IMG/VR virus record: IMGVR_UViG_3300037827_000343
Coordinates: 1 to 48,559 of that record
DNA length: 48,559 nt
Direction: 5' to 3' (one strand)
From: a virus
The translations under genes and the position numbers were made by a program. Shown piece after piece: positions 1-48,559 of this stretch. The first letter of the stretch is position 1; each line of letters opens with the position of its first letter. The notes under the pieces are model-generated. The model made no database searches and was not told the origin of the DNA. It saw only the letters and a list, made by a program, of their open reading frames with translations.

Positions 1-268
1 CCGTGCGGGCTTCCGTGGGGGCTTCCGTGGGGGCTTCCGTGGGGGCTTCCGTGCGGGCTTCCGTGGGGGCTTCCGTGCGGGCTTCCGTGGTGGATTCCGT
101 GTGGGCTTCCGTGGGGGATTCCGTGGGGGATTCCGTGTGGGCTTCCGTGTGGGATTCCGTGGGGGATTCCGTGGGGGCTTCCGTGGGGGCTTCCGTGGGG
201 GCTTCCGTGCGGGATTCCGTGCGGGCTTCCGTGGGGGCTTCCGTGCGGGCTTCCGTGGGGGATTCCGG
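1..268 (+). repeat. 12-bp tandem repeat, left part
   Basis: About 22 units of a 12-bp repeat with the pattern GCT/GAT TCC GTG NGG, read in frame as the tetrapeptide (A/D)-S-V-(G/R/W/V). The TCC and GTG codons are almost invariant even at third positions, while change is concentrated at two places, GCT against GAT and the first two bases of the fourth codon. The same repeat fills the right end of the window (48190-48559), so the window boundary falls inside one array. Confidence 0.95.
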
Positions 269-929
269 TTATGGTCAGCATGACGCGAGCTGGCTTGCAT
301 GCTATGAGTATTTCCGCGAAGTGTGCGGGCTAACTGCCCAAACTGACAAATTATCTAGCATGACAGCGCTGGCTCGCCACGCTAATTGGTGGCTACCCCA
401 CAAGCATATTTGTTGGGTGTCGGAGCGACACCACATCCTGCACCGCGACGAACGAGGACGCCTGCATAACATCATCGGCCCAGCCTTGGTTTACCCAGAT
501 GGCTGGGCGATTTACGCCGTTCACGGTGTCCGCATACCAGCCGCCATCATCGAAGAGAAAGACAAGATTTCCATAAAGGAAATCGACAAAGAACAGAACG
601 CCGAGATTCGTCGCGTGATGGTTGAATTGTACGGCCAATCTCGATATCTGCTCGACAGCGGAGCCATCAAGGTTCATTCCGACGATTGTGGAACGCTGTT
701 CCGCAAAGAAATCCCAGGAGATGAACCGCTAGTAATGGTCAAAGTCGTGAATAGCACAGCGGAGCCTTCTGGCGAGAGAAAGGACTATTTCCTGCGTGTT
801 CACCCCCAGCTTCGCCCCATGCTTCCAGACGGTAAACTCGGCGATCCTCAGGAGTTGACAGCCCGCAATGCAGTTGCAAGCACCTTCGGAAAGTTTGGCA
901 GGGAATATCAACCAGAGCGGCAGACTTAA
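3..929 (+). CDS. DUF6745 repeat protein, C-terminal part (5' end cut by window)
   Basis: This is the C-terminal part of a DUF6745-type protein whose N-terminus is at 47966-48559. About 88 residues of tetrapeptide repeats (A/D)-S-V-x come first, followed by the conserved globular part: [20 protein letters not shown], then [19 protein letters not shown], a [20 protein letters not shown] block and a C-terminal [15 protein letters not shown] segment, which I recognise as the DUF6745 family. The function of the family is not known; such proteins are common in planctomycetes and some actinobacteria, which gives a weak hint of the host. Simple head-to-tail joining of the window ends puts the two parts out of frame (two extra bases), so repeat units or bases are missing at the junction. 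It is followed directly by a small gene with its own AAGGAGG site over the stop codon. Confidence 0.85.
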
Positions 930-941
930 GGAGGCTTGGCA

Positions 942-1160
942 ATGATCTGGATCAACGCTACCTACTTCGAGGTTGCCGAGTATTGGCCAGAAGAGAACGA
1001 TTACGGCGCGACACATGGTTGCAACAGCCTGGAAGAGGCGAAGGTCGTAGCCGCCGAATTGCGCCGACTCGGATACCGGAACGTGCACATCCGCAAGGTG
1101 ACCATTGAACGGATCGAGGAAGAGCTCGCTGAGCCCGGAGAATCCAATGCCAAAAGATGA
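942..1160 (+). CDS. small hypothetical protein, 72 aa
   Basis: I do not recognise this protein. It is short and acidic, with a predicted alpha/beta pattern (MIWINATYFEVAEYW, then SLEEAKVVAAELRRLGYRNV), typical of small phage proteins. The ATG at 942 is chosen because AAGGAGG (928-934) lies seven bases upstream and overlaps the stop codon of the DUF6745 gene. Its stop overlaps the start of the YqaJ gene by 14 bases, so the two are translationally coupled and probably cotranscribed. Confidence 0.7.
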   Translation: MIWINATYFEVAEYWPEENDYGATHGCNSLEEAKVVAAELRRLGYRNVHIRKVTIERIEEELAEPGESNAKR

Positions 1161-1962
1161 ATGGCTGCAAGCCAGAAGAAAACTGAAAACTGACCGATAC
1201 GAGGACAGGCGAGAAAAGAAACTTGAGGCAAGGGCCGACGCTTTCCTTGATGATGATCTGTCATTCCTTGAACCCACCGCCGCGCCCATTGTTTCATCCG
1301 TGGGCACGGAAAAAGGCGCGCTTGCCCCCTCGCGTGTGGAAAACGTGGGCAAAATCACTGAAGTTACGTTAATTCGTCAGCACACGCCAGAATGGCACAC
1401 GGCCCGGCGTGGACGTATTACCGCTTCCCTGGCCGGCGCTTGCCTGGGCCTCTCGCCGTTCACGTCCCGGGCCAAGGCGTACAGGCTGATTCGCGGCGAA
1501 GAGATAGAGGAAGAGAACGAGCACATGCGCCGGGGCCAACTCCTCGAGCCCGTGGCCCGCGAGATGTACGAACGTCGCCACGGTGTCAAGGTCGAGGAAG
1601 CTGGTTTGGTCATTCACCCGCAACTGCCATGGTGCGCTGCCTCGCCGGACGGGTTGATAACCGCATCGTGTCCGATGCCGTGGACGGGTATTTTGGAAAT
1701 CAAGGCCCCTGCCAACCTTCCTGAGGAAGTGCCCCCGTGGCATGAAATTCAAATGATGATGCAGATGGCTTGTACAGGTCGCTGGTTTGCGGATTACTTC
1801 GCGTACGCGGGCCTGGGGAAGATTTTCGAAAAGAGGATTTTCCGCGATTTGCAGCGCGAGTACACAATGCTCCTGGCGCTGCACACGTTCTACACAAACC
1901 ATGTTGTTGCCGGCGTGCCGCCGAAGAAGACGTTCAGGATTGGAAAGTTTTTGAGGGATTGA
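1147..1962 (+). CDS. YqaJ-type viral recombinase / lambda-exonuclease-like nuclease
   Basis: A phage 5'-3' exonuclease of the YqaJ/lambda Exo (PD-(D/E)XK) fold, expected to resect double-stranded DNA ends for homologous recombination or genome concatemer formation. The N-terminal ~75 residues are a charged leader; the nuclease domain follows, with HTPEWHTARRGRITAS, then RRGQLLEPVAREMYE (conserved GxxLEP helix), CAASPDGLI (the SPDG motif with the metal-binding Asp), and ILEIKAP (the E-x-K catalytic pair), ending with a tyrosine- and aromatic-rich helix. The start at 1147 has CGGAGAAT at 1136-1143, one of a family of near-identical ribosome-binding boxes in this genome. No RecT/Beta annealing protein is seen in the window; the coiled-coil gene at 3843 may be a partner, as DUF1351-like proteins often sit near YqaJ. 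Confidence 0.85.
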   Translation: MPKDEWLQARRKLKTDRYEDRREKKLEARADAFLDDDLSFLEPTAAPIVSSVGTEKGALAPSRVENVGKITEVTLIRQHTPEWHTARRGRITASLAGACLGLSPFTSRAKAYRLIRGEEIEEENEHMRRGQLLEPVAREMYERRHGVKVEEAGLVIHPQLPWCAASPDGLITASCPMPWTGILEIKAPANLPEEVPPWHEIQMMMQMACTGRWFADYFAYAGLGKIFEKRIFRDLQREYTMLLALHTFYTNHVVAGVPPKKTFRIGKFLRD

Positions 1963-1981
1963 ATAACCAGAGGTGTAACCG

Positions 1982-2080
1982 ATGGAAAACACATCAATAT
2001 CTTGGGCAACACACACGTTCAATCCATGGATTGGCTGTTCCAGGGTTCACGAGGGTTGCCTCAACTGTTGCCTACTCTAA
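1982..2080 (+). pseudogene. N-terminal fragment of a DUF5131 (Gp37/Gp68) gene
   Basis: A 32-codon ORF beginning MENTSISWATHTFNPWIGCS and continuing through R-V-H-E-G-C-L-N-C-C before a stop. This matches the very start of DUF5131 (phage Gp37/Gp68) proteins, in which W-T-D-H-T-x-N-P-W-x-G-C is followed by G-C-x-x-C-Y. The full-length paralogue lies 367 bp downstream (2447-3433). The reading frame ends exactly where the Shine-Dalgarno of the DUF4326 gene begins, so this looks like the stump of an older copy truncated by recombination. It may still be translated as a microprotein. Confidence 0.6.
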
Positions 2081-2094
2081 GGAGTTGCTGAAAC

Positions 2095-2409
2095 ATGACG
2101 AAAGTAGTGAACTTGCGTAAAGAGCCTTATGATGTCTATATTGGCCGTGCTGGGCATGGCCAAGAGGGATACTTTGGCAATCCTTTCCCAATGGCTAATG
2201 AGATGGAGCGACCATATGTCTTAAAGCAGTACAAGGAGTATTTTCTCAAAAGAATTGAGGAGGACGAGGAGTTTTGCAAGCGGGTCCTGGCACTCAAGGG
2301 AAAGACATTAGGGTGTTTTTGTGCCCCGAAGCAATGTCACGGGCATGTTATTGCGGAATGGGTAGATTCTCAGCTGAGGCCGATCAGGCCGACCGTCGCG
2401 GCCGTGTGA
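2095..2409 (+). CDS. DUF4326 domain protein
   Basis: A 104-residue protein matching DUF4326: VVNLRKEPYDVYIGRAG, then GYFGNPFPM, YFLKRIEEDEEF, and LGCFCAPKQCHGHVIAEW. The conserved Cys-x-Cys and Cys-His cluster near the C-terminus suggests metal binding or a nucleotide-processing role, but the biochemical function is not established. The family is common in phages. AAGGAG at 2079-2084 lies ten bases before the ATG. It sits between a broken and an intact DUF5131 gene, which suggests it arrived by recombination into or beside that locus. Confidence 0.8.
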   Translation: MTKVVNLRKEPYDVYIGRAGHGQEGYFGNPFPMANEMERPYVLKQYKEYFLKRIEEDEEFCKRVLALKGKTLGCFCAPKQCHGHVIAEWVDSQLRPIRPTVAAV

Positions 2410-2446
2410 GTGTGGTCCCCAAGGACGAAAAGAAGGAGTCAGCGTG

Positions 2447-3433
2447 ATGCCGGCGACAACGATATCGTGGACCGACCATTCCGTGAATCCAATCCGCTGC
2501 CGGAACAAGAAGACGGGTGCCGTGGGTCACTACTGCCAGATGGTGAGTCCTGGCTGCGCCCACTGCTACGCTTCTAACTTCCAGAAGCGGTTTCACATGC
2601 CAGCGTTTCCTGGGTCCGGGAAGGCGTCGTCACTGCCGGATATGGGCAGTGATGGCACCGTGTCCGTCTCGGAGGATTTGGAAGTGTTCCTCGACAGGGA
2701 GCGGTTCATGGAAGTGCTGAGCCGCAAGAAGCCCACAAAGTGGTTCTGGGCCGACATGACCGATATATTCGCGTCCTGGGTGCCGGACGAATGGATTGAC
2801 GAGTGCTTCGCTGTCATGGCCTTGACGCCGCAGCACGTTCACCAAGTGCTGACGAAGCGGTCCGAGAGGATGCCTATTTGGGCTACCGAGGCTCCTCGTC
2901 GGGTCGCAGACATTATTCGCAACGGCGGAGCCAAATTCGCTGATGGATCGATGAATCTGATCCGTGCTTTCATCGCCGACGCTCGTAACCGAATAACGTG
3001 GTGGCCGCTTCCAAACGTCTGGCTCGGCGTCAGCGCCGAAGACCAGTTACGAGCAGACGAACGAATTCCGCATCTGCTCAGGACACCGGCGGCGGTGCGG
3101 TTTGTTAGCTTCGAGCCGCTGCTCGAAGAAATCAATACCGACAAGTTCTTCTGGCGGCCGATCACGGAGAAGGAAGCCGCCAATCTCAAGGAATGGGGCG
3201 TGGCGATTCCGAAGGTAATGCGGTCCGATTCTATTTACCAGGCCATCATCGGCGGCGAGTCCGGCCCCAACCATCGCACGGTGCCCTACTCCGCGATCCG
3301 TTCCCTCTGGCAGCAGTGCCGCGATGCCGGCGTGCCCGTGTTTGTGAAACAAGATGCCGGCCCGAAACCGGGAATGCAGGGCCGGATCGAGGATGAGGTT
3401 TGGGCATCGAAGGAATTCCCCAAACTGCGATAG
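2447..3433 (+). CDS. DUF5131 / phage Gp37-Gp68 family protein
   Basis: A 328-residue member of the DUF5131 (phage Gp37/Gp68) family. It opens with TISWTDHSVNPIRC, has the Cys cluster around GCAHCYAS (residues ~33-40), and keeps the family blocks FWADMTDIFASWVPDEWID, TPQHVHQVLTKRSERM, NVWLGVSAEDQ, RFVSFEPLLEEI and AIIGGESGPNHR, ending near PVFVKQDAG. The family resembles radical-SAM-like TIM barrels by its cysteines and is widespread in mobile elements; its reaction is unproven. ATG at 2447 follows AAGGAG (2433-2438). A ~60-residue insertion between the N-terminal block and the DMTDIF block is within family variation. Confidence 0.85.
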   Translation: MPATTISWTDHSVNPIRCRNKKTGAVGHYCQMVSPGCAHCYASNFQKRFHMPAFPGSGKASSLPDMGSDGTVSVSEDLEVFLDRERFMEVLSRKKPTKWFWADMTDIFASWVPDEWIDECFAVMALTPQHVHQVLTKRSERMPIWATEAPRRVADIIRNGGAKFADGSMNLIRAFIADARNRITWWPLPNVWLGVSAEDQLRADERIPHLLRTPAAVRFVSFEPLLEEINTDKFFWRPITEKEAANLKEWGVAIPKVMRSDSIYQAIIGGESGPNHRTVPYSAIRSLWQQCRDAGVPVFVKQDAGPKPGMQGRIEDEVWASKEFPKLR

Positions 3434-3466
3434 CCAGTGAAAACACACGAACATCGAGGCGGTGGG

Positions 3467-3531
3467 CTCCGGTGCGTTGCCGGAGTTAGACTCCTTCCCG
3501 GCTGGTCGCTGAGGAGCCAGGGCCAGCCGGG
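3467..3531 (+). promoter_or_regulatory. two hairpins in the csrA leader
   Basis: Two perfect stem-loops precede csrA: CTCCGG (3467-3472) with CCGGAG (3480-3485), and a 9-bp stem CCCGGCTGG (3497-3505) with CCAGCCGGG (3523-3531). The 17-nt loop of the second exposes GAGGAG (3511-3516), a GGA motif in a hairpin loop, the form of site CsrA proteins bind. The csrA Shine-Dalgarno GGAGGG (3549-3554) gives another GGA. Autoregulation by CsrA is the natural inference; a weak terminator for the upstream gene is the alternative. Confidence 0.55.
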
Positions 3532-3560
3532 TATTTGAATCAAAACATGGAGGGCGATCA

Positions 3561-3782
3561 ATGCTTGTCCTTGCCCGAACCGATGGCCAAGAAATCTGCA
3601 TCGGCCCCGATATCGTCATCACCGTCCTGGAACGGCGCGGCGAGCAAACCAGGATCGGCATACGAGCGCCAAAGGAAATGCGCGTCGACCGCCGCGAGGT
3701 CAGGGATCGAGTTGACGCCGAACTGGCGGCAGATCGCAGGGCCGTCCTGAAATCACGGGAAAGCTTTACGCCTGGAGCGTAA
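3561..3782 (+). CDS. csrA: CsrA-family translational regulator
   Basis: A 73-residue homologue of carbon storage regulator CsrA, a small dimeric RNA-binding protein that binds GGA motifs in leaders, usually over the Shine-Dalgarno, to block or sometimes stabilise translation. The alignment with the family is clear throughout: MLVLART, IGPDIVITVL, RIGIRAPKEMRVDRREV. Residues needed for RNA binding in E. coli CsrA are kept (Leu4, Arg6, and the Arg of V-D-R-R-E equivalent to Arg44). The C-terminal ~18 residues are an extra basic tail. The leader has two hairpins with a GGA loop, and a terminator follows at 3792-3820, so it may be a separately controlled unit. Phage copies may rewire host translation or control the phage's own genes, many of which share a GGAGAAT box. 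Confidence 0.93.
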   Translation: MLVLARTDGQEICIGPDIVITVLERRGEQTRIGIRAPKEMRVDRREVRDRVDAELAADRRAVLKSRESFTPGA

Positions 3783-3791
3783 AGACCTCTG

Positions 3792-3820
3792 CCCCTGGTC
3801 CTCGTTGGGCCAGGGGTTTT
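3792..3820 (+). terminator. Rho-independent terminator after csrA
   Basis: CCCCTGG (3792-3798) pairs with CCAGGGG (3810-3816) across an 11-nt loop and is followed by TTTT. It lies ten bases after the csrA stop codon and just before the next ribosome-binding site, so transcription of the coiled-coil gene depends on read-through or an unseen promoter. Confidence 0.7.
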
Positions 3821-3842
3821 GAAAAACGACTGGAGAATAGCC

Positions 3843-5042
3843 ATGATCCACGCCACGATGCCCACCAAAGCACCGGAGTCGTTCGTTATCGACGAAGCTC
3901 CCACGTCAACCACATTTTCAGCGGGTGCGCAATCGGCCCCCTCATCTCTCAACGCGGCCGACGCCTCACTGGCCGAGTTGTCGCGCAGCGAGGAAACGAT
4001 CATGGCCCTGGCCGGCAAATACGCGGGCCGGACTCCGGACACGAAGGAAGGCTATGAGCTTGTTCGCATCGGAATTGGGGAACTCCGCAAACTGCGCGTG
4101 GAGATCGAAGACCGCCGAAAATGCTTGAAGGAATCAAGTCTCAAATGGGGCCGCGCCGTCGATGCAGAAGCCAAGCGACTGACCGCGGCAATTCTGGAAA
4201 TCGAAGAGCCACTCAAGGCCGCGAAAAAGCTGGTCGACGACGAAGTGATCCGCCGCAAAGAAGCCGAAGCCGCCGCCGAACGTAAACGCGTCGAAGACGA
4301 ATTGCGGACCAAGCTCGAAGCGGAAGAGGCGCAGAAAAAGGCCGAGCGTGACGCCGCAGAGGCCAAGTTGCGCGAGGAGCGCCAGAAAGAAACCGACCGT
4401 CTGCAAAAACTCCGCGCCGAAGAGGAAGAGCGCTTGCGGATCGAAGCCAAGCGGCTTGCCGAAGAAAAAGCCAAACTCGACGCCGAGCGGGCCGAAATCG
4501 AGCGCCGCCAGCGGGAAGAACGCGAACGGCTGGAACAACAGCAAGCCGCGGAGCGCCGCCGGCTGGAGCTGGAGAAAGCCGATTTCGAACGGCAGCAAGC
4601 GGCACAACGGGCCAAGCTGAAGGAGCAACAGGACGCCATCGACGCCGAGAACGCCCGTCAGGCCGAAATCCGTCGCCAGGCCGAGCAAGCGGAACGTGAG
4701 AAGCAGATCAAAGCTCGGGCCGAACAGGAAGCCCGTGAGCAGATGGAGAGGGAACGGGTCGAGGCCGAAAAGGCAGCAGCAGCGAAAGCTGAAGCGGAGC
4801 GGATCGAAGCGGCCAGGCTGGAGTCGCTGCGTCCAGATCGCGAGAAATTACAGCACTTCGCGAGTCAGATTCGCGGTCTGCGCTTGCCGTCCGTGTCGTC
4901 GGAAGAAGCCCGCAATGCGCTTGAAAAGTCCTGGACGAAACTGCTGCGGATCGCGGATACGTTGACGTTCTGGGAAGGAATCGAACGCGAGGAAAACGCC
5001 GAAGCTGCAAGCGACTTGACAAAAAAATGGCAAGCGCCTTGA
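3843..5042 (+). CDS. long coiled-coil protein, DUF1351-like
   Basis: A 399-residue protein. Residues ~1-45 are low-complexity; ~55-130 contain a conserved-looking segment (EGYELVRIGIGELRKLRVEI, then a basic helix and AILEIEEPLKAAKKLVDDE) that resembles DUF1351-type phage proteins found beside recombination genes. Residues ~130-340 are an uninterrupted, highly charged E/K/R/A-rich heptad region, a long coiled coil or single alpha-helix of TolA type. A short globular tail (LRLPSVSSEEARNALEKSW) closes it. The role is unknown; a structural or recombination accessory role with the YqaJ nuclease is inferred from the family. The start at 3843 has TGGAGAAT at 3831-3838. Confidence 0.65.
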   Translation: MIHATMPTKAPESFVIDEAPTSTTFSAGAQSAPSSLNAADASLAELSRSEETIMALAGKYAGRTPDTKEGYELVRIGIGELRKLRVEIEDRRKCLKESSLKWGRAVDAEAKRLTAAILEIEEPLKAAKKLVDDEVIRRKEAEAAAERKRVEDELRTKLEAEEAQKKAERDAAEAKLREERQKETDRLQKLRAEEEERLRIEAKRLAEEKAKLDAERAEIERRQREERERLEQQQAAERRRLELEKADFERQQAAQRAKLKEQQDAIDAENARQAEIRRQAEQAEREKQIKARAEQEAREQMERERVEAEKAAAAKAEAERIEAARLESLRPDREKLQHFASQIRGLRLPSVSSEEARNALEKSWTKLLRIADTLTFWEGIEREENAEAASDLTKKWQAP

Positions 5043-5066
5043 CGAGTTATCGACAGCGCGTATACT
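5039..5066 (+). promoter_or_regulatory. sigma70-type promoter for RNA-1
   Basis: TTGACG (5039-5044), a 16-bp spacer and TATACT (5061-5066). It overlaps the last codons of the coiled-coil gene. The predicted start near 5073 is at the first arm of a structured element that ends in a strong terminator. Confidence 0.6.
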
Positions 5067-5072
5067 TGCAAA

Positions 5073-5157
5073 GAGTCTCCTGCCGGAGAATCACAATACA
5101 AGCCGCCCCTTCGGCATTTCACCCGGCAGGAGAATTTTCCGGGGGGGCGGTTTTTTT
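5073..5157 (+). ncRNA. candidate pseudoknotted small RNA or attenuator (RNA-1)
   Basis: A predicted ~85-nt transcript. TCTCCTGCCGG (5076-5086) is perfectly complementary to CCGGCAGGAGA (5123-5133), and CCGCCCC (5103-5109) to GGGGCGG (5144-5150), which is followed by T7 (5151-5157). The two helices are interleaved, so they form a pseudoknot or compete. It contains CGGAGAAT (5084-5091) and AGGAGAAT (5128-5135), copies of the box used as Shine-Dalgarno by several genes of this phage and possible CsrA sites. It could be a free small RNA or a leader attenuator for the genes from 5235 on. No similar named RNA family is recognised. Confidence 0.55.
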
Positions 5158-5234
5158 CAATGTGTGCCGCCGGCGGCAAAACGAAGCGGAGGATGACCGA
5201 ATGCGTTTGGACCAACTATTGAAAGGAGTACACA
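5158..5234 (+). other. leader between RNA-1 and the next gene
   Basis: No supported gene. A 16-codon ORF at 5202 (MRLDQLLKG) ends inside the next gene and resembles its first residues (MLRLDELFTG), but it is too short to call. GAAAGGAG just before 5235 serves as the ribosome-binding site of the following gene. Confidence 0.4.
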
Positions 5235-5420
5235 ATGCTTCGACTCGATGAACTGTTCACCGGCCACTACGGCGCAGGCCGAGCCATGCGCTGGTGCTGG
5301 ATCGCCCTCGTGCGCGGCTTCACCCGTGACGGGCGGCTCGTGGCCGTCATGAAGCAGAAGTCTCTTGATTGGGACGATGGGGGACGGTGGGGGCACGTGG
5401 AACTTGGCGGGGAGGGTTGA
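5235..5420 (+). CDS. small hypothetical protein, 61 aa
   Basis: Not recognised. The sequence MLRLDELFTGHYGAGRAMRW is followed by CWIALVRGFTRDGRLVAVMK and a Trp/Asp/Gly-rich tail, which could form a small beta-rich domain. An AAAGGAG site precedes the ATG. The stop is two bases before the next ATG, so it belongs to a tight operon that leads into the methyltransferase. Confidence 0.6.
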   Translation: MLRLDELFTGHYGAGRAMRWCWIALVRGFTRDGRLVAVMKQKSLDWDDGGRWGHVELGGEG

Positions 5421-5422
5421 CC

Positions 5423-5722
5423 ATGCAATCATGCCCACACTGCGGCCAAACTCTTCCTGCCGCACCCGCCCCGTTCCCGGATACAGTAGCGGGTGTGGCC
5501 CAGGAGTTCGCTTTCTACCAGCGCCCCAAGAAACTCGGAAACGACGAGTGGTCCGTGGCCGACGAGATCAAGTCAATGGTAGCGGCTGGCTACATGCTCG
5601 CAACCATCACCTCGGAGATTCGCTGTAAGGACCGGGATCGCAGCGAATACTGGTGGCAACTCAAGAAGCGATTGGAAAGGAAAACGGTGTCGGTGGGGGC
5701 GGGACAGAGGTTCAGGGGGTAG
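5423..5722 (+). CDS. small protein with N-terminal CxxC zinc-ribbon half, 99 aa
   Basis: Starts MQSCPHCGQTLPAAP, a single Cys-x-x-Cys knuckle of zinc-ribbon style, followed by a helical domain (EWSVADEIKSMVAAGYMLAT and SEYWWQLKKRLER) that looks like a winged or simple helix-turn-helix. It may be a DNA-binding regulator, but the second zinc ligand pair is not evident. The internal ATG at 5423 is preferred over the upstream start because of the GGGGAGG site at 5409-5415 and spacing after the preceding stop. It ends four bases before the methyltransferase start. Confidence 0.6.
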   Translation: MQSCPHCGQTLPAAPAPFPDTVAGVAQEFAFYQRPKKLGNDEWSVADEIKSMVAAGYMLATITSEIRCKDRDRSEYWWQLKKRLERKTVSVGAGQRFRG

Positions 5723-5726
5723 TCCT

Positions 5727-7436
5727 ATGACCGGAGAAAGCGATTCCAGTTTGATGGACACGATGTTCTTCAACGAGCATGATGCTTTCGCCGCTGCGTG
5801 GCTCCGCAATCTCTGGCCAACGGCAACCGTCGATGAAAGGTGCATCCGTGAAATACGAGCAGAGGACCTTGTTCGATTCGAGCGATGCCACTTCTTCGGA
5901 GGCATCGGCGGCTGGCAGTTCGCCCTTGATCTTGCCGGCTGGCCGGAGGGCCGTGAAGTCTGGACCGGCTCCTGTCCGTGCCAGCCATTCAGCGACGCCG
6001 GCAAGAAGAAAGGCGAAGCCGACGAACGGCACCTCTGGCCAGAGTTCTTTCGGCTCGTCAGCCTCTGCCGACCAGGAGTCATCTTCGGAGAACAAGTCGC
6101 GTCGGCGGAAGCAGTCGGCAGAAGAGAGCAAAGCCAAGCACCGCGCGTATGCAAAGGCTTATCGGCAAAAGCACAGAGCGAAAGAGTTGATACGTCATGC
6201 TCAGGAAAGATCGAAGAAGAAAGCGATATCTTTCGATTTGTGGAACCATCTGGAGGAGATTCAGGCGCGAATCGACATGGGAGTTTGCGAAGTGACCGGA
6301 CTGCCTCTGAATCTGGAGGGCGGCAGAACGTGGGACAGCCCGTCTCTGGATCGAATCGATCCGAAAAAGGAATATGTCTACAGCAACATCCGTGTTGTTT
6401 GCCATGGTGCGAACAGTGCAATGGGGGACTGGGGAGAAAACATAATGGTCAAGATGGCGATGGCCATTATGACCAAAAGACGCGAGAGGTCGAACGACTT
6501 ATCGAGGCGATTGGGGGAGCGGTTGCAAGAGAAGGTAAATGGCCTTGGCTCTCTAGAGTACAAGCTGACTTGGAGTCAATTGGCTACACCGTCGGGGCAT
6601 GTGTACTTCCGGCTTGCTGCGCGGGCGAGGAGGCCGAAGGATGGATTTTGCGTGGCGATCAGGCCGCTTGGGAGCGAACCATCGTCGGCGCTCCCCACAT
6701 CCGGCAACGGTTGTTCTGGGTGGCCAACGACAGCCGAGCAAAACGCAGACGGGGGACCGTACACCAAAGGCGACGGGAACGCTTATTTCACCCTGCAAAC
6801 GGCGGCGGAATTGACCGGCTGGGCCACGCCGACGGTCCACGACGGGGAGAAATCGGACAAGGGCCAGAAGAGCGACGAGGAGCAATACGGAACGAAGGGC
6901 AGGCCCCTGGGTCGCCAGGTCCTGGCGACCCAGCTTGGAGGATGGCCGACTCCTCAGACGTGCGAAGCTCCGAACATGAGCACGACGCGAGAGAACGGCT
7001 GGTCGTCCCCCAGGACGCCGAACGGGGGCCGGACGACGGGGACGCTGCGGGGCGACAACGGCAAGCCGCGCTCGAATCTGGAGACGGAAATTCTTGGAGC
7101 GACTTCCACGTCATCCCCTGCCGAGACGAGAAGGCCCGGCGCATCAGCGCTCAACCCGGCGATGGCCCGTTGGTTGCAGGGATTCCCCACAAGAACGCCG
7201 ATCCGCGATTGGGATACCTCGTCGCCAGGCTGGTCGAGTTGGGCCACGATCCAAAGACTGCTCGGCGAATTATACGCGAGGCCAGAGGGAATAGAGTCGG
7301 GCGGCTGAAAGGGTACGGGAACGCAATCGTGCCGCATTTGGCGGCGATGTTCGTGAGAGCGTTTTTGGAAACAGAGGTCGAGGCGAACCGGGTCGGCAGA
7401 CTGAGAGGCTACGGAAATGCAATTGTGCCGCAGTAG
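5727..7436 (+). CDS. dcm: C5 cytosine DNA methyltransferase with internal insertion
   Basis: A Dcm-type C5-cytosine methyltransferase in one of two long overlapping frames. Motif I is FFGGIGGW (residues 56-63), the catalytic Pro-Cys motif is GSCPCQPFS (81-89), the ENV motif appears as GEQV (121-124), the Q-x-R-x-R motif as VGAPHIRQRLFWVA, and motif X as GYGNAIVPHLAAMF near the end. Between GEQVAS and the next conserved block (WLSRVQADLESIGYTVGAC) there are ~140 residues of Ser/Gly-rich sequence with no family resemblance; in the other frame this stretch encodes an HNH-like nuclease. The last ~16 residues repeat motif X (NRVGRLRGYGNAIVP) a second time. The product may protect phage DNA from host restriction; whether it tolerates the insertion is unknown. 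Confidence 0.8.
   Translation: MTGESDSSLMDTMFFNEHDAFAAAWLRNLWPTATVDERCIREIRAEDLVRFERCHFFGGIGGWQFALDLAGWPEGREVWTGSCPCQPFSDAGKKKGEADERHLWPEFFRLVSLCRPGVIFGEQVASAEAVGRREQSQAPRVCKGLSAKAQSERVDTSCSGKIEEESDIFRFVEPSGGDSGANRHGSLRSDRTASESGGRQNVGQPVSGSNRSEKGICLQQHPCCLPWCEQCNGGLGRKHNGQDGDGHYDQKTREVERLIEAIGGAVAREGKWPWLSRVQADLESIGYTVGACVLPACCAGEEAEGWILRGDQAAWERTIVGAPHIRQRLFWVANDSRAKRRRGTVHQRRRERLFHPANGGGIDRLGHADGPRRGEIGQGPEERRGAIRNEGQAPGSPGPGDPAWRMADSSDVRSSEHEHDARERLVVPQDAERGPDDGDAAGRQRQAALESGDGNSWSDFHVIPCRDEKARRISAQPGDGPLVAGIPHKNADPRLGYLVARLVELGHDPKTARRIIREARGNRVGRLKGYGNAIVPHLAAMFVRAFLETEVEANRVGRLRGYGNAIVPQ
5848..7308 (+). CDS. overlapping-frame protein with HNH-like nuclease insertion
   Basis: A second long frame inside dcm, offset by one base. 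Its flanks match a family often seen overlapping phage C5 methyltransferases: KYEQRTLFDSSDATSSEAS at the start, GSLEYKLTWSQLATPSG, repeated GW-x-T-P blocks (SGWPTTAEQ, TGWATPTVHDG, GGWPTPQTCE) and NPAMARWLQGFP near the end. In the middle (~6115-6520) is an HNH-type homing-endonuclease-like domain: a basic helix, CEVTGLPL, SPSLDRIDPKKEYVYSNIRV and a C-terminal MGDWGENIMVKMAMAI. The start is uncertain: GTG 5848 has AAAGGTG upstream; ATG 5833 or 5779 are possible. Whether the flanks are a real protein or only conserved because dcm is conserved cannot be settled by eye; the HNH core is convincing. Confidence 0.6.
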   Translation: MKYEQRTLFDSSDATSSEASAAGSSPLILPAGRRAVKSGPAPVRASHSATPARRKAKPTNGTSGQSSFGSSASADQESSSENKSRRRKQSAEESKAKHRAYAKAYRQKHRAKELIRHAQERSKKKAISFDLWNHLEEIQARIDMGVCEVTGLPLNLEGGRTWDSPSLDRIDPKKEYVYSNIRVVCHGANSAMGDWGENIMVKMAMAIMTKRRERSNDLSRRLGERLQEKVNGLGSLEYKLTWSQLATPSGHVYFRLAARARRPKDGFCVAIRPLGSEPSSALPTSGNGCSGWPTTAEQNADGGPYTKGDGNAYFTLQTAAELTGWATPTVHDGEKSDKGQKSDEEQYGTKGRPLGRQVLATQLGGWPTPQTCEAPNMSTTRENGWSSPRTPNGGRTTGTLRGDNGKPRSNLETEILGATSTSSPAETRRPGASALNPAMARWLQGFPTRTPIRDWDTSSPGWSSWATIQRLLGELYARPEGIESGG

Positions 7437-7476
7437 TCGTCGAGAAGATTCGCGAGGTTCTTTTAGGAGAAATTCA

Positions 7477-8211
7477 ATGACCCTCACCGACATCCAGAAG
7501 GAAGCCGAGGCCCTGAACCGCGAAGCTCAGTCCATCGGCAACGTTGTGGACAAACTCAAGAAGCGATTTGCCAACGAACCCAATAACGCCCAGCGCGAGG
7601 CCGAACGGCGACGTGCCGAAGAGATCAAGCGCGTCGCCGATCTGACGGCCAAGGTTCAGGCCGACATGGGACCGCGCTACAGCCCGGAGAAAGTCGAGCG
7701 CTTTATCTCCTACCACGATAACCAGAAGCCCGTGGTCGAGGACCTGAAGGCCCTGGACCTTGGGCAGCACATCAACGACGGGCGCGGCATCATCTGGTTC
7801 GGCCCGGTCGGCACCGGCAAGGATCACATGGCCGCCCGCTTGCTTTACCGGGCCGCATCCCTGGGGTTCTTGGGGCGCTGGGTCAACGGCCAGGAGCTGT
7901 TCGGCGAGTTCAGGGACAAGATGACTATGGAGCAAACTGAGGAATCGATCCTCAAACCGTTGACGAGGCCCGACGTGCTGGTTATCTCCGATCCAGTTCC
8001 GCCGCGGGGCGAGCCGTCGAACTACAACTTGCAGCAGTTGTACCGGCTCGTCGATCGGCGGTATCGTTTTGAGCGTGCGACGTGGGTGACGCTGAACGTC
8101 GCTTCCGCCGACGAGGCTGACGCCAGGCTGGGGCCGTCGTCGTTCAGCAGGTTGAAGCAGAGGGCGTTGTTGTTACCGTGTTTCTGGCCAGATTACCGGG
8201 AAAAGGAGTGA
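7477..8211 (+). CDS. DnaC/IstB-like AAA+ ATPase, putative helicase loader
   Basis: A 244-residue AAA+ ATPase of the DnaC/DnaI/IstB type, expected to load a replicative helicase on the phage origin. An N-terminal helical segment (~1-85) precedes the ATPase core: Walker A GPVGTGKDH, Walker B VLVISDP, a sensor-like TWVTLNVAS, and an arginine-rich C-terminal SSFSRLKQRALLL. Position three after the Walker lysine is Asp rather than Thr/Ser (GKD), unusual for P-loops. AGGAGA (7465-7470) precedes the ATG. No helicase, primase or polymerase gene is visible in the window, so the phage probably uses the host replisome. Confidence 0.75.
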   Translation: MTLTDIQKEAEALNREAQSIGNVVDKLKKRFANEPNNAQREAERRRAEEIKRVADLTAKVQADMGPRYSPEKVERFISYHDNQKPVVEDLKALDLGQHINDGRGIIWFGPVGTGKDHMAARLLYRAASLGFLGRWVNGQELFGEFRDKMTMEQTEESILKPLTRPDVLVISDPVPPRGEPSNYNLQQLYRLVDRRYRFERATWVTLNVASADEADARLGPSSFSRLKQRALLLPCFWPDYREKE

Positions 8212-8214
8212 AGC

Positions 8215-8571
8215 ATGTGGAGATTACTTGACCGACCCATGCCCACCCCACTGACCCACGCCCAGCAATGCTTCATCGCTATGGCCAAGGCGCACGGGCT
8301 ACCGGAGCCCGTGCCCGAGTTCAGGTTCCATCTAACCAGGAAATGGCGATTTGACTGGTTGTTCAATCCAGGCAAAGAGCGAGTGGCCGTGGAGATTCAG
8401 GGCGGCCTGTTCACCCAGGGCGGTCATGTTCGCGGCGCACATCTTGTCGGTGAGTACGAAAAGTTGAATGAAGCGCAGATCATGGGCTACAAGGTGCTGC
8501 TGGTGACGCCCCAGCAGGTCGAGAGTGGCGAAGTATTCGAACTGGTCAAGCGGACATTATCGCTAGGCTAG
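8215..8571 (+). CDS. PD-(D/E)XK-like nuclease, possible Holliday-junction or VRR-NUC-type
   Basis: A 118-residue protein with EFRFHLTRKWRFDWLFNP, RVAVEIQGGLF and EKLNEAQIMGYKVLLVTPQQ. The D (in F-D-W), E-x-Q and following hydrophobic strand fit a small PD-(D/E)XK endonuclease, like the short phage nucleases with the R-x-F-D-W and V-A-V-E-I-E/Q-G-G signature. It may resolve recombination or replication junctions before packaging. AAGGAG sits 8 bases before the ATG, and the upstream gene ends four bases earlier. It is the last gene of the left plus-strand block and runs convergently into the late operon with only five bases between stop codons. Confidence 0.65.
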   Translation: MWRLLDRPMPTPLTHAQQCFIAMAKAHGLPEPVPEFRFHLTRKWRFDWLFNPGKERVAVEIQGGLFTQGGHVRGAHLVGEYEKLNEAQIMGYKVLLVTPQQVESGEVFELVKRTLSLG

Positions 8572-8600
8572 AATGACTACCGAGACAAAGCCCTCCTAGC
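8562..8600. terminator. possible bidirectional terminator between convergent operons
   Basis: GCTAGG (8562-8567) pairs with CCTAGC (8595-8600) across the convergent stop codons. The stem is only six base pairs and has no clear T run, so this is weak. It is the only inverted repeat seen at the junction of the two convergent transcription units. Confidence 0.25.
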
Positions 8601-11600
8601 CATCTCTCGCCGGCGCTGAAGCAATTCACGACGCGATTCATCATCAAGCTGAGGCTGCCCCTGCGGCCTTCGACCTGACAACTGCTGCATTGTGTGTTCG
8701 AACTGCTTTAGTTGACGGTAACGCGCTTCAAAATCAGGACCGCGGTGACGTGCATTCTCGGCGTCACGCAGGGCCTCGTAGTAATGGCCAACGGAATCAG
8801 ACGTGCGCGGTGAGAACGGCGACAAGGAATGCAGCAGCGATTCCTGAATGTTGTGCGGAGACATCAGTGGAGATTGGTTGTGCCCGGACCACTCGCCCAC
8901 GGCCGGGTTCACATTCCAGAGAGCAGCTTCCAGATTGGCTTCGTAAGTAGATTCGTGGCCCTGTTCCGTCAAGTGCCGACCGAGCATATCCTCACCGAAC
9001 ATGACAGTGTGGGCGAACTGGATAGGGGGGCCTTCAGCCGCGTGTGCCACGGAGCGGCCAAAGTCGCCGAGAGCCTGATCAATAATCGCGCCACGGGGTC
9101 GGTCGCGGCGCGAGCCTTCTAAGATAGCCAGCAACCCAAGCTCACGCGCCCCGCGCCTCAACCCTATCCAGGCCAAATGATCGATGTAGCTGGTCTTACC
9201 TTCGCTGTCCATGCCGATCTTGATGGCGCCGATCGGCGTATCGTCATCGCCGAAAATGTCGCCCCACAGGACATGGTTCAGCGCTAGGCCGGCGCCCACG
9301 ACGCCAAGCCAGATTTTGGCGAGCTTATGAGCCCGCATACTGATTTCTCGCCCCAACGTCTTCGCCGGCAACCCGTGTCCGCCCGTCACGGCTCTCTTGG
9401 CGCCGCCCCACGCTCCCGTGGCCGCCGTGGCGAACGGCCCGAACCCTGAATCTCGCAGCCAGCGCACGAGTCTGTTCTGGCCCTTGATGTTGTATTGGTA
9501 GATGCCCTTGTTTATGTACTCACGTCGGTTAAAGGGCGTGTCGTCATAGTTGCCCTGTTTGACGTGATGATCGAAGGACTTATCCAGGGACAGCATCATG
9601 AAGTCGCGGATCAGGTGCATACCCTTGGCCGCGATCTGCGCCGGCACGCCAAGCGTTCCGTGGAGGATGCCTTTACCTGGCCCGATAGCAAGCTCGTTGC
9701 CACTGGGGCGAGACACGCCGATCTTGACTAGTTCGCCGATACGGTCACGGGCAGAATCTATGCCTTTCGCCGTGGTGGCATCCAAGGCGGTTTGCATCAT
9801 GCCCCGCCACATGCCTTCGTTCATGGACGACATGATGAGGTTGCTGATATGCGGCAGCACTTCGGACCCGGACAAAATATTGGCCTGGTTGAGCATGTTG
9901 CCGACAGCCTGGATGGTTTCGTATTTATTCGGCAAATCAGGGTCGAACGCCTTGCGGAAGTCCTTGGCGGCTTCAGGATCGAAGACGGCAAACGCCGTCT
10001 CGCCGCGCAGGGCCTGCTGCGTTCCAGCCTTGGGGGCCAGATCGGTGAAGAGTTGTTCCTTGGTCAAGTCCGCGAGTTTGCCGACACGCGGGGCGCTGGG
10101 ATTGATCCAGGCCCCGGCTCCTTCGCTCTGCGCGGTTCGATATGCCTGCTGCTTCGTGGCGTAGCCGACGTGGATGCCCAACGTGTGTTCCATTATCTTG
10201 CGAACATCCATCTCGTAGTTGTCGCCCGTGCCCATGGCCTGCTTCATGTGGCTGGGCGTGCCCAACTTGAACGCCCGTACGTTGCCGCGCGAGCCGGCAA
10301 CGGAGCCAGATGGCGGGGTCGTACCCGGAGGGATGTTCCAGAGATTCATGGTCAGACCGCGAACTTGAGACGTGTTCGGCAACGGCGCTCCAGGCGACAC
10401 GCCCCTCGCTTGCCTCATGAAGTCGTCGCACAGGTCGGAGAAGGGCTTGTAGTTCTTGGCAAATTCCCGCCAGAGCGGAGACGCCATAGAAGCCTGGTAA
10501 TCGGCCGCATTCTTCAGAGGGGAATTGGCCCCACCTACGAGTGTTTTGACGTGCATGGCGTTCGTGAACGCTTCCGCTCCCTTGGCCTGAAGCTCCCGGG
10601 CCTTGGCCGGATTCGTGGCCTGAATGGCGAGGGCCTGATTGTAGAAATCCTGGCCCTGTTTGTTGAAGTCGTTCTCGATGTTCCGAAGGCGGAATTCGAC
10701 GAGCGTGGCGCCCAGTAGCGTGGCGTCCTTGTCGGAGATCGGTGTCTTGCCAAGCACCTTTTCAAACCAGCGCGGCATGACTGTTCGCGCCCATTCCGGC
10801 CCGGCAACATGGAAGGCCAAGGCGTCAGAGAGCTTGTGGCTGACCCGAGCAGCACGTGGAAACATCGAACCGCCGAGTTCGGTCAGGTTGTCCTGGAGAT
10901 GCATGACGCCGCGCACGAGCGCGCGCACGAGCTGCTCGAAGTTGACGTCCCCAGCGTTCTCGTCTAAGAGTCGTTTGGCGAAGTTGATAATTGTGGCGCT
11001 GACACTGGGGGCTCCGGGGATTGATCCTCCTGAGGTGCCGGGCTGGAGGGCTGTTCCGGGCTGGCCGGCGTTTCCGCGTACGGCGAGGGCTGTTCCTGGG
11101 TTTTCTCCTGAGTCGCCTTCGCTTCTTTCGCCGCCTTCAACCTCTTGACGTGCTGCTGTTTCAGCTTCCCCGTTAGCGCGTGCAATGCTTTCTGTAATCT
11201 CGGACTGTGAAAGTGGGGGAACTTGATCCCGCGCGGCTTGAACGACATCTGCAACCTCCTTTGGATGTTCCGCAGTAACCCTTCGGGCAACGTAATCTCG
11301 CATCGATTCCCCAGGACGACGTTTTAATTCGTCACTGGTGGTTTCACTGCCGCCGGTAGCGGCAAGTGCATGTTCGTTCCCAACTGGTGTAACGGTGCCG
11401 GCGTCTTGATCCCCTTGACCACTTTCGCCGGGTGTAAGCCCGTGCTCTCCCGCACCTTCAGTAGCAGATGCCCCAGACGCATGGCTTTCTTGTAAAGCGG
11501 GGACTCCTGCGCCCCGAATGGATGCCGGCTGCTTGTCGTTACCTCGTAGCTCATCGAACATCTCCCGTAGTAAATCGTGGGTTTGTTTCTGCAACTCCGA

Positions 11601-13649
11601 TGGCGCTCCGCGGAGGATGGCGTTGGCTGCGGCCATGCGATCCTCTGGATGATGCCTCCCGACCGCTTCGAACATGAGTTTGGCGATATCGATGGGATGC
11701 TTGGCCGCACTCATGCGTTCGTGGATGTTAGACCAGAAATCCTTTTCTGGCTCGATATCTTCCAATTTGTCGGCCAATCCCGATTCGCGCAGGAGCCTAT
11801 TTTGTCGGATCGATTCCGGGTCCGTCTCCTTGGCCTTGGTGCGAACCACGGCGCCGCCTCTTTCGACTTTCATCTGATCTCGGTTCGGGCCATGAATCAG
11901 GCTCTCCACGGAGCCCTTTTCTCCAAGCTTGGCAATCGCCCGCTTCTCCACAGGTTCGGATTGCTGCTTACCGTTCATTTTCAGGCCCTGACGGGCAGCA
12001 GCAGCTTTGACTAATGGATCGGCGGCTATCTCCGTGAAGGACATGGGCGTGCCCCCCCTCTCCTTCATGCCAAAACGACGTTCAAGTACCAAAGATTCCA
12101 GGGGCGTCAAACCGGCGTGAGTGGCCAGTTCTCCAAGGTTTCCCTTGACATGGGCATCGTACAGATCGCGAACCGTTGGCTTGGCAGGCGCCAAAGTTCC
12201 ATGGGCTATCTCCTCATTCCAGGGGTGAGAGCCTCGAAAGGGCACAAGTGCCCCGTCAGGTTGCGGGGGCGTCTGCTGACCTGTGATGCGACGGGGCGAC
12301 GTGTTGCCAGCGGCTTGGTCTAGGACGCCAAGCCTGGTCAAAGCGTACGTCTTAACGGGGCCGTCAGGCAGTCCCTCGATCTGAGCTCGATTACCGGAAG
12401 CGTGGGCGCGAACAACTGCCGTGTCCACTTCCGACATGAAGCGGATCATCTCGCCCGGCCCGGATGGGCGCGGCTTGGGTCCATTGGTGCGAGTCCAGAG
12501 AACCTGAACGTCGGGACCGCCGTTGTTGAAGTCGTTCATGGCGTCTTGAGCCGTGGTCAAAACACGACCTGGGCCACGGCGGGGCGTTGTTTGAACCTCG
12601 TGGAGCGCTGCGAAAGCCGCCATCGTTGCCAGGCTGACGGCAAATTGCTTGCCGGCTTCTCCCCACTTTCCTTCGAAGGCGTTCATCAACAGGCCGTTGC
12701 CGGTCTGGAGTTTATAGGTGTCCGGGAGAACGGAACTGATCGCCTGGGCCAACGGCTCGACAACAAGGTGTTGAGTGGCCATACCTGTACCGACACGGGT
12801 AATGCCACGGGCCGCATAAGCCTGAATTGTCGTGCCGGCGATCCGGTCAGCCGGGCCTGCGCCAATGGCCCCGTAAACGCCGTTTTGCAACATGGCCATG
12901 GCGATGGGCGCCGGGAAACCGCGGGGGTCGTAGGCTTGGCGCCCAGCTTCCAGGTTTCGCTGACCGGCTTCCGGCATCCACGCGCTGGGCGTGGAAATCG
13001 CCGTGGCGGCAGCGCGACCCGTGTAGGACAAAGCAGCCCGGCCAAGTGTCGGGGCGGCCGTGCCGGCCGCACGAGTGGCTGCCCCGCCAAACAAGCTGGC
13101 CGACCCCAGAACACTGCCGCCAAGGTAAGCTTCGCCGAGCCAAGTTGCGGCGCCGGCGATGCCGTGGCCCACTTGTTCACTTGTTGAACGTGTGGCGTGA
13201 ATTTGCTGCTGATGCTCAAAAGTAGCGATTGCTTCAAGATCGGCCTGGGATGCCGCCCCTTCCTCGTAGCGGCGACGAGCCCGACCGTAGGCCACTTGCG
13301 TCACGAAGTCGCGCGTCGCCCCGACGAACGGGTAGTAGTGTCGAGCCGCTTCACGCGGAGATTCGCTTGCGCCGCCAGGCGTGAAGGCACGGTCGTTTTC
13401 CAGGAGCGAACGGCCCTGAGTCGGTGCGAGGCGTCGGGCGTAGCGTAAGTTGGCTTCTTGATCTTCAGACTGTCGTTGGCGGATTACTGCCTCCGGCAGT
13501 CCCAACCTCAACATTCTTTGATCCCAATCTGTCAAGCTCTCGGGGGCAAGACCAGATTCGGGCGCGGTTGCAACAGGCGGTTGCTCTTGAGCAACATCGC
13601 CGCGCAACCGAGACATGCGGCTGTCCCAATCGTCATCTGAATCTGCCAT
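8577..13649 (-). CDS. giant internal virion (ejection) protein, 1690 aa
   Basis: The last gene of the late operon and the largest in the genome, in the position of podovirus internal core/ejection proteins (T7 gp16-like by place, not by visible homology). The N-terminal ~120 residues are charged, and ~150-330 are Ala/Gly-rich amphipathic or membrane-active segments (GIAGAATWLGEAYLGGSVLG). Residues ~514-579 resemble sigma-70 region 4: LTPLESLVLERRFGM, MSFTEIA, and EPVEKRAIAKL. Residues ~650-900 are low-complexity, and the C-terminal half is helical with one hydrophobic segment (KIWLGVVGAGLALNHVLWGD). ATG 13649 has GGAGG six bases upstream; the upstream TTG at 13655 overlaps the previous stop. 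It probably forms part of the DNA-translocating conduit. No transglycosylase motif is seen. Confidence 0.8.
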   Translation of the reverse strand: MADSDDDWDSRMSRLRGDVAQEQPPVATAPESGLAPESLTDWDQRMLRLGLPEAVIRQRQSEDQEANLRYARRLAPTQGRSLLENDRAFTPGGASESPREAARHYYPFVGATRDFVTQVAYGRARRRYEEGAASQADLEAIATFEHQQQIHATRSTSEQVGHGIAGAATWLGEAYLGGSVLGSASLFGGAATRAAGTAAPTLGRAALSYTGRAAATAISTPSAWMPEAGQRNLEAGRQAYDPRGFPAPIAMAMLQNGVYGAIGAGPADRIAGTTIQAYAARGITRVGTGMATQHLVVEPLAQAISSVLPDTYKLQTGNGLLMNAFEGKWGEAGKQFAVSLATMAAFAALHEVQTTPRRGPGRVLTTAQDAMNDFNNGGPDVQVLWTRTNGPKPRPSGPGEMIRFMSEVDTAVVRAHASGNRAQIEGLPDGPVKTYALTRLGVLDQAAGNTSPRRITGQQTPPQPDGALVPFRGSHPWNEEIAHGTLAPAKPTVRDLYDAHVKGNLGELATHAGLTPLESLVLERRFGMKERGGTPMSFTEIAADPLVKAAAARQGLKMNGKQQSEPVEKRAIAKLGEKGSVESLIHGPNRDQMKVERGGAVVRTKAKETDPESIRQNRLLRESGLADKLEDIEPEKDFWSNIHERMSAAKHPIDIAKLMFEAVGRHHPEDRMAAANAILRGAPSELQKQTHDLLREMFDELRGNDKQPASIRGAGVPALQESHASGASATEGAGEHGLTPGESGQGDQDAGTVTPVGNEHALAATGGSETTSDELKRRPGESMRDYVARRVTAEHPKEVADVVQAARDQVPPLSQSEITESIARANGEAETAARQEVEGGERSEGDSGENPGTALAVRGNAGQPGTALQPGTSGGSIPGAPSVSATIINFAKRLLDENAGDVNFEQLVRALVRGVMHLQDNLTELGGSMFPRAARVSHKLSDALAFHVAGPEWARTVMPRWFEKVLGKTPISDKDATLLGATLVEFRLRNIENDFNKQGQDFYNQALAIQATNPAKARELQAKGAEAFTNAMHVKTLVGGANSPLKNAADYQASMASPLWREFAKNYKPFSDLCDDFMRQARGVSPGAPLPNTSQVRGLTMNLWNIPPGTTPPSGSVAGSRGNVRAFKLGTPSHMKQAMGTGDNYEMDVRKIMEHTLGIHVGYATKQQAYRTAQSEGAGAWINPSAPRVGKLADLTKEQLFTDLAPKAGTQQALRGETAFAVFDPEAAKDFRKAFDPDLPNKYETIQAVGNMLNQANILSGSEVLPHISNLIMSSMNEGMWRGMMQTALDATTAKGIDSARDRIGELVKIGVSRPSGNELAIGPGKGILHGTLGVPAQIAAKGMHLIRDFMMLSLDKSFDHHVKQGNYDDTPFNRREYINKGIYQYNIKGQNRLVRWLRDSGFGPFATAATGAWGGAKRAVTGGHGLPAKTLGREISMRAHKLAKIWLGVVGAGLALNHVLWGDIFGDDDTPIGAIKIGMDSEGKTSYIDHLAWIGLRRGARELGLLAILEGSRRDRPRGAIIDQALGDFGRSVAHAAEGPPIQFAHTVMFGEDMLGRHLTEQGHESTYEANLEAALWNVNPAVGEWSGHNQSPLMSPHNIQESLLHSLSPFSPRTSDSVGHYYEALRDAENARHRGPDFEARYRQLKQFEHTMQQLSGRRPQGQPQLDDESRRELLQRRREMARRALSR

Positions 13650-13651
13650 TA

Positions 13652-15637
13652 TCAACCTCCGGGCATGATTTGCCTTGGAGCCGGGCGATGCTGGATTGCA
13701 TCCATTTCCGCAAGAATCCTTGTGTACTCGGTCTGCAACCTCTGGGGCATCGCTCGCAAGGAACCGTGGGCTTGAAACAATCTTAGCGCCCGCTGACGCA
13801 AAGTTTCAAGATTATGAGCGGTAGTGTTGTCCCCAGATTGGTGAAGCTGATGAACAAGATTGCCCGATCGAGAAAACACATGGGCCAAATCTTGCTGCTC
13901 TTGCGTGAGCCCTGGGGCCATTGTTCCGCCCGATCCGGTGAAGATGTCTACGTGCCGCGGCCGCGCATCTTGCGGAGTGCCGCTGTGCATCGAATGGTAC
14001 AGAGCCATGCGTTCCCGAACCTGAGCTTGTCTGTCCGCTGGTTTGACGTTGATGTCTTTATAGACCTCGCTGATGAAGTGGCGAAGCAATTCTTGCTCGT
14101 CGTGCTGTGACCGACCTGCTGCGCCGCGTCCGCCGCCAGCACCAGCGCCGCCGGTCGTGTAGGGCTCTGGCGGAAAGTATGTCGCCGGATGAGAACCAGA
14201 AGCCGGCGTGTGAATGTGCTGGATCGTGGCGCCGCCCAATTCCTCAACCTCGGCCTCGGCTGCGCGACGTTGCATCCTTGGATCGTTCGGGTGCAATAAG
14301 GCAGCTCGCTCCATGGCCGCATCCAGCATTCCTGGGTGGTAACGGATGCGCGGGGCCGTGCCGGTCGGGTCAAGAAGTGATTCTTGGTAGGCTGCTTGGT
14401 TTCGATAAACACCACTTTGGGAACTACCGCCAAAAGGAAGAAAGCCAGTGCCAAGACCGCCGCGGTTGACGAGTATCCCCTGATCGAAGTTATCAAAACT
14501 ATCCGGACCATGAACAGGACTGTCAACATGCCTTCCCTGCTCATCCCTGGGCAACATTCTCCCCTGGGCGTTATAGACACGCCCATCGACCCAAGCGTAG
14601 CCATTTTGATCCAACGGATGTTGAACGCCGTTAATGGTCACATGAGGAGGCGGCTGGAAACTATATGGGTTGTCTCGCGGCCCCGTCGCCTCTGCCGGCT
14701 GCGCGTAGCCGTAGGGATTGTCAGGAGTGCCCGTGTCCTCGGCGGCTCCGGATTGCGGCTGTTCGACGGGTTGTTGCGGCGCCGGCCGCGTGCCTTCCAG
14801 AGGTTCGAACGGATGAGCTCCCGAGCCGCCCATGGCCCCCTCACCCTGGACCGGCGGGCGCATCTGGTCGGGCGGCACAGCACCAGCCATCGGTTGCGCG
14901 CCGGGAAGGTCGCCCATTGGTCCACCCCAAGCAGATTCCAGCTTTGCCCGTGGCGTCGGTCCCCATTGTCCCGTCACAGGGTCGAGTGTCCAGCCAACAG
15001 GCGGCCGCTGTCCGGGCTCTGGCTGTTGCGGCTGTGCGTCAGGGCCGGCCGCCCCTTCGACGCCCTGTTGGCCGATACCGCCCCGTTCGCCTTGGATAAC
15101 GCTCCCCGGAACCATGCCCGTCCTGTCCTGGTCTGCCGTGTCCTCTTCGTCCACCGACGACGGGTATTCCACCGGCGTAAACTCGCCGGGCTTGGTCTGG
15201 AGCATATGCTTGACGCCGCCTCGACGGGCCGTCTCTGACATGGCCAACCCGTTCAACTGCTGGGGGCCAAGCTGCGGATGTTCTTGCTGGAGCCGGGCCA
15301 GCATTTCGGCGTGAACGATGGGATCGAAGATCACGGCCTGGTGGGTTTGGAGCGCCCCGGCCTGCACTTGCCGGTTCTCCATCTCCCGGACTTGCTTGAA
15401 CTTGTCCAGCGTGGCGAGCTGGTCGAACTGCTGGCTCTGCTGGTATTGCTGGTGCTGCTTCTGCCGCTGCTGAAGAGGGCCAAGGGCTTCTTCAGCCTGC
15501 CGGCGCAGTTCCTGGGCCTCCCGGGGCGTGATCTCGCCGTTCTGGGAGGCAAGGTCGATGTTCGACATGCCCGTTTGCAGGCGCTGTAACTGAATGTTGT
15601 CGGCCTGGGAGAAGTAGGGCGTCAGAAGTTGGGACAT
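13652..15637 (-). CDS. internal virion / structural protein, Gln-Pro-rich, 661 aa
   Basis: Not recognised by family. The N-terminal ~110 residues are a Gln-rich helical region (QRQKQHQQYQQSQQFDQLA). Residues ~170-330 are a disordered Pro/Gly/Gln tract, then come Tyr/Gly-rich segments and a helical C-terminus (DLAHVFSRSGNLVHQLHQSG, LETLRQRALRLFQAHG). The place between fibre and the giant ejection protein fits a second internal or core protein, such as the T7 gp14/gp15 slot. Its ATG shares one base with the stop of the fibre gene, so translation is coupled. Confidence 0.65.
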   Translation of the reverse strand: MSQLLTPYFSQADNIQLQRLQTGMSNIDLASQNGEITPREAQELRRQAEEALGPLQQRQKQHQQYQQSQQFDQLATLDKFKQVREMENRQVQAGALQTHQAVIFDPIVHAEMLARLQQEHPQLGPQQLNGLAMSETARRGGVKHMLQTKPGEFTPVEYPSSVDEEDTADQDRTGMVPGSVIQGERGGIGQQGVEGAAGPDAQPQQPEPGQRPPVGWTLDPVTGQWGPTPRAKLESAWGGPMGDLPGAQPMAGAVPPDQMRPPVQGEGAMGGSGAHPFEPLEGTRPAPQQPVEQPQSGAAEDTGTPDNPYGYAQPAEATGPRDNPYSFQPPPHVTINGVQHPLDQNGYAWVDGRVYNAQGRMLPRDEQGRHVDSPVHGPDSFDNFDQGILVNRGGLGTGFLPFGGSSQSGVYRNQAAYQESLLDPTGTAPRIRYHPGMLDAAMERAALLHPNDPRMQRRAAEAEVEELGGATIQHIHTPASGSHPATYFPPEPYTTGGAGAGGGRGAAGRSQHDEQELLRHFISEVYKDINVKPADRQAQVRERMALYHSMHSGTPQDARPRHVDIFTGSGGTMAPGLTQEQQDLAHVFSRSGNLVHQLHQSGDNTTAHNLETLRQRALRLFQAHGSLRAMPQRLQTEYTRILAEMDAIQHRPAPRQIMPGG

Positions 15638-17787
15638 CAGTTTTTTCCCTCCAGATTGACAATCCGTTCAGTTAGATGCTGCACGAGCTTCCGCAACTCC
15701 TGGTTCTCGTCTCGCAACACCTTGATTGCAGCCAGGGACAAGCTCCCCAAAATGCCACCGTTGATGCCCCCTCGGGGATGCTGGCCGGGTATTAGACACG
15801 CTTCCGGCATCTCCTCGGCCACAATACCGAATCTTTGCCGGTCGTTGTCGTGTCCGAAGTGTTCCGCGTCGTACTTCCAGCTCCGGGGCCTGATCTGATC
15901 AATCACGGCCATTATATCATCGGGCTTGGCATCCTGGATGTTCTCTTTGTAGGCAGCGCTTGAAACAATACTTGTCCAGATACCCGAGTTGGTCAGGTAA
16001 CAACCGGCAACCCCCGTAAAGATCATATACGAATTGGTGATCGTCAGCGATCCACCAGCAGCAGGTAGCGCTGCGATGTAGATCAAAGATGCTGCTGTTA
16101 AAGTACAAACAGAAGAGTCCGTAAACGTAACGGCGTCAAAGTAAGCTGATCCACCGTGCCATGAAGTTGTTGTGGTCGTTCCGGTCAAGGTCAGTGTCTT
16201 CGTGCCGACATACACGCTTGGATTGGCGAACGCTGAGGCCGCGGACGCCAGAGAAACATTCTTGCCAACGAGCGACACGGCCCCGGCTCCAAGCGTCGAA
16301 CTGGTGTTGCGCGAGTCGAACCCGATCATCGTAGTAGTGCCATCAGTAAGCAAGAGCGAACCGTTGGAGTTCGACTTGAAAACGATCTCCTGGCCGCCGT
16401 TGCTCATCGTTAGGTTGCCCGAAGATAACGTTACCGATGTCACGTTCAAGTTGCCAGTGCTGGTGAACGTGACCTGGGTCGTGTAGCCGGCGGCGTTTAC
16501 CTGCGAGGACAGCACGAGGTTGACCGTGGGGGCCGTCGATCCCTGCACCGGCTGGGCCTCGGCGATCCAGTCCACGACCTCGGAAGACGCCGTTGAGTTT
16601 GTCTTCCAGCCTCGCCCGATGAAATGAAGCCGTGGCGACCATTGTTGTGACCCGGAGCCAGCCGCCGTTGTGTTTTCCAGAATGAGACCGTCCGTCGAGG
16701 TCGCACCGATGCCGGCGATGTTGTGCGTGGCCGCCGCCGTCCAGGTGTTGGCCGATGCCAGGTTGATCTCCATCGTCACGGCCCCGGTCGAGGCCGATAT
16801 CGTCAGCGTCGTGTCGCCGCTGTAGTTCGCCAGGCTCGTGACGGCCGACGTGAGGTAGCTTTGATTCACGGCTGCAGTAACGATCCCTTTGCCGTTGACC
16901 GTGATCCCCTGGAACGTGCCCACGTTCGAGTTAACCGTTGGCAATGTGGCAGTGATCCCCGTAGTACCGGAGCCGCTAATATCCCCGGAGATCGTGATCG
17001 TCTGGTTCGAGGTCAGATAGCTCAGGGCCGGGATGTCGCCGGCCACAAGAGCCCGGAACGTCGGCGTGGCGGCGCTGCCCGTCGTCGGGCCGGCCAGAAC
17101 GTAGGTTGCTGTCTGCGTGGCCAGCGTAGCCGTTAGCGTGCCGCTCGACGTGACCGCCGACGACCAGGACAAAATGCCTGAAGGCCCCGACGCCCCTACG
17201 GAGGTCACGGTCCCAGCCGTGCCGTTCGACGCCGCCGTGAGCTGGCCCTGGGCGTTGACCGTAATGTTCGCGTTGGTGTACGAGGACGGCGACACGGACG
17301 TGTTCGTGATGCTGAAGACGTTAGAAGAGAGCGTCAGCCCCGTTCCGGATGTGTACGGCGTTGACGATGATGATGGTGGCGGAATGGCGCTGATCTGGCT
17401 CTGGAGAATCCTGGCCAGAGCCCCCAGTTCATCTAAGGCTTGCCAGACCGTCTCAGGCTGAAACAGAGGCCAGTCCGTGGGCGTGGCTGGGAGGTAACCC
17501 AGGGACCACTGATCTATGGCTCCGGCATCCTGGAACAACTGACCCGTGGCCCGGAGCGAGTTGACGATCTGCCGCAGAATGTCCGTGGCCCGCTGAAGCC
17601 GATCAGCCCGGTTTAGCGGATTCGCGGACGGGTTGTAGCGCGGAACCAAGGGCTTGATGTAAGTTGGCAGCCGAGCCGGCGGGTGCGGGGGCGTGTAGGG
17701 GGGAGCCGTGGCCGGATCGTCGTCTTCGGCAGCGACCCAAGGAGCACCGGGGAACGGGGGCCAGAGAAGGGGATCGTCTTCGTCCAT
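15637..17787 (-). CDS. tail fibre with C-terminal S74 chaperone domain
   Basis: A 716-residue trimeric-fibre-type protein. The N-terminal ~100 residues are Pro-rich (virion attachment), ~100-160 helical (DRLQRATDILRQIVNSLRAT), then ~440 residues of Ser/Thr/Gly/Ala-rich beta repeats (NANITVNAQGQLTAASNGT, GDISGSGTTGITATLP), and a C-terminal intramolecular chaperone of the peptidase S74 type: the autocleavage-site region SSAAYKENI, then DQIRPRSWKYD and RQRFGIVAEEMPE, followed by a terminal coiled coil (EELRKLVQHLTERIVNLEGK region). This domain trimerises the fibre and is then cut off. The ATG at 17787 has GAGGGGAG upstream. It probably carries host-receptor specificity. Confidence 0.85.
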   Translation of the reverse strand: MDEDDPLLWPPFPGAPWVAAEDDDPATAPPYTPPHPPARLPTYIKPLVPRYNPSANPLNRADRLQRATDILRQIVNSLRATGQLFQDAGAIDQWSLGYLPATPTDWPLFQPETVWQALDELGALARILQSQISAIPPPSSSSTPYTSGTGLTLSSNVFSITNTSVSPSSYTNANITVNAQGQLTAASNGTAGTVTSVGASGPSGILSWSSAVTSSGTLTATLATQTATYVLAGPTTGSAATPTFRALVAGDIPALSYLTSNQTITISGDISGSGTTGITATLPTVNSNVGTFQGITVNGKGIVTAAVNQSYLTSAVTSLANYSGDTTLTISASTGAVTMEINLASANTWTAAATHNIAGIGATSTDGLILENTTAAGSGSQQWSPRLHFIGRGWKTNSTASSEVVDWIAEAQPVQGSTAPTVNLVLSSQVNAAGYTTQVTFTSTGNLNVTSVTLSSGNLTMSNGGQEIVFKSNSNGSLLLTDGTTTMIGFDSRNTSSTLGAGAVSLVGKNVSLASAASAFANPSVYVGTKTLTLTGTTTTTSWHGGSAYFDAVTFTDSSVCTLTAASLIYIAALPAAGGSLTITNSYMIFTGVAGCYLTNSGIWTSIVSSAAYKENIQDAKPDDIMAVIDQIRPRSWKYDAEHFGHDNDRQRFGIVAEEMPEACLIPGQHPRGGINGGILGSLSLAAIKVLRDENQELRKLVQHLTERIVNLEGKN

Positions 17788-17795
17788 GTCTCCCC

Positions 17796-18374
17796 TCAAT
17801 TCATGGCCATGACCCGCAAATATTGACAGGCAATCGTGTTGCTGCTGCTCGACGCCGACCACGTTGCCGATAAATTCAGGTACTGGGCCAAATCGCCCTG
17901 GATCACTTGCGTCCACGTCGCTGTGGGCGGGGTCGTGGGCTCCAACGGATACCAGCCCGGCGATGCGAAGCCGCCAGGACTCTCCACTTTTCCGGCCCCC
18001 AGGAGGGTGACGTTGCCGCTGCCGACGCCGGCCAGAGTGTTGACAAGATCGAGCTCGAGCTGCCAGAATTGGTTTGTTACGCCGCTCTGTGTGGTGATGG
18101 CGGCCGACACGCCGATCGATGCCCCCGACAAATACGATGATCCCGACGTGGTTCCCAGGCGAAGCTGAAACGTCAGCGTGGGCGTGCCCGTGTTGCTGAA
18201 GACACCCTTGGCCAGAATATTGATCAAGCGGCCCCGGCCGAGGCAAAAGTGGCCGGCCTTGATGATGGGTTGCTCGTTGTTCGTTCCCAAGAGCGTGCCT
18301 TCGGAGCTGCTGGAGGCCAGCGCCCCGAAAACGGCCGTGTTCTGGAAGATCGTGTTAGCCCAATTTGCTTGCAT
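17796..18374 (-). CDS. structural protein, beta-rich, 192 aa
   Basis: Not recognised. The sequence is Ser/Thr/Gly-rich with alternating hydrophobic residues (LTFQLRLGTTSGSSYLSGA, FWQLELDLVNTLAGVGSGN), the pattern of a beta-sandwich decoration or fibre-associated domain. GGAGG precedes the ATG across the previous stop. The next gene is the S74 fibre, so a tail or baseplate-like attachment role is inferred. Confidence 0.6.
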   Translation of the reverse strand: MQANWANTIFQNTAVFGALASSSSEGTLLGTNNEQPIIKAGHFCLGRGRLINILAKGVFSNTGTPTLTFQLRLGTTSGSSYLSGASIGVSAAITTQSGVTNQFWQLELDLVNTLAGVGSGNVTLLGAGKVESPGGFASPGWYPLEPTTPPTATWTQVIQGDLAQYLNLSATWSASSSSNTIACQYLRVMAMN

Positions 18375-18376
18375 GA

Positions 18377-19216
18377 TCAGTCGCCTCCATAATCGCCGCC
18401 GTCACTGTAATCGCCGTAGCTCACGTCTGCCATATCTGGAGTCAAAGCTTCGCTTTCGTCATCGGATGGTTGCGTGTAGCCAGCGGGACCATAGTCGCCC
18501 ATCAGGCCAGCATTCCCGGCAGCGCCGCTGCCAGTACCTTGACTTGATCCGTAACTTGGCCCTGTCGGATATTGCGATCCCTGGCTTCCTTGGTTGCCCT
18601 GGCTACCTTGTTGGCTTGATCCTCCTGACGCCGAATGATTCAAACTCAGGGCCTGGTCGAATCCGGCCAGCGTGGAATATTCAGCCGTACCGATACCTGC
18701 GGCCTGAGCCTGGGCGTTGGCCTGGTAGCCGAGGCTGGCAAGCCCGATCTGACTCTGATAGCCGGCCAGAAGCTGGGCGTACTGGTTCTGAATGGCCGTC
18801 GTGGCCTTGCTGTAGTCGAGCGTGTTGCCGCGCGTCAGGCTCTGAAGGACCGTGGAGTTTCCCAGGCCAGCGTTTATCATCTGCTGTTGCGTGGCCCCTT
18901 GTTGCTGAGCGTAAACGTCGGCCGCGGCCTGAAGGCTGGAAGTGTCCACGCCCTGGATAGTCTTTTGAACGTTGGCCCCCAATGTGTTGTAACCGGCGAT
19001 GATACCTGGAGTGGCTGCGTTGAAGCTGTTCAGAACGCTCTGATAGCCGGCCGCGATCTGCCCGTATAACTGACCGTTCACATCCAGCATTGATTCGTAG
19101 GTGTTGTTCGATCCGGAAGCGTTACTGCTCTGACCCTGGGAGGTATTCGACGAATAGCTCGAAGAATCGCCGCCGCCTCCTCCGGAGCTATAATTCATGC
19201 TGCTGGTCTGGCTCAT
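18377..19216 (-). CDS. Gly/Ser/Gln-rich virion protein, 279 aa
   Basis: An N-terminal Ser/Gly tract (~1-40), a helical Ala/Gln-rich middle (QLYGQIAAGYQSVLNSFNAA, AAADVYAQQQGATQQQMINA, YQSQIGLASLGYQANAQAQA) and a disordered acidic Tyr/Gly C-terminus. Proteins with this composition in podoviruses are usually internal virion proteins ejected early; this is by analogy only. Its ATG overlaps the previous stop in an ATGA junction. Confidence 0.6.
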   Translation of the reverse strand: MSQTSSMNYSSGGGGGDSSSYSSNTSQGQSSNASGSNNTYESMLDVNGQLYGQIAAGYQSVLNSFNAATPGIIAGYNTLGANVQKTIQGVDTSSLQAAADVYAQQQGATQQQMINAGLGNSTVLQSLTRGNTLDYSKATTAIQNQYAQLLAGYQSQIGLASLGYQANAQAQAAGIGTAEYSTLAGFDQALSLNHSASGGSSQQGSQGNQGSQGSQYPTGPSYGSSQGTGSGAAGNAGLMGDYGPAGYTQPSDDESEALTPDMADVSYGDYSDGGDYGGD

Positions 19217-19416
19217 GATTCACCTTCGACTTTCATGGCCACAAATCTGACCGTTGCGGAGCCGTTCGCCCTCACAACGATGCGGCCACCGCGCTCGAAT
19301 ATCTTGAACAATGCCGCCAAGACAACTTCGTCATCGGCGTTCTGTGCCGAAAGCAGAAGCGTCTTGATCCTCTGATCTGTCGGCACGTTGAGGACGCAAG
19401 CGCCTTCGGCGTTCAT
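19213..19416 (-). CDS. small hypothetical protein, 67 aa
   Basis: Not recognised. MNAEGACVLNVPTDQRIKTL is followed by a helix (ADDEVVLAALFKIFERGG) and a short beta strand pair (IVVRANGSATVRFVAMKVE). It has ATGA overlaps at both ends, tying its translation to the nozzle gene before and the Gly/Ser-rich gene after. Probably a minor virion or assembly factor. Confidence 0.65.
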   Translation of the reverse strand: MNAEGACVLNVPTDQRIKTLLLSAQNADDEVVLAALFKIFERGGRIVVRANGSATVRFVAMKVEGES

Positions 19417-21197
19417 ATGTACTGACTCCGTTGCGTTACCTTGCCCAGTTCGCCGTCGATCTTACACCTGATCTGTTCCATGCTCCACTCGTTCGTGGAT
19501 GATAGCTGAATGTAGATCGCAAATCCAGCCACCCGCACATACTCCGAAGGGTTTCTCGACTCGTTTAGCGTGCCCGTCATGACCGACTCAGAACCGATGG
19601 CCTCTTCCGCCGTCCGGCCCGTGAGGATATCATACTGAACTTCTCCGCTGGTTTCTCCCAGGACACCCTGAAGATCGTGCAGGATCAACTCCCCCATGTT
19701 GCCCGTCAAAATCGGTCCGATCAGCACCTTCGATGCGATCGGCCAACCATCGTCCATCGTAGCGAACGGATCGATCGAGCGAACGTAGCCGTCCCACGAC
19801 CCGATCAAGGCAACGCGATCCCCCGGAGCGTTGCCGTCAAACGTCGTGCAGCAAAGCGGGTTGTGGTTCGGATTGGCGAACTGGTCTTGCCACCAGGCCC
19901 CTGTGCGCTGCTCGTAAAACAGATGCGTCACCGGAACCTGGGGCACGTTGCCATCCGTGACGGCGTAGGATTGGACCTGGCCCGTTGGAGTGATGAAGAT
20001 GTGCAGGCCCTGGAAGCGATCATCCCAGATCATGTTGATCGTGTTCAGGCCCGTGTCGATGTTCTGTAGGAGTTGTTCGATGTTCTGACTGATGCGCTGC
20101 GGCACGTTCCCCGGCTGGGGGTTGAACATGTAGATGCCAGTCTTGTTCGAAACAAAGTAGATGTTGCCGTAGGGGTCCATGCACCACGGAGTTCCAAAGG
20201 GCATGCCCACGGACCCGGTGACGAAATCGACCTGGCCACCGTTCATCGGATCGCCGTTGATGAGGTATATCGAGTGATCGCCCCCGATCACAGCAACATC
20301 GTTGGTGTACGGGATGATGCACGTCACCACGTCGCCGACGTAGCCGGCCGGCGACGACGAATCGAGCGCAAACGCCTGCGTCGGTGTCGTTGACAAAGGC
20401 GAATAATCCCAATCGTTGGGGTCGCCCACGGCCGACGCGAAGATGGTCTGCGGATCGTCTAGGAGCCCCGACACGAGAATGCGATTCCGCCAGGTGGTGA
20501 TCAGCCGCGGCAGGTTGCCGTCCGCGTCCACGGGCAAGACCGAAGTGATCGGGTTGCCCAGCAAATCGACCGTGCCCGGAACCCAGGTGTTGACCGTGTT
20601 GGCCGAGGGATTGAAGTAGACCCAATTCTTGCCGTCCGCGAAGTAGACGTTCTGATTGCAAACCGTGGACCTGACAATTCCGGAGAAGGCCAGCGGCGGC
20701 ACGGCGGCGATGGCTGGGGAGGCGCCGGTCGGGTTAGTGACGTTGACAGGAACACTCCAAGAGGTGTCCCCGGACAAGGCCCAATAGACGTTCCCCTTCT
20801 GCACAGCGACGAGGGTGACAACACGGCCTGCGGAGTTCGTTTGCATGGGTTGGGTGTCAACTGAATAGTTCAGGCCCTGAATAATGTAAGTGCCGCCCGG
20901 AAGCTGGGCCGGTATGTACTGCGAGAGCCCGCAACGCGAGCCCCCGCGTTTGCGGTTCTGGATCGGCTCGAAACCGCGAACGTTGATCCCCAGGGGCGTC
21001 CCCCGGCCCCAATACTGCGGGTTCTGTTGGCCCGTAACGTCGATGCCCTGAACGACGGGTTGGCCCTGAAACGTCGTCGTGCTGACCGTGGAGGGGAGTA
21101 TCTGACGGGGCCTGGGGGCCGAGAAGGCGCGCGTGAGGTCGATGCCCGCAACCGGAAAGCTGTATGTGACCGTAGTTCCCTTGAAGTTGCCGGGCAT
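19413..21197 (-). CDS. tail nozzle protein, T7 gp12-like
   Basis: A 594-residue protein with features of podovirus tail tubular protein B (T7 gp12): an early NVRGFEPIQNRKRGGSRCGL and SQYIPAQLPGG block, repeated propeller-like beta units (NRILVSGLLDDPQTIFASAV, GDPNDWDYSPLS, VAVIGGDHSIYLINGD, GTPWCMDPYGNIYFVSNKTG) and a C-terminal beta domain. Such proteins form the hexameric nozzle at the tip of the short tail and are strong support for a podovirus. The first ~100 residues share a module with the next protein upstream in the operon (21369-23054). The start at 21197 has AGGAGAAGGAA upstream. Confidence 0.75.
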   Translation of the reverse strand: MPGNFKGTTVTYSFPVAGIDLTRAFSAPRPRQILPSTVSTTTFQGQPVVQGIDVTGQQNPQYWGRGTPLGINVRGFEPIQNRKRGGSRCGLSQYIPAQLPGGTYIIQGLNYSVDTQPMQTNSAGRVVTLVAVQKGNVYWALSGDTSWSVPVNVTNPTGASPAIAAVPPLAFSGIVRSTVCNQNVYFADGKNWVYFNPSANTVNTWVPGTVDLLGNPITSVLPVDADGNLPRLITTWRNRILVSGLLDDPQTIFASAVGDPNDWDYSPLSTTPTQAFALDSSSPAGYVGDVVTCIIPYTNDVAVIGGDHSIYLINGDPMNGGQVDFVTGSVGMPFGTPWCMDPYGNIYFVSNKTGIYMFNPQPGNVPQRISQNIEQLLQNIDTGLNTINMIWDDRFQGLHIFITPTGQVQSYAVTDGNVPQVPVTHLFYEQRTGAWWQDQFANPNHNPLCCTTFDGNAPGDRVALIGSWDGYVRSIDPFATMDDGWPIASKVLIGPILTGNMGELILHDLQGVLGETSGEVQYDILTGRTAEEAIGSESVMTGTLNESRNPSEYVRVAGFAIYIQLSSTNEWSMEQIRCKIDGELGKVTQRSQYI

Positions 21198-21198
21198 G

Positions 21199-21318
21199 TC
21201 ATTTCCTTCTCCTGTTGCTTTCCCAATCCACGACCGCGACCCCCGCCGCCACGATCACGAACACGGGCACAAGAGCCATGATGACCAACGTGCCCAGGAT
21301 TTGGCGGATGATGGGCAT
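21199..21318 (-). CDS. tiny one-TM protein, 39 aa
   Basis: MPIIRQILGTLVIMALVPVF continues with V-I-V-A-A-G-V-A-V-V-D-W and a basic tail (ESNRRRK), a single transmembrane helix followed by positive charges. The stop is two bases from the nozzle start, and the gene fills the only gap between the two nozzle-like genes. The ribosome-binding site is weak (GAGAAAACC). It could be a small lysis or membrane-anchoring protein; a different-frame ORF at 21359 competes for this space. Confidence 0.45.
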   Translation of the reverse strand: MPIIRQILGTLVIMALVPVFVIVAAGVAVVDWESNRRRK

Positions 21319-21368
21319 GGGTAGGTTTTCTCGACTCCCTTAATCGGGGTGTTGGGCATCGTCTCACC

Positions 21369-23054
21369 TCACGCTGGTTTGAAAGATGCCGCCGCTGCTA
21401 CGTACCAAGCTTCCCCTTCCAGCGCCGAGTCGATAAACTCACAGTCCCCTGGTCCGTTGAACACGAAAGCGAACCCATAACCGTCAATGGGCACGAGTGG
21501 CGGAGTTGGCACAAGGCCTTCCCAGGTTCCAGACTCAAAAATCACAAGGCCGCCGCTCTCGGAAACGGGGCATTTCAGGTCAATCGCCATCGTCGCCGGA
21601 TCAGGACCGCCGCCGTCGTAAACGTACTGGCTCTGATTGCCACTGTTGTCGCTCGGCGATAACTGATTGACTCCGCTAAATTCCCATTGAAACCATGAAT
21701 TTGGATTAGGAAGACCAAGCTCCAAAAATCCAGAGGCGACAGAAATGCAGTACCAGATCGAGACGGAATTTGCGTAAAGGTCGCCAGATGACGTGACGCC
21801 AGTGATCACCGATAGCGAAGCTTGGATGTATTCATTTCCGAGCGAATCAGTGAATCCGTCCGGGTATCCGTTAGGCGGGAACGAAACCCAGCCGCCATCA
21901 TCGAAAGCCTCTTCATCAAGCAGGATCACGACCAGCAGGTTGCCCTTCGTCACGCTGCCAAACGAACCTGTGCTGCTGTCTTGCACCCACTGAATGTTCC
22001 CCGTCGCCGCGAATGGTAGCGAGGTTGCCGTTGGCCCGTCGTAAGGCCAGTTCGGCGGCAGCGACACGTTGAACTGTGCCACAAGCTGATACGTCCCGGA
22101 CTTCGTGACCTGCCAGTTCGTGAAGGCCGCGGTGCCGGTGTCGTCCGTGGTTGCCGTCAGCGTGCCCGTCAGAATACCCGTCTTCTGGTTGAGCAAGCTG
22201 ATCGCCACGGACACACCTTCGAGAGGGTTGTCGCTGTCGTCGGTGACGAGTACGGAAGCTGAGCCGTTGGAGCCAACAGAAAGATTAGAAGGTTGAGTCG
22301 TGAAGGAAATCAGGCCCTGGACCGTCAAGCCGCCGTTATTGTAAGAGATGTTGTAAGTAGCCTTGCCTCCAGCCGGGCCGGTAACGACGGCGTTGTGCGG
22401 AATGAGCTGATAAGTCAGGCCGGAGTTTGCCGGCAGCAACAATGTCGTGGGGGGAACGTATGGAACGCCGAGAGGGACGTTCACGACGAGCGGTTGCCCC
22501 AGGCCAACAGGGACTAGGTTGATCGCGAACTGAACGCTAGTCACTTTGTCCAGAATACCAAGGCTTCCGGAAACGCTAAACTCGGTGCCTTCCAATTCCA
22601 GGGCGCTGCCAAAGATAATCGATTGGTTGTTGGCCGTGATCGTGATCTTGGCCGGGTTGATGTTCACGTTTTCTTGCTGAAATCCTGTGCCCTGGGTAGG
22701 GTAGGTTATCGGCGTGCCATCGCCGTAAATAGCACCGTTCGGATCGGCCAGAGGTCCAGAGACAAAAGGCAAAGCAATGGCCTGAGGGTCCACAACCACC
22801 TGCAACATTTGCACCTCGCTGGCGCCGCCCGGCAACTGCTGGGGGATGTACTGCGACAAGCCAGGCCTGGCCCCGCCACGGTTGCGGCCCGACGCCGGTT
22901 CCCAGCCCCGGACGTTGGTGCCGAACGCCGTCGTCATCGGCGTCTGCTTCTCCAGAGCACACGACACGTCGATGCCTAAAACGGGGAAGGCCAGCGTGAT
23001 GATCTGGCCCTTGAAGCTTGGAGGCTGGGGGCGTTTGGTAGGTGCTTGGGACAT
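21369..23054 (-). CDS. virion protein with nozzle-like N-terminus and Ig-like domain
   Basis: A 561-residue protein. The N-terminus (residues ~10-90: IITLAFPVLGIDVSCALEKQ, GTNVRGWEPASGRNRGGARP, GLSQYIPQQLPGG) parallels that of the nozzle protein encoded next to it. Residues ~255-350 resemble a bacterial Ig-like (Big-1-type) domain: FTTQPSNLSVGSNGSASVLV, DDSDNPLEGVSVAISLL, TDDTGTAAFTNWQVTKSGTY. The C-terminal ~200 residues are a beta-rich domain. An N-terminal tail-attachment module fused to adhesion domains suggests a second adhesin or tail decoration. GGAGG lies upstream of the ATG. Confidence 0.65.
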   Translation of the reverse strand: MSQAPTKRPQPPSFKGQIITLAFPVLGIDVSCALEKQTPMTTAFGTNVRGWEPASGRNRGGARPGLSQYIPQQLPGGASEVQMLQVVVDPQAIALPFVSGPLADPNGAIYGDGTPITYPTQGTGFQQENVNINPAKITITANNQSIIFGSALELEGTEFSVSGSLGILDKVTSVQFAINLVPVGLGQPLVVNVPLGVPYVPPTTLLLPANSGLTYQLIPHNAVVTGPAGGKATYNISYNNGGLTVQGLISFTTQPSNLSVGSNGSASVLVTDDSDNPLEGVSVAISLLNQKTGILTGTLTATTDDTGTAAFTNWQVTKSGTYQLVAQFNVSLPPNWPYDGPTATSLPFAATGNIQWVQDSSTGSFGSVTKGNLLVVILLDEEAFDDGGWVSFPPNGYPDGFTDSLGNEYIQASLSVITGVTSSGDLYANSVSIWYCISVASGFLELGLPNPNSWFQWEFSGVNQLSPSDNSGNQSQYVYDGGGPDPATMAIDLKCPVSESGGLVIFESGTWEGLVPTPPLVPIDGYGFAFVFNGPGDCEFIDSALEGEAWYVAAAASFKPA

Positions 23055-23072
23055 GGCGTGGGTCGTCCTCCG

Positions 23073-23696
23073 TCATTCGGCGAAAAACCGCCAGAGGACG
23101 TTCCCGGATGTGGCGGAAGTGTGTTCTGACAAAGGGTCATTAACATTGATGTCAAACTGAATAATTTGCGATCCTAAAGTAGAAAGGTACACCCACCCCG
23201 GAACTGTATAATTCAAGCCCAGATAATTGAAATCAATTTCTAATGCTGGCAAATCTGCCAGGAAATTTACAGTAAAATCCATGAAGTAATGCGTAGAGTC
23301 GATAACGCTTCCGTCTACGCCAACCAACGAATTAGTGAGCGCTGGCTGAATGTACCCCAGCAACTGAGGAACCCACAGTTCCGCTACAGCCGAGTTGAAC
23401 GAAGGAACCTTATTCCAACCCCACACCTGCAAGCCGTAAGAGTAACCCGTTGTGCCCACGCCGTAAGGGCTGAACAAAATCCGCTTCTGCTGCTCGCCCC
23501 CGTTGCCAGCCTTGTTGTCGATGACACCCGACCCAGAAGGTACTGTCGTCTGCGGCCCCGTGACGGCGTACGAAGTCGCCGTCACGTCCGCGGCGAACGC
23601 GATGTTGAAGTTCTGGGCCGTGGTGCTGAGATACATCGACACGCTCCGTTTTGTGACCCCTGCCCCAAGCTTCTTCCCTGGAGAACCGGAAACCAA
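23073..23696 (-). CDS. structural protein, possibly 5'-frameshifted
   Basis: Not recognised. A beta-rich protein of ~190-230 residues (AQNFNIAFAADVTATSYAVT, GYSYGLQVWGWNKVPSFNSA, FTVNFLADLPALEIDFNYLG) of tail or capsid decoration style. The start shown is a TTG without a ribosome-binding site; ATG 23636 has GGAG seven bases upstream. However, an ATG at 23754 has AAGGA upstream, overlaps the previous stop as ATGA, and would read into this frame after a +1 change near 23695-23710, as the usual junction in this operon would predict. The true N-terminus is therefore open. Confidence 0.55.
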   Translation of the reverse strand: MVSGSPGKKLGAGVTKRSVSMYLSTTAQNFNIAFAADVTATSYAVTGPQTTVPSGSGVIDNKAGNGGEQQKRILFSPYGVGTTGYSYGLQVWGWNKVPSFNSAVAELWVPQLLGYIQPALTNSLVGVDGSVIDSTHYFMDFTVNFLADLPALEIDFNYLGLNYTVPGWVYLSTLGSQIIQFDINVNDPLSEHTSATSGNVLWRFFAE

Positions 23697-23750
23697 GTAA
23701 GCCGCGCGGCCCGAGAACGTTGGTGCTGTAAACAGGCCATGGGGCAGAGG

Positions 23751-23999
23751 TCATTTCCTTAGAATTTCGTTGGTAAGTTGCTGATCTTTTTGCGCTTGAG
23801 CGAGCATGTTCATCCTGTTGATGGCGTCCGCATTGGCGATCTGCCGTTTCACGTTGTCCAGAGCTCCTTGCAGGATCATGGCCGCGAACTCCAGCGTCTT
23901 CACCGTCTTTTGGTTAAGAATCGTGTGCGGCGTTTGAGTGTCCGCGTTCCAGAAAACAGCAATATCCGGTTGCTGAATGTGGCCGTTTTCAGTCATCAT
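23751..23999 (-). CDS. small helical protein, 82 aa
   Basis: Not recognised. MMTENGHIQQPDIAVFWNAD leads into TPHTILNQKTVKTLEFAAMI and two helices (LQGALDNVKRQIANADAINR, LAQAQKDQQLTNEILRK). It starts in an ATGA overlap with the preceding repeat-domain gene. The short helical form resembles chaperone or adaptor proteins of tail assembly, but there is no specific match. Confidence 0.65.
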   Translation of the reverse strand: MMTENGHIQQPDIAVFWNADTQTPHTILNQKTVKTLEFAAMILQGALDNVKRQIANADAINRMNMLAQAQKDQQLTNEILRK

Positions 24000-25315
24000 G
24001 AGTTTGTCCCGGTCCCGAGCTCGGTAATTGTCGCCGCCGTGGCGCTGGTGAACGTCACCATAAAATCTCGCCAGGTGTTGGTCGCAATGGTGAGTGTGGA
24101 CGTGTTCGGGTTCGTGACTCCCGACCCAACAGCAACCGTCAACGTGCCCGTGCCCTGGCCGTTGATGATCCGCAAGATGTACGAGAAACCGATAACGCAG
24201 TTGGGGATGTCCCCGAACATCTGACCTGCCGTCCGGGTTGTGATCGTGCCTGGCGTGCCCTGCGTGTTGTTGTAGACCGTGAACTTGGCCCCCGTCAACT
24301 CGCCGGCCGTGAACGTCGTCGTCGTCGTTCCCGTTGACCATTGCAACGGCGGCACGGGCGTTAGTTCACCGAAAGCCACGGCCTGCATCGTGAACGTCGT
24401 CGCCGTCGCGTAGGTCACGAGGAACGTGACCCACGTTGCCGGAGGAACGTTCGTGATCCCAGAAACCGTTACATTCGAAGCCCCCTGGATCGTGGCCGTG
24501 GAATTGGTTCCGTTTTGATAGGTCCAGTACCAGGATTGCCCGACCTGTGTGTTCGGGTAAGCGGCAATCAGATCGGCCACCGTATCCGTCGTGTCGGTGA
24601 AGGCCGCCGTGGAGCCCGTGCGCACCGTGACGCCGCCGACGATTCCGGCCGCCGTGATCGTGCCGGCTCCAACCGTACTCAGCGCCGTAATAACGGGAAG
24701 AGGCATCGATGTCATGGCGATGGTTTCGACGCCGTACATCGTGACCGTTGTCGCCGTGGCGTAGGTGACAAGGAAGCGCCCGACCGACAGCGGCGGAATG
24801 ACAACGTTGCCGCTGAGCGTGACGCCAACGCCGTTCAAGATCGTCTCGGCAAAGGCGGTTGTGTTGATGATGTCCAGGAAGAAGGCCGTGCCCACGGCGT
24901 CACCGGCAAGGGCCGTGATGATGGCCGCAGCCGTGTCTGTGGTGTCGCTAAAGGCCCCCGTGGGACCGCTGCGAGTGATGAGCTTGCCGACGATCTGGGC
25001 GGCCGTCAGCGTGGTCCCGGATGTCGCCGTGACGGCACTGTTGGCCGCGGCTTTGCCCGTGCCAACCGCGCCGTCGATGTTTAGCCACGTCGCCGACGTG
25101 ACGGTGCCGGTGTTGATGTAGAAGGTCGAACCGGCCGAACCGATCATGTTCTGGTAAGTGCAGCCGGGGGCGAAACCGCCGATGCCGTTCTTGGGAACGC
25201 CCGTGCCGGCGGTGTAGTCCGAGGTCAAGCCCGTGAACCCACGGAGCCAGCCGCGGCCCGGAACGAAGGTTCGCCGGCCAGAAGCGTCTTGAACATCGTC
25301 TCTCGTCACAGCCAT
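23996..25315 (-). CDS. structural protein with three ~100-residue repeats
   Basis: A 439-residue protein. After ~95 residues (GRRTFVPGRGWLRGFTGLTS, then a Thr/Ala-rich strand region) come three related units of about 100 residues, each with an ITAAxIVG-type start, a T-D-T-T-D or similar turn, a hydrophobic strand pair, and V-x-F/R-F-L-V-T-Y-A-T-A-T-T or MVTFTSATAATIT near the end. The pattern suggests three tandem beta-sandwich domains, typical of capsid decoration or fibre-like proteins. The ATG at 25315 has GAGAGG eight bases upstream. Confidence 0.65.
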   Translation of the reverse strand: MAVTRDDVQDASGRRTFVPGRGWLRGFTGLTSDYTAGTGVPKNGIGGFAPGCTYQNMIGSAGSTFYINTGTVTSATWLNIDGAVGTGKAAANSAVTATSGTTLTAAQIVGKLITRSGPTGAFSDTTDTAAAIITALAGDAVGTAFFLDIINTTAFAETILNGVGVTLSGNVVIPPLSVGRFLVTYATATTVTMYGVETIAMTSMPLPVITALSTVGAGTITAAGIVGGVTVRTGSTAAFTDTTDTVADLIAAYPNTQVGQSWYWTYQNGTNSTATIQGASNVTVSGITNVPPATWVTFLVTYATATTFTMQAVAFGELTPVPPLQWSTGTTTTTFTAGELTGAKFTVYNNTQGTPGTITTRTAGQMFGDIPNCVIGFSYILRIINGQGTGTLTVAVGSGVTNPNTSTLTIATNTWRDFMVTFTSATAATITELGTGTNS

Positions 25316-25327
25316 GATCAAATCCTC

Positions 25328-26146
25328 TCAATACTGGGTTCCTTGAAACGTCCAGGAGCCGCCGTAGTGCCACCAAGGGCCGTTCGAAGAACCTCTGCGA
25401 TCTGAGTTATCCCGGTTGTAACCGAGATTCTGCGCCTTGAACTTCTGATCCATTCCAATGCTCGCGATCAGCCTTTCCTGGAACTTCGCCGTGTGCACGC
25501 CGGGCATGTCGTCTATCATCTGTTCGGCAATCGCCAGGCAGCTTTCCAGGAGTGTTTCAGCATGAGCTGCCCCGCCGTAGGCATAGGGCTTTGATCCATC
25601 CAGGGCGTCGGGCAGCAGGTAATACTGAAACTGAAGCTCGTACTGCTGATCCGCCGCCGGCCACACGACCATCTCAAACCGTTGCCCCTCTGTCGCCCCT
25701 GTTCCCACCAGCGGAGCCACGGCCACCATCTGGGGCCGCGAAGTTGTTTCCGGGAAGGCCGCGAACATCGCCCGGATCGCCGATTCGTTCCTGACCTCCA
25801 AAGGCCACCAGACTTGCGATTGGCTGGGGGCCAAAGTTACCCGGCCCTCGATTCCGCCAAAGTCGTCCGGCAGTTGAAACTTGTTGGCCCCGACCGGAAG
25901 AACCACCGTCCCGGTCGGGTGCATGAAGCTCCAGCTTGTCGGGCTGGCCATGCCCTGCACCACAGGCGGAAAGTAGAATTGACGAAGCCCAGAGGTCAAC
26001 ACGTCCCGCAACCGGCCCCGCTGGAATTCCTGGCTCTTGGTAAGTCCCTTGGGGCTCAGGCGAATCAAGTCGTTCGGATATCCAAGGAACCTGCTGACCC
26101 GGTTGGCCAATTCGTAGTAAGCGATTGAAAGACTCGATTCGGCCAT
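25328..26146 (-). CDS. putative head-tail adaptor, gp11-like by place
   Basis: A 272-residue protein beginning SIAYYELANRVSRFLGY, with RLRDVLTSGLRQFYFPP and a C-terminal AETLLESCLAIAEQMIDDMP helix. An N-terminal helical domain followed by a beta-domain (VVLPVGANKFQLPDDFGG) is common for podovirus adaptor proteins that connect portal to nozzle (the T7 gp11 slot), and its position after capsid genes and before the nozzle genes agrees. The assignment rests on order and general pattern. ATG 26146 is chosen for the GAGG upstream. Confidence 0.55.
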   Translation of the reverse strand: MAESSLSIAYYELANRVSRFLGYPNDLIRLSPKGLTKSQEFQRGRLRDVLTSGLRQFYFPPVVQGMASPTSWSFMHPTGTVVLPVGANKFQLPDDFGGIEGRVTLAPSQSQVWWPLEVRNESAIRAMFAAFPETTSRPQMVAVAPLVGTGATEGQRFEMVVWPAADQQYELQFQYYLLPDALDGSKPYAYGGAAHAETLLESCLAIAEQMIDDMPGVHTAKFQERLIASIGMDQKFKAQNLGYNRDNSDRRGSSNGPWWHYGGSWTFQGTQY

Positions 26147-26154
26147 GATGTACC

Positions 26155-26397
26155 TCAACCGCAATCTTCGCAGGCGTTGCCTTCCAGGTCGGGGACGCCC
26201 GGGCCATCATTGCCGTGATACGGAGCCGTCATCGGCGTACCGTGGCTGGAGGCGTGTTCTAGCCCCTTGTCCTCGGATTCATCGCCGTACTCCTCGCCAG
26301 CATGAAAGCCTGCCGGAGTGCCGTGCGCAGCGTTCATGTGGTGATGGCTAGCGTGCGCCATCTTGTCTTTCTTCTTGCTGTGATGCTTCTTCTTCAT
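26155..26397 (-). CDS. small His/Lys-rich protein, 80 aa
   Basis: Not recognised. MKKKHHSKKKDKMAHASHHH opens the protein; further His, Glu and Gly residues follow and it ends CEDCG. The strongly basic, His-rich start and the terminal Cys pair could bind DNA or metal ions. AAGGAA precedes the ATG. It lies between capsid and adaptor genes, so it may be packaged in the head. Confidence 0.6.
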   Translation of the reverse strand: MKKKHHSKKKDKMAHASHHHMNAAHGTPAGFHAGEEYGDESEDKGLEHASSHGTPMTAPYHGNDGPGVPDLEGNACEDCG

Positions 26398-26408
26398 GAT
26401 CCGGTTCC

Positions 26409-26567
26409 TTAAACGTGAGTCTCGTTCGGTAGTTTGCGTTTCTTCCCGCCCTTCTTGCCGACCTTGGCGGGAAGCGGCCCCTTGTTGTCGTAGTGGTGCT
26501 TCTTCACCCAGGTATGCCCCTTTGTGGCGTTCAGAAACTTTCTCTGCGCTTCACTCTTGGCCGGCAT
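26409..26567 (-). CDS. MPAKS-type small basic protein, 52 aa
   Basis: MPAKSEAQRKFLNATKGHTW followed by VKKHHYDNKGPLPAKVG and a Lys-rich tail. This resembles the short MPAKSxAQ proteins of phages (DUF3008-like), whose function is unknown. GGAGGTGATC precedes the ATG at some distance. The basic charge suggests nucleic-acid association, perhaps as a minor head component. Confidence 0.6.
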   Translation of the reverse strand: MPAKSEAQRKFLNATKGHTWVKKHHYDNKGPLPAKVGKKGGKKRKLPNETHV

Positions 26568-26598
26568 AGATTGGATCACCTCCAATCCTGGGTTAGGG

Positions 26599-27561
26599 TC
26601 ATGCGAGAGACTGCTGAGCCGCGTAAATCCAGTCCACATCAGCATTGACCGAGGCCGTCGTACTCTGCTGCATCCACGCAATTGTTGGGGTCATGAACGT
26701 GATCGGGAACGCCGCCGTCGTCAAGCCCCCCGTGTCGCTCGATATGAAGGCCGCGGCGATCTGACCGTTGACGTACACGGTAATAAGCGGCGTTCGCAAC
26801 GTGCCCGCCGTCTGACCGGCCGTCGTGGAACTGCTGACCAGAACCTTCTCGGCGTTCGGGTTGAACACGAAACCAAGCTTATAGAAAGTGGCCCCGGCCA
26901 TGGCCGTGCCCGTAACCGTGTTGATGATGTTGCCAAGGTTGGCCGTGTACGTCGGCGTGCCACCGGCCAGGTTGTACACGAAATCGAAGTCTAGGCCGTG
27001 AGTGGCCCCGCCCCGTTTGTGGAAACCGATAAAGCCGGGGGCCGTCGAGAGTGTGCCTCCCGTGTGTGTGATCGGCACAGCCGAGGCCGGCAGCCCAGAG
27101 GCATCTACCAGCCCAAGAAACATATCACTTGTTGAGGCAGCTACTGAGGCCGTGCTGTTCTGAACGCGGCATTCAAAGGAAAGTCGGCCCTGAAACGTGC
27201 CGCTGGAATTCTGAATCTGAAAAGGGTTGGTCAACGACCCCAGGGCCACACCTTGATGGGCCGTGGTCGAAGCCGCCAGGTGAATGCCGCCCCCGTAGAT
27301 GCCAGAATCGGTGATTGCACCGTTAGTGTCGAGGTAGCCGTACCAATCCTGAGATGCCCCAAAATTGGCGGCGCTGCCCGTGGCTGGCGAAATTCCGCAG
27401 CCAATGAAATCTTCGAACATCTTGATGCCGGTGCGCGGGTCTTGCTCGAAATCAGCCCACCAGGCCCCGGGGGCCCCCGGTTGATTCCAGATCGACGGCG
27501 ACGGACCGCGCGTCAAATCCTGAATCGTGTTGTTGACCATATTGACAGTTTTCACAGCCAT
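26599..27561 (-). CDS. capsid-associated beta-sandwich protein, 320 aa
   Basis: The sequence FEDFIGCGISPATGSAANFG, GGGIHLAASTTAHQGVALGS, GRLSFECRVQNSTASVAAST, DMFLGLVDASG and the late ITVYVNGQIAAAFISSDTGG follow the strand pattern of concanavalin/LamG-like jelly rolls, often found as head fibres or decoration proteins. It lies two genes after the major capsid protein in the same operon. GGAG precedes the ATG. The fold call is by eye. Confidence 0.6.
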   Translation of the reverse strand: MAVKTVNMVNNTIQDLTRGPSPSIWNQPGAPGAWWADFEQDPRTGIKMFEDFIGCGISPATGSAANFGASQDWYGYLDTNGAITDSGIYGGGIHLAASTTAHQGVALGSLTNPFQIQNSSGTFQGRLSFECRVQNSTASVAASTSDMFLGLVDASGLPASAVPITHTGGTLSTAPGFIGFHKRGGATHGLDFDFVYNLAGGTPTYTANLGNIINTVTGTAMAGATFYKLGFVFNPNAEKVLVSSSTTAGQTAGTLRTPLITVYVNGQIAAAFISSDTGGLTTAAFPITFMTPTIAWMQQSTTASVNADVDWIYAAQQSLA

Positions 27562-27570
27562 GATGGACTC

Positions 27571-28122
27571 CTATTTCACAATGAGAGAGTCTTCGAGATT
27601 ACTGGGGGAGCGCACGGGCATTTGCGCGTGCAACTGTCGATCGACTTCCGAATCCTGAAGAGATTGGGTCAACGTCGCCGTGTCAACCTTGATGTCCGGG
27701 GCTCTGCCGATCTTGTCCACATCACGGTAGACACGGTAGCTGATCGTCACCCTCACCAGCACGTCGCCAGGAGACAGTTTGACAGGCGTGCCCACCTTGA
27801 CCGTCTCGTAGATAGGCTGCCCGGCTTCGTCGATGCCCGTCATCTCCTGAACGTCCTTCGTGGGCATCTTCGTATTGCGCCGGCCGGCCTTGGGGTCTCT
27901 GATCACGGGCTCGAAAGTCACGCTATCAGCGGAGAACCCTACCATGTGACGGCAGTAGCCGTGATCGTCAAGGCCCCGTTCGAAATTGCAGCCGAACGGG
28001 CACGCGCACACATGCTTCGTGGGCGCGCCGTTGAACTGGTTCTGGGCTTTGACCAGTTTCGAGCGCGTGTCTCGCTTCAGAATGGAACGGTCAATCGAGA
28101 CAGGAGTTTCGGTTTCGATCAT
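27571..28122 (-). CDS. hypothetical protein after capsid, 183 aa, Cys cluster
   Basis: Not recognised. The N-terminal third contains HVCACPFGCNFERGLDDHGY followed by C-R-H, an arrangement of three Cys and two His (HxCxCx3C...CxH) that could bind zinc. The rest is beta-rich (VGTPVKLSPGDVLVRVTISY). ATG 28122 has GAGGAAA upstream and is preferred to the longer start at 28158. Its place next to the capsid gene suggests a head-completion or decoration role. Confidence 0.6.
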   Translation of the reverse strand: MIETETPVSIDRSILKRDTRSKLVKAQNQFNGAPTKHVCACPFGCNFERGLDDHGYCRHMVGFSADSVTFEPVIRDPKAGRRNTKMPTKDVQEMTGIDEAGQPIYETVKVGTPVKLSPGDVLVRVTISYRVYRDVDKIGRAPDIKVDTATLTQSLQDSEVDRQLHAQMPVRSPSNLEDSLIVK

Positions 28123-28135
28123 CGTTTTCCTCGGT

Positions 28136-29188
28136 TCATCCAGGGTAAGTCGTTCCAAGGGCGATCACGCCCCCTGTTCTTCGGTTACGGGCCACGGGCT
28201 GATAGGCCAGATCGAGGAAGTGGCCTTCAACGGTATGCTGTCCGGGATAGTTCGGCACATGCGTTTCCTTGAGCCACCAATCCTGAAGGACGAACAACTT
28301 GAAATCGCCCCAGGGGATCAGGTAGATCGGGTTGGTCGTGTCCGATTCCAGGCGCGGAACCCAGGTGAGCGGCGTTCGCAGAATCACCGTCTTCCCGTCC
28401 TGGGAAGCGATGTCCACGCCCAGGTTGCTATTCTGGGCCATGAGCAATTCTTCAAGAGGCCGGATGACGCCGTAGTTCCCGAACCAGCCCGGCTGGTCGC
28501 CGGTGTTGAACGACGGGATGCCGTCAACGGGCGGCTGGAAGTCAGTAAACAAGGCCATGCGGCTGATCTTGCGAACTAAATCGTCGAGGCTGACAGCAAC
28601 GTATTCGTCGGTGTACGAAGCCCAATTGGGAACCAACGTCGGGTTCAAGCCAACCGTCGTGTAGCCGCTGGGGACGGTGCCGTAGAAACCCTGGGTCGCG
28701 GCCTTGGGGAACCATACGTTGATTCCCCAAGGAGTCAGAACGTCGGTGACGGCCGGAGGAGCGCCCCAATAGTTGTTCTCCATCAGCACAGCCAGCGAAA
28801 TCAAGGCCCGGATGCGCCGAGTCTTGATGTAGTCCACGATGCGGGCCGGCTCCCGGTTCATGGAAATGACCTGGCCGATGATGCCGTAGTTGGCTGTGGT
28901 GAAGCGCCAATCGGCCGTCGCCAGGGCCATACCGCCGTCGTCAATGTTCAGGTTGTCACTCGCGGCCAAGCCAACGTTGGCGGCGCTGCCGTTATCGGAA
29001 ATCATCACGTCCCACTGAAAACCCGTGCCCGACCGGAACACGACCCGGTTCTTGCGAACGAGCTGCCGCATGGCGATCAGGCGCTGAAAGGGTGTGGCAA
29101 TTTCCGTGAATCTCGGCTTGCCGAGATCGCGTAGCGTGGTCGCGGTCAAGTCCGTGATCTGTGAAGGGGTCAGCGTCGGGGTGGCCAT
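28136..29188 (-). CDS. major capsid protein
   Basis: A 350-residue protein directly after the scaffold gene, in the usual place for the major head protein. It has RFTEIATPFQRLIAMRQLVR at the N-terminus, DVMISDNGSAANVGLAASDN, a spine-helix-like RRIRALISLAVLMENNYWG, and a C-terminal P-domain-like YLIPWGDFKLFVLQDWW and HFLDLAYQPVARNRRTGGVI, a pattern of the HK97-type fold of podoviruses. GGGAAT precedes the ATG. Together with the scaffold it may be expressed strongly from the promoter at 30184-30212. Confidence 0.85.
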   Translation of the reverse strand: MATPTLTPSQITDLTATTLRDLGKPRFTEIATPFQRLIAMRQLVRKNRVVFRSGTGFQWDVMISDNGSAANVGLAASDNLNIDDGGMALATADWRFTTANYGIIGQVISMNREPARIVDYIKTRRIRALISLAVLMENNYWGAPPAVTDVLTPWGINVWFPKAATQGFYGTVPSGYTTVGLNPTLVPNWASYTDEYVAVSLDDLVRKISRMALFTDFQPPVDGIPSFNTGDQPGWFGNYGVIRPLEELLMAQNSNLGVDIASQDGKTVILRTPLTWVPRLESDTTNPIYLIPWGDFKLFVLQDWWLKETHVPNYPGQHTVEGHFLDLAYQPVARNRRTGGVIALGTTYPG

Positions 29189-29199
29189 GAAAGATTCCC

Positions 29200-30162
29200 T
29201 TAATCAAAGAAGTCGTCTTTGGTTGCCGTGCCGCTTTGTTCCGGATTGGCGGAAGTAACGTCGCCCGTGCCCATCTCGCGCAGCAGCGCTTCAACGCTCC
29301 GAACGGCCTTGCCGTCGCTGGGAGGTTCAGGCGCGTTGCGGCGTGCCGTGGGCTTGGCGACGGTGCCGTTCATCCAGTCCTTGCGGGTTTTGTTGAGTGG
29401 ATCAGCTTCTTCGGTTTTGGAAGATTCAGTCGTGGTGGCCACGGGGTAGAGTGCCCGGGCCTGAAAGGCGACTTCGGAAGCGATCAGCCCGGTGTCCTGG
29501 CCGATCTGCTTGAGAGTGCGCTGGAAGACTTGCACACGCCGGGCGAAGGCTTCCGGGTTGGACCGCTCGACATCGGCGCCAGTGCCGACGCCGAAAATCT
29601 TCTCGTAGGGCTTGCCCAAGGAAGCGATGGCATTGTCAAACTGACTGGCGATCTGACGGTTGCGGCGCTCAAGGTCGCGCTTCTCGGAAGCGGCTAGCTT
29701 TTTCTCGACTTCCTTGACCCGCTTCAGATTGTTGCCGAGAACGCGCTTCAGTTCCGAGGTCAGCTCCGGGGCCAGTTGTTGTTCAAGAGACCCGAGACTG
29801 ACTTCATCTTCAACAAGAGCCGGCGCTTCGCGCTGCGGAGCGTTGTACGTGGTCTGCTCTCGATGAGGAAGCCGCGCCCGTTCTTCCGCCAGGCGACGTT
29901 GAACCTTGGTATTAATGCGCTGTATTTGATCGCCGAGAAGGTTGGGATCGGTGGCGGTAATCTCTTCGTCCGTGAAGCCCTGTTCCTGGGCCATGCGAAC
30001 GAGCCACGCCGGATGCGCGTGGCCTTGCGGAGTTTCTTCGGGAAGTGGAGAATTGGCGGCAACGGTTACTTCGGCGGGGGCCTCGATATCGAGTTCCGCT
30101 GCCTGGTTTTGTATCTGCTGTTCGGTTGTCAGCGTTTGTTCATCAGCCACCTTTGCCGCCAA
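29200..30162 (-). CDS. scaffold protein
   Basis: A 320-residue, acidic, mostly helical protein with a disordered N-terminus (LTTEQQIQNQAAELDIEAPA), a long charged coiled coil (ELKRVLGNNLKRVKEVEKKL, EKRDLERRNRQIASQFDNAI) and a C-terminal low-complexity region ending KDDFFD. Length, charge and position just before the major capsid protein identify it as the head scaffold. The start is TTG at 30162 (or GTG at 30150); no ATG exists. A promoter lies just upstream and the leader contains a 13-mer also found before the portal gene. Confidence 0.8.
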   Translation of the reverse strand: MAAKVADEQTLTTEQQIQNQAAELDIEAPAEVTVAANSPLPEETPQGHAHPAWLVRMAQEQGFTDEEITATDPNLLGDQIQRINTKVQRRLAEERARLPHREQTTYNAPQREAPALVEDEVSLGSLEQQLAPELTSELKRVLGNNLKRVKEVEKKLAASEKRDLERRNRQIASQFDNAIASLGKPYEKIFGVGTGADVERSNPEAFARRVQVFQRTLKQIGQDTGLIASEVAFQARALYPVATTTESSKTEEADPLNKTRKDWMNGTVAKPTARRNAPEPPSDGKAVRSVEALLREMGTGDVTSANPEQSGTATKDDFFD

Positions 30163-30163
30163 T

Positions 30164-30176
30164 GCACCTGTTCTTA
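30164..30176 (-). repeat. 13-bp leader motif shared with the portal leader
   Basis: On the minus strand TAAGAACAGGTGC lies directly before the scaffold start codon. The same 13-mer occurs at 38067-38079 before the portal gene (starting with the terminase stop codon). Both following genes have TTG starts without a strong Shine-Dalgarno, so the motif may be a ribosome-binding or processing element; chance is possible. Confidence 0.4.
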
Positions 30177-30183
30177 GAATCTA

Positions 30184-30212
30184 TCGTTACAAAGAAGTGA
30201 AAGAGTTGTCAA
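30184..30212 (-). promoter_or_regulatory. promoter for scaffold and capsid genes
   Basis: Read on the minus strand: a perfect TTGACA (30207-30212), a 17-bp spacer and TAACGA (30184-30189). The -10 is weak but the position, in a 65-bp gap just before the scaffold gene, makes sense for extra synthesis of scaffold and capsid. The transcript would start near 30177, at the sequence TAAGAACAGGTGC. Confidence 0.5.
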
Positions 30213-30227
30213 CTGGTTTTTGAAAAA

Positions 30228-30644
30228 TCATGCCGCACACAGCAGATACTGCATCTGGCAATTAGCCGTGGATGCCAGCGCGTATGGCACGCAAGCCGGC
30301 GGCAGCCACAACCACGCAAACCCCCCATACACGTCGGCCCCATTCGCGGCCCCGTACAGTTGCGCCAAGGCAGCAGAGGAGTTCCCGGAACCGTTGAACA
30401 ACGTGATATAGTTCGTCGGATCGAGGTTGCGGAAGAAGGCCATGCCCAGATTGCTCCCAGAGAGCGTGCCGAGAGGAACGGCCGTTGCCGACGTGGAGAC
30501 AGTCAGTTCACCCATGACGATGTTCGGGTTCGTGGAAGCGATGTTGAACTGAAGATTGGTGAAAGAAATGCCCGGCAGCACGAACAAGGGCAGATTCTGA
30601 AAACCCAAACTTCCCGAACAGACGATTGCGTTGGTTGTTGCCAT
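30228..30644 (-). CDS. structural protein, 138 aa
   Basis: Not recognised. A beta-rich, Ser/Thr/Ala/Asn-rich protein (MATTNAIVCSGSLGFQNLPL, FTNLQFNIASTNPNIVMGEL, FFRNLDPTNYITLFNGSGNS, FAWLWLPPACVPYALASTA). It has four Cys. The style fits virion decoration. ATG 30644 with AAAGGATG upstream is preferred to the start at 30680. It is the last gene before the scaffold promoter. Confidence 0.6.
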   Translation of the reverse strand: MATTNAIVCSGSLGFQNLPLFVLPGISFTNLQFNIASTNPNIVMGELTVSTSATAVPLGTLSGSNLGMAFFRNLDPTNYITLFNGSGNSSAALAQLYGAANGADVYGGFAWLWLPPACVPYALASTANCQMQYLLCAA

Positions 30645-30676
30645 GGCATCCTTTGTAACACACGTCCCCAGGACCG

Positions 30677-30808
30677 TCAAAACGTTTCACTGGCGTACCG
30701 AATCGCCGCCTGGGGCCGTGGCCTCCTGAAGTTTGGTATGTTCACGGCACTCAAACTGTTCCCCGGCTCTACGGCATGCGACAGATTGGCGACCTGCCTC
30801 ATTTTCAT
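30677..30808 (-). CDS. tiny basic protein, 43 aa
   Basis: Reads MKMRQVANLSHAVEPGNSLS, then AVNIPNFRRPRPQAAIRYAS and ETF. Not recognised. GGAG of the preceding gene's last codons lies eight bases before the ATG, and the stop is 33 bases before the next start. It fills an otherwise empty gap of 166 bp in a compact operon. Coding status rests on the good ribosome-binding site and position only. Confidence 0.45.
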   Translation of the reverse strand: MKMRQVANLSHAVEPGNSLSAVNIPNFRRPRPQAAIRYASETF

Positions 30809-30810
30809 AT

Positions 30811-31107
30811 TCAGAACTCCATCCAAACGCCTTTGTCGATGCACCCATGCCAACTCAGCCCATCATTGCCGCCGCTCACCAAGATCGAGTTCGAGCCCCA
30901 CGGCCCAGCGACAACCGAGATCGTCCCGTCTTCGTGCTCTTCGACATGGTGGCCCCTGAGGTTGCCGTAGAGGTCGTTCGGCGTACAGCAATGCCAAGTG
31001 CCGTCGTCGACCTTCCAGTAATCGCCAGGTTCCTGCAGGGGACGAGATCCGTTCTCGCGAAGTACCGGGTAGACTCGTCTGCCGGGAGCTTTGGCTATGG
31101 TTTTCAT
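30811..31107 (-). CDS. DUF6527-like small protein, 98 aa
   Basis: MKTIAKAPGRRVYPVLRENG, DYWKVDDGTWHCCTPNDLYG, HVEEHEDGTISVV and a C-terminal SILVSGG...LSWHGCIDKGVW segment recall DUF6527-type proteins (beta-rich, with Trp-His-x-Cys near the end), though the match is by eye. Function unknown. The ATG at 31107 has GAGAGGTGG upstream and overlaps, as ATGA, the stop codon of the -1 frame of the previous gene, which supports that frame as real. Confidence 0.55.
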   Translation of the reverse strand: MKTIAKAPGRRVYPVLRENGSRPLQEPGDYWKVDDGTWHCCTPNDLYGNLRGHHVEEHEDGTISVVAGPWGSNSILVSGGNDGLSWHGCIDKGVWMEF

Positions 31108-31276
31108 TTCCACCTCTCGATTGCTGCATCAATCGCCTCACGAAGCGTCGGCGCGTTGAGCGTCGGGAAGCCTTCCCGGACGAGAAATTTCGCAGGCCGG
31201 CGAGGCATATCTGGCAGAAGTCGTCGTCAGGCGTCATCAGCTTTTCGAGCCAGTCGATGCGGGCTTTGTCGGTCAT
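31104..31276 (-). CDS. small protein needing a -1 frameshift, ~57 aa
   Basis: The zero frame starts MTDKARIDWLEKLMTPDDDF, continues through CQICLAGLRNF, then loses coding character. The -1 frame from the same point reads LVREGFPTLNAPTLREAIDA and AIERWK, a typical C-terminus of such small phage proteins, and its stop (31104-31106) overlaps the next ATG as ATGA. At the change point lies A-AAT-TTC (31184-31190 on the minus strand), a canonical X-XXY-YYZ slippery heptamer, followed after five bases by a perfect 6-bp stem (CGGGAA-GGC-TTCCCG, 31164-31178). Programmed -1 frameshifting or a sequence indel are both possible. Function unknown. Confidence 0.55.
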
Positions 31277-31287
31277 GCTTTCACCAG

Positions 31288-31390
31288 TTACCCATTCGTG
31301 AGATACCAATGCCCCTCGCACTTGCCGTCACGCCACAACCTGCAACCCAGCGAAGGTCTCTTTTGCCTCTTGGCACGTCGGGCATTTCAT
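31288..31390 (-). CDS. tiny Cys/His zinc-knuckle-like protein with +1 frameshift
   Basis: The zero frame is MKCPTCQEAKETFAGLQVVA followed by TGA (31328-31330). The +1 frame continues DGKCEGHWYLTNG to a TAA at 31288. Together they give a ~33-residue protein with C-P-T-C and C-E-G-H, a plausible zinc knuckle; neither half makes sense alone. The ATG at 31390 overlaps the previous stop as ATGA. The stop context is UGA-C, as in prfB autoregulation, but the P-site codon GCG is not a good slippery codon. A one-base indel in the sequence is an equally good explanation. Confidence 0.45.
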
Positions 31391-31689
31391 AGCTTCAACT
31401 TGGAAAGAGCCTTGCAGTTCTTCAGGATCGTGATGATCGCTGGCTTGGAATTCGGTGATGCCGACAGGCTATTGACGAACGTCTGAAGCGCTTGAACGTC
31501 GGTCTGCACCTGTGCCGTCGCGGCCGTGCTGTTACTCTGTGCCGTGGTCTGGGCCTGCGTTGCCGCCGCGGCTGCACTCGTCGCAGTAGCCAATGTGGCC
31601 GCAGCCGCGTCCGCAATCGCTTGATCGGCGGAAGCCTGGGTCGCGAGAGCCAAGAGTTGCTGAATCTGCTGGTCGGTCAGGGGAGGCAT
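31387..31689 (-). CDS. Ala/Thr-rich helical protein, 100 aa
   Basis: MPPLTDQQIQQLLALATQAS followed by a long Ala/Thr/Gln repeat-like helix (ATLATATSAAAAATQAQTTA) and a C-terminal TFVNSLSASPNSKPAIITIL and CKALSKLKL. An AAGGAG site lies seven bases before ATG 31689. It looks like a coiled-coil or amphipathic helix protein; position near one-TM proteins suggests a lysis accessory such as a spanin-like or chaperone role, which is speculative. Confidence 0.6.
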   Translation of the reverse strand: MPPLTDQQIQQLLALATQASADQAIADAAAATLATATSAAAAATQAQTTAQSNSTAATAQVQTDVQALQTFVNSLSASPNSKPAIITILKNCKALSKLKL

Positions 31690-31831
31690 GGGAAATCTCC
31701 TTTGAAGCGTAAAAGTATTCAGGGTGACGACGACGAATCGCCCGCTGTTCAAGATACCACATTATCACGTCCGCCGTGGCCGCAAGGGCCAAAACAATCC
31801 CCAGGAACACGGCGGCGATGATTTCGTCCAT
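31532..31831 (-). CDS. small one-TM protein overlapping the next gene, 99 aa
   Basis: MDEIIAAVFLGIVLALAATA is an N-terminal transmembrane helix, followed by DVIMWYLEQRAIRRRHPEYF, a basic juxtamembrane region (N-out or N-in not decided). The ATG shares a base with the previous stop. From about residue 48 the frame runs for 158 bp inside the next gene (31387-31689), where it becomes Arg/Gly/Cys-rich and may be non-adaptive. It may be part of the lysis group. Confidence 0.5.
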   Translation of the reverse strand: MDEIIAAVFLGIVLALAATADVIMWYLEQRAIRRRHPEYFYASKEISHASPDRPADSATLGSRDPGFRRSSDCGRGCGHIGYCDECSRGGNAGPDHGTE

Positions 31832-32130
31832 CACGTTCCCCCGGTGAACGCCGATATGAACGCCTCGATAATCGAATAGAGGGTTGGCAAATATTGCTCG
31901 ATCAGGGCAATGATCGTGGCCCAATCGATGGTCCCCGGTAACGTGGCCCAATCAAGCGTTTCCGTGGGCGGCAAATTCATCTTGGCCAGAACCATCGGTT
32001 CCAGGGCCGCGACGATCGCCTGAGATTCCGGAGTGGGCGGGTTGCGGAGATACGAGTACAGTCGCTCCAGACGAATCGACCGGATGGGCATGGCCTGAAG
32101 CTGGTTGAAGAGGGCTTCTTCGAAATCCAT
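31831..32130 (-). CDS. small helical protein, 99 aa
   Basis: Not recognised. MDFEEALFNQLQAMPIRSIR and SYLRNPPTPESQAIVAALEP precede a hydrophobic C-terminus (ATIIALIEQYLPTLYSIIEA, FISAFTGG) that could insert in a membrane. It resembles in its ending the 75-residue protein at 34651-34878 (ACLITALTQYSPALGTFAGY). It is the first gene after a terminator, so it probably depends on read-through. Confidence 0.6.
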   Translation of the reverse strand: MDFEEALFNQLQAMPIRSIRLERLYSYLRNPPTPESQAIVAALEPMVLAKMNLPPTETLDWATLPGTIDWATIIALIEQYLPTLYSIIEAFISAFTGGT

Positions 32131-32147
32131 GGGAAGGTTCCTTTGTG

Positions 32148-32187
32148 AAAAACCCCTGTTCCGGTTAATTTACGGCACTCAGGGGTT
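32148..32187 (-). terminator. Rho-independent terminator in the late operon
   Basis: On the minus strand AACCCCTG (32187-32180) pairs with CAGGGGTT (32158-32151), with a 21-nt loop, and the 3' arm continues into T5. It separates the terminase-portal-lysis part from the downstream tiny genes and capsid genes, and so may reduce read-through. Confidence 0.6.
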
Positions 32188-32216
32188 CAGGAGAAACGCC
32201 GTGACAAAGAGATGTT

Positions 32217-32798
32217 TCAGTAACTCACCACGCTCCGGGGTCTGCCGAAGATACCGTAGTGGATGATCGTTCGCCCTCCGCTCGTACCGATCGTGCTGCT
32301 CGTCCCGCACGAACCGCTCGTGCAACTCGTGGCCGGAGCCGACGAGTAGAACGACAGACCGGCACTGGTCCCGCAAGAGCCATTGGCACACGCGCCAGCC
32401 GAATATACGGGTGCGCTCGAGTATGCCGGTGTAGCGTAATAATTGCTCACGGGTGGCGTCCAGGCTGTAGGCTGGGCGTAGTAGTAAGCGGGCTGTGCCG
32501 TCGTCGCCACAGGGGCCTGGTAGCTCGTCGTCTGCGCCTGCACGCACGGGCAATACTGCGTTGTCGTTGTTTGCACTGACAACTTGTCAACCTTCGCCGT
32601 CAGCGATGTCACTTGAGCTTGGAGCGTATTGATCGCCGCCGTGTTCGCGTTCAGTTGGCCCGCGATTGCCGCGTTGTTCTGCTCGATCTTGCTGATCCGG
32701 TCCATCACCGTGTCCTGGCCATAGCTCGCGCCGGCGAGTGCAAAAAGTGCAGGAACACTCAGTAACAGGGAGGCCAGAAAAAAACACTTGTTCTTCAT
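32217..32798 (-). CDS. secreted coiled-coil protein with GSCGTS repeats, 193 aa
   Basis: A clear Sec signal peptide (MKNKCFFLASLLLSVPALFA, cleavage near A-S-Y-G-Q) is followed by a coiled coil (DRISKIEQNNAAIAGQLNAN, TLQAQVTSLTAKVDKLSVQ), a Tyr/Ala/Pro-rich low-complexity region and two GSCGTS motifs (ACANGSCGTSAG, TSCTSGSCGTSS). The protein may form disulfide-linked oligomers outside the inner membrane. In a lysis-like cluster it might be a spanin-like protein, or a host-derived surface protein acquired by the phage. No lipobox is seen. Confidence 0.6.
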   Translation of the reverse strand: MKNKCFFLASLLLSVPALFALAGASYGQDTVMDRISKIEQNNAAIAGQLNANTAAINTLQAQVTSLTAKVDKLSVQTTTTQYCPCVQAQTTSYQAPVATTAQPAYYYAQPTAWTPPVSNYYATPAYSSAPVYSAGACANGSCGTSAGLSFYSSAPATSCTSGSCGTSSTIGTSGGRTIIHYGIFGRPRSVVSY

Positions 32799-32801
32799 TG
32801 G

Positions 32802-34277
32802 TTACTTCACTCCAATCTTTTTTTGAAGGTCAAGAATTGCGTTCAGGATACGATCCTGAGCCGCTTCAAGGCGATCTAGCCGAGGCGTCATCGCGTCCAC
32901 GACCGTACCCGGACCAGACTTCTCAACAGACACAGCCGGCGGTCCCAGGGCTCGCTTGCCGCTGCCCTGGACGACGTACTGGCCATCCACGCCCGCGCCG
33001 AAGCCGGACATGGAGATGGTCTTGCTCCCAGCCGGAGGCGTCGGCTGGAGCGTGTAAGTTCCGTCAGGCGGCGAGCCCGACAAAGTTACCGTGATGCTCG
33101 CTCCCGGCGTCGGCGTGGGAGTTGGTATCGGCGGGGTAGGTCCGGGCGGAACAGGTGACGGCGGCGTGGGGCCGCTCGGGGGCGGGAAGGCTGAAATTAC
33201 CGACGCCGGAATTTGTTTACCGCCGGCGCTAACCCAGGCCACGGCCTGAGTCGTTATGTGCCGGCCATGGGAGTCAAACCCAGTAGCTGGGTTGAACTGA
33301 CGAGTCGAAAAAACAACAAAGCATTGTGGCTGAACCTGGGCCACGAAAGCGGGAGTAACGAAACAAAAAGTCCCCCAGGTGTACAGGGTGTAATTTCCGT
33401 TCGTCGCGATATCCGTAAGTGGTGTGTAGTGACCATTTTCCGGGTCCGGCGTGACTGGGGCATCATAGGTCTGACCTCCAGCAAAGCTGTTGATGAATGA
33501 ATCCGGCACTGACCAGGCCATCTGGATCGTATAGAACTGGTCGATAGCGTACTGCGCCAGCGGCACGTTCGTCACATCAATGTCGAGGCTGTCAACCACG
33601 AGCGGATTGGCGTTCGGGGCCGACGCCGGCCACGAGCCCGAGGCCCCGGCAATCCCGTTCCCCGTCACCCACAGGCCACCCTGACCGACCAGCATGGATT
33701 CGTCCGTGCCATTGTCACCTCCGCTGATCGCCAGGTACTGCTGTATGATGGCGTTCTGGTCGAACGTGCTCTGCGTCCAACCGCTTTTTCCCTGGCCGAA
33801 TGTTAGGATGTTGTCAACGTGGCAACACATCGCTGGCCCGCAATCACCGTAGGTATCGTTACCATCCATCGGCGCTACCACAGTCTGGCTGCCGGTGCAA
33901 TCCACAGGCAACGTCGTTGCCGGGATCGCCTTGGGAATCTTGAAGTCCCGGCCCACCTTGGCCTTCATCTTGTCGCGATTGATGAAATAGGCAAAGTGGC
34001 CGCCGTTAATGAATTTCTTATGGTCCACCCACACACGCTTTGTCGTGGCCGTGGGGGCGTTGACCGGAACTTTGTGCTGGGCGTCCGTGTCGCCACCGAC
34101 GAAAGCAAAGGCCAACAAAATTGCACCAACAACAGAAATCGCCCTTTTCAGTGGCTTTCTTCCGCCGATAAATCTCTTGAGGTTTTTCTCGGAAATTCCT
34201 TGGACGCGATTGTACGGGCCGTTTAACTGACAGATGATCCTGGCATCGACGCGCTCTTGTATGGTTTCACGTTTCAT
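32802..34277 (-). CDS. papain/C39-like cysteine-protease-fold protein with signal anchor
   Basis: 491 residues. A basic N-terminus leads to a hydrophobic segment (~45-65: LKRAISVVGAILLAFAFVGG) that could be a signal peptide or anchor. The core has GNDTYGDCGPAMCCHVDNIL, where Cys in Y-G-D-C is the likely nucleophile, and SHGRHITTQAVAWV with a candidate catalytic His, the pattern of C39/papain-like phage proteins. A Pro/Thr linker (~360-390), a small beta domain (ITVTLSGSPPDGTYTLQPTP) and a C-terminal helix (RLDRLEAAQDRILNAILDLQ) follow. It may be the lysin or a peptidase for virion entry. The ATG overlaps the previous stop as ATGA. Confidence 0.6.
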   Translation of the reverse strand: MKRETIQERVDARIICQLNGPYNRVQGISEKNLKRFIGGRKPLKRAISVVGAILLAFAFVGGDTDAQHKVPVNAPTATTKRVWVDHKKFINGGHFAYFINRDKMKAKVGRDFKIPKAIPATTLPVDCTGSQTVVAPMDGNDTYGDCGPAMCCHVDNILTFGQGKSGWTQSTFDQNAIIQQYLAISGGDNGTDESMLVGQGGLWVTGNGIAGASGSWPASAPNANPLVVDSLDIDVTNVPLAQYAIDQFYTIQMAWSVPDSFINSFAGGQTYDAPVTPDPENGHYTPLTDIATNGNYTLYTWGTFCFVTPAFVAQVQPQCFVVFSTRQFNPATGFDSHGRHITTQAVAWVSAGGKQIPASVISAFPPPSGPTPPSPVPPGPTPPIPTPTPTPGASITVTLSGSPPDGTYTLQPTPPAGSKTISMSGFGAGVDGQYVVQGSGKRALGPPAVSVEKSGPGTVVDAMTPRLDRLEAAQDRILNAILDLQKKIGVK

Positions 34278-34654
34278 GCGATGTTCTCTCCTTGATAGAG
34301 GTCTTCATACCAACCTTCGACCTTGACGACGTATTCGTGGGCCACACTCTCATATTTCACGTCCAGAGACTTTTCGCTCAGAACCTTCAGATGGGCCAAG
34401 CAGGCATCGACCCATTCAAGCATGGCCTGACCAGATCGTAAACCGTACAGTCGAGCGGCCCGGTTGCCGAGTTCGATCAACTTGCCGTTTAGATAGTGAA
34501 GTTCTGGTTCCGTGTCCACGATCTTGTCGATCTCTTCGGGAGGCGGCGGTTGCATTCCGGTCAGAACGTGAACCATACCGGCAAGCTTGTCTCGCCACAG
34601 TTCCATACGGAGAATGATGCCGCCCGACAGATCGTTCCATTCTTCCTGTTTCAC
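34274..34654 (-). CDS. small helical protein, 126 aa
   Basis: Not recognised. Starts VKQEEWNDLSGGIILRMELW; helical throughout with PPPPEEIDKIVDTEPELHYL and MLEWVDACLAHLKVLSEKSL. The GTG at 34654 is chosen because it overlaps the previous stop in GTGTGA and AAGGGGG lies upstream; the longer ATG at 34795 would overlap the previous gene almost fully. Its role is unknown. Confidence 0.6.
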   Translation of the reverse strand: MKQEEWNDLSGGIILRMELWRDKLAGMVHVLTGMQPPPPEEIDKIVDTEPELHYLNGKLIELGNRAARLYGLRSGQAMLEWVDACLAHLKVLSEKSLDVKYESVAHEYVVKVEGWYEDLYQGENIA

Positions 34655-34878
34655 ACCGCGGCCCCCTTCTCGTTGGCGATTTGCTGCCGGATGAACGACT
34701 CCAGGTAGCCAGCGAACGTGCCCAGCGCCGGACTGTACTGCGTTAAGGCCGTGATGAGACAGGCCATGATCTGGGACCACGGCATCGACGCGCACAGCTT
34801 ACCAATAACGGCAGAAACGCCGGGATGCTGTTGGTCAAACGCGGCAAGGATCGCTTGCTTGAAACTATCAAAGATCAT
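34651..34878 (-). CDS. small hydrophobic-helix protein, 75 aa
   Basis: Not recognised. MIFDSFKQAILAAFDQQHPG, VIGKLCASMPWSQIMACLIT and ALTQYSPALGTFAGYLESFI form three helices, of which the last two are hydrophobic. GAGGAG lies upstream of ATG 34878. With its neighbours it might be part of a lysis or membrane-active cluster. Confidence 0.6.
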   Translation of the reverse strand: MIFDSFKQAILAAFDQQHPGVSAVIGKLCASMPWSQIMACLITALTQYSPALGTFAGYLESFIRQQIANEKGAAV

Positions 34879-34967
34879 CGGTTTTTCTCCTCTGGAAATT
34901 GTAAGAAGCAAACACGTTGCCGCATGTATCCAGGAGTTTAGCCGAACGCCCTCCGAACGTCAAGATG

Positions 34968-35252
34968 TCACTGGCGGGCGTCAGCCTTACCTTTCTCGTA
35001 TGCCGCGTTGCCCGTCGCCTTGATAAGGTCTTCCATGCGCCCGTTGATTTGCTTGTGAATTTCAACAACAGAAGCGGCGGCAGCTTTCACGTCGTCCTTC
35101 GCTTCAGAAGCCACAGAAATGGTTAAATCCGTGTTTTCCTTGAGTCCTTTCTTGAGGTATTTATTATCGGCACGTTGCCGGAGATACATGATAATCTGAC
35201 CAATGGCGAGAACAAGAAAGCCAAATAACGATTCCCAAAAATGATCGCTCAT
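34968..35252 (-). CDS. holin-like one-TM protein, 94 aa
   Basis: MSDHFWESLFGFLVLAIGQI continues to I-M-Y-L-R-Q-R, a single N-terminal transmembrane helix, followed by a cytoplasmic charged coiled coil (ADNKYLKKGLKENTDLTISV, VVEIHKQINGRMEDLIKATG). One-TM proteins with soluble helical tails are common among pinholins, antiholins and phage membrane proteins. The ATG at 35252 overlaps the previous stop as ATGA, which fixes the start. It pairs with the TM protein encoded just before it. Confidence 0.6.
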   Translation of the reverse strand: MSDHFWESLFGFLVLAIGQIIMYLRQRADNKYLKKGLKENTDLTISVASEAKDDVKAAAASVVEIHKQINGRMEDLIKATGNAAYEKGKADARQ

Positions 35253-35626
35253 TTCCTGACTCCCGGTTCGTGAATCGGCCCCTTCCCGTTGGCGTACACG
35301 CACGCTGCCGACATCGATCTGACCAACTCAATCGTCTGCTTCTCGATGGCAATTTCCATCTTCTCATTGCGCTTATCGAACTGACAATGCAGATCGACAA
35401 GAGCATTGGTGAACGTCACCTGAAGTTCGCGAACGTGATCGCCAGAGGCTTTCATGATGCCCTTCAGGAGATCGTCCTTGCCATCGATAATTTCCTTGAG
35501 CTGCTTATCCTTGGCAGGCAGATGAATGAACATGAGCCACGACAGCACCGCCCCCAGGAGACCGGCCCCGACCCAGCCGGAACCGCTCAGGGCGTCAACG
35601 CTCGTTTGCGCGAACAGTTCATACAT
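35249..35626 (-). CDS. holin-like one-TM protein, 125 aa
   Basis: MYELFAQTSVDALSGSGWVG is followed by a transmembrane helix (AGLLGAVLSWLMFIHLPAKD) and a long charged coiled coil (KQLKEIIDGKDDLLKGIMKA, DKRNEKMEIAIEKQTIELVR). Its topology is like the next gene, suggesting a hetero-oligomeric pair such as holin/antiholin. GGAGG lies five bases before ATG 35626; a GTG at 35629 overlapping the previous stop is also possible. Confidence 0.6.
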   Translation of the reverse strand: MYELFAQTSVDALSGSGWVGAGLLGAVLSWLMFIHLPAKDKQLKEIIDGKDDLLKGIMKASGDHVRELQVTFTNALVDLHCQFDKRNEKMEIAIEKQTIELVRSMSAACVYANGKGPIHEPGVRK

Positions 35627-36192
35627 CACGCCCTCCGCTGCTGGTCGTGGTATTGCTTTTCCATGGCCGCGATCTGTTCCTGAAGCCCCTTCGGCAACTG
35701 CGGCCTCTCGCGCGCTTCCTTGGCGGCACGTTCAGGATCGATAATCTCACGCACGATTTGCTCGCGTTCGTCACTGGCCGATCGAGCGTACAAATCGGCC
35801 ATGTTCTTTTGCGGATCAGGTGCGGGGGCGACATCGCCCTTATACCTGCCCGGGCTGCGGTTCTCGTCCTTGTTGAAGTAGCCGTAGGCCCTAAGGTAGC
35901 GATCTTGATGTTCGCGGCTGGTCAGTATCGGCCGGCCATTGTTATCGAAATCCGTGGGCACGCCCTTTTTGATCGCGTCTTCGATTGCGGCTTGGCGCTG
36001 CTTGGGGTGAACGGCAAGGGCAACGCAATGGACCGGCTTAGACCAATCGACCTGGATGTTCAGATCGTCGCCAGCCTTGATCTTCTGCGGTGGCAAAATG
36101 GCGGCGTCGTACTCTGCCTTCGACACTTCCTTGGCGTCGATGTAGAAGGTGTCGGGCCGACCAAATTCCCCGAAAACGTGGCGAAGTTTCAC
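35626..36192 (-). CDS. hypothetical protein after portal, 188 aa
   Basis: Not recognised. MKLRHVFGEFGRPDTFYIDA, then DDLNIQVDWSKPVHCVALAV, ILTSREHQDRYLRAYGYFNK and a helical C-terminus (GLQEQIAAMEKQYHDQQRRA). The S-R-E-H-Q-D-R-Y-L-R-A-Y-G-Y phrase recalls small phage proteins linked to portal genes, of unknown role. GTG start at 36192 overlaps the portal stop (GTGA), with GGAGG upstream. Confidence 0.6.
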   Translation of the reverse strand: MKLRHVFGEFGRPDTFYIDAKEVSKAEYDAAILPPQKIKAGDDLNIQVDWSKPVHCVALAVHPKQRQAAIEDAIKKGVPTDFDNNGRPILTSREHQDRYLRAYGYFNKDENRSPGRYKGDVAPAPDPQKNMADLYARSASDEREQIVREIIDPERAAKEARERPQLPKGLQEQIAAMEKQYHDQQRRA

Positions 36193-38054
36193 TGTCCACC
36201 TCCGGTTTGCTGAGGATTTCCGCCAGGATTTTGCCCGCGCAGGAAATTACCCATCATCATGTTGTCGCCCCTTTGCGTTCTTCCCGGCTCGCTGATGCGA
36301 GTATACGTCCTTTCGGTCTGGGGGGCCATGGTAGGTTCCTCGCCCATACTGCCCGCGCCCGTGCCGCCGCCTTGACCAGGCTGGGGCTGGGGGGCATCCA
36401 TGATCGTAAACATCTCCTGAAGATCGGGGTTGTCGGTCAGCTCGCCCACGCGCTTGAGGTAAAAGTTCATGTCGGGCTTGATGCCTTGCTGGGCCAGGAG
36501 CGGCATCAGCGGTATCAAATCCTTGAGGGCCTGCTGAAGCTGCATTAGCCGGCCCTGCGGCGTCTGAAGCTGATAGCTGTACGGATCGACGCGGATGTCA
36601 AGCTCGTCCCACGGCACGCGCCGACGCATCTCCGGTGTCGTCACCTGGGGAACCGACAGCGACGGCATCCCCGGCAAGCTAAAGGTCGTCTTGTACGTCT
36701 TGAATGGATCGTTGTGAATATACCAGCAGATAGCCTTACATGCCTTGGCGATGGCCGAGGACACGTTCTCCTGCATAGCCATCATTGTGCCCGAAGCGTT
36801 AGCGTTCAGAAGCTTGTCCTGAGTGGCCGTGCGAGATTGCGGAGCCAGGCCGCCGAGCATTTCCATGTTGCCGGCCTGAGTGCTAAACTGCTGGATCGCT
36901 TCCTTGAGCATGAGCAGCAGGTTCTGGTTCGGGCCGTCCATGACGATGGGCTTGATGCGGTCAGGATTATCAACCCGCGGCCACGAACCATCGTCGGCGT
37001 TCATGAGACGGTCGGCATCTTCTTCAGAACTGCCGGCCCAGGTGTTGAGTTGCTTACACCTCTCCGACTGACGCGCCAATTTGCGATAGATGTTGTTGAC
37101 AAGGCAATGTTGGTCGTACAGGTCATGGATCGGGGCCTTGAACCTTATGTTGCCGGGAACTACCTGGGCGCCAAGCATGTGGTATGGTCCGCAGTCGGGG
37201 CCGATCCAACGATGCTCGCGAAGAATGTCTCCAAGAGGATTGCCGCCAGAGTCGGCCGGGAACGTTACGATGGTCCGTTCCCTGGGGAGATAAAATTCCC
37301 AGAGATCGACCATCGGCTTGTACTCAGACGTGGTATCGACGTTGTATGTCGTGCGCGAAATCACGTCGATCCGCTCGTCGCCCTCCTGGTTGAAAAGCGG
37401 GTCGTAGGATTCGACGAGCGTCTTCCTGATCTTTGCATTGTAGAGGTCGGAATTCACCACCGTGTCGAGCGGCACGCGGCAGCGATGGCCGATGTAGCTC
37501 ACCTCCGACCAGTCCTTGGCGTGGCCGTCGTAAACGAAATCGTCGTCGTCAACCACCTGGGCAAACGGCTCGCCCGCGTGCAAATCCCAGGCTAAATGCG
37601 CAGCGTCTGACGGCGTGGCCAAGGCGATCTTGAGCACGCCCATCGAAAATAGGTGGTTCGTGACCCAGCGGCGGAAAGTCTCGCCAAGGTCCATCGCTTC
37701 AGACTCGCGGTTGAACGTTGACTGAAGACGCGAGGCGATTGGCCGGTTCTCGCGGCGGAACGTGGAGAGCATGGCCCGAGGGCTCTTGGCCACCAACGAA
37801 CGGGTGACGATGTTGACGTAGAGAGCCAGAAGGTTGATGAAGACCGGATGCGACGTTCCTTCTTCGGAATAGTTGCGGCCGACGTATTCGAGAACGGCTT
37901 GGCGTCGGGCGTCCCGTGGGTAGCGCAACATGAGCCGATCGCGCTGCACGGCTGCCACAAGCCGTCCAGGATCGACGCCCCGCGCCGAGACGTGGTAGCC
38001 GTTGCCGTTTGAATTGGCTTCGGCAATGCGCCCGCGTCGTTCCAGTTCGTTCAA
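36189..38054 (-). CDS. portal protein
   Basis: A 621-residue portal protein by position directly after the large terminase and by pattern: a conserved N-terminal helix region (YVGRNYSEEGTSHPVFINLL, NIVTRSLVAKSPRAMLSTFR), wing-like beta domain (EPFAQVVDDDDFVYDGHAKD, RTTYNVDTTSEYKPMVDLWE), stem helices (RKLARQSERCKQLNTWAGSS), and a Gly/Gln-rich disordered C-terminus. It forms the dodecameric DNA gate of the head. The only available start is TTG at 38054, with no strong Shine-Dalgarno; the 13-mer TAAGAACAGGTGC lies just before it. Confidence 0.8.
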   Translation of the reverse strand: MNELERRGRIAEANSNGNGYHVSARGVDPGRLVAAVQRDRLMLRYPRDARRQAVLEYVGRNYSEEGTSHPVFINLLALYVNIVTRSLVAKSPRAMLSTFRRENRPIASRLQSTFNRESEAMDLGETFRRWVTNHLFSMGVLKIALATPSDAAHLAWDLHAGEPFAQVVDDDDFVYDGHAKDWSEVSYIGHRCRVPLDTVVNSDLYNAKIRKTLVESYDPLFNQEGDERIDVISRTTYNVDTTSEYKPMVDLWEFYLPRERTIVTFPADSGGNPLGDILREHRWIGPDCGPYHMLGAQVVPGNIRFKAPIHDLYDQHCLVNNIYRKLARQSERCKQLNTWAGSSEEDADRLMNADDGSWPRVDNPDRIKPIVMDGPNQNLLLMLKEAIQQFSTQAGNMEMLGGLAPQSRTATQDKLLNANASGTMMAMQENVSSAIAKACKAICWYIHNDPFKTYKTTFSLPGMPSLSVPQVTTPEMRRRVPWDELDIRVDPYSYQLQTPQGRLMQLQQALKDLIPLMPLLAQQGIKPDMNFYLKRVGELTDNPDLQEMFTIMDAPQPQPGQGGGTGAGSMGEEPTMAPQTERTYTRISEPGRTQRGDNMMMGNFLRGQNPGGNPQQTGGGQ

Positions 38055-38076
38055 GATGTTCTTTCAGCACCTGTTC

Positions 38077-39966
38077 TTACACCCACGCCTCTTGCCTGCG
38101 CTTCAAATCCTTGTGGATTTCCATGCGCCACTGGAGCGATCCGGTTTGAACCTTCTCGGCCACTTTATTGATCCGGTTGACGCCGAGAAGGCCCATCATC
38201 ATGCAACAAATGCCATCAGCAACGGTTTGATCTCCGTGGTTATCCTTGGCTCCCGATGAATCCATGCTCATGGTGACAGCTCCGTAGGTCGGATAACCAT
38301 TCTTGTTATACTTCCACGCCTTCATTTCCTCAAGCGCGGATTGGGATCGGTTCATAAAGTCGCCTTTCTTCAGAGCTGTTTCGTACTCCTTGAGCATTAT
38401 TTTCATATTCTCTGGCATCGGGTTGAATCCGGGATCGTTTGCTTCTCGAAACTTTCCTCTCAGCACCAAGTCTGTGTGATGATAATAAACGTGGCGATAT
38501 CCCATGGCCATGAATTTCTTGGTGAACAAGGCGCCCGGCCCCTTGTGTTCCCAGGAAAAAAGCGGCGGCGTTCCGGACTCGTCAAGAAACAAGCTCAAAA
38601 GAGCAAAACAAAAAATGGTAAATTCATCCGGCGACAAGTGAGGATTCTGGTACTCCAGAACCTTTTCCCCGCAATCCGCATTTCCCAGAGCGATGCACGA
38701 CGGCGAAGCGCCCGTGCCCATGGAAATATCAGCACCACCGCCGTAGCGGGCGGCAGGAATCTTGCCAGCCACATTCGGCATTACCCAGAGCCATAACCTC
38801 CCTTCTCGATTCGGAACGAGGACGGCTCCCTTGCCGGTTTGCCTGTCGTACTGAAGTTCGCCGGTCCAAAGCGGAGAACGGGCGTGGCGGCGCTGGAGTT
38901 CATTTATCAGCACCGCGTCAAAAAACTGACTGACCGAGCCGGCGGGGTTGATGTCGAGGTCGCGCGATATTCCCCACGGGTTTTTTTCGCCAATCCTCTT
39001 GACCATTTCGTCATACCAGACCGAGCGCAAACCAGGCCGCGGACCTCCCAGAGGCTTGCCGTCCTTGACAAACTCGTAATCGCCAGGGAACGTGTAGGTC
39101 TTGTCGAGGACGCGAGGAGGGCTGTCAGAGACGTAAGCCCCGGTCATTTTTTCGGGGTGCTGGCTCCAGTGCATCCGCAACTTGTACACTTCCGGCGTGA
39201 TCGACAAATCGTAGAATTCCGTGTCCAGGCCCTCGTGGGTCGAGTTGAAAATGCAGCAGTCGGACGTGTGGGCCGTGCCGACGCGAATCTCGGCCCCGTT
39301 CTTCACCTTGGCAAATTCATCCATGAGCATGGCCCGGCAGCGGCCGGATATGCCGGCGTCGGACGTGCAAGCCTCGCCCGTGATCTGCGTCGTCGAATCG
39401 TCGTCGCGGCCGAAGAAGCGCTTCTTTCGTTCGATGCCGCACCTGGGCAACAGCCAGCGCGGCAGGTTTTCGATGGCGTAATCAAGCTTCCAGAAAAGGG
39501 AGTCGGCGTCGGCGCTCTCGACCTTCTCTTCGTTGCGGGAAATGCAGTGGAATTTCGAATACGGGTGGAAGAGGAAGTACCAGAGGAACACGAGCAAGCA
39601 AAGCCAGCTCGCCCCCATCTCGCGCGACTTCTCGATCAAAAGACTTTTCTGGTTCTCGATCACCCAGATCAGGCCGGCATCGTCAATCTCGTCTTCGTCC
39701 TCGCCTTCAGGCCACGGAACGCCGGGTTTCTTGAGGAGGGCCCTTTTCTGTAGCTCCCATGGAATGAAGGGCATCGCGGCGACAAGTCCGGATTTCTTGG
39801 GGTTGAACTGCCAGACGAACAGGCTGATGAAAAAGAGGATGTCATGCTTGCACATCTCGCGCAGTCCATTCTGAAGATCAAGGTCATACTCGGCCCTTTT
39901 CAGAATGCCCAGACGAATCTTGAGGTTGTCGAGCGGATCGTCAGGAATCTTTTTCCACCACGTCAT
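38077..39966 (-). CDS. large terminase subunit
   Basis: 629 residues. The ATPase domain has an adenine-motif-like region (FIPWELQKRALL), a Walker A variant IEKSREMGASW (residues ~112-122), Walker B CRAMLMDEF, and a coupling motif in STHEGLD. The C-terminal RNase H-like nuclease has the first acidic residue in YGGGADISMGTGASPSCIAL and later Asp residues near MDSSGAKDNHGDQTVADGI. It packages DNA into the prohead. The ATG overlaps the preceding stop as ATGA, and no ribosome-binding site of its own is needed. Confidence 0.9.
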   Translation of the reverse strand: MTWWKKIPDDPLDNLKIRLGILKRAEYDLDLQNGLREMCKHDILFFISLFVWQFNPKKSGLVAAMPFIPWELQKRALLKKPGVPWPEGEDEDEIDDAGLIWVIENQKSLLIEKSREMGASWLCLLVFLWYFLFHPYSKFHCISRNEEKVESADADSLFWKLDYAIENLPRWLLPRCGIERKKRFFGRDDDSTTQITGEACTSDAGISGRCRAMLMDEFAKVKNGAEIRVGTAHTSDCCIFNSTHEGLDTEFYDLSITPEVYKLRMHWSQHPEKMTGAYVSDSPPRVLDKTYTFPGDYEFVKDGKPLGGPRPGLRSVWYDEMVKRIGEKNPWGISRDLDINPAGSVSQFFDAVLINELQRRHARSPLWTGELQYDRQTGKGAVLVPNREGRLWLWVMPNVAGKIPAARYGGGADISMGTGASPSCIALGNADCGEKVLEYQNPHLSPDEFTIFCFALLSLFLDESGTPPLFSWEHKGPGALFTKKFMAMGYRHVYYHHTDLVLRGKFREANDPGFNPMPENMKIMLKEYETALKKGDFMNRSQSALEEMKAWKYNKNGYPTYGAVTMSMDSSGAKDNHGDQTVADGICCMMMGLLGVNRINKVAEKVQTGSLQWRMEIHKDLKRRQEAWV

Positions 39967-40457
39967 TCGTTTGGTTCTCGTTCATTTTTTATTTCTCGTG
40001 TTAATTCCTCGATCAACGCCTCGCACTTCTCAATGGCCCGCCGCGTACCCTCGTCCGGCCCCCGCGGATCGTGGACGACATCGCCATGCTCAACCGCTTC
40101 GCCCTTCTGCTGGGCCTTCCATTCCCGTTCCGCCTTGGCAAGACGATCGGCAAACTTGGGCCAGTCATCCTTGGCCTGGTCGCGCTCCTTCTTGTACGCT
40201 CCGCTGGGCGGCTTGCACGTTTGCTCGACGTTTGCAAAGGCCCACCTCATGGCCCGGAGGCTTTCGGGAATGTCGGGCTCGTCCTTTTCCGTGCCGATGA
40301 ACAGATCGACCTTGACGGCAATAGCGTTGCCGGCCAGATTTGTTCCTGCCGCGTGCGCCTCTGCTTGACGTTGACGCATCTGATCACCCATGGCGGCGCG
40401 CTTCTCTTCCGTCCAGGCAGACGATCTGGTATTCGATTTTCTTCTCTTTCTGTCCAT
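39963..40457 (-). CDS. putative small terminase subunit
   Basis: A 164-residue basic/acidic helical protein (KRAAMGDQMRQRQAEAHAAG, SLRAMRWAFANVEQTCKPPS, AYKKERDQAKDDWPKFADRL, RRAIEKCEALIEELTREIKN). No helix-turn-helix is obvious, but it lies directly before the large terminase, overlapping it by four bases, the normal place of TerS. Without family support this is an inference from order; it could also be another helical phage protein. No strong Shine-Dalgarno is visible before the ATG. Confidence 0.5.
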   Translation of the reverse strand: MDRKRRKSNTRSSAWTEEKRAAMGDQMRQRQAEAHAAGTNLAGNAIAVKVDLFIGTEKDEPDIPESLRAMRWAFANVEQTCKPPSGAYKKERDQAKDDWPKFADRLAKAEREWKAQQKGEAVEHGDVVHDPRGPDEGTRRAIEKCEALIEELTREIKNEREPNE

Positions 40458-40460
40458 GTA

Positions 40461-40592
40461 TCACTCGGAGTTGCAGCGCTGTATCACAATCGGGATGCAC
40501 AACCAAGCCGCCAGGAAAGGCGGCTGATTTTCTGGTGGAACTCGGCTGCAGGATTCCTTCAGGTTGTCGATCAGTTTCTGTATTTTGTCCAT
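40461..40592 (-). CDS. tiny hypothetical protein, 43 aa
   Basis: Reads MDKIQKLIDNLKESCSRVPP followed by ENQPPFLAAWLCIPIVIQRC and NSE. A GGGG sequence lies upstream and the stop is three bases from the small-terminase start, so it would be the first gene of the late operon. A hairpin (AGCCGCC/GGCGGCT, 40509-40528) lies inside it. Coding status rests on compact placement only. Confidence 0.45.
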   Translation of the reverse strand: MDKIQKLIDNLKESCSRVPPENQPPFLAAWLCIPIVIQRCNSE

Positions 40593-40644
40593 GGATTGCC
40601 CCAAGAAAAGAAAACCCTTGCCAAAACCTTCCTACGCAAACTAA

Positions 40645-40674
40645 AGTTTAGCGTTCGCTGCCGTGCCCTGGCAA
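40645..40674 (-). promoter_or_regulatory. possible late-operon promoter
   Basis: On the minus strand TTGCCA (40669-40674), an 18-bp spacer and TAAACT (40645-40650), about 50 bp before the first late ORF. The -35 lies in one arm of an 8-bp inverted repeat (GGCAAGGG at 40670-40677 with CCCTTGCC at 40615-40622), which could be an operator. Strength is moderate. Confidence 0.45.
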
Positions 40675-40729
40675 GGGAAAAGTTTTCAGAATGATCTTGC
40701 TTTTTGGTCTTGGGTGTGGAAAATAAGAT

Positions 40730-40762
40730 GAGCCGGGCCAACCCGCAAAGATTGCCCGGCTC
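40730..40762 (-). terminator. terminator-like hairpin upstream of the late promoter
   Basis: GAGCCGGGC (40730-40738) pairs with GCCCGGCTC (40754-40762), a perfect 9-bp stem. Read on the minus strand it is followed by ATCTTATTTT. It would stop transcripts entering the late operon from the right and so isolate the late promoter. Confidence 0.5.
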
Positions 40763-40829
40763 TGAAACTGACCCGTGACCACATCGTAACGAACCATACC
40801 AGGGTTCGTCAAGGTCACGGAAGATTTCA

Positions 40830-40914
40830 GCGAAAATACTTTGCAAAGGCCCCTGCCAGCCCACAGGTTCCACGCGCAAAAATGCTTTGCGCAGCGCAAA
40901 AAAATGCTTTGCGC
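40830..40914. repeat. iteron-like direct repeats forming tandem hairpins
   Basis: Three copies of AAAATRCTTTGC start at 40833, 40879 and 40901. The last two are part of GCGCAAAAATGCTTTGCGC-type inverted repeats (stems 40874-40880/40886-40892 and 40894-40900/40908-40914), followed on the plus strand by T6 at 40921. They could be operator sites for a repressor, initiator-binding iterons, or tandem terminators of the plus strand. Confidence 0.5.
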
Positions 40915-41457
40915 CGACTATTTTTTCAAGATTTCCAAACTGGAGTTTCGGGAGGACGATTTAGCGTTCCCTGAAGCTATCTCCGGCCTCTGACAGTCAA
41001 CGAAACGCCTGAAAGTGGCGTTTATGTGCAAAATGTCCACCTTCGGGGCGCAGCGCCTCGACCAAACCCGATCGGGCCTGGTATGACCCGTAACGCTGCC
41101 GAGGAGCCATCCTGTGCCTCATACGCCTGGATGTACCGCGTCAAAAGGCCAACTCTGACCCTGCGGCCCCACCACAGGCCCCTAACTCCATGAACGGCGT
41201 CTCTTCCTGCTACGGTGCATCCCGTGTGCAGTACGCCAAGGTCAAAGTAGACTGCACCCTCCTCGGGTCTCTTTTATGCACTCGCATATGGGGGAACCTT
41301 AGGAGGGGGTACAGGCACGTTCGCTGCTCCTTCGAAGTGGTACTCCACGAGAGGAGCACGGATTGAATCCGCGCGCCATGGACAGTTCTTCTCGCCCCAA
41401 CTGTCAACCCTTTTCGGACAACAATCAACGTACAGGCCCCTTTGCAGTTAACAATGT

Positions 41458-41477
41458 ACGGTAAAAGGATTTACCGT
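41458..41477. promoter_or_regulatory. inverted repeat, possible operator
   Basis: ACGGTAAA (41458-41465), loop AGGA, TTTACCGT (41470-41477): a perfect 8-bp dyad, with a further half-site CCGTAAA about 10 bp downstream. The surrounding 60 bp is AT-richer than the genome. It may be a repressor operator near the right early promoter. Confidence 0.45.
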
Positions 41478-41609
41478 CATTTTGTAACCGTAAACATTAT
41501 CCGCAAACCTTCTACAGTTCATTGCTCACTGTCCACGGGCCCGTACCTTGTTCGTGATCCTTTTTCTGTGTGCCTTCTCGGTTGGTTTGTGATTTAAGTC
41601 TGTGTGTTT

Positions 41610-41629
41610 GAAGTGGTTAACCTCACTTC
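41610..41629. promoter_or_regulatory. near-palindrome, possible operator
   Basis: GAAGTGGTTAACCTCACTTC is a near-perfect palindrome centred on GTTAAC, with two extra bases in the right arm. It lies ~390 bp upstream of the first right early gene. Confidence 0.35.
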
Positions 41630-41683
41630 CGCGCCCACACAGGCCCGTGGAGGGTCTGGGCACAACAGCAGCGTGACGGTCAC

Positions 41684-41716
41684 CACCAGCCGGCGCGCGC
41701 CGGCGGGTGGCTGGTG
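41684..41716. repeat. long GC-rich hairpin
   Basis: CACCAGCC (41684-41691) pairs with GGCTGGTG (41709-41716); inside is the perfect 14-bp palindrome CCGGCGCGCGCCGG (41690-41703). It is directly followed by a G/T-rich tract (~41715-41765) with several GG and GGG runs and then an A/C-rich tract (~41766-41880). Confidence 0.5.
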
Positions 41717-42010
41717 CTGAGGTGGGGATGTGGTGGTGTGCGTGGGTGGGTTGCGAGTGGGTTGGACGCACAGACGCACAGACGCACCGACACCGACGAA
41801 CCCACAGAAGCACGAACACACGGCCACAAGGCAACACAAAGCAGCGCGCACAGAACACCCAAGACAGATAACCCAACGTAGATCACCCGTGTTCGGGCAG
41901 AGTGCACGATGGATCACGCGCGCGCGGATTGATCTTGGGGATTTTGACGGGGCGGGAAGTGGTGAAGGCGAATGTTTCGCCGGCCGCAACAGCCTGGCAA
42001 GGAGACGAAG

Positions 42011-42253
42011 ATGACGAAGATGTGCGAAGTTGAAGTGTGCGTGGTGGTGGACGCGGATGGCAACTATGCCGCGGGCGTTGATTTGGAGAGTGCGACCCAG
42101 AGCTACAACGACACGATTGGGGCGCTGGAAGCAGCGGAGGGCTTTCGGGTGGTATACGTCAAGCTGTCGGTTCCGCTGCCTGAAGCGATTGTCCTGGTCG
42201 GCGAAGTCCCGGCCGATCAGGCACAAGCGAAGATGTTGATTACCCAGGCGTGA
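42011..42253 (+). CDS. small hypothetical protein, 80 aa
   Basis: Not recognised. MTKMCEVEVCVVVDADGNYA then GVDLESATQSYNDTIGALEA and AEGFRVVYVKLSVPLPEAIV, an alternating beta/alpha pattern. ATG 42011 has AAGGAGACGAAG just upstream and is preferred to the longer start at 41972. It is the first gene of the right early operon after the control region. Confidence 0.65.
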   Translation: MTKMCEVEVCVVVDADGNYAAGVDLESATQSYNDTIGALEAAEGFRVVYVKLSVPLPEAIVLVGEVPADQAQAKMLITQA

Positions 42254-42390
42254 GTTAGGGTTGCACGGTCCGAGGTGACGGGCTGCTGGTCGCTGGCAGC
42301 CCGACGCCGTGTATCGTGATTGTCGGGCAGGTGCTCGGCAACGCGGCCAACCGGCGATCTGGTTGGAGGACGCTAACTCGGAGAATGAAC

Positions 42391-43038
42391 ATGAGTTATT
42401 TTACCAGTCCGGCCGGCGTCAACTGCGATTGTGGCCAGCCGGCCATGTACACTGAGCTCAACAATGCCCCATGGGGCATTGTAAAATGCAGGCAGTGCGA
42501 ATTAGCCGAATACTTTGCCAGCGAACGTCGCCGCTGGCAAAGTATCGTTAACGAGTTCGTCAACGATCCGCTTGGCAGCGATGATCTGGCTACCAGGATT
42601 GATCTGCCTCGCGATCTTGGCGACATCGTCAAGGCCGCACTAAAAGCCAAAACGACCCACTACGGGCACCGCATGACGGTTGCCAGAGCCAGGGAAATTG
42701 GCGATCCAATCGCGCACGCCCTATCCATCGGCGCCGTATATGTCACTCGCTCATCCACTGGCGGCGCGATGTGGGGCGTATGTCGTTGCGACGCGTCGCC
42801 GGAAGAGATCCGGAGCGATTGGTGGGACGAACCTTACGCCTTCGCGGGCGGCGCGGCTGCAGCGGCTGTTCGCGACGCAGCCGGCCGGGGGGCCCTTGTC
42901 GCCATTGTTGATGGCGCGGTAGTGCTGTGTCCAAAGACGACTGGTATTGAGGGGGCCGACATTGGTGACTGGTCGCGAGCGGCGGACCAGGCCAAGGTCT
43001 CCCGTTCCGTCGCAAGCGTGCTCGGGAGAATCTCATGA
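42391..43038 (+). CDS. hypothetical protein with N-terminal Cys cluster, 215 aa
   Basis: The N-terminus MSYFTSPAGVNCDCGQPAMY, followed by IVKCRQCELAEYF, has a C-x-C ... C-x-x-C arrangement that could bind zinc. A helical middle (SIVNEFVNDPLGSDDLATRI) and an Ala/Gly-rich C-terminal domain (EPYAFAGGAAAAAVRDAAGR) follow. Not recognised. Start 42391 is chosen by CGGAGAAT (42379-42386) with five bases of spacing. The leader (GGAGGACGCTAA, then CTCGGAGAA) is nearly the same as those of the genes at 43922 and 45050. Confidence 0.65.
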   Translation: MSYFTSPAGVNCDCGQPAMYTELNNAPWGIVKCRQCELAEYFASERRRWQSIVNEFVNDPLGSDDLATRIDLPRDLGDIVKAALKAKTTHYGHRMTVARAREIGDPIAHALSIGAVYVTRSSTGGAMWGVCRCDASPEEIRSDWWDEPYAFAGGAAAAAVRDAAGRGALVAIVDGAVVLCPKTTGIEGADIGDWSRAADQAKVSRSVASVLGRIS

Positions 43039-43150
43039 CCTGGTCGTGATGCCCCCCATTCGCACCGAGAGGCCGCTTCCGCAGCTGGTGCGGATCGCCC
43101 TTAAGAATAAGTAGCGTCCCTGGTTCAAAATTTACACAAGGAGAACGATC

Positions 43151-43384
43151 ATGTATGCCACCAATTTCTGGCTCGACTCGCCGGCCCGTAAACTGCTTGA
43201 CGATCTTCGCACGCTGCTGGATTCCGTCGATGAGGACGGATGCCAATTGAACGACAACGCGATGATCGTCAAGGGTCTGACGATGCTCATGGATGAGTGG
43301 CAACGCGACCACGGCCAGGTCAAGGCAGACGAGTCAATCGACACACTGAGGCTCAAAACGGCTCGTGGTGAGCCAAGTATGTAG
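43151..43384 (+). CDS. small hypothetical protein, 77 aa
   Basis: Not recognised. MYATNFWLDSPARKLLDDLR, TLLDSVDEDGCQLNDNAMIV and KGLTMLMDEWQRDHGQ form an acidic helical protein. AAGGAG precedes the ATG. It is separated by 112 bp from the previous gene and followed by repeat A. Confidence 0.6.
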   Translation: MYATNFWLDSPARKLLDDLRTLLDSVDEDGCQLNDNAMIVKGLTMLMDEWQRDHGQVKADESIDTLRLKTARGEPSM

Positions 43385-43396
43385 TTACCAAAAGTA

Positions 43397-43455
43397 TGGA
43401 GACCCTCAACGCAGCAGGAGTAGCGGCATCCAAGCTCCGGTGGGGCGTCCTTTTT
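43397..43455 (+). repeat. repeat A, copy 1 (59 bp)
   Basis: An exact 59-bp copy of 44322-44380. In copy 2 this sequence encodes the C-terminal region of a gene (LETLNAAGVAASKLRWGVLF); here it is a stranded fragment before an unrelated gene. It marks the left border of the first A-cargo-B cassette. Confidence 0.9.
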
Positions 43456-43503
43456 CGCTGTAACATTTTTCTCGCCCGCATCAATACATTCGTGGAGGTC
43501 AAC

Positions 43504-43845
43504 ATGAGCAAGCAAACTGTCGAGCAAGAGTTGATGACGGAATGGGGCTATACCTGGGATCGCGCCTGCGAAATGGTCAACGACCATATCGACGCCGTGG
43601 CTGCGGCGAAAATTGGCGGATGGAACAATCGCGAAATCGCGAACAAAGTCGTTGATTTGTGCGCCGGTCGGCTGCAATTTGCCAACGGCACATTCCACGT
43701 ACCGGACCCGATCCAGCAATTGCTGCGCGGGCCGAAGGTCGATCAAGACGGCAAAATCATCGGCGGCATTTGGCATGGCATGACACCGGACGAAGTAATC
43801 GCGGATCGTGACGCATTCCGAAGTAATGTGGGCCACGGCCCGTAA
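43504..43845 (+). CDS. hypothetical protein, cassette 1 cargo, 113 aa
   Basis: Not recognised. MSKQTVEQELMTEWGYTWDR, ACEMVNDHIDAVAAAKIGGW and LLRGPKVDQDGKIIGGIWHG, a helical domain with a short beta tail. The ATG has TGGAGGTC upstream and is preferred to the longer start at 43396, which would lie in repeat A. The last codons (SNVGHGP) are inside repeat B copy 1; the same coding remnant occurs in copy 2 without the rest of the gene. Confidence 0.65.
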   Translation: MSKQTVEQELMTEWGYTWDRACEMVNDHIDAVAAAKIGGWNNREIANKVVDLCAGRLQFANGTFHVPDPIQQLLRGPKVDQDGKIIGGIWHGMTPDEVIADRDAFRSNVGHGP

Positions 43846-43916
43846 TGCAGCAGAGCTGGTCCCAAGCCCAGCGCCCCACGTCGGGGAATGCAGAGGGAGG
43901 ACGCTATCTCGGAGAA
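43817..43916 (+). repeat. repeat B, copy 1 (100 bp)
   Basis: An exact 100-bp copy of 44946-45045. It includes the last codons of the gene before it, the small inverted repeats GGGCC/GGCCC and CCCC-ACGT-CGGGG, and the leader with GGGAGGACG and CTCGGAGAA that serves as ribosome-binding region of the next gene. Confidence 0.95.
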
Positions 43917-43921
43917 AAACC

Positions 43922-44116
43922 ATGAACGAAACTCACATGACAGTGTGCTTCAGCGAGCGTAGACAGCATGGACGCCGCAAGAGCGCCGTGGCGAAAAAAC
44001 ACGGCGGCAAGTACGTTTGCAAGCGAAACGGGTTCAATTGGATTGAGGCGCCGACAAGCGAAATCGGCGCGAAGATCCTGCAGGAGTTGGGTTACGCCCC
44101 GAGATGGTCGCGGTAA
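43922..44116 (+). CDS. small basic protein, 64 aa
   Basis: MNETHMTVCFSERRQHGRRK, SAVAKKHGGKYVCKRNGFNW and EIGAKILQELGYAPRWSR. Basic and possibly nucleic-acid binding; family not recognised. The start is set by CGGAGAAA (43910-43917) from repeat B. A hairpin GTCCCGC-CCCA-GCGGGAC (44125-44142) follows the stop and may be a terminator or pause without a T run. Confidence 0.6.
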   Translation: MNETHMTVCFSERRQHGRRKSAVAKKHGGKYVCKRNGFNWIEAPTSEIGAKILQELGYAPRWSR

Positions 44117-44154
44117 TACTCCGAGTCCCGCCCCAGCGGGACGCCTTAACCCAG

Positions 44155-44182
44155 CACCCCGGAAATCCAAAGCACCGGGGTG
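44155..44182 (+). promoter_or_regulatory. start-site hairpin of the 44183 gene
   Basis: CACCCCGG (44155-44162) pairs perfectly with CCGGGGTG (44175-44182). The 3' arm is the only ribosome-binding-like sequence of the next gene and touches its ATG, so translation should need opening of the hairpin, for example by an upstream ribosome or an RNA-binding protein. Confidence 0.5.
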
Positions 44183-44407
44183 ATGACCATGGATGCCTTC
44201 GAACTCAAACGCCGCTTCAAGCTCCAGGCAAAGGCCCTGGCGAAGCTGATCGACTTCGGCCCCGAGCCAGAGGGATTGGTCAACCGAGCGTCCGGCAACG
44301 CCGTCTGCGAAATCTGCGGCCTGGAGACCCTCAACGCAGCAGGAGTAGCGGCATCCAAGCTCCGGTGGGGCGTCCTTTTTGACACGAAACCGGAGAATAC
44401 TAAATGA
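44183..44407 (+). CDS. small hypothetical protein carrying repeat A, 74 aa
   Basis: MTMDAFELKRRFKLQAKALA, LIDFGPEPEGLVNRASGNAV and CEICGLETLNAAGVAASKLR. A C-E-I-C pair may be half a zinc knuckle. The C-terminal third is encoded by repeat A copy 2, so this gene is probably the source of the stranded copy 1. ATG at 44183 or 44189; the start is in a hairpin. It overlaps the next gene by four bases. Confidence 0.6.
   Translation: MTMDAFELKRRFKLQAKALAKLIDFGPEPEGLVNRASGNAVCEICGLETLNAAGVAASKLRWGVLFDTKPENTK
44322..44380 (+). repeat. repeat A, copy 2 (59 bp)
   Basis: The coding copy of repeat A, within the 44183 gene; identical to 43397-43455. It is the left border of the second A-cargo-B cassette. 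Confidence 0.9.
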
Positions 44408-44751
44408 AACTTCCTTACCTTGACAACAGTAATTCGATGGTCACCAATCTCGTTGATGGGTTCACGGAAAGAAAAAATATGGAGGTGTCAGTGCTTTCCG
44501 GCCATCTGGGAATTGAGATACGAGTATTCCAACACCAGGAGTGGCCAGCCCACGACGGAAAACTGTGGAGGAAACTGTACACCTGGGACCAAGTCGCCGA
44601 AGTGCGAAGAGACGTGAACGACTGGATACGCACAGAGGCGCAACATCTGCTGGCTGAATGCGTCAACGGACTGCCGGCAGAGACCGTTGATATCACAGGA
44701 GAGAAACTGTGGCAACCAAGGTCGTGCTCCAGGCCGCTGGGCCAGAGTTGA
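44404..44751 (+). CDS. hypothetical protein, cassette 2 cargo, 115 aa
   Basis: Not recognised. MKLPYLDNSNSMVTNLVDGF, VSVLSGHLGIEIRVFQHQEW and QVAEVRRDVNDWIRTEAQHL give a mixed alpha/beta protein. The ribosome-binding box CGGAGAAT (44391-44398) is one of the shared set. The end overlaps the next small gene by 43 bases. Confidence 0.65.
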   Translation: MKLPYLDNSNSMVTNLVDGFTERKNMEVSVLSGHLGIEIRVFQHQEWPAHDGKLWRKLYTWDQVAEVRRDVNDWIRTEAQHLLAECVNGLPAETVDITGEKLWQPRSCSRPLGQS

Positions 44752-44843
44752 TCCGCAGGTTCATGGCTGGCGAGATTGTCGCCGGCTTGACCGGGTACTA
44801 TGGCGATCCGGCGAGGGGATTTGCTGGCGGGTATCAGTCGTAA
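44709..44843 (+). CDS. tiny protein, cassette 2 cargo, 44 aa
   Basis: Reads VATKVVLQAAGPELIRRFMA, then GEIVAGLTGYYGDPARGF and AGGYQS. A GTG start with CAGGAGAG upstream inside the preceding gene. Helical then Gly/Tyr-rich. Not recognised. Between its stop and repeat B another frame reads RLGQANYGNPYPLGKGSP, which may be a frameshifted or unrelated remnant. Confidence 0.5.
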   Translation: MATKVVLQAAGPELIRRFMAGEIVAGLTGYYGDPARGFAGGYQS

Positions 44844-44945
44844 TCATCGTCTCGGCCAGGCCAATTACGGCAATCCCTACCCGCTGGGCAAGGGCAGTCC
44901 GTGATGCTGGCCGAGACTGGCCGCCTACTCCGAGGCGTTGCGGCA

Positions 44946-45045
44946 TCCGAAGTAATGTGGGCCACGGCCCGTAATGCAGCAGAGCTGGTCCCAAGCCCAG
45001 CGCCCCACGTCGGGGAATGCAGAGGGAGGACGCTATCTCGGAGAA
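44946..45045 (+). repeat. repeat B, copy 2 (100 bp)
   Basis: Identical to 43817-43916. Here the SNVGHGP coding remnant has no gene in front of it, so the copy looks like the end of a lost homologue of the 43504 gene. It supplies the ribosome-binding region of the 45050 gene. Confidence 0.95.
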
Positions 45046-45049
45046 TGCA

Positions 45050-45529
45050 ATGACGACAATCGCCAAGAAACACACAAAGGTATCTGTTCTAGCCATGGCC
45101 AGGAAGAAATGGGGAGCGCGAGCTTATCTCGAAGAACGCCCGAATGCACCCACTGCCGAGCAACGCGAAGCCAACGGCATCCGCCGCCAGGAACTAACCG
45201 CCGAACTGAAGGCGATGGACGAGAAAATCAAGTCTTTTGGTAACACCCGCAAAACTCTGCTTGACGCTGCCGAGTTCGCCGTGGACGTTGACGGCGACGA
45301 ACCTTCCTGGACGCAGCTGGTGAACGCTGTGCGGCACGCTAAGGATTTTGACAATGCCGTCGATAAGCGGAAGGAACTGTTCGACGAGCAACGAAAGATT
45401 CCCCACGGCTACACGCATCGATTCGGAATCTACACGGTGGATAATATCGGCGGAATTGCCATGGCTCACGAACACGCCAGAGCCGATACGCTTGAAGAAC
45501 TGGCCCAGGCAATTTACAAGCGAGACTAA
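45050..45529 (+). CDS. helical protein, 159 aa
   Basis: Not recognised. MTTIAKKHTKVSVLAMARKK, QREANGIRRQELTAELKAMD, FAVDVDGDEPSWTQLVNAVR and AHEHARADTLEELAQAIYKR. A coiled-coil middle is likely. CGGAGAAT (45039-45046) from repeat B precedes the ATG by three bases, with GGGAGG further upstream. Confidence 0.65.
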   Translation: MTTIAKKHTKVSVLAMARKKWGARAYLEERPNAPTAEQREANGIRRQELTAELKAMDEKIKSFGNTRKTLLDAAEFAVDVDGDEPSWTQLVNAVRHAKDFDNAVDKRKELFDEQRKIPHGYTHRFGIYTVDNIGGIAMAHEHARADTLEELAQAIYKRD

Positions 45530-45531
45530 CC

Positions 45532-45665
45532 ATGACAGCATTCGTGAACGTGTTCAACGCCGAAGTCAAACGATCTGATACTCCGAGTCCCGCCGGGGAT
45601 TTCCGCGCCAGGCGTACCAGGAGGGCATCGCCAAGCTGTTGGTGCCGTTGCTTCGAAAAATGTGA
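45532..45665 (+). pseudogene. possible frameshifted small gene
   Basis: The zero frame starts MTAFVNVFNAEVKRSDTPSP and loses coding character after AGDF. The -1 frame from the same place reads RQAYQEGIAKLLVPLLRKM to a stop at 45665. Together they would give a ~44-residue protein. No slippery heptamer is present, so an indel or decay is more likely than programmed shifting. The stretch TACTCCGAGTCCCGCC inside it also occurs at 44117-44132. Confidence 0.35.
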
Positions 45666-45804
45666 ATCTCCCTGCCGCCCTGCGTGTTCCCGGCGGGGGT
45701 GCAAGATCACGGGAACGGGGTTGGACCGATCCGATATTCGGTCCCGCTTTTGGGAGCTGGCGTACAGCTCCGCGAACCCTAAGACGCTTGTGAGGAGGAT
45801 TCCC

Positions 45805-46251
45805 ATGAACGAAATCACCTTGGACCATATCCGTCAAGCGGCGGAGTGGGCGAAGACCGCTCAGTACCAGCAAACCATCGGTGGCCTGACTCGCAACTAC
45901 AATCAGTCCGAGGGTTGGGACTGTGGTACTTCATGCTGCATATGGGGCGCGGCCAGCATCATTGCCGGCAACGGGCCGGCGACAACGGGGCCATCTGTGG
46001 ATTGGGCAAAGCAGAGCATCAATCATACTGTTGCGCGAGCGCTCATGAATTCTGAATCTAGCACGCCAGAGCAATTGCTCGAATCGCTAAATGCCGACCT
46101 GAGCCGGGCCAACCTGCGCGAGGCCGACCTGAGCGGGGCCAACCTGCGCGGGGCCAACCTGAGCTGGGCCAACCTGCGCGGGGCCGACCTGAGCGGGGCC
46201 AACCTGAGCGGGGCCGCGGTCATGATCGGCAACGTTGTGAGGGTGCTGTAA
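45805..46251 (+). CDS. pentapeptide-repeat protein, 148 aa
   Basis: The N-terminal ~95 residues (ITLDHIRQAAEWAKTAQYQQ, GWDCGTSCCIWGAASIIAGN) are helical with three Cys; the C-terminal ~45 residues are pentapeptide repeats A(D/N)LSx/Rx: ADLSRANLREADLSGANLRG and further units. Such repeats form right-handed quadrilateral beta-helices that can mimic DNA or act as scaffolds. The DNA under the repeats is nearly identical from unit to unit, so the array is young. GAGGAGG lies upstream of the ATG; the longer start at 45532 is rejected. Confidence 0.75.
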   Translation: MNEITLDHIRQAAEWAKTAQYQQTIGGLTRNYNQSEGWDCGTSCCIWGAASIIAGNGPATTGPSVDWAKQSINHTVARALMNSESSTPEQLLESLNADLSRANLREADLSGANLRGANLSWANLRGADLSGANLSGAAVMIGNVVRVL

Positions 46252-46285
46252 TGATTTGCTCGTGGCGGAATTGGAAAAATAATTC

Positions 46286-46314
46286 TTGACTTTAGCCCGC
46301 GTGCAGATTAATAT
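46286..46314 (+). promoter_or_regulatory. strong sigma70-type promoter for RNA-2
   Basis: TTGACT (46286-46291), a 17-bp spacer, TAATAT (46309-46314), preceded by an A/T-rich tract (GGAAAAATAATTC). This is the best promoter match I see in the window. The predicted start near 46321 is the first base of a structured RNA. Confidence 0.75.
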
Positions 46315-46320
46315 GCTTGA

Positions 46321-46480
46321 GTCCTGGCAGACAACCCTAAAAACTTGTTCGAATACCTCACCGGGCCAACGACATTTCTCCTTGCCAGGACGATGCGGCT
46401 GCGGTTGGCCGGTGAGGACTTATCTGCGGAGTGCGGAAAGGAACGGGGCATGGCGGCCCCCATTTTGGCCGGAATTTTTT
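46321..46480 (+). ncRNA. candidate pseudoknotted small RNA (RNA-2)
   Basis: A predicted ~160-nt transcript between a promoter and a terminator, without a supported ORF. GTCCTGGCA (46321-46329) pairs perfectly with TGCCAGGAC (46383-46391). CCTCACCGG plus CCAAC (46356-46364, 46366-46370) pair with GTTGG plus CCGGTGAGG (46404-46417), 14 bp with one bulged G. The helices are interleaved, giving a pseudoknot. Six GGA motifs lie at 46388, 46416, 46428, 46435, 46440 and 46471, four of them in the unpaired 3' part. The terminator is CGGCC (46454-46458) with GGCCG (46467-46471) and T6. It may be a CsrA decoy or a leader for the 46498 gene. No named family recognised. Confidence 0.6.
46454..46480 (+). 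terminator. Rho-independent terminator of RNA-2
   Basis: CGGCC (46454-46458), 8-nt loop, GGCCG (46467-46471), then GAA and T6 (46475-46480). A short GC stem with a good U tract, 17 bases before the next ATG. Confidence 0.6.
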
Positions 46481-46497
46481 AAGAAAAAGAGTCAGTA

Positions 46498-46764
46498 ATG
46501 GACACGCAAGAAAAAAAAGCTCACGTCGATGATTTGCCAGAATTACCCGCCGGAACCGTGTTTAAGCGCACACTGACGGAGACGGTTTCTATGCTTGTCC
46601 CCGGCAACAATCACACGATCGGCGGGGAGCTTATGCGGCTTGGGTGGCACGTTACAGATGGTTGGCACATGGGCGAATTCACTCACATTAGGGCGCATCG
46701 AGACTTGCCACTGCTTGGCAGAGTCGATGTTTTTTCATCTGAGAAGGCGGACGGGCAGATTTAG
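46498..46764 (+). CDS. small hypothetical protein, 88 aa
   Basis: Not recognised. MDTQEKKAHVDDLPELPAGT, FKRTLTETVSMLVPGNNHTI and MRLGWHVTDGWHMGEFTHIR make a small His/Trp-containing alpha/beta protein. The ATG lies just past the RNA-2 terminator with only a weak ribosome-binding site (AAGAG), so it may depend on read-through. Its stop codon overlaps the tRNA-like gene by two bases. Confidence 0.55.
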   Translation: MDTQEKKAHVDDLPELPAGTVFKRTLTETVSMLVPGNNHTIGGELMRLGWHVTDGWHMGEFTHIRAHRDLPLLGRVDVFSSEKADGQI

Positions 46765-46854
46765 ATGGGTAGCTCAATTGGCAGAGCGCCGTGCCAACTG
46801 GTCAGTCGCGGCCGGGAAACTCGGAGGTTGAAGGTTCGACTCCTTCCCCATCTA
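46763..46854 (+). tRNA. tRNA-like gene, 92 nt, abnormal anticodon region
   Basis: The acceptor arm AGATGGG (46763-46769) pairs with CCCATCT (46847-46853), the D arm is GCTC-AATTGGCA-GAGC (46772-46787), and the T arm GAAGG-TTCGACT-CCTTC (46830-46846) is perfect. Before it, AGGTT fits a class I variable loop and CTCGG the 3' anticodon strand, which pairs with CCGTG (one T-T mismatch), leaving a 26-nt anticodon loop in place of 7. No anticodon can be assigned. It may contain a ~19-nt insertion, be degenerate, or serve as an attachment-site-like or regulatory tRNA mimic. No CCA is encoded. Confidence 0.5.
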
Positions 46855-46899
46855 CTGGTGTTTGTTAACGGTAATGGTGTTCCACAATGGAGAATGACA

Positions 46900-47622
46900 A
46901 TGCCTCTGAATCTGAACGGTAGCGGTAGCGGCGAAGATTTCACTCCCTTCATAAAGTACGATGCCCGCGCGGGCAAATGGTTCTGCCGCGACGACAAACA
47001 GGATTTCGAGATCGACAAGCCTGTGCTGACATTTGACTTCGCAGGAATCAAGACGGGGTGGTTCGCGTTCGATAACGGCAAGGCCCCGCAAAAGGTGTTC
47101 GATCCTTCGTTGACGGTGGCCGCGCCGGCGCCGACCTCCCTGGGAAAGTGGAAGCGCGGCTTCCAGCTCATGGTTCACGGCGCGCACCCGATCGGCGAAC
47201 GTGAGTTCTGTTCGACGGCCGGCTGCGTGATCGATGCGATCAACCTCCTCTACGACGTTTACGAGCGCGAGGGCAAGGATCATCCCGGCCAGAGCCTGGT
47301 GGCCTGTTGCGATCACACGCGGCCGATCAAAAATAAGCAATCCACGAACTATGCACCCATGTTCAGCGTGCGCGGCTGGAACTCGCCTGCTGTCCCGCAA
47401 CAGCCCGGCAACGGCGGCCTGACCGCTGCGGGGTGCTGGGCGGCCTATAGGCTCGCCAACCCGCAATACCGTGTCGAGGACGCGAAGCTTCAGTACAAGA
47501 ATGCCTGTGAGTCGTACTTTGGGATGCCATTCGATCACAAATCCATCTCGGCGCAGCAGTGGGCGGAGTTCGCAGCGTGCGGATTCCGCAAACCTAATGA
47601 GGAAAGCGACATCCCGTTTTAA
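46900..47622 (+). CDS. possible ssDNA-binding replication protein, 240 aa
   Basis: A 240-residue protein beginning MPLNLNGSGSGEDFTPFIKY, then DARAGKWFCRDDKQDFEIDK, PVLTFDFAGIKTGWFAFDNG, KWKRGFQLMVHGAHPIGERE and FCSTAGCVIDAINLLYDVYE. The F-I-K-Y-x-x-x-x-G-x-W and G-W-F-x-F-x-x-G phrases occur in a phage family placed near replication genes and thought to bind single-stranded DNA; I recall the pattern but cannot confirm the fold. TGGAGAAT (46888-46895) precedes ATG 46900. The longer ORF from 46765 is rejected because it translates the tRNA-like gene. Confidence 0.6.
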   Translation: MPLNLNGSGSGEDFTPFIKYDARAGKWFCRDDKQDFEIDKPVLTFDFAGIKTGWFAFDNGKAPQKVFDPSLTVAAPAPTSLGKWKRGFQLMVHGAHPIGEREFCSTAGCVIDAINLLYDVYEREGKDHPGQSLVACCDHTRPIKNKQSTNYAPMFSVRGWNSPAVPQQPGNGGLTAAGCWAAYRLANPQYRVEDAKLQYKNACESYFGMPFDHKSISAQQWAEFAACGFRKPNEESDIPF

Positions 47623-47636
47623 TGGAGGACTTTCAA

Positions 47637-47948
47637 ATGTGGAGCGCAAGACAAGGCGACGTGTACCTGGAAGAGGTCTCGTCCATTCCCGACGAAGTTA
47701 CCGAAGTTGCCCGCGACAATGGTCGCATTGTGCTGGCTTATGGGGAGGCCACCGGCCACTCGCACAGTATCTCGGCGAAGTCGGCCAAGCTGCTGGAAAC
47801 GAACAGCGGTGAGCGATTCCTGCGCATCATGCGTGGTGCCACCCTGGAGCACCAGGAGCACGATGCCATCAAAATTCCTGTGCGTTACGTCCGCGTTGGG
47901 CGACAACGTGAGTATAGTCCAGAGGCGATTCGCAACGTGGCTGATTGA
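47637..47948 (+). CDS. small conserved phage-type protein, 103 aa
   Basis: MWSARQGDVYLEEVSSIPDE, RIVLAYGEATGHSHSISAKS and HDAIKIPVRYVRVGRQREYS. The R-Q-G-D-V-x-L-E and G-E-A/V-T-G-H-S/A-H phrases are shared with a common family of small phage and bacterial proteins of unknown function; the two His could bind metal. GGAGG (47624-47628) sets ATG 47637 over the start at 47622. Confidence 0.65.
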   Translation: MWSARQGDVYLEEVSSIPDEVTEVARDNGRIVLAYGEATGHSHSISAKSAKLLETNSGERFLRIMRGATLEHQEHDAIKIPVRYVRVGRQREYSPEAIRNVAD

Positions 47949-47965
47949 TTGAAAGGAGGTGGGCA

Positions 47966-48559
47966 GTGATTGAGTCGCTTACGCAGGAACAGATTGCTCG
48001 CATGGCAGAATACCGCGACCGATGGATAAAGATCGGCTTATGCACCGATCCGGCTGACAGGCCAAACGCCGAAGCTGCAATACGGCAATCTTATCATGCT
48101 GCCGGACTCCCGTCTCCAAAGAAAATAGTCTGGTGCGGCTCGCCAATGTCTCAAGGACTGACGCGAACGATTATTCTGGACAAGAAAATGTGGGATTCCG
48201 TGGGGTATTCCGTGGGGGCTTCCGTGCGGGCTTCCGTGGGGGCTTCCGTGCGGGATTCCGTGGTGGATTACGTGTGGGCTTCCGTGGGGGCTTCCGTGGT
48301 GGATTCCGTGGTGGATTCCGTGTGGGATTCCGTGCGGGCTTCCGTGCTGGCTTCCGTGGGGGCTTCCGTGGTGGATTCCGTGGGGGCTTCCGTGCGGGAT
48401 TCCGTGCGGGATTCCGTGGGGGCTTCCGTGCGGGCTTCCGTGCGGGCTTCCGTGTGGGCTTCCGGGGGGGATTCCGTGTGGGCTTCCGTGGGGGCTTCCG
48501 TGGGGGATTCCGTGCGGGATTCCGTGGGGGCTTCCGTGCGGGCTTCCGTGGTGGATTCG
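47966..48559 (+). CDS. DUF6745 repeat protein, N-terminal part (3' end cut by window)
   Basis: The N-terminal domain [59 protein letters not shown] and [15 protein letters not shown] is the standard start of DUF6745 proteins, which continue in tetrapeptide repeats. GTG 47966 has AAAGGAGG six bases upstream. The frame stays open to the window edge (198 codons). The rest of the gene is at the left end of the window, so the protein would be at least ~500 residues with at least ~50 repeat units. Confidence 0.85.
48190..48559 (+). repeat. 12-bp tandem repeat, right part
   Basis: About 30 units of the same 12-bp repeat as at 1-268, with a few unique changes (GTATTCC, GATTACG, a CCGGGGGGG unit). 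It runs to the last base, where the final codon is TCG instead of TCC. Removing the last two bases would join the two ends in perfect phase. Confidence 0.95.

Follow-up and report, generated by a model that had tools for sequence, protein, structure and literature searches.

Can a nuclease gene settle in the catalytic part of another gene and leave both overlapping reading frames open? This question is raised by a locus in a 48.6-kb viral record (IMG/VR record IMGVR_UViG_3300037827_000343), which was analysed over its whole length of 48,559 nt (hereafter the window) and which encodes a phage terminase. Frame 1 of the locus, termed alpha, gave profile matches to phrog_363 (E 3e-57) and PF00145 (E 6e-9). 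A second open reading frame, offset from alpha by one base, combines a match to the HNH endonuclease family phrog_3322 (residues 101-237, E 2e-25) with a match to the dcm-overlapping family phrog_1008 (residues 236-471, E 1e-13) in one ORF; the second-frame protein (phrog_1008) is called beta (Table 1). A first-pass annotation had described frame 1 as a C5-methyltransferase with all key motifs, the shifted frame as encoding an HNH nuclease and the flanks of that frame as matching a family that overlaps dcm, and these profile matches, together with the location of motifs IV, VI, VIII and X, bear out all three statements. The coordinates under which it had listed the finding mark a real locus, but they are those of frame 1, the insert itself lying within a much smaller stretch.

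Table 1. Features of the overlapping methyltransferase and nuclease reading frames (positions are those of the 48,559-nt window).
Feature	Position	Strand	Remarks and basis
Alpha, C5-cytosine methyltransferase large subunit (putative), read through the insert	5727..7436	+	569 aa; phrog_363, PF00145
Frame +1 ORF: beta N-part, HNH nuclease and beta C-part in one open frame	5779..7308	+	509 aa
Candidate beta start GTG, AAAGG upstream	5848..5850	+	alternatives ATG 5833 or 5779; sequence
Alpha motif IV, catalytic PCQP	5976..5987	+	invariant in alpha alignment
Stretch holding the 426-nt insert	6073..6527	+	alignments of both frames; exact borders uncertain
Alpha motif VI, GEQVA, insertion directly after	6087..6101	+	GEQV invariant in alpha alignment
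HNH fold core	6172..6435	+	frame +1 residues 132-219, SLDRID...YVYSNIRVV...N..MGDWG; VIA-align
Alpha motif VIII, GAPHIRQR	6687..6710	+	alignment with uninserted relatives
Beta motif IX-like LNPAMARWLQGFP	7150..7188	+	near-invariant in beta alignment
Alpha motif X RVGRLKGYGNAIVP, then second partial copy at C-terminus	7293..7436	+	sequence

Elsewhere in the window, imperfect repeats (11-letter type) form the start of a protein at 3-929, the C-terminal part of which is non-repetitive, and a protein at 45532-46251 ends in a pentapeptide-repeat tail (ADLSRANLREADLSGANL...) unlike its own N-terminal half. A RecE-like exonuclease (1105-1962) is encoded upstream of a conserved phage protein of unknown function (2444-3433; phrog_2045, E 3e-75).

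The gene pair itself is widespread. The C-terminal part of beta was found at the identical +1 offset inside alpha in all 234 collected alpha loci. A start codon together with a GGAG-type ribosome site was present at the expected beta start in 157 of 207 non-identical loci (76%), compared with 28% in a control of resampled alpha codons; the weaker site of the window was excluded from the scoring. Given this enrichment, beta is very probably translated. Alpha contains motifs I, IV, VI, VIII and X and is predicted to adopt a C5-methyltransferase fold (Foldseek probability 1.0 to M.HhaI). In the beta alignment, the sequence LNPxxxRWLMGxP is near-invariant and shows a weak resemblance to motif IX of E. 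coli Dcm (RLTPRECARLMGF; hhalign E 0.097). We infer that beta is the motif IX subunit, which probably supplies the methyltransferase part missing from alpha. A search for sequence relatives of beta in the PDB gave none up to E 10, and VIA-align listed no methyltransferase for beta, a result that is uninformative because the model of beta is of low confidence over most of its length outside the HNH. Using a defence-system library, only generic C5-methyltransferase matches were obtained for alpha and none for beta-HNH.

A two-subunit C5-methyltransferase is known in M.EcoHK31I, the small subunit of which is reportedly encoded within the gene for the large one, in an alternative frame. Compared by description, alpha resembles the large subunit in having the catalytic motifs and motif X, and in both systems the two proteins are encoded in different, overlapping frames, here in 234 of 234 loci; the HNH insert, in contrast, is absent from M.EcoHK31I and present in the window. 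According to PMC3404938, the large subunit carries motifs I-VIII and X and the small subunit motif IX. By this analogy, the gene pair is a putative two-subunit C5-cytosine methyltransferase; the label 'dcm' of the first-pass annotation would name one subunit of an overlapping pair and not an E. coli-type Dcm. Alpha of the window ends in two copies of motif X (7285-7436; NRVGRLKGYGNAIVPH ... NRVGRLRGYGNAIVPQ), the second just ahead of the start of the next gene, which looks like a recombination scar or a partial duplication.

Both frames were aligned with uninserted relatives (Salmonella phage epsilon15, Aeromonas phage AeroV_348, E. coli phage K1ind2 and Klebsiella phage SBP). Frame 1 of the window showed a gain of 142 codons (426 nt) right after GEQVA of motif VI, and frame 2 a gain of 142 codons flanked by SASAD and DLSRRLGERL, in agreement with the ~420-bp, multiple-of-three insert after GEQVAS in the first-pass annotation. 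That annotation had also proposed insert-free phages for finding the exact borders; the comparison places the insert within the listed stretch but leaves its edges uncertain, since the left one is kept by alpha (GEQVA to 6101) and the right one by beta (DLSRRL from 6496). A target-site duplication was considered as well, GGAVA to the right of the window insert resembling a second GEQVA, and was dismissed, as edge scoring in the loci with both anchors gave no alpha-like signal on the right. A further in-frame extra of ~63 nt in alpha (approximately 6624-6686), between the DLESIGY block and motif VIII, is absent from alpha of the same four phages.

AlphaFold predicted a confident methyltransferase fold for alpha, with insert residues 135-242 disordered. 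The frame +1 model reached a pLDDT of about 87-98 over residues 111-280, and its confident domain (106-283) comprises the HNH and the start of the beta C-part. Using VIA-align, the HNH fold was matched to PacI (Z 7.8, 87 residues, rmsd 2.8) and to the HNH nickase of G. metallireducens (Z 7.0); a PDB sequence search with the HNH region returned one weak unrelated match only.

Introns and inteins typically insert at conserved catalytic motifs, and the insertion at such a motif would fit an HNH carried by a group I intron or an intein that is spliced out, with the open alpha frame being incidental. For a group I intron, there was no Rfam match up to E 1 and a ribozyme core was not found; for an intein, Pfam gave no Hint/intein domain, frame 1 matching only the C5 methyltransferase and, weakly, DUF3173. 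In addition, the HNH nearly fills the 426 nt, and the strict avoidance of alpha stops described below would be needless under RNA splicing. We therefore give a spliced element almost no credence.

Carriers of the insert were found by scanning viral and bacterial contigs, followed by a frame-by-frame check. Counting the window, 23 distinct contigs (22 viral and one bacterial MAG, Desulfovibrio) have an HNH of this family at the motif VI site in an identical relative frame, so that at least 22 further sequences of viral or prophage origin share this type of insert with the window. A search of 50,697 annotated phage records gave no single place spanning the HNH-beta fusion, and a single-protein search of IMG/VR for close relatives gave no match. 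HNH and beta are continuous in 21 of the 23 same-site inserts. In the two exceptions (L087 and L088), the HNH is flanked or followed by stops in frame 2, and a Met immediately downstream opens the C-terminal part of beta anew, which suggests that the functional beta starts at the LxxRL helix. DQ replaces the conserved DR of the HNH motif in L013, L187 and L192, suggesting that some HNH copies may be dead, as would be expected of copies that decay in the course of a homing cycle. Further HNH insertions were found at a second site, after alpha motif VIII, with alpha open in L193 and L194 and broken in L089, so that read-through is not universal. A second copy of the motif VIII segment APHIRQRL is seen in L193 and L089. 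Finally, related free-standing HNH genes are located just downstream of an uninserted dcm in L005, L091, L096, L196 and L197.

Across the 23 inserts, not a single alpha-frame stop was found in 2,594 HNH codons, whereas the third frame contained 161. From the HNH amino acids, about 4-13 alpha-frame stops are expected per insert, and zero were observed in every one. For the window insert, about 6-7 frame-1 stops are expected, and the probability of having none given the HNH amino acids is 0.0019 when the codon usage of the window is applied and 5e-5 when that of the insert itself is applied. T-ending HNH codons, which create an alpha stop before AA, AG or GA, occurred in 0 of 688 cases before these dinucleotides, compared with 402 of 1,770 (23%) before others. 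A stop-free equivalent frame, in contrast, was seen in just one of ten free-standing HNH genes of the family with a GC content of at least 0.45 (that gene has a GC content of 0.70), the other nine containing stops. The stop-free result is no discovery artefact, because the locus scan used HNH-frame peptides and ignored the alpha frame. The inserts share common ancestry and are therefore not 23 independent draws; most are only about 65-80% alike where alignable.

Where related inserts differ, it is mainly in the third position of the HNH codons (e.g., 32/20/66 differences at positions 1/2/3), which corresponds to the first position in alpha. The HNH protein is conserved, and the main demand on alpha is an open frame. 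A constraint on the amino acids that the insert encodes in the alpha frame was likewise considered and is not claimed: excess identity over reshuffled codons was clear only in close pairs, where shared ancestry explains it. Taken together, the data support that the methyltransferase frame is held open by selection across the nuclease gene, and one DNA stretch appears to be kept open to code two proteins. The first-pass annotation had called a stop-free frame 1 unlikely by chance and had proposed selection on dual coding, and both ideas stand up to these counts. It had named homologues with stops in one frame as a possible refutation; the methyltransferase frame has none in any of the 23 inserts, and the frame-2 stops of L087 and L088 occur at the nuclease edges only.

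Alternatively, alpha could be dead in the carriers, with an open frame left by chance or base composition. The location of the insert loop next to the active site and the at most weak conservation of its alpha-frame amino acids would be in agreement with this idea, but it has to account for the complete lack of stops across 23 divergent inserts and for the retention of motifs IV, VI, VIII and X up- and downstream of the insert. We consider a dead alpha quite unlikely.

An alpha tree with modest support was built without the insert and included 18 carriers. These gave 14 state changes compared with a shuffled mean of 17.1, which means that they are somewhat clustered, yet a single carrier clade was rejected (p-AU 0.0215). 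HNH and alpha distances were uncorrelated (r 0.11, P 0.11). Scattered carriers and uncorrelated distances are as expected of a mobile element, with the caveat that repeated loss could explain part of the scatter. Homing, including cleavage by the HNH, would fit the scatter, the distances and the free-standing HNH genes adjacent to dcm.

The continuity of HNH and beta invites another explanation, in which the fusion is a recruited working domain and not a mobile element: the nuclease would be tethered to the methyltransferase and, much as in a fused restriction-modification enzyme, rely on it for target recognition. Most same-site inserts are indeed fused without a stop, the HNH helix runs into the hairpin of the beta C-part within the one confident domain, and the HNH amino acids are conserved. 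This explanation is opposed by the stops between HNH and beta and the restart Met in L087 and L088, by the scatter of the carriers and the loss of the DR pair in some copies, and by the rarity of the insert among alpha/beta loci, with none in annotated phages; we regard it as improbable. Similarly improbable, in our opinion, is that beta-HNH is a functional enzyme in which the recognition subunit of the methyltransferase steers the nuclease, a mobile element having been made into a self-protecting cut-or-methylate system with both readings in one DNA.

The explanation that we favour, and hold to be probable, is that of an HNH element of the homing type that lacks a splicing device, with alpha being read through it as a disordered loop and the beta frame supplying translation of the nuclease. 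Architecture, approximate borders, frame conservation, recurrence and scatter of the element were obtained by computation. We propose that both products are translated, that the loop is tolerated and that the HNH cleaves and homes. In a two-subunit C5-cytosine methyltransferase with beta coded one base out of frame within alpha, an HNH homing-type endonuclease would have inserted into the DNA for catalytic motif VI, bringing no splicing device. As the insert is a multiple of three and avoids all codon junctions that give alpha stops, alpha would be translated straight through, with a disordered loop of ~142 residues between motif VI and the remaining catalytic domain and with motifs VIII and X still reached. 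As the nuclease lies in the beta frame, it would be made with the existing translation of beta, as a beta-HNH-beta fusion in the majority of carriers, the window among them, and as a cistron of its own in two. The element would probably spread by HNH cleavage of uninserted alleles at the conserved motif VI site, with repair copying it in. An objection to this explanation is that alpha might lose its activity with 142 additional residues looped out next to the active site.

These findings indicate that a mobile nuclease can persist unspliced in the catalytic part of a gene if it is written for read-through by the host gene, and a pre-existing overlapping frame is an obvious answer to how a hidden nuclease is translated. 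The 23 divergent examples make it possible to test what dual coding costs, whether the loop is tolerated and how the homing cycle proceeds, including how the HNH motif decays. They are also a warning to annotators, who often omit one of the two frames or give it a wrong name.

The window HNH belongs to the same family as the phrog_3322 HNH endonucleases of phages, which sometimes lie beside the same dcm type, e.g., in Klebsiella phage SBP. The free-standing genes of this family are located outside dcm and have stops in the equivalent frame, whereas the window HNH is inside. Hidden HNH nucleases have been described before: in the ShiLan element of Mycobacterium phage methylases and in Pacc40, a second frame of the methylase gene encodes an HNH while the methylase frame itself stays open (Arsenault, Gosselin and Gogarten, 2025, PMC11855218; also PMC9957025), and a further case, Applejack, was announced (PMC12613952). 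The 2025 ShiLan paper leaves translation of the hidden nucleases open, and we found no statistical test of stop avoidance in it (PMC11855218). The window insert resembles ShiLan in the absence of host-frame stops across the insert, an HNH in another frame, no intron or intein and a patchy distribution, and also in an insert predicted to be a tolerated loop. In contrast, the host gene product in ShiLan, gp65, is an N6/N4 methylase (PF01555) and that in the window a C5 enzyme. The ShiLan HNH starts at a GTG and ends at a TAA of its own and lies between Cys pairs, whereas the window HNH is without Cys pairs and lies inside a pre-existing overlapping ORF, continuous with beta. Because host gene and HNH start and stop differ, the two work alike but are not the same element. 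Thus, the general principle is already published, and what is new is a variant that recurs and is founded on a gene pair with a pre-existing overlap; it differs from ShiLan in the host enzyme, in the shared pre-existing ORF as translation route and in its recurrence.
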